In this document: positions 1-40,134 of the stretch, piece after piece | Numbering within the stretch: position 1 is the stretch's first letter | How the letters are laid out: the number at the start of each line of letters is the position of its first letter | DNA from: an uncultured Woeseiaceae bacterium | Lineage (GTDB): Bacteria > Pseudomonadota > Gammaproteobacteria > Steroidobacterales > Woeseiaceae | Direction of reading: 5' to 3' | Length of the DNA stretch: 40,134 bases | NCBI GenBank assembly: GCA_947258485.1 | Contig: CAMYIS010000263.1 | Coordinates: 1-40,134 of the forward strand | Notes under the pieces: generated by a model | What the model was told of the DNA's origin: nothing | Databases searched by the model: none | The model's input: only the letters and a program-made list of their open reading frames with translations | Translations under genes and position numbers: made by a program

Positions 1-990
1 CGGCACCTCCACCCCCAGGTTCAGCGCGACATGGCCGCCGCGGGTCAGGCCTAGACGGACCTGCGGCAGGGCCGTCCACTCGAGATCTCCGTTGCGCGAG
101 CGGAACGGGTTCGTGGCTGTGACCTCGAGAGCGGGAAAAATGCGTCGCGGCCACGGCGTGTGCACCCAGTGCACGATGCCGGCGAGCTCGGCCTCGCCGT
201 TGCTGGCGCCCTCGAACGGGAACTTCAGCCGCAGGCTGCTCTGGAATATCCATGCATCCGACAGTACGCGCCCGTAGGCGAGATAAGCCTGCAGCTCACC
301 ATCGCCCTCGGCCTCGACCGGAATGGCCCAGACCGCCGCGGCTGAAAGAATATGCTGCTGGCTGAACGAAAGCGCCTGCTTGTAGCCAATCTCGGCCTCG
401 GCGAGCTCCGACACAGCGCCTTCAGATTCATAGACCAGCTCCACTATCGCCTGGCCGGCCTTGCCGATGCGCTTTTCGAGTTCGAGCACGTGCTTTTGTG
501 AGTTATCGCCATCCTGGTCGGTAAACCGGCCTTTGTAAACGACCTCATCCTCGGGGAATGCTTTTTTCGTGCGGGTCGGCAGGAACAGGTTCATTTCACC
601 TGGCGGATACGCCAGGGTATCGACGAGCGACTTGATGTACGCCGTGACGTTCGCGATATCCTCATCGCTCAATGCTTCGCCCTGAGCCGGCATCTGTTCG
701 GCGAGCCCCAGCGCGTGACCGCCGTGCTTGATCACCATCTCCCAGTCACCGGCGGGCTCGCGGCTGTTGAAAAGAGGATCGGAGAAATCCGCCGGCATGA
801 CACCGAGCCCCTTGACCACCGGGTTGTCTGGGTCCGGTCGGCCACTCGCTCCGTGGCAAACAGCACATTGCGCGGCATAAATTTTCTGGCCCGCGCCGAG
901 GTCCGCGCCCTCCACCCGTGCGGATGACAACAAGACCATAAGAACGAAAAAGAGTGCTGACTGAAGTGCAAAAACAGAGCTGACTTTCAC
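1..990 (-). CDS. Cytochrome c domain protein with long C-terminal extension, partial (runs off left edge)
   Basis: My own minus-strand translation from GTG at 990 gives MKVSSVFALQSALFFVLMVLLSSARVEGADLGAGQKIYAAQCAVCHGASGRP...: signal peptide plus a CAVCH heme motif. The frame stays open to the window edge, so it is absent from the ORF track. The C-terminal part (AYGRVLSDAWIFQSSLRLKFPFE...) looks beta-strand rich. Confidence 0.8.
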   Translation of the reverse strand, partial: MKVSSVFALQSALFFVLMVLLSSARVEGADLGAGQKIYAAQCAVCHGASGRPDPDNPVVKGLGVMPADFSDPLFNSREPAGDWEMVIKHGGHALGLAEQMPAQGEALSDEDIANVTAYIKSLVDTLAYPPGEMNLFLPTRTKKAFPEDEVVYKGRFTDQDGDNSQKHVLELEKRIGKAGQAIVELVYESEGAVSELAEAEIGYKQALSFSQQHILSAAAVWAIPVEAEGDGELQAYLAYGRVLSDAWIFQSSLRLKFPFEGASNGEAELAGIVHWVHTPWPRRIFPALEVTATNPFRSRNGDLEWTALPQVRLGLTRGGHVALNLGVEVP

Positions 991-1351
991 TGCTGTCTCC
1001 CGACTTTCCGAAATGGTGGTTTTAAGTCTTCATCTACGTCACTCGGCAAGCGGTATGAATCAGTGCTTGTACTTACCGAGCGAGTGCATAAATCGAGAAA
1101 TCGAGGTAAAGGCGACGGATTCCTGAGAGAACCTAACGCGGCGGCATATCGGCGCAGTACATGTTCTTGGGCTGTCTTGGGCTATGTAGGGTCGTGAAAA
1201 CTGTTCACTGAAAACCCGCGTGTCGGTGGTTCGGTCCGCCGCTAGCCACCACCTGTACCTAACCAAGTACACTGTCCGTGAACGAAATCGACCGGCCATC
1301 GAGCGCAGGTATTGGCGCCGCGGGCTGACGTGACAATACAGGCGGGACCCA

Positions 1352-1963
1352 ATGGGCGATGAACTGCTGGTAAGTACCCTCGTGCCTTTATGGCTCAAAG
1401 TCGCGTGGACCGCGATGGTGCTCGTTATCGTCTTGATTTATTGGCGGCACCGCGGCCCGGCTAATTTTCTCTGGTTCTCCGACATCGCTTTCCTCGGGCT
1501 CGTCCCCGGTCTGTGGCTGGAAAGTTCGTTCATCGTCAGCCTGATGGCATGCATGGTGCTTGTTCCAGAGTTGTTATGGAGCGTGAGTTTTTTCGGCCGC
1601 CTGCTGCGCCTGCCGCGCCTGACAGGCATCGCCGACTACATGTTCGTCGAACAGAGCCCGCTGTGGCTGCGCGCGGTATCGCTGTTCCACGTCCCGTTGT
1701 TGGCGGTGGTTGTTTGGGGCCCGTGGCGGCTCGGTTACGACCCCGGCGTATATCCATGGGCGGTGCTGACCGCATGGCTCGTGCTGCTGCTGACGCGCTG
1801 GCTGACAAAACCGAAAGAGAACATCAATCATGTATACCGGTTCCCGGTCGCCGCGGGCGCAAAACTCACGCCGGTAAAACACATGCTGGTGCTGATGGCG
1901 GCGGTGCCACTGGTGCTGCAGCTTCCGGGGCATCTGTTGCTGTGGGCGATGTTCGGAAACTGA
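1352..1963 (+). CDS. Hypothetical multi-pass membrane protein
   Basis: 203 aa ORF with several hydrophobic helices; no confident family. Confidence 0.7.
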   Translation: MGDELLVSTLVPLWLKVAWTAMVLVIVLIYWRHRGPANFLWFSDIAFLGLVPGLWLESSFIVSLMACMVLVPELLWSVSFFGRLLRLPRLTGIADYMFVEQSPLWLRAVSLFHVPLLAVVVWGPWRLGYDPGVYPWAVLTAWLVLLLTRWLTKPKENINHVYRFPVAAGAKLTPVKHMLVLMAAVPLVLQLPGHLLLWAMFGN

Positions 1964-2089
1964 CGAAGGTAAGAGATGAATCAATCACCTGGCGCTCTGG
2001 AAAACCTTCTCCGAACCGTGGCCTTCGGGCATTATCTGAATGGCCCCCAGGTAGGTTTCGTAGGCGAGCGCGTTTCGGTTCGACGCCGC

Positions 2090-3640
2090 CTACCAGGTAT
2101 CAACGAACGTCCGCCGTTTGCCGCGCCTGGGAGTGGGTTCGGGTGCAGCGGCGATGGCCTTGATAATCGCTTCGCGCGTATCGATCGGATCGATCACTGC
2201 ATCGATTTCCAAATGTGCAGCGGCCTCAGTGGCTTTACCCGCTTCGTACATCTTGGTGACCAGTTCGTCGAAGAGGGCTTCGCGCTCCTCTGAATCTTCG
2301 ACGGCGTCAAGTTCCTTTTTGAAGCCGAGGCGAACGGCGCCCTCTAACCCCATGCCGCCAAATTCACCCGTGGGCCAGGCAGCCGCATAGAAGGGTGCGA
2401 CAAAGCTACCACCCGTCATCGCCATGGCCCCGAGTCCGTAGCCCTTACGGAGAAAAATGGCCACGATGGGCACGCTCATGCTGGCGGCAGTAACGAATAA
2501 GCTGGACATGCGTCGTACGGCGGCCTGTTGCTCACTTTCCGGTCCCACCATGAAACCTGGCGTATCCGTAAGAGATAAAACGGGCAATTCGAACGCATCA
2601 CACAACTGCAGGAAGCGAGCCGCCTTTACTGCAGATTCGGCATCAATGGCGCCGCCCAGTTGCTGACAATCATTGGCGATCACGCCAATTGGTTTGCCCT
2701 CAAGGCGCATGAACCCGGTGATGATCGGTCGCCCGTACTTACGCCGCAGCTCCGTGAAAGAATCGGAGTCCGCGATGGTTTCGATGATGGATCGAACCGG
2801 ATAGCCCCAGCGTCGGTCCTCCGGTATGGCATCGCGGAGCGAACTTTGATCCGGACAGGACCACTCGCCGACAGCACCTTGAAAATATCCCAGCAGCTGT
2901 TTGGCAATGCGGGTGGCGTCTTCCTCATCTTCGGCGACGATATCAACCACTCCATTTTGTTCCTGAACGTCAATCGGGCCGATCGCCGTGGGAGGATGTG
3001 TCCCGAGCCCGCCGCCTTCGATCATTGCGGGGCCGGCCATACCAATCCATGAGGAACGCGTGGCAACGGTGATGTCCGCGCAACCGAACAGGGCCGCGTT
3101 ACCGGCAAAACAGTAGCCGTTATTGATCGCAATACGCGGTACCAGGCCGCTCAATCTCGCCCAGGTTGAAAAAGACTTGATGTTCAGGCCGGCAATCTGG
3201 GTAGTCACGTCTGTATCACCGGGGCGACCGCCGCCACCCTCGGTGTACATGACCACCGGTAATTCCCTGTCTTCTGCCAACTCGAATATGCGATCGAGCT
3301 TCTTATGGTGGAAGTATCCCTGGGTGCCCGCCAGTACGCTGTAGTCGTAAACGACTATCGCCGCTCGCTTGCCGTTGATGGTGGCGACCCCGGTAATGAC
3401 AGCATCTGCAGCGGTGCTCTGCTGCAAGTCTTCGTAGTCGCGGCGGTTACGCTGTGCCGCCACGGCTAACTGACCGTACTCGGTGAATGAGTCTGCATCA
3501 ATGAGGTCGGCCAGGTTCTCGCGAGCGGTACGATATCCTTTCGCGTGCCTCTTGGCCGTGGCGTCGGCGCGAACTTCATCCGATGTGTTGGCGAGACGTC
3601 GTTGCAGTGCCTCGAGTTCTGGTCTGGGTTTCTTGCTCAT
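2090..3640 (-). CDS. Acyl-CoA carboxylase carboxyltransferase subunit (propionyl/methylmalonyl-CoA carboxyltransferase family)
   Basis: 516 aa; carboxyltransferase-type features (ARENLADLIDADSFTEYG, VVYDYSVLAGTQGYFHHKKLDRIFELA, LTDTPGFMVGPESE). Confidence 0.9.
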   Translation of the reverse strand: MSKKPRPELEALQRRLANTSDEVRADATAKRHAKGYRTARENLADLIDADSFTEYGQLAVAAQRNRRDYEDLQQSTAADAVITGVATINGKRAAIVVYDYSVLAGTQGYFHHKKLDRIFELAEDRELPVVMYTEGGGGRPGDTDVTTQIAGLNIKSFSTWARLSGLVPRIAINNGYCFAGNAALFGCADITVATRSSWIGMAGPAMIEGGGLGTHPPTAIGPIDVQEQNGVVDIVAEDEEDATRIAKQLLGYFQGAVGEWSCPDQSSLRDAIPEDRRWGYPVRSIIETIADSDSFTELRRKYGRPIITGFMRLEGKPIGVIANDCQQLGGAIDAESAVKAARFLQLCDAFELPVLSLTDTPGFMVGPESEQQAAVRRMSSLFVTAASMSVPIVAIFLRKGYGLGAMAMTGGSFVAPFYAAAWPTGEFGGMGLEGAVRLGFKKELDAVEDSEEREALFDELVTKMYEAGKATEAAAHLEIDAVIDPIDTREAIIKAIAAAPEPTPRRGKRRTFVDTW

Positions 3641-3799
3641 ACTTCAATAGGCTATTGTGCGACTCTTCATACTAGTCGGTCGCGCAGCTCTTTTCACCGG
3701 GCGCCGGTGGATAATCGTTGGGTGATCGTTACGTCTTCGACGTATTTGACCTGGCAAGGTCGCCAATCAGGTTTCTGATCTTGTTATGAAACAAGTGGC

Positions 3800-4258
3800 T
3801 TGGGAGTTGTTATGAAACTAAACATGATATTCCTCATCGGTCTTGCAGCCGGCATGGCCGGTTGCACTGAGAAAGAACAGGCGACACCGGAGCAGGCGGA
3901 TGAAATGCCACCGGCAGTGTCAGCCGTTGAATCGGAAGCGATCCCTGCGCCGACCGAGGATTGGCGGGCCTCTAAATTTTTGGATCACATGCATGCGCAC
4001 GCGGAGCATCTCGACGATCTCAATTACGCCCTCGACGATGGCGACTTCGATGGCGCGATGACGCCGGCGTATTGGTTGTCGCGACACGAAACGGTGGGTG
4101 GCCTCCCGGCAGACCTTCAGCCGTTCCTGGTTCGCATGCGTGAGGCGGCCCGCGCCGTCGAAGAGACAAAAGATCTTGCAGCCGCACGCGCAGCGGCGGG
4201 GCGCATCGGCAAAGAGTGCCAGAGTTGTCATACCGCGGCGGGGGTCGGTAACGAGTAG
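3800..4258 (+). CDS. Cytochrome c'-like lipoprotein
   Basis: Lipobox-like GMAGC near the N-terminus; CQSCH heme motif at the extreme C-terminus of a helical protein, as in class II cytochromes. Confidence 0.75.
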   Translation: MGVVMKLNMIFLIGLAAGMAGCTEKEQATPEQADEMPPAVSAVESEAIPAPTEDWRASKFLDHMHAHAEHLDDLNYALDDGDFDGAMTPAYWLSRHETVGGLPADLQPFLVRMREAARAVEETKDLAAARAAAGRIGKECQSCHTAAGVGNE

Positions 4259-4278
4259 CTGCGACGTCCCCATATGCA

Positions 4279-5301
4279 TTAAAGATGTAGCTCGACAAGA
4301 TCGCCATCAGATACGAGGTGGTCCGGACCAACTTGCTGACCATCAAATACCTCGGCGCCCCACATGCGTGCAAATTTCAGATCCCGGGCTATGTCTTTGT
4401 GCACCAGGCTGGCGACGTCGAGCACGGTGCCACCACGACGCACCGTGAAGGGCTTGTCGTTATCCGCCGGTTTACCTGGCGTTTTGGTGTAGACGCGGAC
4501 GATCTCCAGCGCGCGAAAAAGAAAAGACCCGAGCTCATCCAGACCATCGCCGGTCTTGGCTGACGTTGTCAGGGTGGGAAAACGCAATCCGAGCAGCTCT
4601 TCGAGAATCTCGACTTCCTCGGGATCGGGGTCGAGGTCACTTTTGTTCGCGATCAACACGGTGGGCAGGTTGAGACGGAACGGGTCGTCTGTCTCGCTCC
4701 TTTCTGCTGACCCTGTCGACTCCAACCCCGGCCACGCCGCTGTAAGGAAGATCTTCTTTTCCGACAGGCGCTCAAGGATCGTGGGAACCTGCTCCAGGCA
4801 ATCGGGGTCGCTGATGTCAACAACGAGCAACACGCCATCGGCTGGCTGCACCGCGTTGACCATCCACGGTTCCATGAAGTCATTCGATACCGGGGGCAGA
4901 TCCACCAGCTGAAAGTGGATGTCTTCGTAAGGAAGCATGCCGGGTACCGGCAGATGCGTGGTGTAGGGGTACGGTCCGATGTCACTGTGTGATCCGGTCA
5001 ACCGGGCGTGCAAACTGGATTTGCCGGCATTGGGCGGTCCCACGAGGCAAAGTTGTGCGGCACCTTCGGGACGCACGACAAGCGACGGGCCGCTGCGGCG
5101 ACCGCCCTTCTTAGGCCCTGCGAGTTCCTCGGTCAGCTGCTTGATACGGGTCTTGATGTCGGCCTGCAGATGCTCCGTACCTTTGTGCTTGGGGATCGTC
5201 CGGAACATCTCGCGCAGGCAGTCCAGACGATCCTTCGGCTCGCGCGCCTTGCGGTAAGCCTCCTCGGCTTTCTTGTATTCGGGTGTGACATTGGTCGGCA
5301 T
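4279..5301 (-). CDS. TGS-domain GTPase (Obg/DRG-like)
   Basis: GPPNAGKSSLHARLTG (G1), DLPP (G3), NKSD (G4) and C-terminal TGS-like DGDLVELHL. Start set at ATG 5301 (MPTNVTPEYKKAEEAYRKA); the longer ORF to 5727 overlaps the divergent ATPase gene. Confidence 0.85.
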   Translation of the reverse strand: MPTNVTPEYKKAEEAYRKAREPKDRLDCLREMFRTIPKHKGTEHLQADIKTRIKQLTEELAGPKKGGRRSGPSLVVRPEGAAQLCLVGPPNAGKSSLHARLTGSHSDIGPYPYTTHLPVPGMLPYEDIHFQLVDLPPVSNDFMEPWMVNAVQPADGVLLVVDISDPDCLEQVPTILERLSEKKIFLTAAWPGLESTGSAERSETDDPFRLNLPTVLIANKSDLDPDPEEVEILEELLGLRFPTLTTSAKTGDGLDELGSFLFRALEIVRVYTKTPGKPADNDKPFTVRRGGTVLDVASLVHKDIARDLKFARMWGAEVFDGQQVGPDHLVSDGDLVELHL

Positions 5302-5460
5302 ATGAATGAATTTTACCCGAGCAAGCTCTCTCCGCATGAGATTCTGCGAGTTGACGCGCGGAAACTGCGGTTTGACGCCGTTCTTGCGCCCCTCGGCTAT
5401 AATTAGGGATGCAGCTGGACGACTGCGAGATAGGGTTACCGATTGACGGAGGCTCTGCTC

Positions 5461-8190
5461 ATGCAAGACAGCGCGACTCGCGGGGCTCGACCCGAGGCCA
5501 CAACATGCTGGCACTCGCGTAGCGCAGACCAGGTTTTCGTCGAACTGAGGTCTGTGCGCGATGGGGTCAGCGAATCCGAAGCGCGACTTCGGCTTGAGTC
5601 GTATGGGCCCAACCGACTTCGTCCGCCGGAGCGATCCGGACCGCTCGTTCGATTCGCGGCGCAGTTCCGCAACGTCCTCATTTATGTGCTCCTTGCCGCG
5701 GCCGGCTTGACCGCTCTGCTCGCGCACTGGGTTGACACGGCTGTAATCGTGGGGGTCGTGATCGTCAACGCGCTGATCGGATTTCTCCAGGAAGGTAAGG
5801 CCGAGCGCGCCCTCGACGCGATACGCAATATGCTATCGATTCAGGCTTGCGTCCTTCGTGACGGGAACCGGCTGCAGATACCCGCGGAGGAACTCGTGCC
5901 CGGCGACGTCGTGCTCCTCCGATCGGGTGACAAAGTGCCAGCGGATGTGCGACTGGACAAGGTCAAGACGCTGCAGATACACGAAGCCCTGCTGACCGGC
6001 GAGTCGCTCGCCGTCTCCAAGGACGTGCAGCCCGTGCCCGAAAACACGCCTTTGGGCGATCGGCGCTGCATGGCTTACTCGGGAACCCTCGTCACTTACG
6101 GTCAGGGTAGCGGCGTCGTCGTCGCCACAGGCGACGCCACCGAAATCGGGCGCATCAGCACGCTGCTCGCCGAGGTCGAGGTGCTGACCACGCCGCTGCT
6201 TCGGCAAATGGCGACGTTCGGCCGCTGGCTGACCCTGGCGATCATGATAATCGCCACGCTCGCGTTTCTGTTCGGCATCCTTATTCGTGGCTTCTCGGTC
6301 GAGGAGATGTTCCTTGCCGCCGTCGGCCTCGCCGTGGCCGCGATTCCCGAAGGGTTGCCCGCGATCATGACCATCACGCTCGCCCTCGGCGTGCAGCAGA
6401 TGGCACACCGCAGGGCGATCATCCGGCGCCTGCCGGCCGTGGAGACGCTCGGGTCGGTGACCATGATCTGCTCCGACAAGACCGGCACGTTCACGCGCAA
6501 CGAGATGACGGTGCAGACCATCGTCACCGGGAACAAGGTCTTCGAAGTCACGGGCGTCGGCTACGCGCCTACAGGCGCACTGCATCTCGATGGCAACGAG
6601 GTGGCGATGACCGAGCATCCGGTCCTCGGCGAGATGATAATGGCCGCCGTTCTCTGCAACGAAGCGAACCTCAGGCAGGAAGGCGGCACCTGGGTCGTCG
6701 ACGGTGATCCCACCGAAGGTGCGCTGCTGACGGTGGGGATGAAAGCCGGCTTCGATCCGGAATTCGAGGGCAAGGCTCTGCCATGCACGGACCTTGTGCC
6801 GTTCGAGTCCGAGCACCGCTACATGGCAACCCTGCACCATGATCACCTCGGTAACGGCTTCATCTTCGTCAAAGGGGCGCCCGAGCGCATTCTCGAGATG
6901 TGCGATCGGCAGCGGACGCCGACCCCCGGCGAGGACGTGGCGCTGGACAGCGACTACTGGCACGGCCTCCTGGAGGAGATCGCCGCGCGCGGCCAGCGGG
7001 TCCTCGCGGTGGCAACGAAGACGGCGGCCTCCGATCACCTCGAGCTCACCTTCAGTCACGTTGAGACCGGGCTCAGTCTGGTGGGCCTGTTCGGCCTCGC
7101 GGACCCGCCCCGCGACGAGGCCATCAAGGCGGTGCAGACCTGTTTGACCGCGGGCATACAGGTCAAGATGATCACGGGAGACCACGCGGCTACGGCGCAC
7201 GCCGTCGGCAAGCAGCTCGGCTTGCAGGTCGATGGGGGCGTGCTGACGGGCCAGGATATCGACGCGATGAGTGAGACGATGCTGCGGGCGCGCGCTCTGG
7301 ACGTGGATATCTTCGCACGCACCAGCCCCGAGCATAAGCTGCATCTCGTCACCGCGCTGCAGGCCTCGGGCCACGTTGTCGCGATGACCGGGGATGGCGT
7401 CAACGACGCGCCAGCTCTCCGGCGCGCCGATGTCGGTGTGGCAATGGGCCTGAAGGGCACGGAAGTGGCCAAGGAGTCTGCCGAGATGGTGCTCGCCGAC
7501 GATAACTTCGCCTCCATCGCGGACGCGGTCGAAGAAGGACGCACGGTCTACGAAAACCTCAAGAAGGCGATCACCTTCATCCTTCCCACCAACGGCGGCG
7601 AGGCGCTCACGATCATTGCCGCGATCGTTCTGGGACGCGCGCTCCCGATCACACCGGTGCAGATCCTATGGGTCAATATGATCACGGCCGTCACTCTCGC
7701 GCTGGCTCTCGCCTTCGAGCGCGCCCAGCAGGACGTCATGAAACGTCCCCCACGAAGCCCAAAGGAGCCACTGCTCTCCGCATTTCTCGTCTGGCGGATC
7801 GTGTTCGTCTCGGCGATTCTCGTCGGCGGGGTGTTCGGGATTTTCGTGTTCGAGCTGGAAGCTGGATCCGGAATCGACCGGGCGCGGACGGTGGCGGTGA
7901 ACACGCTTGTGGTCTTCGAGGTGTTCTACGTCTTCAACACGCGCTACCTCTACGCGTCCGTCCTGAATCTGCACGGACTGACAGGAAGCCGCCCAGTCCT
8001 CGTCGCGAGCGCGCTCGTCATCCTCATACAGCTGGCCTTCACGTACGCGCCGCCCATGCAGGACCTGTTCAAAACGGTGTCGCTCGATCTCGCGACCTGG
8101 GGCCGCATCGTGCTCGTGGGCGCTTCCGTCTTTCTGCTGGTCGAAGCCGAAAAGGCAATGTTCCGATTGATACGGGGACGGGGACGGTGA
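5461..8190 (+). CDS. Cation-transporting P-type ATPase (P2-type)
   Basis: TGES, PEGLPA, phosphorylation motif CSDKTGTFT, KGAPE, TGDGVNDAPAL. GGAGG Shine-Dalgarno at 5448-5452 supports ATG 5461. Confidence 0.93.
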   Translation: MQDSATRGARPEATTCWHSRSADQVFVELRSVRDGVSESEARLRLESYGPNRLRPPERSGPLVRFAAQFRNVLIYVLLAAAGLTALLAHWVDTAVIVGVVIVNALIGFLQEGKAERALDAIRNMLSIQACVLRDGNRLQIPAEELVPGDVVLLRSGDKVPADVRLDKVKTLQIHEALLTGESLAVSKDVQPVPENTPLGDRRCMAYSGTLVTYGQGSGVVVATGDATEIGRISTLLAEVEVLTTPLLRQMATFGRWLTLAIMIIATLAFLFGILIRGFSVEEMFLAAVGLAVAAIPEGLPAIMTITLALGVQQMAHRRAIIRRLPAVETLGSVTMICSDKTGTFTRNEMTVQTIVTGNKVFEVTGVGYAPTGALHLDGNEVAMTEHPVLGEMIMAAVLCNEANLRQEGGTWVVDGDPTEGALLTVGMKAGFDPEFEGKALPCTDLVPFESEHRYMATLHHDHLGNGFIFVKGAPERILEMCDRQRTPTPGEDVALDSDYWHGLLEEIAARGQRVLAVATKTAASDHLELTFSHVETGLSLVGLFGLADPPRDEAIKAVQTCLTAGIQVKMITGDHAATAHAVGKQLGLQVDGGVLTGQDIDAMSETMLRARALDVDIFARTSPEHKLHLVTALQASGHVVAMTGDGVNDAPALRRADVGVAMGLKGTEVAKESAEMVLADDNFASIADAVEEGRTVYENLKKAITFILPTNGGEALTIIAAIVLGRALPITPVQILWVNMITAVTLALALAFERAQQDVMKRPPRSPKEPLLSAFLVWRIVFVSAILVGGVFGIFVFELEAGSGIDRARTVAVNTLVVFEVFYVFNTRYLYASVLNLHGLTGSRPVLVASALVILIQLAFTYAPPMQDLFKTVSLDLATWGRIVLVGASVFLLVEAEKAMFRLIRGRGR

Positions 8191-8330
8191 CGGTGCAAGC
8201 CCCGTGTCAGCGACTCGCCGGACGAGAACATGACAACGGAAATCGTCATCATGTTTTTCGAGTAGTCTCGCGACGCTCTGATGATTTTTGCGTACAGTTC
8301 GGTTCACGACTGTACTGCTAGGAACAATCA

Positions 8331-9353
8331 ATGGATAACCTGATCTGGGCGGGTATTCTCCTTTGCCTGTGTCACTCCGCCATGTTCTCGGGTCTGAACC
8401 TGGCGTTTTTCAGCCTCAGCCGGCTGCGGCTCGAGGCGGAATCGGCGGCGGGAAACACGGCGGCGAAAAAAGTGCTGGCGTTGCGCGAGGACTCCAATTT
8501 CCTGTTGACGACCATTCTTTGGGGCAACGTCGGTATCAACGTGTTGCTGACCCTGTTGTCGAACTCCGTCATGGCGGGTGTCTCTGCGTTCGCTTTTTCG
8601 ACCGTTGTCATCACGTTCGCCGGCGAGATCATGCCGCAGGCCTATTTCTCGCGTCGGGCGATGATGATGGCGTCGTTGCTGAGTCCCGTGCTGCGATTCT
8701 ACCAGTACGTCCTTTACCCGGTAGCCAGACCGAGCGCATGGATGCTGGACAAGTGGCTCGGGGCAGAGCGCGTGGTCTACCTGCAGGAACAACAGCTCAA
8801 GGGCGTGATCGAGCAGCACATCGTTTCCGATCATGCCGAGATCGACTTTATCGAGGGCAGGGGCGCGCTCAACTTCCTGGACATCGACGACGTGCCGATC
8901 CAGGACGAGGGAGAAACCGTCGACCCGGCAAGCGTTATCGCCATGCCGGTGAAAGTCGACCTTCCGGTATTGCCGCAGGTCGACTCGTTAAAGGACCCGT
9001 TCGTCGTCGACGTCAACGCATCCGGCAGAAAGTGGACGATCATCACCGACAACGACGGTAAACCGCAGCTGCTGCTTGATGCCGATTCCTACCTGAGAGC
9101 CCTCATGTCCGATCCGGCCAGCGTCGACGCGTATGCGCACTGCCACCGGCCCATCGTGATACGCGACCCGAAGAGTCCGCTGGGTCACGTCATACTCGCA
9201 CTGAAACGGGGCATGCAGGCGAAGAGCGACGCTGCCATAGAGAAAGACATCGTCCTTTTGTGGAGCGACGACCGCAGGCAGGTCATCACCGGCGCGGATC
9301 TGCTCGGCCGGTTGCTGAGCGGCATCGAAGCGGAATTGCCGGCGACGACGTAG
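8331..9353 (+). CDS. DUF21/CBS-pair protein (CNNM/CorC-type ion transporter family)
   Basis: N-terminal DUF21-like helices (SAMFSGLNLAFFSLSRLRLEAE, LLTTILWGNVGINVLLTLLS, GEIMPQAYFSR) followed by a CBS-like region. Confidence 0.8.
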   Translation: MDNLIWAGILLCLCHSAMFSGLNLAFFSLSRLRLEAESAAGNTAAKKVLALREDSNFLLTTILWGNVGINVLLTLLSNSVMAGVSAFAFSTVVITFAGEIMPQAYFSRRAMMMASLLSPVLRFYQYVLYPVARPSAWMLDKWLGAERVVYLQEQQLKGVIEQHIVSDHAEIDFIEGRGALNFLDIDDVPIQDEGETVDPASVIAMPVKVDLPVLPQVDSLKDPFVVDVNASGRKWTIITDNDGKPQLLLDADSYLRALMSDPASVDAYAHCHRPIVIRDPKSPLGHVILALKRGMQAKSDAAIEKDIVLLWSDDRRQVITGADLLGRLLSGIEAELPATT

Positions 9354-9405
9354 ATAGGATCAGGTGTCCTGATCCGGCGTGTCGCCGCTCGTCGACAGCG
9401 ACAGC

Positions 9406-10365
9406 CTACGCCCCTGGATCTGCATGCAGCGCATTGCCGCAATGCGGGCATTTCGCCAGCGTCGCCGACTTGGCCTCTTGCAGCATGCCGTGCAGAAGGC
9501 GCAGGGCTTCGTCGCTGTGCAGGCCCAGTTCCCTGCGCAGTTCCTCCAGTCGCCAGCGGTCAGTTTCGTCAAGCATGCCGTCCTTCATGAGGTTCGCAAT
9601 GTACTGGTTATATTTCTCGCGACGCTCATGGACGTTTGCTGCAAAGCCGGACGCCATGATGCCGGCGGGCAGCGCGATCATACCGATGCCGATCAGGCCG
9701 ATGACGCCACCGAGTATCTTGCCCATCGGCGTAACCGGCACGACGTCGCCATAGCCGACGGTCGTCAGCGTCACTATGGCCCACCACATCGAATCGGGGA
9801 TGCTGCCAAAGACCTCCGGCTGGAAATTGTTCTCCAGCAGGTAAATGCCGCCGGCGGAAGCTACGAGTATCAGGAGCAGCACGACGAAGGCGGCAAGCAA
9901 TGCCTCGGATTCCCGTTGCATGACATCCAGCATGGCGCCGAGCGCCGGCGAGTAGCGGGTCAGCTTGAACAGTCGCAGCAGCCGCAGCACGCGCAGGAAG
10001 CGCAGATCGACCGGCAGGTACAGGCTCAGATAAAACGGCAGGATGGCGATCAGGTCGATGAGCGCGAGCGGGCTCAGGATGTAACGAATCCGGCCGATGA
10101 TCGGGCGGTCGTCTTTGATCTCTTTCAGGTCGATCGAGGACCAGACGCGCACGACGTACTCGATCGTGAACACCACGACCGAGAAAACCTCGAAGTACCA
10201 GAATGCCGCCTCGAACCGCGCGTGAATGCTACCGACGGACTCGAGTATGATGGCAATCACATTGAGGGAAATCAGCAGGATCAGCAGATGATTGAGGATG
10301 CGGCTCTGCCGGTCCGTGTAGTGCCCCTGCTCGAGCAATTCGGCCGCACGTTTGCGTAGGTTCAT
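9406..10365 (-). CDS. Voltage-gated potassium channel family ion transporter
   Basis: S4-like DLRFLRVLRLLRLFKLTRY and selectivity filter TLTTVGYGDVVPVT. Confidence 0.92.
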   Translation of the reverse strand: MNLRKRAAELLEQGHYTDRQSRILNHLLILLISLNVIAIILESVGSIHARFEAAFWYFEVFSVVVFTIEYVVRVWSSIDLKEIKDDRPIIGRIRYILSPLALIDLIAILPFYLSLYLPVDLRFLRVLRLLRLFKLTRYSPALGAMLDVMQRESEALLAAFVVLLLILVASAGGIYLLENNFQPEVFGSIPDSMWWAIVTLTTVGYGDVVPVTPMGKILGGVIGLIGIGMIALPAGIMASGFAANVHERREKYNQYIANLMKDGMLDETDRWRLEELRRELGLHSDEALRLLHGMLQEAKSATLAKCPHCGNALHADPGA

Positions 10366-10467
10366 TGCAGGTCCCCTTTTTCAAATGTTCACGTCTGTAG
10401 CGTCGCCCGCCCGGGACACGCGATACAGGGGACGAGTGTCGGTAACCGCACAGGGGGGCGCAATACG

Positions 10468-10539
10468 TAATGCTCCAGAAACTGCGGTTCGACCCCGGTT
10501 TTTTAATGCTCCGGAAACTGCGGTTCGACCCCGGTTTTT
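10468..10539 (+). repeat. Two tandem copies of a 36-bp unit
   Basis: 10468-10503 and 10504-10539, taatgctccRgaaactgcggttcgaccccggttttt; one mismatch (35/36). Confidence 0.95.
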
Positions 10540-10579
10540 GCGGAGCTGATATGCTACGGCGACGTTAAATTACACACTG

Positions 10580-11395
10580 TTGTCCATGACAGATATTGCG
10601 AACACGATAGTCCTGGTGACCGGTGCCGGCGGCGGCTTCGGTCGGCACATGGTGCGCCAATTTCGTGCTGCCGGCGCGAAGCTGATACTGACTGATGTTA
10701 CCGATGGCGCGCTGCGCGCCGTTTCTGATGACGCCGGCGACGACCTTGTCGCCGCGATTGCCACCGACCTCGCCACAGAGGAAGGCTGCGCCGCCGTCGC
10801 TGAAGTTTGCAGGTCCCGTAACGTCGTACCCGATATCCTGGTCAACAATGCGGGTATTGGTGTCGCCGGGCGGCTGGACCATGTTCCGAGAGACAGCTGG
10901 GAAACCCTCATGCAGCTCAACCTGCTCGCGCCGATGCGGCTGTCCAGCGTGTTTCTTCCGGGCATGATCGAACGCGGCAGCGGACACATCGTCAACATAT
11001 CGTCGCTTGCCGGGTGGGTCGGCGCCAAGGGGCTGTCCTCATACTGTGCGTCGAAGTATGGGTTGCGCGGATTCGGTGTATCGCTGGCAGGCGATCTGGA
11101 GGGCACCGGCGTTCATGTGACCAACGTCTACCCGTGTTTCAGCCGGACCGCGATTCTCGACTCTCCACAATACGGCTACGAGGAGCGGCGGACCGTACCG
11201 GAATACCTGATCTCGGAACCCTCGGACGTCGTTGCACGGATAATCAAGGGCGTCCGCGGCAACAAGCTTCATGTCTTCCCGGACAAGCACGCGCGTCTAA
11301 TGCATTACATCAGCCGGTTCGCACCTTGGCTCGTGCCGGTGCTCGACCGCCGCATGCAAAACGAGTCGATCGAGGCGGCCAGGACGGCAAACTGA
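10580..11395 (+). CDS. SDR family oxidoreductase
   Basis: TGAGGGFG cofactor motif, NNAG, S...YCASKYG catalytic motif. Start TTG 10580 or ATG 10586. Confidence 0.9.
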   Translation: MSMTDIANTIVLVTGAGGGFGRHMVRQFRAAGAKLILTDVTDGALRAVSDDAGDDLVAAIATDLATEEGCAAVAEVCRSRNVVPDILVNNAGIGVAGRLDHVPRDSWETLMQLNLLAPMRLSSVFLPGMIERGSGHIVNISSLAGWVGAKGLSSYCASKYGLRGFGVSLAGDLEGTGVHVTNVYPCFSRTAILDSPQYGYEERRTVPEYLISEPSDVVARIIKGVRGNKLHVFPDKHARLMHYISRFAPWLVPVLDRRMQNESIEAARTAN

Positions 11396-11568
11396 TTCCA
11401 ACTACGGCGCGTAAATGATAGGTTATTCGGTGAAATCGGGATCGAACGCCGCATAACGCAATCAGATGGCGGACCAAGATTCCATGGTCGAACAAAAAGT
11501 TTCAGATGAAACAATAACGACCAACGCCTTCGTGAAGGCTTCAATTCATTATTTTGGGGGAGATAATC

Positions 11569-14265
11569 ATGCGCAAAACCATGCTTGCTGCGTCCGCACT
11601 GTTTTTGATCGTCGGGCTGCCGACTGGTGCGCCGGCCCAGGACAACCAACAGGAAGGCTCTCTACTTGAAGAGATCGTCACGACCGGCTCCTATATCCGC
11701 CGGAAGACCCAGTTCGACTCGCCGTCGCCGATCGAGATCATCGGAGCCGACGATATCGCGGCCACGGGCGCGAAGAATATTGGGGACATCGCGCAGACGC
11801 TGACGATCAACACGGGCTCGGAGAATAACCCGGATGCGTTCACGCAGAATTCGACCACCGGCTCCTCGAACTTCAACCTGCGCGGACTCGGCGTCTCCTC
11901 GACGCTGGTGCTGCTGAACGGGCAGCGCCAGGTACTGATGGGTCTGCCGACGAATTCGGGCCTGAACTTCGTGGACACGAGCTCCCTCGTGCCAATGATC
12001 GCAGTGGCGAGTATCGAGATCCTGAAGGACGGCGCAGCCGCGCTCTACGGTTCCGATGCAGTCGCCGGCGTGGTGAACTTCAAAACGCGTGATGATTTCG
12101 AGGGACTGGAACTGTCCGGCGACTATCAGTATGTCGCCGACGAGGGCGACTCCAGCGAGTTCGTGGTGCAGGCGTTGATGGGCGCCCAGGGCGATCGCGG
12201 CAGCCTGATCGCGGCCATGAGCTACACCGAGCGCACCCCGCTCACGACACTAGAGAAGCGCTTGAGCCGTCCGATCGACGACGCCAGCGTCCTCGGCATG
12301 CCCGGCTCCTATTTCGGCGTCCCCGGCATACCGCCGGGCGTACCGCTTATCGACCCGACGGGCTGCGAGTCTGTCGGTGGCATCCCCGCCCAGCTGGCGC
12401 CCACACTGAGCCCGCTGATCGGCTTCTGTCAGTTTGATTTCGGTGATTACTTCAACTTGATCCCCGACGAGACCCGCTTTAGCGGCTTCGCGCGCGGCAC
12501 GTTCGACATAGTGGATAACGTGCAACTTACCGGCGAATTCGGCTACGGTCGCAACCGCGTGATCCGCGGCAACTCGCCGACATTCCCGATCCTCACGTTT
12601 CCGACAGTACCGGCCTCGAACCCGGGCAATCCCTTCGGTGTCCCGGTCGCATTCTTCGGTCGCGCTATTGGCAACGGCGGCGAGGTGTCCAACAGCTTCA
12701 ACGAGCTCAACACCTGGCGCGGTTCGGTGGGGCTGAGCGGCGATCTTGCCAACGACTGGTACTGGGAGATGACGTACGTTGGCGCCAAGAATGAGTCCGT
12801 GAACGACACGCGCGACACGCTGGCGCAGGAGTTTCAGGACGCGCTGAACGGCTTCGGTGGCGTGGACTGCAGCGGCCCCACGAATCCCGCGACTCTGCCA
12901 GGTGTTGGTGCCTGCGAATATTTCAACCCGTTCGCGACCAATTTCTCGGTGCTGCCGAATTCCCAGAACGTCCTGGACAGCATTTTCGCGCGCCAGGTCC
13001 TCGACACAACCTCGGAGTTGCAGAGTGCGCAGGCCGTCCTTACCGGCGATATCTTCGAGATGGCGTCGGGCCCGGTAGGTCTCGCCTTCGGCGCCGCTTA
13101 CCGTCAGGAAAAGCTTAGCCACGACTACAACTCGCTCGCGAATCAGGATCGCTTCGCATTCGTCATTGGCAACCCGGATTTCTTCGATGTCCGTGACGTG
13201 ACCTCCGTGTTCGCGGAAGTGGCGGTGCCGCTTGCCGAGAGGCTGGACCTGCAGCTCGCGGTGCGCTACGAGGACTACGGCGGCTCCGTGGGCAACTCCA
13301 CCGACCCGAAGGTAGCGTTGATCTATAGTGCGACCGATAACCTCACACTGCGCGGCTCTTTCTCAACGGCATTCCGCGCACCGTCCCTGTTCCAGAGCTC
13401 CGGTGGCAGCACCTCCCTGAATCAGGTGAGCGATCCGCTGAATCCCGGCGGAGCATTCTTCGCCTCTATCCGCTCCTCGGCCAATCCCAGCCTCGTGCCG
13501 GAGGAGTCCGATGCCTATAACCTGGGCACCTCCTTCACGCTGGGCGAAAACCTGGAGATCGACCTGGATTACTGGCGCTTCGAGTTCACCGACGTGATCA
13601 TCCAGGAGAGCTTCCAGGCCGTGATCAACGCGGATCCGAGCGATACGACGCGGGTCGTGCGTGCGGCCGGTCCGGGCACCCCGATCATCCAGGTAAACGT
13701 CGGCTTCGTGAATGCGAGTTCCGTGGAGACCGACGGCATCGACTTCAAGGTGCGCTACAACTGGGATACGGGCCTCGGGACTTTCCAGCCTTTCGTCGAG
13801 GGTACGTACATACTGTCCTACGACCTGCAAGACCCGCAGGCGGGCAGCGTGGACGGTGCCGGCCTGCGCAATTTCAACAATTTCGGAACCTCCACGCCGG
13901 AGCTCCGCTTCAATGCCGGCTTCGGCTGGCTTAACGGTGCGCACGCGGCGAACCTGTTCGTGCGTTATATCGATGGTTACGACGACGATCAGAACTGTTC
14001 CGATGGCACCGGGAGCAGCGGCGGCTCCTGTCCTGCGGGCGTCAGTTTCTTCGAGGTCGAGGACCACGTCACGGTCGATGCCCAGTACTCGCTGGATCTG
14101 CCGACGCTGACCGGCAGAGATTATCTGCCCACACTGACCGTCGGCGGCATCAACCTGACGGGCGAGGACCCACCGCAGCTGTTCACGAACGGCGGTTTCG
14201 ACTCCAAGGTGCATGACCCGCGCGGACGCATGGTTTATGTACGCGCCGTGGTCTCGTTCGAATAG
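11569..14265 (+). CDS. TonB-dependent receptor
   Basis: Signal peptide (MRKTMLAASALFLIVGLPTGAPAQ), plug domain (EEIVTTGSYIRRKTQFDSPSPIEIIGADDI), terminal beta strand YVRAVVSFE. GGGGGAG SD supports ATG 11569. Confidence 0.93.
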   Translation: MRKTMLAASALFLIVGLPTGAPAQDNQQEGSLLEEIVTTGSYIRRKTQFDSPSPIEIIGADDIAATGAKNIGDIAQTLTINTGSENNPDAFTQNSTTGSSNFNLRGLGVSSTLVLLNGQRQVLMGLPTNSGLNFVDTSSLVPMIAVASIEILKDGAAALYGSDAVAGVVNFKTRDDFEGLELSGDYQYVADEGDSSEFVVQALMGAQGDRGSLIAAMSYTERTPLTTLEKRLSRPIDDASVLGMPGSYFGVPGIPPGVPLIDPTGCESVGGIPAQLAPTLSPLIGFCQFDFGDYFNLIPDETRFSGFARGTFDIVDNVQLTGEFGYGRNRVIRGNSPTFPILTFPTVPASNPGNPFGVPVAFFGRAIGNGGEVSNSFNELNTWRGSVGLSGDLANDWYWEMTYVGAKNESVNDTRDTLAQEFQDALNGFGGVDCSGPTNPATLPGVGACEYFNPFATNFSVLPNSQNVLDSIFARQVLDTTSELQSAQAVLTGDIFEMASGPVGLAFGAAYRQEKLSHDYNSLANQDRFAFVIGNPDFFDVRDVTSVFAEVAVPLAERLDLQLAVRYEDYGGSVGNSTDPKVALIYSATDNLTLRGSFSTAFRAPSLFQSSGGSTSLNQVSDPLNPGGAFFASIRSSANPSLVPEESDAYNLGTSFTLGENLEIDLDYWRFEFTDVIIQESFQAVINADPSDTTRVVRAAGPGTPIIQVNVGFVNASSVETDGIDFKVRYNWDTGLGTFQPFVEGTYILSYDLQDPQAGSVDGAGLRNFNNFGTSTPELRFNAGFGWLNGAHAANLFVRYIDGYDDDQNCSDGTGSSGGSCPAGVSFFEVEDHVTVDAQYSLDLPTLTGRDYLPTLTVGGINLTGEDPPQLFTNGGFDSKVHDPRGRMVYVRAVVSFE

Positions 14266-14289
14266 GGCGTAAGGCAACCGTAGAGCTGC

Positions 14290-14317
14290 AAGCCGTCGGC
14301 CTTCGGGCCGGCGGCTT
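14290..14317. terminator. Rho-independent-type hairpin with UUCG tetraloop
   Basis: aagccgtcggcc-ttcg-ggccggcggctt followed by attt; 12-bp stem with one G-T wobble, lying between convergent genes. Confidence 0.75.
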
Positions 14318-15605
14318 ATTTATCCGCCTCGCGGGATATCTTAGCTCGCAGGCGATGTATCCCGAGGAACGCCAGAACGGCAACAACCGGGATGCTTGCC
14401 GCCGTTACGATCGTGAGATTCATCGGCACGCCCATAGACTCAACACCCTTCGCCATCGTGCCGACCAGTCCGACGACATAGTAGGTCACCGCCGCAACTG
14501 ACAGTCCCTCTATGGTCGCCTGCAAACGCAATTGCGTTTTGGCGCGCCGGTTCATCGATTCCAGCAGCGACTGGTTCTGCTGCTGACGCGAGATGTCGAT
14601 ACGCGTCGACAACAGCTTGGTCGCACGTGCCATTTGTTCGAGCACCGATCGCTGCCGCTGCGATACCGCGCGATACGTTTTTACGGCGGGCGTCAGTCGT
14701 CGAGTTGTAAACTCGGCAAAGGTCTGCACACCGTGAATGCGGGTCTCCCGCAGTTCATTAATACGTTGCAGGACGATCTCGTAATACGCATCCGATGCGG
14801 CAAAACGATAGTTGCTGCGCTGGTGGCGCGCCTGGCTGCTTGCCGAAAGCCGCGTCAGTCTCTCTAGCCAGTCCTGCTCGTGATGCGATTCGGCGTCGAC
14901 CAGCGCATTGCCAATAGCTGCGAGCTCCGCCTCGTCTTCGTCGAGGGCTGGGGACAGCTCGCGCGCCAGTGGCAGCGCCAGCAGCGCCATCATCCGGTAC
15001 GTCTCGAGTTCGAGCAGTCGTTGCATCACGCGGCCGGATTGCTGCCCGGACATGTCCTCGTTGACGAGCAGCAAGCGGCTGAAGCCATCTTCATGAATGC
15101 GGAAATCGGTCAGCGCGACGGCGCTGTTATCGGCAATGCGTGAACCAATCACGGTGTTGCCGTTAAAATAATCCGCGCTGAGTTCATCGATAGACTTGGT
15201 GCGTGCCTCTGGGCCGATCACCTGCGCTTTGACACCGACCAGCACCTCGCCTTGCATTTCCTCGAGCCAGTCCTCCGGAATGCACTTGCCCTGCCAGTCG
15301 GTGGCGGCATCGCCGGCAACGAACGTGTAGCGATTATATTCGGTGTGCCTTTCCCAGCGCAGCCGTCGATCGTCAAGTGTCGTCGTAAAATGATTGGTGA
15401 CCCGATCAGGGCGTTCCTTGCCGAAGCGGCGCAACAGGTCGCCGAGCAGATCTTTGCCTTCACCGCTCAGCGGATCGCGCTTTGGTAACCGCGCTATGTA
15501 GCAAATGCTGCTCGGCGTATGCAGAGTGTCGGGTGGGCGCGCGTGCACCTCGTCATTGAGTTCACGGCGCCACACATGTTCAACGGACGGCTTGATTTGT
15601 GGCAT
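14316..15605 (-). CDS. DUF3422 family membrane protein
   Basis: 429 aa; N-terminal LNDEVHARPPDTLHTPSSI and two C-terminal TM helices, as in DUF3422. Confidence 0.85.
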   Translation of the reverse strand: MPQIKPSVEHVWRRELNDEVHARPPDTLHTPSSICYIARLPKRDPLSGEGKDLLGDLLRRFGKERPDRVTNHFTTTLDDRRLRWERHTEYNRYTFVAGDAATDWQGKCIPEDWLEEMQGEVLVGVKAQVIGPEARTKSIDELSADYFNGNTVIGSRIADNSAVALTDFRIHEDGFSRLLLVNEDMSGQQSGRVMQRLLELETYRMMALLALPLARELSPALDEDEAELAAIGNALVDAESHHEQDWLERLTRLSASSQARHQRSNYRFAASDAYYEIVLQRINELRETRIHGVQTFAEFTTRRLTPAVKTYRAVSQRQRSVLEQMARATKLLSTRIDISRQQQNQSLLESMNRRAKTQLRLQATIEGLSVAAVTYYVVGLVGTMAKGVESMGVPMNLTIVTAASIPVVAVLAFLGIHRLRAKISREADK

Positions 15606-15674
15606 TCGTGAATTCTACACGCGGACCCGGCAATGTGCTTTTGTCATGGATGCAGCGATCTTCAAAAAACAATT

Positions 15675-17054
15675 CTATTCGGCCATCACCGTTTCCAGCA
15701 CCTCCGGGTCCCGCCAGCGTCCGCTTCTTAGGCGTAGCGCATAAACCAGGGCAATGGCGAGAACCAGCGCTACAAAAGCCATCCACGACACCTTCGGACT
15801 GAGTTCGAACACCCTTATGATGAAGAACTGAGCGACGAGCATCGCCCAGTGCAGGGATACCGAGGCGACCATGAGCCAGCGGGTGTCCCCTGCGCCTCGC
15901 AGGATACCGCCGGACACGAGTATTACTGCATCAGCCATCACGTAGCTCGACAGGCCTATCATCATGAACGCAGACAGTTCCCGAATGGCGGAAAAATCAC
16001 CGCTCGGCGGCGCGAACACCTCGACGAGCGGATATCGATGCGTGATGTAAACGACCGCGAGCACCGCAGAATAGGCAAAAGCGACAGCGAACGCGGCGGT
16101 CATGACTTCGTTGACGCGCGTCATGTCTCGTGCGCCGACGAAGCGGCCGATCAGGCTGATGACACCCACATTGAGGCCAATCATTGGAACGAAGGAAAGA
16201 ATATCCCAGTTGAACACGATGGCAGCCGCGGCGCCCTCGGCAACGCCATAGGACTGGAACATGAGCAAGAACAGGTTGAATGCTGCCACGTTCAGGAACA
16301 GTTCCAGCCCGGATGGAAAACCGAGACGCCAGAAGCGTCGCAGGATCTTCAGGTCGAGAGAAAACGAGCGCTGCACACCGAACGTGTCGCGGTGCTCCTT
16401 ACGAAAATAGAACGCGACAAAGAGCAGGAAGGCGAGGACCGTGGCGACAACGGTAGAGATACCGGCACCGACGATTCCCAGTGCAGGAAAACCCAGTTTT
16501 CCGAACACCATCACGTAGCAGAGTGGCACATTGATGACGAGGCCGAACACGTCGCAAATCATGACCACGTGGGTCCGGCCGATGCCGGCAAAGTACGACG
16601 AGATGCAGACCTTGGCCAGCGTGACAAGCACGCCGGACATCAGGATCAGGTAGTAGGTGCGCTCCAGCTCGACCTGCGCCGGCTCATGCCCCATGCCCTC
16701 GAAAATTCCGGCGACCAGAAACGTAATCAGCGTCAGAAAAGGCGCGCTCATCAGGGTCATGATCATGCCCTGGGTAACGACTTTTGGGCATTTCTCCGGC
16801 TCGCCTGCGCCCAGATACTGTGCGGCCAGCGCGTTTGCGTAGGCGAACAGTCCAATGAAAAAACAAAACGAAAAGAACGACGCCACACCGCCACCCAGCG
16901 CCGCCGCCATGTGAGCGGGATCGATTTGTGACATGAAGTAGCGGTCGGTAAAAATCATCACTGCGAAGGTGCCCTGCGATACCACCATGGGCAGGGCAAG
17001 CCGCAGCAACTCGACCATCGTTTGCCGGTTGAAATTGCGGAAAAGTGACAGCAT
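15675..17054 (-). CDS. MATE family efflux transporter
   Basis: 459 aa, 12-TM pattern; LALPMVVSQGTFAVMIFTDRYFMSQ. Confidence 0.9.
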   Translation of the reverse strand: MLSLFRNFNRQTMVELLRLALPMVVSQGTFAVMIFTDRYFMSQIDPAHMAAALGGGVASFFSFCFFIGLFAYANALAAQYLGAGEPEKCPKVVTQGMIMTLMSAPFLTLITFLVAGIFEGMGHEPAQVELERTYYLILMSGVLVTLAKVCISSYFAGIGRTHVVMICDVFGLVINVPLCYVMVFGKLGFPALGIVGAGISTVVATVLAFLLFVAFYFRKEHRDTFGVQRSFSLDLKILRRFWRLGFPSGLELFLNVAAFNLFLLMFQSYGVAEGAAAAIVFNWDILSFVPMIGLNVGVISLIGRFVGARDMTRVNEVMTAAFAVAFAYSAVLAVVYITHRYPLVEVFAPPSGDFSAIRELSAFMMIGLSSYVMADAVILVSGGILRGAGDTRWLMVASVSLHWAMLVAQFFIIRVFELSPKVSWMAFVALVLAIALVYALRLRSGRWRDPEVLETVMAE

Positions 17055-17241
17055 AGATCCTTGCGACGTAAGTACTAACCAGGGCAGGCAAGTCTACCCA
17101 CTACGCGAGAAACCGGAAACCGGGGTCGAATCGACCGGTAACATGACCAAGGATACAGTGAGCCCTATACAACGCAAGACCGGTGGTATTGTGACGCCGT
17201 TATGGCCGTTGCACGTAGTTTTACAGTGAGGCATCAATACA

Positions 17242-17733
17242 GTGCGCGATAACAGCACAATCATTCGGCATGGCGATCTGCAAAATGGCAATCACTTTCT
17301 GGAAACGGCGACGACTTTGCCGCTGCCTGTTGATGAAGTCTTCGCCTTTTTTTCGGACGCCGGAAATCTTGAGCGTATTACGCCGCCGGAACTCGCGTTC
17401 CAGATTGTGACCGGGATGCCGATCAAAATCGAAGCAGGCACGATCATCGAATACCGCCTGCGACTGTTCGGGGTGCCGTTTCGATGGCGGACGCGGATCG
17501 CAGCCTGGGATCCGGTCGTGCAATTTGTCGACGAGCAGATCCGTGGCCCGTACAGCACCTGGCGACATCAACACACGTTTGAACCTGTTGAAGAAGGCAC
17601 ACGCATGATCGATCGGGTCGAGTATCGCTTGCCGCTCGGGCCCATCGGCGGCCTGGCGTTACCATTGGTGCGCCATCAACTCGATCGAATATTCCGCTAC
17701 CGTGCCAACGCCATTCAGATGGTAGGGTCTTGA
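17242..17733 (+). CDS. SRPBCC family protein
   Basis: LPLPVDEVFAFFSDAGNLERITPPELAFQI is the typical SRPBCC/START-like N-terminus. Confidence 0.85.
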   Translation: MRDNSTIIRHGDLQNGNHFLETATTLPLPVDEVFAFFSDAGNLERITPPELAFQIVTGMPIKIEAGTIIEYRLRLFGVPFRWRTRIAAWDPVVQFVDEQIRGPYSTWRHQHTFEPVEEGTRMIDRVEYRLPLGPIGGLALPLVRHQLDRIFRYRANAIQMVGS

Positions 17734-17911
17734 GTGTTTGCTACTGACCCATAGCGGCCTCTCGGCCCACCATCTTTGGGCAGCTACCAAGTCACTTCTG
17801 TCCAGCCGACGCGATGCGGCCAGTACATTCCACGATTGACACGAATCTCCCGACGGCGGCGTAATGGTCGGGATTATAACTAACGGGCCACGCGGCCAAG
17901 CGAGCGGCGCT

Positions 17912-18682
17912 ATGAAGAGGTTGGTATACCCATATGGCGCTCTCTATATTCTCATTGCACTATCTGCTTGCGGTGGGAGTAAAGTCCTCAAAGAGCCTGA
18001 ACCGTTTGTAGCCACGGCGCCACTAGCGGCGGCTTCTGATCAGACGCTTTCCGTAACACTCGACTGGGTAATTGTTCGAGATGGTCCGGGAACCTGGGCA
18101 AGAAAAGCCGACTGGGACGAATACTTGCTGAGAGTTAGGAACGACTCTGATCAACCCATACGGGTAACGCGGTTAATCGTAGTTGATTCGCTCGACGAGG
18201 CGGCTGAGTCACAGCCCGGACGAAAACAGCTCGTCAAGAGCAGCAAGAAGACGGCCCGCCGCTACAAGAAATCAGGCATCAAGGTCAAAGCGGGATCGGG
18301 CAGAGGAACACTGGGTGTCGCGGCAGCTACCGCAAGTGGGGCGGCGATAGGAGCCGCAACCGCTACGGGTGGCTTTATGGGCGGAGCCGGATTAGGGGCG
18401 GCAGCCGGTGCTACGCTTGTGCTGGCTCCGGTTCTCGCAGTCGGTGGTGTAGTTAGAGGCGTCAATCAGAGCAAAGTCAACAAACGGATCGAGTTGCGAC
18501 AGACAGCAATACCGCTCGATCTGGCGGCACGCGAAGAGCAGACGTTGGATATTTTTTTTCCGATTGCGCCATCGCCAACAAAGGTCGAATTGACCTATAC
18601 CGATACTTCTGGCGTGCGCCGCCTTGAAATAGATACGCGCACGGCACTCGATGGCCTACATATTGAGGCCGTTACCAGGTAG
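17912..18682 (+). CDS. Hypothetical lipoprotein with glycine-zipper-like segment
   Basis: Lipobox LSAC; Gly/Ala-rich segment AATASGAAIGAATATGGFMGGAGLGAAAG. ORF opens at 17864; internal ATG 17912 fits the signal peptide. Confidence 0.65.
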   Translation: MKRLVYPYGALYILIALSACGGSKVLKEPEPFVATAPLAAASDQTLSVTLDWVIVRDGPGTWARKADWDEYLLRVRNDSDQPIRVTRLIVVDSLDEAAESQPGRKQLVKSSKKTARRYKKSGIKVKAGSGRGTLGVAAATASGAAIGAATATGGFMGGAGLGAAAGATLVLAPVLAVGGVVRGVNQSKVNKRIELRQTAIPLDLAAREEQTLDIFFPIAPSPTKVELTYTDTSGVRRLEIDTRTALDGLHIEAVTR

Positions 18683-18780
18683 CAATGCCCGCTAGCGCTA
18701 GCTTTACTGTGAAGTCGCAACACCATTGCCGATTTCACTCAGGCTGAAATTTTGCTAATTTGTCGGCAGAGGATTTGAAA

Positions 18781-19281
18781 TTGCGGAACCTTTTCACCAA
18801 TCTCGTAGCGCTCTGTGCGCTGATCGGCCTCTCGGCCTGCGACCGGGACAACCAAAGGCAAGGTGAAATCTACTTGCCGGAGGGCGATGCGGCCAAGGGC
18901 GCGATGCATTTCGTGTCTCTCGGCTGCGTGAGTTGCCACAGCGTTATTGGCGCGGAGCTGCCCGAACCTGCCGAAGCAGGTCCCGTACGCGTCCTGCTTG
19001 GTAGCCGCACTGGCCCAAAGCCAAGGATGACGTACGGCCACCTCGTCACGTCAATCGTCAATCCTTCGCACAAGCTGTCGGCCCGCTATCGCAGGGACGA
19101 GGTTTCCCAGGAGGGAGAATCCTTGATGACCTTCTATAACGACGTGTTGACGGTGACGCAGCTGACGGATCTTGTCGCGTTCCTGCAGGCGCATTACGAG
19201 AAGGCCGATCGTCCCGGTTACAAGTACCCTACTTACACCTACCAAGCCGATGACGATTCCGAGAATGCGGATTCGCAGTAG
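18781..19281 (+). CDS. Cytochrome c lipoprotein (TTG start)
   Basis: MRNLFTNLVALCALIGLSAC then CVSCH heme motif and a downstream candidate Met ligand (SLMTFYNDVL). No ATG precedes the signal peptide; TTG 18781 follows an AGAGGA SD (track start is TTG 18760). Confidence 0.8.
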   Translation: MRNLFTNLVALCALIGLSACDRDNQRQGEIYLPEGDAAKGAMHFVSLGCVSCHSVIGAELPEPAEAGPVRVLLGSRTGPKPRMTYGHLVTSIVNPSHKLSARYRRDEVSQEGESLMTFYNDVLTVTQLTDLVAFLQAHYEKADRPGYKYPTYTYQADDDSENADSQ

Positions 19282-19471
19282 TAATATCGCGTGATTGGCA
19301 ATTTCTCTGTCGAGGGCGTATCAGTCCTGAGTAATCGTTAGCGGCTCCTGTCATGGCGCAGCTCGACAATCCCCCGCCTGTGGCCGGGAGCAGATCTACG
19401 TATTATTCCGCATTGTCGATACGTACCGTCGTAGCAATTTAGGTACAGCCTTTCTGAGAACAACGTAGAGG

Positions 19472-19873
19472 ATGAAGACGACGATGGAATTTGAGCTGAA
19501 CCGGGATACCGTGCGATTCATCATCGACAAGGCCCACGAATTTCATGCCAGAGATGATGTGACGTTTCCGGAAGAACCCGAAGTCGCCGACGAATTCTGG
19601 TCCAGCCAGGTTACAGCCGACTTCGGCGGAGATCCCTATTATCAGGAGCTTAAAATCACGATCAACGACCTCGAACCAGACCAGCAAATCTCCCTGGTCG
19701 CACTGATGTGGCTTGGCCGGGGCGACTTCTCGATCAAGGAATGGAATGAAGCGCTGCAAAACGCCGAGGAAAGCTGGAACGATCATACGGCCGACTATCT
19801 GATTGGCACGGCGTTGCTGGCCGACTATCTCGCAGAGGGATTGCAGCAGGTCGAAGAAGCGTCTTCCGAGTAA
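19472..19873 (+). CDS. DUF3775-like protein
   Basis: 133 aa acidic protein; INDLEPDQQISLVALMWLGRGDF resembles DUF3775. Confidence 0.7.
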   Translation: MKTTMEFELNRDTVRFIIDKAHEFHARDDVTFPEEPEVADEFWSSQVTADFGGDPYYQELKITINDLEPDQQISLVALMWLGRGDFSIKEWNEALQNAEESWNDHTADYLIGTALLADYLAEGLQQVEEASSE

Positions 19874-19927
19874 GCGAGCCGGCCGGCCGCGGCCCTCCTC
19901 GACTAACGCTGAATTTGAACCTGGTTG

Positions 19928-20773
19928 CTAGTTCGTCAGGGCACGACACTCGGCCTCGCGGCCGCGGATCACGCGCTCGCCTGTCATTGGTCCCTTTGTC
20001 TCGGTGACAATCGTATTTTGACCTTCCTGGTGATCATCGTTGTAGAAATACACGACGACCCAATCATCTGTCCGCCCGAGCTCGTGCGCCCTCGCGGTGT
20101 TGGAGAACAATGCCGTGAAGTGCCATTCTTCGCGGTCGGTATGCAGGATGGGCAGCCATGCAAGTTTTTCGGGATTGAATCGTTTCGGTGCGATCTTCGG
20201 CAGTTTTCCGGCGGCCGCGCTTTGCCGATACTCGCGATCGACATCCAGCAGTATTGCAGCCGGAGGTGATGCTTGCGGCGCTTGCCGCCGGCTGCGACCG
20301 CGACCGAGCAGCGCGGCGAGGCTCGCCTGGATTGCCGCTACGCGACGATCGCCGATTCCAGCGACCGCGGCGAGCCGACCGTCGTGTGCAGCAACCTCCA
20401 ACTCCTCGAGCGTATCCACGTGAAGCTCATCGTGAATGGCATGAGCGAGCTTCGGTCCTATTCCCGGGACTGTTCTGAACAGGTTCTCCGGTGCCGCTTC
20501 GCCACGCAGGCGCTCAAGCTGCAGAAGGCGCCCGGTCCTGGCGAATTCATCGATGGAGGCAGCCAGGCCCCGGCCAATCGCGGGAAGTTCGATCAATCCT
20601 GCGACGCCGTCGTCACGCAGAATGTCCCGCGCATCCACTTCCAGAGACTCAAGCGTCTGGGCCGCCCGAAGGTAGGCGTTTACACGAAATGGATTTGCCG
20701 CCTGTTGCCGCAGCACTTCCGCGCACTTGCGGAAAATACCAGCCACTTCCAGATTAAACGCTGCGATTTTCAT
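19928..20773 (-). CDS. Helix-hairpin-helix protein resembling the N-terminal DNA-binding region of family X DNA polymerases
   Basis: IFRKCAEVLRQQAANPFRVNAYLRAAQTLESL; LPAIGRGLAASIDEFARTG; RTVPGIGPKLAHAIHDEL; VAGIGDRRVAAIQASL. No polymerase palm; a different C-terminal domain follows. Confidence 0.75.
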   Translation of the reverse strand: MKIAAFNLEVAGIFRKCAEVLRQQAANPFRVNAYLRAAQTLESLEVDARDILRDDGVAGLIELPAIGRGLAASIDEFARTGRLLQLERLRGEAAPENLFRTVPGIGPKLAHAIHDELHVDTLEELEVAAHDGRLAAVAGIGDRRVAAIQASLAALLGRGRSRRQAPQASPPAAILLDVDREYRQSAAAGKLPKIAPKRFNPEKLAWLPILHTDREEWHFTALFSNTARAHELGRTDDWVVVYFYNDDHQEGQNTIVTETKGPMTGERVIRGREAECRALTN

Positions 20774-20791
20774 GTTGCGAGTCCGAAATTC

Positions 20792-21292
20792 CTACTCCAG
20801 GTGATTCTCCGTCTCTGTCGTGACATCCTCTGCATCGACGAGCAGGATCCGGCACTTCAACTGAGTCAGCTCGCTATAGAATGGCCGCCTTTTGAAAAAA
20901 GACGGCGCTATAACGAGGTCCAACTCTGACCTGACAAATTCGTGAATTCTCGTCGCCTCTTGTTCGGCGAGAATTTCAAAGGCCAGCTGTATCTCGGACT
21001 CGGTGGCAAGTTGTTGCAGGCGACCCTGCGTCCGCGTGACCGCATCTCTGTCAACTTCTTCGGCGCGCTGCAGCGTGAAGTTCACGCTGCCGCCACTGGC
21101 GCGAGAGATCTCCTCTGTAAACCCAAGGCTTGCCGCCCGGCGCCACCGGTCATCACGAACAAAAACAGTAATCAGCTCAGCGTGTTCACCCGCCAATTGT
21201 TCCATCGCCGCACGCCAGAGATCGTGCAGCGAACTCGTCTCGGTTACCGCCAGCATGATGCGGCGCGTGTTACTTGTGTCGTTTGTCATCAC
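20792..21292 (-). CDS. Universal-stress-protein-like protein
   Basis: Rossmann-like layout RIMLAVTETSSLHDLWRAAMEQLAGEHAELITVFVRDD ... LDLVIAPSFF. Start overlaps the end of the Lon-like reading frame. Confidence 0.55.
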   Translation of the reverse strand: MMTNDTSNTRRIMLAVTETSSLHDLWRAAMEQLAGEHAELITVFVRDDRWRRAASLGFTEEISRASGGSVNFTLQRAEEVDRDAVTRTQGRLQQLATESEIQLAFEILAEQEATRIHEFVRSELDLVIAPSFFKRRPFYSELTQLKCRILLVDAEDVTTETENHLE

Positions 21293-23689
21293 CAGCGCCC
21301 TCAGAAAACTGTTGCCGCCTGCTTGCGAACTGGATCAGTTTGTCTTCTACCAGTCGATTGAGCGAATCCGCCGGGAATTTGCCGTCTTTGCCGCGCTCAC
21401 CCGCGGCGATGCCCGTCAATGTGGCAACGGCTTCATCAATGGTTTGCACTGCATAAACGTTAAACAGGTTATTTTGAACAGCTTCGACGACTTCCTCTGT
21501 CAGCATCAAATGCTTGATGTTGTCACGAGGAATGATGACCGCGTGCGACCCGTCAAGACCGCGCTCTTTGCAGACCGCAAAAAATCCTTCGATCTTTTCA
21601 TTAATGCCGCCAACTACCTGCACGCGGCCGAGTTGATTGACTGAACCGGTGACCGCGAGATTTTGCCGAATCGGCACACCTGAAATAGAAGACAACAGTG
21701 CGCATAGCTCGGCAACCGACGCGCTGTCGCCCTCCACACCGCCGTAGGATTGCTCGAATACAACGCTACCGTGCAGCGACAACGGTACGTCAGGCGCGTA
21801 ACGAGCGGCGAGCGCCGCCGACAAGATCATCACGCCCTTCGAATGGATCGCGCCGCCTAGCTTTACTTCGCGTTCGATGTCGACGACATCGCCTTTGCCA
21901 ACCCGGGTCGTGGCGGTAATTCTGACAGGGTGCCCGAACCGGTACTCGCCGAGGTCTACAGACCGTTTACTTGTCCGACGCGTTCGCCCGATGTATCGAT
22001 GAGCAGCGTGTCTCTCTTAATCGCGTCGATGATCTTTTTCTGGATTCGGTCCTGTCGGTTGTCACGCTGGCGAATAGCCTCGATAACGTCTTCAATGGCA
22101 ACCTGATCCGCATCGCGTTGCCGGGCCCAGTAGTCGGCTTGCAGTAAAAGGTCATCGAGTGAACGCATGTGCATTGAAAGGCGCTCGCTATCGTCGGCGT
22201 ACCTCGCTCGTTGTTCGATGACCCTCGCAATAGCTGCGGCGCCAAGTGGCAGTAGTTTGATTTCCCGCGCGCGCTCGGCGATGAGCCGGGCATACGCCTC
22301 GACATTGTCAGTCGAGCGCTCGACATCGTCATCGAAATCGGCCGCGACTTTGAAGAGGCTGCCGAACTCATTGTCATAGACACACAACAAGTAGTAGAGC
22401 CAGCGTTCCCCGATCAACACTACTTTGAGATCGAGAGGAATGGGCTCCGGCTTCAACGTCGTCGTGCTGGCAAATCCCAGCGTTTCCGCCGGCGACTCGA
22501 TGCGTACCTGCTTCGTAAGAAGCGCTTGCTTTAGTGCTTCCCATACGAAGGGTCGGCCCAGTACACGATGCACGTCCAATACCAGGTAACCGCCGTTGGC
22601 CTGCAGCAACGCCCCGGATCGTACGAGGCGGAAGTCCGTCAACAGGGCACCCATCTCGGCCCGGTGCTCGACCTTGCCAACCAGGTTCGGATAACTGGGA
22701 TTCGGCTCATAAATAACGGGCGCCGCCGCATCGGATTCGTTACTTACGACTAAATTGACCTCATACGATGCGAAGTGTGCCGTCGAATCGTGCGAGAGAA
22801 ACGGCAGCGCCGGCTCTTCAGTGCGGCGAAACTCCTGCGCATTCTCGATGATGTCCCGCTGCACTTCCTCCAGGTAGCCAAGCACAGCCGGTAGCGCTTT
22901 ATACTTTTGCTTGAGGTCTTCCAGCAACACGCTGACTGCGTGCGCTGTAACGTCCCGGTCCAGTGCACGGACTCGCTCATGATGGCGCTTGCGCAGCTTG
23001 GGCATGGTTTCGATTCGGGTCTTGAGCTCCTCACTCAAGCGTTGAATCGATTCCTTGATTTCCTCACGTCTTTTTTCCGGGAGTTTGTCGAATTCCTTAT
23101 CGTCGATAACTTTGTCATCGCTCAGCGGCGCCAGCACGTAACCGGTGGGCGTCTGCAGTAACGCAATTCCTTCCTTCGCCGCCTGTTCGTTAAGGCTGCG
23201 CCACAATCCTTCGACCTCCTTCTGCGTCTCGGCTTCCAGGGCTTTAAGTTGGTTTCTGTAGTCGTCGTTTTCGAAGGCGGCCGGGATCGCGAGGCGTATC
23301 TCTTCGATAAGCGACTGCATGTTGTCGCGAAATTCGGCGCCTTTGCCCGCCGGCATCCGCAGTGCGCGCGGTCGTTCGGGATCTGAGAAGTTGTTGATGT
23401 AGCACCAGTCATCTGGCGCTCCCTTTGCGCGAGCCGGCTCTTTCGCCAGTTCTTCGACCAGGCCATGTCGGGCGCTACCGAGCGGCCCCAGCACGAAGAC
23501 GTTGTAACCATCGTGCTCCATCTGGATACCGAAGCGAATGGCATTGATAGCGCGGTCCTGGCCCAGGTAGGCCGACGTCGCGGGCATCTTTTCGGCTGGC
23601 TCCGGCCTGACCGAAACGGGCGCGCAGACCTTGCGAAGCTCTTTCACAGGGACAGGCTGGATAGGGGTTTGCTCCATGACGCTTGCCAC
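21270..23689 (-). pseudogene. Lon-like ATP-dependent protease (LonB/YcbZ-like), split by a frameshift
   Basis: ORF 21956-23689 carries the ATPase part and stops at GERVGQVNGL*. The adjacent frame continues VDLGEYRFGHPVRITATTRVGKGDVVDIEREVKLGGAIHSKGVMILS... into the S16 domain (GDSASVAELCALLSSI; GSVNQLGRVQVVGGINEKIEGFF) to 21270. Confidence 0.85.
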
Positions 23690-23884
23690 AGCTGTTCTCC
23701 CAACCGCTAACTGGGAAATTTATCAAATCACACATGCAACGTAAGATGGCATTAGGGGTAACCCGAATTCCGCCCCGGCACGGGGTGTGATCTACTTACC
23801 CGTAATTATTGAATCAAGACCGCTGGCCCATGCCGCCCGGTGCTGTTGTGCTGGCCCCGGTGCTTGTAAACCCCGAGGTGACAT

Positions 23885-25336
23885 ATGGACTCGAACGTAG
23901 CCCACGGTACCCATTCCATTTTCGATGAGCGTAAAACGTCGATTCGAAAAATTTTTGATGCGCAGGTTGCGCGCGCTCGTGCGGAACGCGGTGGCAGCCG
24001 CCAACAGCGCCTGGAAAAACTGGACCGGCTGGAAGCGGCCATTATTGCGAATGTCGATGCGTTGCGACGAGCCTCTGCCGCCGACTTCCGTAAACCTGTA
24101 ACGGAGATCGAGCTGTCTGAAATTTCACCCGTACTCGGCGAGTTGCGTCATGCGAGAAAGAACCTGAGAAAGTGGATGAAATCGCGCCGGGTTCGCCCAA
24201 CGCTGACGATGCTCGGTAACACCGCGGAAATCCGCTGCGAGCCAAAAGGCGTAGCTCTTATCATTTCTCCCTGGAACTACGCATTCAATCTGTCTCTGGG
24301 ACCGCTGATTTCGGCCATCGCTGCGGGTAACAACGTCATGATAAAGCCGTCGGAGATGACGCCAAACGTCTCCGGGCTGTTGTCCACAATGCTGCAGGAT
24401 GTGTTCGAAGAAAGTGAAGTCGCGGTGATTGAAGGCGGTCTGGAAGAGTCCCAGGCGCTGCTGGAGCTGCCCTTCGACCATATTTTCTTCACCGGAAGTC
24501 CGCAGGTCGGACGAATCGTTGCCGAGGCCGCATCAAGGCACCTCACGTCGGTTACGCTCGAACTTGGCGGCAAGTCACCGGTGGTCGTCGATGAAACCGC
24601 AAATATTGCGAAGGCAGCCAAGAGAATTGCCTGGGGCAAGTTCATCAACAATGGACAGACTTGTATCGCGCCGGATCACGTTTATGTCGAGGAAACCGTC
24701 TGCAGCGAGTTTGCTGACGAACTACAAAAAAATATCGATAAATTCTTCGGGCAGTCCACCGAAGCACGTATGGCGTCAAAGGATTACTGCAGGATCGTAA
24801 ACCTTAAGCACTTCCAGCGCGTAACGTCGCTCATCGACGAGGCGATCGATGCCGGGGCACGATGTTTGACACTTGAGAAGCGCGACGAGGATTCGCTTTT
24901 CATATCGCCCACCGTACTCGAAAACGTTCCGGACAATTGCCGCATAATGAGCGAGGAGATCTTCGGACCCGTACTGCCCCTCATTCGCTACCAGGAACTC
25001 TCCGATGTCGTACGCGACATAAACTCTCGTCCAAAGCCCCTGGCTTTTTACGTCTATTCGAAGAATCGTGGCAATGTCGAGTACTTGCTGCAGGAAATTC
25101 CATCCGGTGATGCGGTGGTCAATCACAATCTCATTCACTTTCTGCACAAGCGTTTACCGTTTGGTGGCATCGGGAACAGCGGAGTTGGCAAGTCGCACGG
25201 TCATCATGGATTCCTTGCTTTCTCACACGAACGTTCCGTCGTAAGCAACCACATTGGCCTGGTTGATCAACTGTTTCCGCCGTACACGCCGATGGTGGAG
25301 CGAATGGCTGTATGGATTCGTCGTTTCCTTAGCTGA
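23885..25336 (+). CDS. Aldehyde dehydrogenase family protein (coniferyl-aldehyde-dehydrogenase-like)
   Basis: SPWNYAFNLSLGPL, ELGGKSPVVV, NNGQTCIAPDHV (catalytic Cys), EEIFGPVLPL. Confidence 0.92.
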   Translation: MDSNVAHGTHSIFDERKTSIRKIFDAQVARARAERGGSRQQRLEKLDRLEAAIIANVDALRRASAADFRKPVTEIELSEISPVLGELRHARKNLRKWMKSRRVRPTLTMLGNTAEIRCEPKGVALIISPWNYAFNLSLGPLISAIAAGNNVMIKPSEMTPNVSGLLSTMLQDVFEESEVAVIEGGLEESQALLELPFDHIFFTGSPQVGRIVAEAASRHLTSVTLELGGKSPVVVDETANIAKAAKRIAWGKFINNGQTCIAPDHVYVEETVCSEFADELQKNIDKFFGQSTEARMASKDYCRIVNLKHFQRVTSLIDEAIDAGARCLTLEKRDEDSLFISPTVLENVPDNCRIMSEEIFGPVLPLIRYQELSDVVRDINSRPKPLAFYVYSKNRGNVEYLLQEIPSGDAVVNHNLIHFLHKRLPFGGIGNSGVGKSHGHHGFLAFSHERSVVSNHIGLVDQLFPPYTPMVERMAVWIRRFLS

Positions 25337-25374
25337 CTCGTGTTTCTCCAGGAGGGCGATAAGGAGCATTCGTA

Positions 25375-25410
25375 GTGGACTATGACTGGTTGATTGTCGG
25401 GTTCGGCTTT
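25375..25410 (+). pseudogene. Residual 5' end of a GMC-type FAD oxidoreductase (proposed)
   Basis: AAGGAG SD at 25361-25366, then GTG encoding MDYDWLIVGFGF, resembling the [M-x-YDW-hydrophobic-IVGSGFGG] N-terminus of cholesterol-oxidase-like GMC enzymes. Similarity ends after about 12 codons. Confidence 0.45.
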
Positions 25411-25577
25411 AAGAACACCGAAACGGGGTTTCCAGTTCGTTACGTGGTCGATTCAATTCCTGTTGATCAACCGGTTCCCGGCACGGCTGTTGCTTCATTT
25501 GCACGACTGTGCGTAACGGTGCACACCTCACTCACACAATTCTTTCGCATTGAGAAGAGCCAGGAGCGTAACAGGCA

Positions 25578-26018
25578 ATGACTAAAAAGATTCTGATTGC
25601 AGTTGATGGGTCCGAGTATTCCACAAAGGCCCTCGAATTCGCCTGTGAACTGGCGGAAAAATTTGCTGGCGAGCTTCACATTCTGCACGTACCGCAGGGA
25701 TCGGCCGCCGATCGCGTAATGGTCCTTGGCGGCGCGGCGGTCATGATTCATGCTTCCAGAGACGAAGTAGAAAAAGCCGGGGAAACACTCATAAAAAGCG
25801 CGGCTGAACTGGCCGAGAAGTCGAACTGCGGCACTGTCTCCAGTGAGTTGCGTGGTGGAGATCCAGCACAAGAAATCGTCGCATGTGCCAAGGAAATCGA
25901 TGCCGACTTCATTGTCATTGGCAGCCGGGGACTTGGCGACTTTGGCGGCATGTTGCTCGGCAGCGTGTCGCACAAAGTCAATCACGACGCACCGTGTACC
26001 TGTATTACTGTGCATTAG
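25578..26018 (+). CDS. Universal stress protein (UspA family)
   Basis: KILIAVDGSEYSTKALEFA; ADFIVIGSRGLGDFGGMLLGSVSHKVNHDAPCTCITVH. Confidence 0.93.
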   Translation: MTKKILIAVDGSEYSTKALEFACELAEKFAGELHILHVPQGSAADRVMVLGGAAVMIHASRDEVEKAGETLIKSAAELAEKSNCGTVSSELRGGDPAQEIVACAKEIDADFIVIGSRGLGDFGGMLLGSVSHKVNHDAPCTCITVH

Positions 26019-26358
26019 GCTACCGTGACGACCCAGAACTACAGTAGATTCTGCATAAACGTTGGAACTGATCTGCTGACCGCTTTGATCAATCGCGTAA
26101 AGCAATTCGCAGCCTTCCAGGGAACTGACATATTGAGCCAGCAGCTTGTCGGGCTTGCATTGGTGGTAGTTAAATGTCCTTAACATGCTGATACGACATA
26201 CGAGTTTTTTCTGCAGGCAGCGTCTTGGATTGAACGTTTGCTGTTATCGCGGCTCTTACTGACGGACATCAAGGTGTTGACATAGATATTGCTCTGCGTT
26301 ATTTGCACCATTACAAGAATCTGATTCAGGGCTCATGATTGCCCGGAGGAACCACACG

Positions 26359-26682
26359 ATGCCTACAAATAGCCGTTCGACAAAATCAACCAGGAAAGCC
26401 AGCAAGAAAGCCAGCAAGAAGGCCAGCAAGAAGGTTGCCAAGAAAGCTGCCAAGAAAGTCGCCAAGAAAGTCGCCAAGAAGGTCGCGAAGAAAACTGCCA
26501 GACGCCCGCAGGGCTCCCGGAAAACAGCTGTCCAAGTCTCTGCAGAATCACGCCGCGAGATGATTGCAAAGGCCGCGTACTATCGTGCAGAAAAGCGCAA
26601 CTTCCAGGACGGTGATCCTGTGGCGGACTGGTTATCTTGCGAGAAAGAGGTTGACGGTCTTCTGTCGAGAGCTGCTCGCTAA
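26359..26682 (+). CDS. Histone H1-like Lys/Ala repeat protein with C-terminal DUF2934-like domain
   Basis: MPTNSRSTKSTRKASKKASKKASKKVAKKAAKKVAKK... followed by SRREMIAKAAYYRAEKRNFQDGDPVADWLSCEKEVDGLL. CGGAGGA SD at 26344-26350. Confidence 0.8.
   Translation: MPTNSRSTKSTRKASKKASKKASKKVAKKAAKKVAKKVAKKVAKKTARRPQGSRKTAVQVSAESRREMIAKAAYYRAEKRNFQDGDPVADWLSCEKEVDGLLSRAAR
26391..26502 (+). repeat. Imperfect ~12-bp coding tandem repeats (aagaaagycrgc / gccaagaaagtc)
   Basis: Repeated (A/S/V)KKA(S/V/A) codon blocks visible within the H1-like gene. Confidence 0.85.
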
Positions 26683-26696
26683 CAGCTGCGCTTCAA

Positions 26697-27341
26697 TCAG
26701 TCCACCGAGTCAGGCGCATGCACGCGCGAACGCTCGGCAATGTCGCGAACGAACTTGAGTATCTGCTTCGAGGAAAAACGCCGCGACGGTTCCAGCTGGC
26801 CCTCGTTCGTTGTGCCGATGACCTTGCCTTCCGGATCGAAGAAGACGGCAACGGGAATACCTCTTGTCAACGAAACGCCGAGGGACTCGGCGACATCGCG
26901 GTTCTGGTTGAACTTACCGACATCGACATTGACGAACCGGAACAGGTCGCGTGCGTAGCCGGCGACCGGCTCGCTGTTGAGGTGGCGATGTAGTGTCCGG
27001 CAATCCAGGCACCAGTTGGCGCCGAAGGTCACCATCAGGAACTTACGCTCTGACTGCGCCTCCATTCGCGCATTGCTGACTAGCGCAGCGGCATCCGCTT
27101 GCGCATCGTATGGCAGTTCGTCCTGGCTAAAGGAAAATTTTCCCGGAACTCCGGGCCGGAAAAGCTCCTCGGTGAGTTCGTGGTTCTCTTGCTGCAACAG
27201 GTCCAGCCGGGCCTGCTGCTCATCGAGAAGTTCGCGTTGGACAGGAGTCTGCCCGCTCACAAGCAGCGCACCGTGGTAGACGACCAGGCCCAGTATCAGC
27301 CCTGCCAAGAATGCAAATATCGTTGTCCGCGCTTGTCTCAT
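26697..27341 (-). CDS. Membrane-anchored thioredoxin family protein
   Basis: N-terminal TM (TIFAFLAGLILGLVVYHGALL), coiled-coil-like linker, TFGANWCLDCRTLHRHL active-site region. Confidence 0.85.
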   Translation of the reverse strand: MRQARTTIFAFLAGLILGLVVYHGALLVSGQTPVQRELLDEQQARLDLLQQENHELTEELFRPGVPGKFSFSQDELPYDAQADAAALVSNARMEAQSERKFLMVTFGANWCLDCRTLHRHLNSEPVAGYARDLFRFVNVDVGKFNQNRDVAESLGVSLTRGIPVAVFFDPEGKVIGTTNEGQLEPSRRFSSKQILKFVRDIAERSRVHAPDSVD

Positions 27342-27512
27342 GGCACCGTCTTGATTCTAAATGACTCGAACAAATTTACTGCAGATCCCTCTGATTTCGC
27401 AATATAAGCGCAATATCAATGACTTAGGGGCGGCATAAATTGACCAACTTTAGGGCTTGTGCTAAGTACTTATAGATAACACGACAAAATCAGCTGTGCA
27501 GGAGTATTCGTT

Positions 27513-27989
27513 ATGCAATCACCCTTGAGATTTCTGGTCGCACTGGTCGCCATTTTGTTCTCCATGGATGCTATAGCCTGCGGCGACAGCCTCTACCGTG
27601 TTGGCAAGGGCGTCTCCTATCGCGTCTATACGGCTCCATTGCCGGGCAGCGTGCTCGTGTACGGGCAATCCGAGGGCGCCAAGCTGTTGGCCGAAGCCCT
27701 GGCCCAGTCGGGTCACGGCGTGCGCTTTGTCGAAAATGAGCTGGAGCTGGCCGTTGAGCTCAAGACGGGAGACTACGACGTGGTCATCGCGCCTTACAGC
27801 GATCATAGTGCGGTGGAGGGCAGCGCCGGCGCTTCGGGCAGTGTCAGCACCACGTATCTGCCCGTCGCTCTGAGCAGCGACGAGGCTGAGGCCGCCAGCC
27901 AGAGCTATGCGAACGTGATGGTCGCTGAACGGGACGAGATCAAGCACTACCTCAAAGCGATCCACAAAACGCTGAAAGACAAGACCTAG
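27513..27989 (+). CDS. Exported receiver-like (pseudo-REC) protein, hypothetical
   Basis: Signal peptide MQSPLRFLVALVAILFSMDAIACG; SVLVYGQSEGAKLLAEALAQSGHGVRFVENELELAVELKTGDYDVVIAP follows the N-terminal pattern of response-regulator receiver domains. Confidence 0.65.
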   Translation: MQSPLRFLVALVAILFSMDAIACGDSLYRVGKGVSYRVYTAPLPGSVLVYGQSEGAKLLAEALAQSGHGVRFVENELELAVELKTGDYDVVIAPYSDHSAVEGSAGASGSVSTTYLPVALSSDEAEAASQSYANVMVAERDEIKHYLKAIHKTLKDKT

Positions 27990-28014
27990 GCCTGACAACA
28001 CGCAAAGCGGGCAA

Positions 28015-29016
28015 ATGAATTCGAGAGGAAAAGCTCTACGCGGGTTCGCCCCGGTATCCTGGGCGATTTTGCTCGGCGTGCCAGTCTTGCTCGGTGGCCT
28101 TTCTGCCAACCCGGCGCTGGCGCAGAGCCAGACGAAGGGCGACGCCAGCATTCGGCTGGAACTCCAGCACATCAGCACCGGGACGTTTGAGTTCGATATC
28201 GGTGAGGCCGATTACTGGACCACTGATACGCAGGTCGTGTTGATTTCTGGTGACTATGCGATTTCCGATCGCATGACAGTGTTTGGCGCGCTGCCTTACG
28301 TGCGTAAGCGCTTCACCTCGCTGGTAGACTGGGGCGGCGATCCGCACAATCCCAACGATTTCTACTGGGTCGACTTCGTGCCGCCGGACAAGCGCTTCTG
28401 GGATGACGGGGAGTATCACGGCGATTTTCAGGACTTTTCCATTGGCGTTTCCTATGTGCTCACGGAGGAGGGCCCGCTGACTGTTACTCCGTTCATGAGC
28501 TACGGGGTTCCGGTGAGCAACTACCCGTTCTTCGCCAAGGCAGCTATCGGGAAGAATCTCTGGACCCTCCCGGTCGGCGTGTCGCTGAGCTATGTACCGT
28601 ACTTCTCGGACTGGCATTTTGCTGGCAGCATTGCCTACGTCTTCTCCGAGAAACCGATCAATGTCAACGTCGACTATTCGGTGCTCCATTTATCAGCGGG
28701 TTACTGGTTCAAGCCGAATCTTTCGATAAACGCCTTTCTTGCAGGCAAGTACACATGGCAAGGTTATGAGTTCCTGGATTTCGTGGACGATCTCGCCACG
28801 TTCGTTTACCCCGACGATGTCGGCACCGAGGCGTGGTGGCATCACGATCGCCTGTTCGCTGCGAGGCACCTGAATATCGGTGTGGGCTTTGACTATTTCC
28901 TGAACGAGAACTACAAAGTGTCAGGCAGCGGTTATACCGGGATCTGGGCGGAGACGACGAACGTAATCGACTCCGCGTTCACACTTGGCGTGACCCGCTA
29001 CTTCGGCGGCGAATGA
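28015..29016 (+). CDS. Putative outer-membrane beta-barrel protein
   Basis: Signal peptide (LLGGLSANPALAQS), alternating aromatic beta-strand pattern throughout, terminal AFTLGVTRYFGGE. Confidence 0.7.
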   Translation: MNSRGKALRGFAPVSWAILLGVPVLLGGLSANPALAQSQTKGDASIRLELQHISTGTFEFDIGEADYWTTDTQVVLISGDYAISDRMTVFGALPYVRKRFTSLVDWGGDPHNPNDFYWVDFVPPDKRFWDDGEYHGDFQDFSIGVSYVLTEEGPLTVTPFMSYGVPVSNYPFFAKAAIGKNLWTLPVGVSLSYVPYFSDWHFAGSIAYVFSEKPINVNVDYSVLHLSAGYWFKPNLSINAFLAGKYTWQGYEFLDFVDDLATFVYPDDVGTEAWWHHDRLFAARHLNIGVGFDYFLNENYKVSGSGYTGIWAETTNVIDSAFTLGVTRYFGGE

Positions 29017-29100
29017 CCACAAACTGACGTCCTCTACTGTTCAGGCGCTTGCGTCGCAGCGTAGACTTCTTTATCAATTGTCGGCCCGAGATTGCTAGCG

Positions 29101-31179
29101 ATGCCCGAGCAGTCCTTCTTCGCTGAACTTCGAAAACGCAAGGTCGTGCAGGTGGCAGCGATCTATGGCGCCGTGTCCTGGGGCGTGACCGAGGTCGTCG
29201 TCACCGTCACTGAGCAGCTGTTCCTGCCGCAGTGGATATCAACCCTGGCCGTCATCGGTTTCGTTGTCGGATTCCCGGTGGCAATGTTCCTCGCCTGGAT
29301 CTTCGATCTGACTGCCGAGGGTATTCGCCGGACGGAGGTTACGAGTCGCCGCGGGACTGCGAGCATCGCGCTGTCGATGCTGCTGCTGGTCGCCGGAACG
29401 GCTGGACTGTTCTTTCTCATTAAACCGGCGATACAGGAACGTGGCCCGGATTCCGATATACCGATCCTGGCGAACAGCATCGCCGTGTTGCCGTTCGATA
29501 ACGCGAGTCGCAATCCTAACGACACGTACCTGAGCGCGGGCCTAAGCGATGAGTTGCGCGACCAACTCGGACGCGTGTCCGGGCTGCGCATTGCGGCGCG
29601 ATCCTCGTCGATCGCCATTCGTGGGCTCCAGGGCGATGCCATGTTGAGTGCGGCGAAGCTCGGCGTCGCGCACCTGGTCGAAGGCAGCCTGCGGCGTCAG
29701 GGCAATGTACTGCGTGTGTCGGTGCAACTCGTCGACGGCGCAAGCGGTCTGACGATGTGGACGGACTCGTTCGACCGTGGCCCTGCCGAGTTTCTCAGCC
29801 TGCAGCAGGAGATCATGGAGAATATCGTGCACCAACTGCTTCCGGGTTCGACGGAAGCACTGCCGGCGCCAGCGACGCGCAACGCAACTGCCAATGAAGC
29901 TCTGCTCCTCGGCCGTTTCTACGAGCAACAGGTTCGCGCAACCGAGGAAGTTGACACCCGGCTGTTGCTCAAGGCAATTGGTCATTACCGCGACGCGGTC
30001 TACCTCGATCCTGAGTCGGCACTGGTGCACAGTCGTCTGGCCGGTGCGCTCTTGTATCTCGGCGATATCGATGCGGCGGAGGCGCCGATTTTTAAGGCGC
30101 TTTCACTCGATCCGAACCTGTCCGAAGTTCAACATACGTTGGGGCTATACTATTTCGCCCGCGGACTGCCGGAAGCCTATGCGGCATTTGAGCGCGCCGT
30201 GGAACTTGACCCGGACAATGCTGACGCATTAGAGCATTATGCCTTCGTGCGCTGGATTCAGGGCATAGACGATAATGTTGCGGACCTTTACCGCCGAGCG
30301 CTGGAGATCGATCGGCAATCATTGTCGCGCTACGGCAGTCTCGGCCAGATTCTCGGCAATGAGGGTAAGACCGGGAAAGTACTGGAGTTGATCCGTCGCA
30401 TCGAGCAGCGCTTCGAAGGTGCCGATGCCTACCGCCTGATTTCCCTGCTGCTGGAACTGACTGGCAAGGTCGATCAAGCTATCGCCTGGGGTATTCGTGC
30501 GCGCGACCTTGAGACCGGCAATAGCGATCACGTCGAGTGGCTTGCCGAATTGTATGCCGAAATCGGCGATTATGAGACTGCAAGGAAACTGCAGCCGACG
30601 CCCGGCATTGGCCTGCTGTTCAATATGCGCCGCTACGACGAATTGATCGACGCTGCCGAGTTTCTGGTTATTGAAAATCCGGATGATATAGAAATTCGCT
30701 ATCTGTTGGCGTTCGCTTACAACACCGTCGGACAGTACGAAGCCGCGGTGCGGATTCTTAGTTCAACCGGGCTCCCCGAGTCCGTAATGATATTCCCGAG
30801 AACGGACCTGGAATGGAAGGGCTACTTCACGCTGGTCAACGCGACCTTCGGCCTCGGCGAGCTTGAAACCGCGCAGGGTCTGGCGGCCTGGTATTTCAAT
30901 GATCCGACTCATCACGACAACCCCGACTGGTGGATTGAAACCCACCTGGCTTGTAGTCTCGCCGTGCTCGGTCGTGATGTGGAAGCGCTGGACAAACTCG
31001 AACAAACCCTGCGCAGTCCACGCCTGGCCCCCGTATATGCGCTCGAGGATTCCCTCTGTTTCAAGAAGTATGCCGATGATCGCCGCTACCAGGCTGTCGT
31101 CAGGCATTTCCGGGCAAGGCGTGCCGAGTTGCGTGCGCGCTTGCCGGCGACACTGGCGAAATTCGGTGTCAGCCTCTAG
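29101..31179 (+). CDS. TolB/FlgO-like domain plus TPR membrane protein, paralog 1
   Basis: SFFAELRKRKVVQVAAIYGAVSWGVTEVVVTVTEQLFLPQW, TM, NSIAVLPFDNASRNPNDTYLSAGLSDELRDQLGRVSGLRIAARSSS, then TPR repeats. TTG 29092 is an alternative start. Confidence 0.88.
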   Translation: MPEQSFFAELRKRKVVQVAAIYGAVSWGVTEVVVTVTEQLFLPQWISTLAVIGFVVGFPVAMFLAWIFDLTAEGIRRTEVTSRRGTASIALSMLLLVAGTAGLFFLIKPAIQERGPDSDIPILANSIAVLPFDNASRNPNDTYLSAGLSDELRDQLGRVSGLRIAARSSSIAIRGLQGDAMLSAAKLGVAHLVEGSLRRQGNVLRVSVQLVDGASGLTMWTDSFDRGPAEFLSLQQEIMENIVHQLLPGSTEALPAPATRNATANEALLLGRFYEQQVRATEEVDTRLLLKAIGHYRDAVYLDPESALVHSRLAGALLYLGDIDAAEAPIFKALSLDPNLSEVQHTLGLYYFARGLPEAYAAFERAVELDPDNADALEHYAFVRWIQGIDDNVADLYRRALEIDRQSLSRYGSLGQILGNEGKTGKVLELIRRIEQRFEGADAYRLISLLLELTGKVDQAIAWGIRARDLETGNSDHVEWLAELYAEIGDYETARKLQPTPGIGLLFNMRRYDELIDAAEFLVIENPDDIEIRYLLAFAYNTVGQYEAAVRILSSTGLPESVMIFPRTDLEWKGYFTLVNATFGLGELETAQGLAAWYFNDPTHHDNPDWWIETHLACSLAVLGRDVEALDKLEQTLRSPRLAPVYALEDSLCFKKYADDRRYQAVVRHFRARRAELRARLPATLAKFGVSL

Positions 31180-31197
31180 CTACTCGCCGGTTTCAGA

Positions 31198-33285
31198 TCA
31201 AAGTTTGACGCCGAACTCGGCGAGCGTGGTCGGTAGTTTCTCCCTGATCCGGGCGCGGCGCTCTTCCTGGTCACGCAATACGTCGAGATACACAGGATCC
31301 TCGGTGTAAGGCTTGAAACACCACGAGTCGCGCAACACGGGCATGGGCGCAAGGCGCGCGCTTTCCTTGATGCGCGGCAACAGCTCGAGCGCCTCCTCAT
31401 CCCGCCCCATGGCCGCGTAGATGCAGCTCCCGTACAGCGCGATCCAGCCGATGTCGCCGTGTAACCCGGTTTCAACAGCATAGGTCGCGAGGGAATGTCC
31501 GGCTTCATTGGCATCGGGGAGGTCGGATGCAATGAGCGCGCTGATAAGTGTCAACGCTGCTTCAACCTCGGATACAGAGCGGTAAATATCATCGACAAAA
31601 GTTTTTGGTAGTCCGGTAGAACTGTATACATGGATAGCGGATTCGTGCGCGCCTGTATAGTGGTATGCCCGGGCCAGCAGGTAACGGACCTCCATGTCGC
31701 CCGGCCTGTCGATCATCAGGAATTCCGCTTCGTCGATTAACTCAGCGTATCGCCGCATCTGGAACAGAACTCCCAGCGAAGGCGAAGGATCGAATCGAAG
31801 CAGTGTTTCCTCGTCGCCAATGATTGCGTACAGTTCTGCGAGCCTTTCTACATGATCAGGGTTGTCAGGCTCGAGTTCCCGGGCGCGCAGGGTCCACGCA
31901 ATCGACCGGTCAACGTCACCGATCAGTTCGTTAAGCCAGTCGAGGGCTCGGTAGGATTCAGCATCGTCAAAAAGCGTCCGAATATTCTGGATGACCGTCG
32001 GGACCTCACTCGCGCGGCCGGCCCTGCCCAGGAATCCGCCGAGAGAATAATGCCTCTCGAGGGACAATGGATCGAGTTCCAGCGCACGCCGCAACAGCAG
32101 GGCCGGATCGCCGAGTTCCCGACCGGCAATGGTAGTGCCAATCCAGTTCGCGTAGTTCTGCAGCGCATCGGCGTTGTTCGGGTTGAGCTCCACGGCTCTT
32201 CGCCAGGCGGAAGCCACTTCAGGCATGCCGCGTGCCCAGTAGAACTCGCCGAGGGTGTTCTGGACTTCCGATAGATTGGGCTGCAGTGAGAGCGCCCTGA
32301 ATACGTGCGACTCTGCAGTCTCGATCTCGCCCAGGTACAACAAGGCGCCGGCCAGCCGGCTGTGGGCGAGCGCGGACGCCGGATCCGCTTCCGTCGCCTC
32401 GCGGTAAAGACCGATGGCCTTACGCAACGTATCGTCATCACGGACCTGTCGGTCGCGAACCTGGCGCTCGTAGTGCTGCGCGAGCAGCATTAGTTCGTTG
32501 GCGTTTGCGTCCCGGGTGGCCGGCGCGGTGACCACATCCTCGGCGTGTGGCAGTATGCGTCGCACGATCTCATCGGCAATGGTCTGCTGCACGTTGAGCA
32601 ACTCGTTTTCACCCCGTTCGTAGGTGTCGGACCAGACGGCGAGCCCGGTGTGGCCTTCGATCAATTGCACCGATACCCGCAGTCGTCTGCCCTGGCGGCG
32701 CATGCTGCCTTCGACCAGGTGTGCTACGCCGAGCGTATTTGATGCAGCGAGCGCGCCCATGCCGCGTTCGCGTGCAGCCACGGAGGACGAGCGTGCGGCG
32801 ATGCGGAGCTGTGCGACTCGACCGAGCTGGTCTCTAAGCTCATCGCTTAAGCCCTCGCTGAGATAGGCGTCGTCTTCATCCTGGCTGGCGTTCTCGAAAG
32901 GCAGGACCGCGATACTGTTCACCGAAATACCCGGTCTCGAACCAGCCCCGTCGAGCGAGGGTTTTATCAGGAGAAAAAGCCCCGCGGTTCCGGCTACCAA
33001 CAGCACCATCGACAGCGCAATGCTCGCCGTCCCGCGGCGGCTCGTTATGTCTGTTCGCTGGATGCCTTCCGACGTGATGTCGAATGTCCACGACAGGAAC
33101 ATCGCGACCGGGAAACCGACGACGAAGCCGATAACCGCAAGCGTCGATATCCACTGCGGCAGGAACAGTTGCTCGACGACAGTAACAACGATTTCGGTGA
33201 CGCCCCAGGCAACGGCGCCATAGATGGCAGCAGCCTGCAGCACCTTGCGCTTGCGCAATTCGGCGAAAAAGGAACTGCCGCTCAT
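31198..33285 (-). CDS. TolB/FlgO-like domain plus TPR membrane protein, paralog 2
   Basis: Same architecture and length class as paralog 1 (SFFAELRKRKVLQAAAIYGAVAWGVTEIVVTVVEQLFLPQW...). Confidence 0.88.
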   Translation of the reverse strand: MSGSSFFAELRKRKVLQAAAIYGAVAWGVTEIVVTVVEQLFLPQWISTLAVIGFVVGFPVAMFLSWTFDITSEGIQRTDITSRRGTASIALSMVLLVAGTAGLFLLIKPSLDGAGSRPGISVNSIAVLPFENASQDEDDAYLSEGLSDELRDQLGRVAQLRIAARSSSVAARERGMGALAASNTLGVAHLVEGSMRRQGRRLRVSVQLIEGHTGLAVWSDTYERGENELLNVQQTIADEIVRRILPHAEDVVTAPATRDANANELMLLAQHYERQVRDRQVRDDDTLRKAIGLYREATEADPASALAHSRLAGALLYLGEIETAESHVFRALSLQPNLSEVQNTLGEFYWARGMPEVASAWRRAVELNPNNADALQNYANWIGTTIAGRELGDPALLLRRALELDPLSLERHYSLGGFLGRAGRASEVPTVIQNIRTLFDDAESYRALDWLNELIGDVDRSIAWTLRARELEPDNPDHVERLAELYAIIGDEETLLRFDPSPSLGVLFQMRRYAELIDEAEFLMIDRPGDMEVRYLLARAYHYTGAHESAIHVYSSTGLPKTFVDDIYRSVSEVEAALTLISALIASDLPDANEAGHSLATYAVETGLHGDIGWIALYGSCIYAAMGRDEEALELLPRIKESARLAPMPVLRDSWCFKPYTEDPVYLDVLRDQEERRARIREKLPTTLAEFGVKL

Positions 33286-33319
33286 GGTTCAGTAGTCGCG
33301 TAGTTTCGCCGTAAAATAA

Positions 33320-35360
33320 TCAAAGACTGACCCCGTAAGCAGCCAGCGTGGCGGGCAATTTTTTCCGCATTTCAGCACGGCGCTCGTCGACAAGGCCGAG
33401 CATCTCCTCGTAGACAGGCTCCCCCGCGAGCTTCTTCATGCAGACAGCGTCACGAAGGAAAGCATCCCAGGGTAACTGCGGACTGCTCGCGATGCGGGCA
33501 ATGTAATCCAGGGCCTCTTCCTTGCGTCCCATGATGGCGAGACCGCAGCTGGTGTGAAAGTTATACCACCAGCTGCTTCCCTTACCCTGGCTAGCACCGT
33601 GTGTACTCTCGGCGAGCTCTACCGCATAGCTCTTGGTCTCCTCGCTGCCGACACCCTCAAGGGCGTTGATCAGGGTGTATTTTCCCTCGACGTCTGCGCC
33701 AGAGCGAATGTGGCCAAGTGGTTGGCCTGTCGTACTGAGAACGTACAATGCGTCTGTGAACTTACCAACGGCGTTGTAGCCGAAGGCAAGGAGGTAACGG
33801 ACATAGATGTCGTCGGGTTCTTCGATCATGAGATCCGCGGCCACATCGATCAGTGCGGGATAGCGCCGCATATGAAACAACAGGCCGATTCCGGCCTCCG
33901 GCTCCAGCTCGAGCGCTGTCTCAAAATTCCCGATGATCGCGTAGAGTTCGGCCAGTCTGCCGATATGATCAGGATTGTCGGGCTCGAGATTCCTTGCCTT
34001 GAGGGTCCAGGCGATCGCCTCGTCCACCCGACCGATGAGTTCCAGAAGTGAGCCAATCAGCCGATAGGCTTCGACCCTATTGCCGGACTGATCGTTGTCG
34101 AATAGCTCCCGCACGTCACGAATCACGTCGAGCGTTTCGTCAATGTAACCTTCCGCCGCGAAGTAACTGCCAAGGGCTCCGTGCCGGGAGAGAGACAAAC
34201 GGTCAACCTCCACCGCTCGACGCAGTAGATCGGGCCGTCCGTCACGGTCTTTCCGGGTCCAGTGCCACGTCGCGTAGTTGTTCAGGGCGTCAGGATTGTA
34301 AGGGTTGAGTTCAATGGCACGTGCCCATGCGGGACCGGCGTCGGGGAGTCCTTGTGCCCAGTAGTACTGACCCATCGTATTTTGTACTTCCGAGAGGTTC
34401 GGGTCGAGATCCATCGCCCTGTGGGCCGGTCCGGCAGCAGCATCGAGGTCACCCAGGTACAACAGCGCGCCGGCGAGTCGGCTGTGAGCCAGCGCGGAGC
34501 CGGGACGTGGTTACACGGTCAAGTACCTGTTGCTCATAGTGTCTTGCGAGCAACAGCAGCTCATTCGCCGAGGCATTGCTCGTCGCCGGCTTCACAACAA
34601 TTGGCCCGCCGTCAGGAAAAACCTCCATGGCGATGTGCTCAGCAATCATTTCCTGCATGGTCAGGAGTTCACGCGGGCCGCGTGAAAAAGTTTCCGACCA
34701 TAGAGACAGACCGCTTTTCCCCTCGATCAATTGAACAGAGATACGCAGCGTATTGCCTTGGCGACGCACGCTTCCCTCAACGAGGTTGGCGACGCGCAGT
34801 TTTGTGGAAATGGCCAGCGCGTCCATTCGCTGTTCGCGAGCGGCGACCGAGGAGGAGCGAGCGGCGACACGCATACCGGACACGCGACTGAGCTGGTCGC
34901 GAAGCTCGTCGCTGAGCCCTTCGCTCAGGTACGCGTCATCGGGATCCTGTCCGGTGTTTTCGAAGGGCAATACCGCAATGCTGTTGGGCATAACCTCCGG
35001 AGCTGCCGGACCTCGCTCCGTTTCCTGAATAGACGGCTTGATCAGGAGGAACAGGCCTGCGGTTCCGGCGACGAGCAGCGTTATCGACAGTGCGATGCTC
35101 GCCGTTCCGCGGCGGCTCGAGATCGCGGTTCGCTGGATGCCTTCCGACGTGAGGTCGAAGGTCCACGACAGGAACATGGCCACCGGGAAACCGACGACGA
35201 AGCCGATGACGGCCAGCGTCGATATCCACTGCGGCAGAAAGAGCTGCTCGACGACAGTAACAACGATTTCGGTGACGCCCCAGGCAATGGCGCCATAGAT
35301 GGCAGCAGCCTGCAGGACTTTGCGCTTGCGCAATTCGGCAAAGAATGAGGCGCCAGCCAT
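33320..35360 (-). pseudogene. TolB/FlgO-like domain plus TPR membrane protein, paralog 3, frameshifted
   Basis: N-terminal ORF 34449-35360 leaves frame after HYEQQVLDR. The other frame resumes at SALAHSRLAGALLYLGDLDAAAGPAHRAM and runs to 33320. Confidence 0.85.
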
Positions 35361-35431
35361 GATTCAGGTGGTTCGTGCGGCACTGATCATGCAATAAAGC
35401 ATAACCTATCCGAGCGACTGAATATCCGTGT

Positions 35432-35698
35432 CTATTTGCTTCGGTAAATGTCTTTGCGATCCCCGATCTTTATGACGTGCACGATCAACACCGTATCCTC
35501 GATCGTGTAGAGAATGCGATAGCGGCCCTGGCGGAGTCGGTAGCGTTCGAGGCCTGACAGTTTCAGCGCGCCCGGCGGCCGCGGATTGTCAGCCAGTGAC
35601 TGGATACGTTTAACAATTCGGCGTCGATCTGCCTTCGTAGCGATCGACTGAAGTTCTTTGCGAGCAGATTTCTTTATTCGCAGACTATATTTTGCCAC
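35432..35698 (-). CDS. Type II toxin, RelE/ParE family
   Basis: SLRIKKSARKELQSIATKADRRRIVKRIQSLADNPRPPGALKLSGLERYRLRQGRYRILYTIEDTVLIVHVIKIGDRKDIYR. Confidence 0.93.
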   Translation of the reverse strand: MAKYSLRIKKSARKELQSIATKADRRRIVKRIQSLADNPRPPGALKLSGLERYRLRQGRYRILYTIEDTVLIVHVIKIGDRKDIYRSK

Positions 35699-35921
35699 GT
35701 CGTTTCAGGTCCTTAACGACGTCCTCGAAAGCATAGTCTGGCTCCGTTTCGCGAACCTCAAAAGCCTCGATGTCACTGGCATCCTCTGCAAGTGCGGCTT
35801 TGACGGCCTCATTGACGAGTTCCGAAATACTGCGATCCGTCGCTGCGGCTTTGAGCCGCAGCGCACGATGCAGAACCGGTTCAAAGTAGACGGTGGCTCT
35901 CTTCTGGGCCGTTTCACTCAT
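35685..35921 (-). CDS. Ribbon-helix-helix antitoxin
   Basis: KRATVYFEPVLHRALRLKAAATDRSISELVNEAVKAALAED; overlaps the toxin start by 14 nt. Confidence 0.88.
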   Translation of the reverse strand: MSETAQKRATVYFEPVLHRALRLKAAATDRSISELVNEAVKAALAEDASDIEAFEVRETEPDYAFEDVVKDLKRRGKI

Positions 35922-35927
35922 GGCAAA

Positions 35928-35962
35928 AGCATAACGTTGTAACGTTTTGACGTCAAGACGTT
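35928..35962 (-). promoter_or_regulatory. Antitoxin promoter with overlapping operator array
   Basis: Minus strand TTGACG-N17-TATGCT (35956-35951 / 35933-35928). ACGT cores start at 35934, 35942, 35950 and 35958 (8-bp period). 22-bp inverted repeat at 35941-35962 with 20/22 symmetric positions. Confidence 0.75.
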
Positions 35963-36046
35963 CGAAAATTAGAAGCAGTTTCAGGATCGGCGGTCAATAC
36001 CTGCCGGACTTGCCGGTGCCAGTCTCCGTGTGATGAACTGCCAGCG

Positions 36047-36427
36047 GTGGATACCGGAATCAGATTTTTTTGGCTGCTGGCGGGCTTGACGTCGGTCGGC
36101 ATAGGCGCCGCCGGTGTGGTAGTGCCATTGTTGCCGACGACGCCGTTCCTGCTGATCGCTGCCTTCGCGTTCGCGCGTTCTTCGACGCGGCTGAATCGCT
36201 GGTTGCGAGAGCACCGCTCCTTCGGGCCGTTGATCGACAACTGGCACCGCGACGGCAGCATTGACCGCAAAGCGAAACGGATCGCGATCATTGTTCTGTT
36301 GATGACACCGGTGATCACCTGGTTGTTCGGTGTACCGCTATGGATCATTGCGAGTCAGATTGTGGTCTTGGGCGCTGTGGCTGTATTTATCCTGACCCGC
36401 CCCCTGCCGTCCGAAGGCCATCGCTAG
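36047..36427 (+). CDS. DUF454 (YbaN) family membrane protein
   Basis: GVVVPLLPTTPFLLIAAFAFARSSTRLNRWLREHRSFGPLIDNWHRDGSI is typical of DUF454. GTG start. Confidence 0.9.
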   Translation: MDTGIRFFWLLAGLTSVGIGAAGVVVPLLPTTPFLLIAAFAFARSSTRLNRWLREHRSFGPLIDNWHRDGSIDRKAKRIAIIVLLMTPVITWLFGVPLWIIASQIVVLGAVAVFILTRPLPSEGHR

Positions 36428-36466
36428 CAAACGTCACGAACAAGGGTTAGAAGGACAGGAATCTCT

Positions 36467-37156
36467 ATGAGCAGAAAGACAGGAAGCGAACAAGTGAACG
36501 CGGAGACCCGCATCAGTCGAACGAGTCTCATTGCAGCTGCCGTCGTGGTCCTGGTGCTTGCAATCGTGGCAGCGACGTTCCTGTACGAGAGTGACGACAC
36601 TGGGTCTTTGCAAGCGGAGGCCGCGGCGCGCCAGGCAGCCCTCGCGAGCGAGCACTCGCCAACGCTTGGCGACCCGGGTGCCAAGGTGCACATCGTGGAG
36701 TTTCTCGATCCGGCGTGCGAAACCTGCGCCCTGTTTTATCCAATGGTTAAACAATGGATTGCCGAGGTGCCGGGCGAGATCCGTCTTTCGGTTCGCCACG
36801 TCGCATTCCATACCGGCGCGGACTATGCCGTCAGAATCCTGGAAGCAAGCCGAAAACAAGACAAGTACTGGCAGACCCTGGAAGCTCTGCTGGGGTCGCA
36901 AAATCAGTGGACGCAGCACCATACGGTCCAGCCTGACAGAATCGGGCCAGCCATCGCGGGGGTAGGCTTGAATATGGAGCAGCTGATGGCCGACATGAAT
37001 GCGATGGAAGTACTGCTGCGCATCGAACAGGACAAGAAGGACGCCATACTCCTGAAAGTCAGTGCGACGCCGGAATACTTTGTCAATGGCCGGCAGTTAC
37101 CCAGTTTCGGCCAGCAACAATTGGCTGACCTGGTCCGCGAAGAGTTACGAAAATAG
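36467..37156 (+). CDS. DsbA/thioredoxin-like periplasmic protein
   Basis: TM anchor, then KVHIVEFLDPACETCALFYPMVKQWI (CETC) and VSATPEYFVNGRQLPSFG. Confidence 0.85.
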   Translation: MSRKTGSEQVNAETRISRTSLIAAAVVVLVLAIVAATFLYESDDTGSLQAEAAARQAALASEHSPTLGDPGAKVHIVEFLDPACETCALFYPMVKQWIAEVPGEIRLSVRHVAFHTGADYAVRILEASRKQDKYWQTLEALLGSQNQWTQHHTVQPDRIGPAIAGVGLNMEQLMADMNAMEVLLRIEQDKKDAILLKVSATPEYFVNGRQLPSFGQQQLADLVREELRK

Positions 37157-37173
37157 AAGAAATAGACTGCGCG

Positions 37174-37860
37174 CTATTTATTCAGGAAGTGCTTTTCGAG
37201 AAATTCGGACCTGAAGTTCTGCGGGGGGTTCATACGATCCGGCCGTCCTTCGGGTGTAAAGTCCATCAGATTCCAATAGGGCCAGACCGTGTCTACATGG
37301 TTTGCCTGTAGCTCGGTGCCCCAGAAATGGAAGATCTCGCCATCGTGCTTTTTGAACACATGCAGGATAGGCCACTGCATGTCATCGTTCTCACCCTGGC
37401 ACCTGTAGTCAGCCTGGTAAGTGGTGCCGTAGCCCGATACCAGGCCGATTTGTGTCCAGCCCCGGGTCCTGGCCCAATCGTCGATTTTCTCTGCGGGGGC
37501 CTTGGCAATTCCACAGAAAGCGGCGTCTTGGGATACCTGGTAAGCAGTCCGGTCAAATCCATCCATCAATGACGTACACGATAAACACGGATTGTCCCAG
37601 CCGGGGCCATACATGAAGTTGTAGAGCAGCAATGTCGGCTTGTCGCCGAAGAGCTCGGACAATTTGACTTCCTGACCGACCTTGCCCTCGTTGGCCCACT
37701 GAAACTTATAGTCTTCCTTTAACTGACCACCCAAAGGCAGCTGGCGGCGTTTTTCGGCGACCGATTTGACTTTCTCAACCAGCGCCTTTTCTTCTTCAAG
37801 CAATTCATCGCGGGCTTTTCGATAGTCCGGAGATTCGTTGGGATATCGTAATTCACTCAT
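37174..37860 (-). CDS. DUF899 (thioredoxin-like) family protein
   Basis: LLLYNFMYGPGWDNPCLSCTSLMDGFDRTAYQV. Start at 37860 overlaps the upstream MAPEG stop by ATGA. Confidence 0.85.
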   Translation of the reverse strand: MSELRYPNESPDYRKARDELLEEEKALVEKVKSVAEKRRQLPLGGQLKEDYKFQWANEGKVGQEVKLSELFGDKPTLLLYNFMYGPGWDNPCLSCTSLMDGFDRTAYQVSQDAAFCGIAKAPAEKIDDWARTRGWTQIGLVSGYGTTYQADYRCQGENDDMQWPILHVFKKHDGEIFHFWGTELQANHVDTVWPYWNLMDFTPEGRPDRMNPPQNFRSEFLEKHFLNK

Positions 37861-38246
37861 ATCAGCACCACCCATAGCATCACCAAGGTCGCAAAAAAGC
37901 CGACCGACCAGATCAGCGAGCGAACGAGAAAAATACCGGATGCATACGCGGGTATGTAGAGGACACGTGCCGCAAGATAGGTCCAGGCACAGGTCTCCGT
38001 AATCGACGAGCTCGCGTCGCCCAATACGACGACAATGACGGCGATCGTGAACAGGATCAGGCCTTCGAAGTGATTGTCCATTGCTCGCTTGAGTCGACCA
38101 GCAACACCGGCAGCTCGTTTTTCCTCGTCACGATTGCCTCCCGTGTATTTCGGGCCCAGCTGGATATTGACCGGAACGGCCATGAGTACGAACTGGACAA
38201 ACTGCAGCAGTGCTGCAAAACCAAGCACCTTGATTTCGACTGGCAT
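37857..38246 (-). CDS. MAPEG family membrane protein
   Basis: 129 aa; RLKRAMDNHFEGLILFTIAVIVV and AWTYLAARVLYIPAYASGI. Confidence 0.85.
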   Translation of the reverse strand: MPVEIKVLGFAALLQFVQFVLMAVPVNIQLGPKYTGGNRDEEKRAAGVAGRLKRAMDNHFEGLILFTIAVIVVVLGDASSSITETCAWTYLAARVLYIPAYASGIFLVRSLIWSVGFFATLVMLWVVLI

Positions 38247-38264
38247 CGAGAAACTCCTCTTTTT

Positions 38265-39155
38265 CTAAGCCCGGGCGCCCGTGGCGGGTGGCTTCGGGAT
38301 CAGCACCGGGGTGCTGCGCTTGTAGTTCTCGTAATCGTCCTGGCCGCCCCAGCGCTCGTCCGCCTTTTCTTCCAGCAGCGGGATGCCGCTGACCCTGGTC
38401 AGCAGAAACGTCACAAACACTGGTGAGATAAGTGTAGCCCACTGCCAGCCCTGCAGCACCGGCATTGCGATGATTGCCATGCCAGTCCACAGCACGATCT
38501 CACCGAAATAATTCGGGTGGCGCGACCAGGCCCACAGGCCGACGTTGATAAACTTGCCTTTGTTGCCCGGGTCGCCCCTGAAATTCGACTTCTGCCGGTC
38601 TGCAACTATCTCAATGAGTATGCCGATCGACCAGATAATAATCCCGGTGATGCCGACAGCACCCAGCGGCTCGCGCACACCGCCGGTGATAATGGCGAGC
38701 GCCGCCGCCGCGGTCAGCAGAACCCACAGGCCCTGTATGGTCCACGCCATGAAGAACCGCAGCGGCCGGTTTTTGATGTTGTCGAAGCGGCTGTCTTTGC
38801 CGTCGCGCGAGATGCGCCGGAACAGGAACGTCGCCAGCCGTAGCGACCAGAACATGACCATGGCGGCAACCAGCGTCGCACGCATGTCGAGCTCGCCGGA
38901 CAGCAGCACGGCGACCACCGTCACGGTGATGTAGGTGACGCCACCGGTCAGGTCGTAGTAACGCTCGGTCTGTGTCAGCGCCGAGGGGATGAAGGCCAGC
39001 CAGTTGACTGCGAACGCGAGCGCACCGCACAGCGCAAATAACGGTACAGCGCCGACACGGTCGCCGCCGTCGCTGCCGGCCCACGACATGAGCGCGCCTA
39101 ATACGATTGCGATTGTGACTGCGACTATTATTTGTGTGTTACTGCGCTCAGCCAT
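38265..39155 (-). CDS. DUF1295 (steroid 5-alpha-reductase-like) membrane protein
   Basis: GKFINVGLWAWSRHPNYFGEIVLWTGM. Confidence 0.9.
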   Translation of the reverse strand: MAERSNTQIIVAVTIAIVLGALMSWAGSDGGDRVGAVPLFALCGALAFAVNWLAFIPSALTQTERYYDLTGGVTYITVTVVAVLLSGELDMRATLVAAMVMFWSLRLATFLFRRISRDGKDSRFDNIKNRPLRFFMAWTIQGLWVLLTAAAALAIITGGVREPLGAVGITGIIIWSIGILIEIVADRQKSNFRGDPGNKGKFINVGLWAWSRHPNYFGEIVLWTGMAIIAMPVLQGWQWATLISPVFVTFLLTRVSGIPLLEEKADERWGGQDDYENYKRSTPVLIPKPPATGARA

Positions 39156-39185
39156 AGTGGCGTCTCCCGGTTGTATGTCTGGCAG

Positions 39186-39794
39186 TCAGGATTCTTCCTC
39201 TGCCGCATAGGCGTGCACGCTGGCCAGGCGCAATTCAAAAGGCCCGTCCTGCTTGTCGTAAATCATCAGGCCCATGCCCCTGATCTGTCGGGGATCGAGC
39301 GCGGGTCCATCCAGCTGATAGCCGCGGTACTGTGGCATGAAGTTCGAGAATGGAATGTTGACCACACTCCATGTGTCGCTGCGGGTTTCGAAATCAGCCC
39401 AGTAGCTGATCTGCCTGCCACGCCAGCGCGCGTTGCTCGTCAATCGCCAGGTGTAGCGGCGGCCATCGCCCTTTACATGTAATTGGATTCCAGCGTGATT
39501 CGACAGATCCAGCTGCATGGGTTTTGTACGAATCGAGCTGAACCCGCCACCATTCGTGTTGGTGCGGCCCGCGAATCTCAGCTCTCCTTGTTCTTGTTCG
39601 AAATCGCCCTCGCTTCGACCTCCCATGACGTTATCGTTTACTACGTACCACCCCAGGTCGGAACTGCTCGTTGTGAAGTCGGTGAGCAGGAGTTCTCCGT
39701 TGGGATCGGAATCGGAAGCGTCGAGTGGCGTGCCGGGAACGGTCATCAGCAGTAGTCCGAAAATCAGCGAAAAAGGTATCACGTTGGCCTGCAT
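39186..39794 (-). CDS. CIA30-like family protein with signal peptide
   Basis: WYVVNDNVMGGRSEGDFEQEQGELRFAGRTNTNGGGFSSIRT; start at ATG 39794 gives a signal peptide. Confidence 0.85.
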   Translation of the reverse strand: MQANVIPFSLIFGLLLMTVPGTPLDASDSDPNGELLLTDFTTSSSDLGWYVVNDNVMGGRSEGDFEQEQGELRFAGRTNTNGGGFSSIRTKPMQLDLSNHAGIQLHVKGDGRRYTWRLTSNARWRGRQISYWADFETRSDTWSVVNIPFSNFMPQYRGYQLDGPALDPRQIRGMGLMIYDKQDGPFELRLASVHAYAAEEES

Positions 39795-39799
39795 CCCGC

Positions 39800-40134
39800 T
39801 TAGCCCCTGTAAGCCAGCAGTGTGTTTTTCTGTTGGGGAAGCAGCATCTGCCACTGCCGGCAACTGGTTGCAGCCTGGTTGCCCAGCGTCACTGCAGCAC
39901 GCATCGAGCGGCTTAGGGCGCTGGCATACAGACGCTGGTAATAAGGAGCCTTACGTGCGTAAAACGGCAGTATTTCTTCGAGCGTAAGATCGGTATCCAG
40001 CGTTTCGGCGAAGGCGTCATAGAATCGGCCAATCGCGTCCGACACCGGGTTGTCTTCGGCCAGCAGGTCGGACGGAGCAATCGTCCAGGTCATGTCGCGT
40101 TGCAGTACACAGGTCCCGGCAAAGCCAGCGCGTC
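39800..40134 (-). CDS. Hypothetical protein, C-terminal part (runs off right edge)
   Basis: The frame stays open upstream of the track ATG at 40093 (RAGFAGTCVLQRDMTWTIAPSD...) to the window edge. Confidence 0.6.
   Translation of the reverse strand, partial: RAGFAGTCVLQRDMTWTIAPSDLLAEDNPVSDAIGRFYDAFAETLDTDLTLEEILPFYARKAPYYQRLYASALSRSMRAAVTLGNQAATSCRQWQMLLPQQKNTLLAYRG

Follow-up and report, generated by a model that had tools for sequence, protein, structure and literature searches.

Here, we describe a tandem array of four ACGT-centred 8-bp boxes (octads) directly upstream of a predicted toxin-antitoxin operon in a 40,134-nt contig of an uncultured Woeseiaceae bacterium (CAMYIS010000263.1, assembly GCA_947258485.1; hereafter the window). 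Judged from the sequence, the array is real and conserved, and its most likely role is that of operator and promoter in autoregulation of the operon. The fuller reading, to which we assign a probability of roughly 0.8, is that the octads would be bound by the antitoxin and that, in the window's class of loci, the antitoxin mRNA would be leaderless. The comparative evidence shows that the octad array is conserved, that it is locked to the promoter and that two leader classes exist. Features of the locus are given in Table 1.

Table 1. Features of the toxin-antitoxin locus, with window coordinates
Feature	Position	Strand	Basis
Octad box 1, ACGTCTTG	35954..35961	-	Direct reading; family octad PWM
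Octad box 2, ACGTCAAA	35946..35953	-	Direct reading; octad model
Octad box 3, ACGTTACA	35938..35945	-	Direct reading; octad model
Octad box 4, ACGTTATG, holding first part of -10 element	35930..35937	-	Direct reading; octad model; promoter register
-35 element TTGACG, made of box 1 end and box 2 start	35951..35956	-	Consensus scan; register
-10 element TATGCT, begins at box 4 position 5; 17-bp spacer	35928..35933	-	Consensus scan; same register in 84/91 loci
Predicted transcription start (leaderless mRNA), on the A of the ATG or no more than ~1 nt away	35921..35921	-	Inferred: 6 nt after -10, geometry conserved
Possible alternative upstream promoter, TTGACC-18-TCTAAT	35968..35997	-	Promoter scan; flank not conserved
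RHH antitoxin, 78 aa, PF20605 Antitox_RHH	35685..35921	-	ORF; Pfam; PDB profile; structure match
RelE/ParE-superfamily toxin, 88 aa, GTG start, 14-nt overlap with antitoxin	35432..35698	-	ORF; Pfam; RelE structure matches

The operon and its octad array

The two genes are adjacent and overlapping and the antitoxin has a DNA-binding domain, as in type II systems, and the pair is a predicted type II toxin-antitoxin operon with a RelE/ParE-superfamily toxin and an RHH antitoxin. The antitoxin scores above the PF20605 cut-off (Pfam), and a PDB profile search matched it to RHH proteins. Single-sequence folding was poor, and an alignment-based model (mean pLDDT 90) was used instead; it matches mainly RHH proteins (ParG, CopASO, CopG, Arc and AtaR), with every E-value above 0.1, so that it is the concordance of the three methods that supports the RHH fold. 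The toxin matches ParE_toxin at 1.1e-10 (Pfam) and also RelE structures. Within its family R54, R61, R81 and Y85 are nearly invariant, aligning with or near the active-site region of RelE, and this pattern speaks for an mRNA interferase rather than a gyrase poison. Homologues were not found in plasmids, viral contigs or phages at the sensitivity used, and there is thus no sign of a mobile carrier; PF20605 is absent from the 14 well-known genomes searched.

As stated in a preliminary description of this DNA, the ACGT cores start at 35934, 35942, 35950 and 35958, exactly 8 bp apart, and the imperfect palindrome at 35941-35962 is symmetric at 20 of 22 positions on direct reading. The description's phrase "helical phasing" is dropped here, as 8 bp is about 0.76 of a turn, not same-face stacking; it is the spacing of MetJ met boxes. 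The window holds 155 copies of ACGT; by chance, a row of four at 8-bp spacing would arise 9e-6 times in the window and 7e-4 times in a genome of 3.03 Mb. Elsewhere in the 3.03-Mb draft genome there is neither a second run of three ACGT at 8-bp spacing nor a degenerate octad triplet, leaving the window array as the sole one; the strict form of the degenerate octad pattern is too narrow, failing on the window's own box 3 (TACA).

The promoter TTGACG-17-TATGCT, previously proposed on the minus strand, is the sole promoter-like site in a consensus scan of 35400-36200, and the proposed lack of a Shine-Dalgarno sequence ahead of the antitoxin ATG (35921) was borne out. The -10 element, matching TATAAT at 4 of 6 positions, is separated from this ATG by six nt (TTTGCC), with no in-frame start upstream. 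On the plus strand, a neighbouring gene (36047-36427) that resembles a small membrane protein starts about 85 bp past the array, and the same consensus scan yielded no plus-strand promoter.

Conservation of the array, promoter register and leader classes

Homologous loci were obtained from a class-wide search and a genome collection (discovery set) and from a phylum search with a profile (held-out set; exceptions are L074, which duplicates L011, and L095, which is too short). Tandem 8-bp boxes with the consensus ACGTTATA (equivalently TGACGTTA) lie directly upstream of nearly all antitoxin homologues examined, in more than ten phyla; the 8-bp spacing, whose fate in related loci had been set beforehand as part of the refutation test, is conserved across phyla in about 90 homologous loci. 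With the octad model, 65 of the 66 discovery loci score over the 99% null and 63 over the null maximum, scores computed on the PWM's own fitting set, with which the held-out set (arrays in 24 of 25 loci) and shuffle refits agree. Most arrays hold three to five boxes by this model. Autocorrelation over the 75 nt preceding the antitoxin gives identities of 0.381 at lag 8 and 0.342 at lag 16; distal and coding controls give about 0.26. De novo motif fitting from random starts yields TGACGTTA at 8.5 bits per octad, compared to 2.1-2.2 for shuffled and 1.9 for distal sequence, and period 8 outperforms periods 5-7 and 9-12. Pairwise identity among promoter-aligned loci is 0.61 within the array and 0.25, the chance level, in the 34 bp just upstream; the repeats are therefore maintained by selection, and do not reflect shared flanks. 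At one locus (L042, upstream of position 202), the array reads as a 44-bp palindrome that is all but perfect (42 of 44 positions, by eye), with its centre between boxes.

In 84 of 91 loci, the best -10 element in the array (17-bp spacer) begins at position 5 of an octad. The -35 element, exactly 17 bp off, is usually TTGAC(G), and it starts with TTGA in 69 of 91 loci. Operator and promoter thus form a single unit composed of the repeats. Array position is constant relative to the promoter, variable relative to the start codon, and upstream of the predicted transcription start, so that the array would act as DNA and not as RNA.

Distances from the -10 element to the start codon fall into two classes, with 6-7 nt in 30 loci, none at 8-11 nt, and at least 12 nt (mostly 18-33 nt, with a Shine-Dalgarno sequence) in 61 loci. 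The short class, which includes the window (6 nt), has no real Shine-Dalgarno sequence, the short AGGT scored as such in L033, L037 and L007 being discounted because it overlaps the -10 element. This discontinuity supports a leaderless antitoxin mRNA, which appears to be the simplest reading of the short class (about one third of loci, including the window). One member, L054, carries a perfect TTGACA-17-TATAAT 7 nt ahead of its ATG, and another, L048, shares the window's arrangement of TTGACG-17-TATGCT and 6 nt, ahead of a GTG. L034 and L048 are the short-leader loci with a GTG start in place of ATG, which is unusual for a leaderless message. A RelE-like toxin is found downstream in 28 of the 30 short-leader loci, and the class includes Pseudomonadota, Acidobacteriota, Gemmatimonadota, Chloroflexota, Myxococcota, Latescibacterota and WOR-3 (organism names from MAG records, which are possibly misbinned). 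On the antitoxin tree the leader-class label changes 6 times, compared to 25 in shuffles; the number of switches is uncertain, given poor resolution of the tree (78 columns) and ambiguous leader class for L004, L005 and L050.

Proposed mechanism and alternative explanations

Residues R8, T10 and Y12, on the predicted DNA-reading strand, are invariant in the antitoxin alignments used. We propose that each RHH antitoxin dimer would read one ACGT-centred 8-bp box through this strand (R8-x-T10-x-Y12), and that dimers would pack side by side along the tandem boxes in the manner of MetJ on met boxes, with the toxin probably serving as co-repressor. The boxes would make up both the -35 (TTGACG) and -10 elements, the 17-bp spacer being three octads minus 7, and because the boxes themselves form these elements, an occupied array would exclude RNA polymerase directly. 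Within the window's class, transcription would begin with the A of the initiation codon, and the antitoxin would accordingly be translated from a leaderless mRNA. The antitoxin as binder, co-repression by the toxin, the exact transcription start and leaderless translation are the parts of this scheme that we infer.

A separate clade of antitoxins has Q8 in place of R8 (family f207: L086, L089-L094 and L096-L098), and C occupies position 2 in about 45% of its boxes, whereas the groups with R8 have C there in 92% and 80%; as one clade represents one event and the scan itself favours C, this difference is suggestive only. No RelE-like toxin was found within 150 nt downstream in the Q8 clade, octad arrays richer in ATGT are present in nearly all members (none in L086), and these are possibly solitary autoregulatory RHH proteins.

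That the octads are the operator of an mRNA with a leader lacking a Shine-Dalgarno sequence, starting at TTGACC-18-TCTAAT or elsewhere, is an unlikely alternative to the leaderless start. An unrestricted promoter scan does pick this upstream site (score 10.7 vs 10.5 for the in-array promoter), which would yield a leader of about 39 nt, but the flank around it is no more alike between loci than expected by chance, whereas the in-array promoter lies 6-7 nt from the start codon in 30 loci, including the perfect consensus of L054. With a much lower probability, the array could be a true MetJ operator or the target of another ACGT-binding regulator instead of the antitoxin: with the published met-box matrix, on which the consensus reaches 12.6, three of the window boxes obtain 5.4-8.5, but the array, single in the genome, accompanies the antitoxin gene across phyla, and the boxes are altered in the antitoxin's Q8 clade. 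MetJ itself was rejected as regulator, as PF01340 is not matched in the genome while the E. coli control was positive. A chance repeat, or a functionless inherited relic, is scarcely credible; we found no support for it, and it is refuted by the comparative data, with an array conserved beside a randomised flank; the low expectation per genome given above also speaks against it.

It is doubtful whether the leaderless arrangement favoured here is also adaptive, letting the antitoxin recover selectively while a RelE-like toxin blocks ordinary translation initiation. If it were, a message without leader or Shine-Dalgarno sequence would still be translated by 70S ribosomes, fusion of operator and promoter would give fast derepression, and the leadered class would be without such an advantage, making the family a natural comparison. 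More broadly, conservation in more than ten phyla predicts a complete operator code for a widespread toxin-antitoxin family, with a MetJ-style operator outside MetJ and a promoter composed of the repeats themselves. One regulated operon type in leaderless and leadered versions also constitutes a natural pair for testing what a leaderless antitoxin mRNA does.

Comparison with known systems

No description of an octad operator in toxin-antitoxin operons was found in the literature searched, the coverage of which lay mostly outside subscription papers. The omega repressor of omega-epsilon-zeta is likewise an RHH repressor that controls a toxin-antitoxin operon through tandem short repeats (PMC4803016, PMC3920265), but has 7-bp NATCACN repeats, a separate regulator protein and another toxin; an omega heptad operator was rejected for the window family, the period of which is 8 and not 7. 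E. coli RelB-RelE also combines an RHH antitoxin with a RelE toxin and is autoregulated from an operator overlapping the -10 element, but its operator consists of two 12-bp inverted repeats (PMC3920265), unlike the octads of the window, and the window antitoxin is only weakly like RelB models. In Mycobacterium tuberculosis, leaderless transcripts account for 32 of the 37 toxin-antitoxin pairs that have a primary transcription start (PMC3898074); this is another phylum, in which a quarter of genes are leaderless, and the tie to an octad operator is a feature of the window family.

Among the closest parallels is MetJ, whose dimers occupy one 8-bp box apiece and require at least two boxes side by side (PMC3228920). 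Like a MetJ-type operator, the window has at least two contiguous 8-bp ACGT-core boxes over or near a promoter, the met box AGACGTCT being likewise palindromic and ACGT-centred. The proteins share the RHH family fold and, by eye, K/R-x-T on the reading strand, and one dimer per tandem box is our proposal for the window. The antitoxin octad PWM, used without modification on the E. coli metJ-metB intergenic region, has its best match on an 8-bp-periodic run there, at 9.3 bits, below the scores of the toxin-antitoxin loci. The window antitoxin differs in falling outside PF01340, in its toxin partner, in its length of 78 aa without an S-adenosylmethionine domain, and in its box consensus (TGACGTTA/ACGTTATA vs AGACGTCT). 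Together, the grammar shared with met boxes and a genome without MetJ point to a MetJ-like operator and not a MetJ system.
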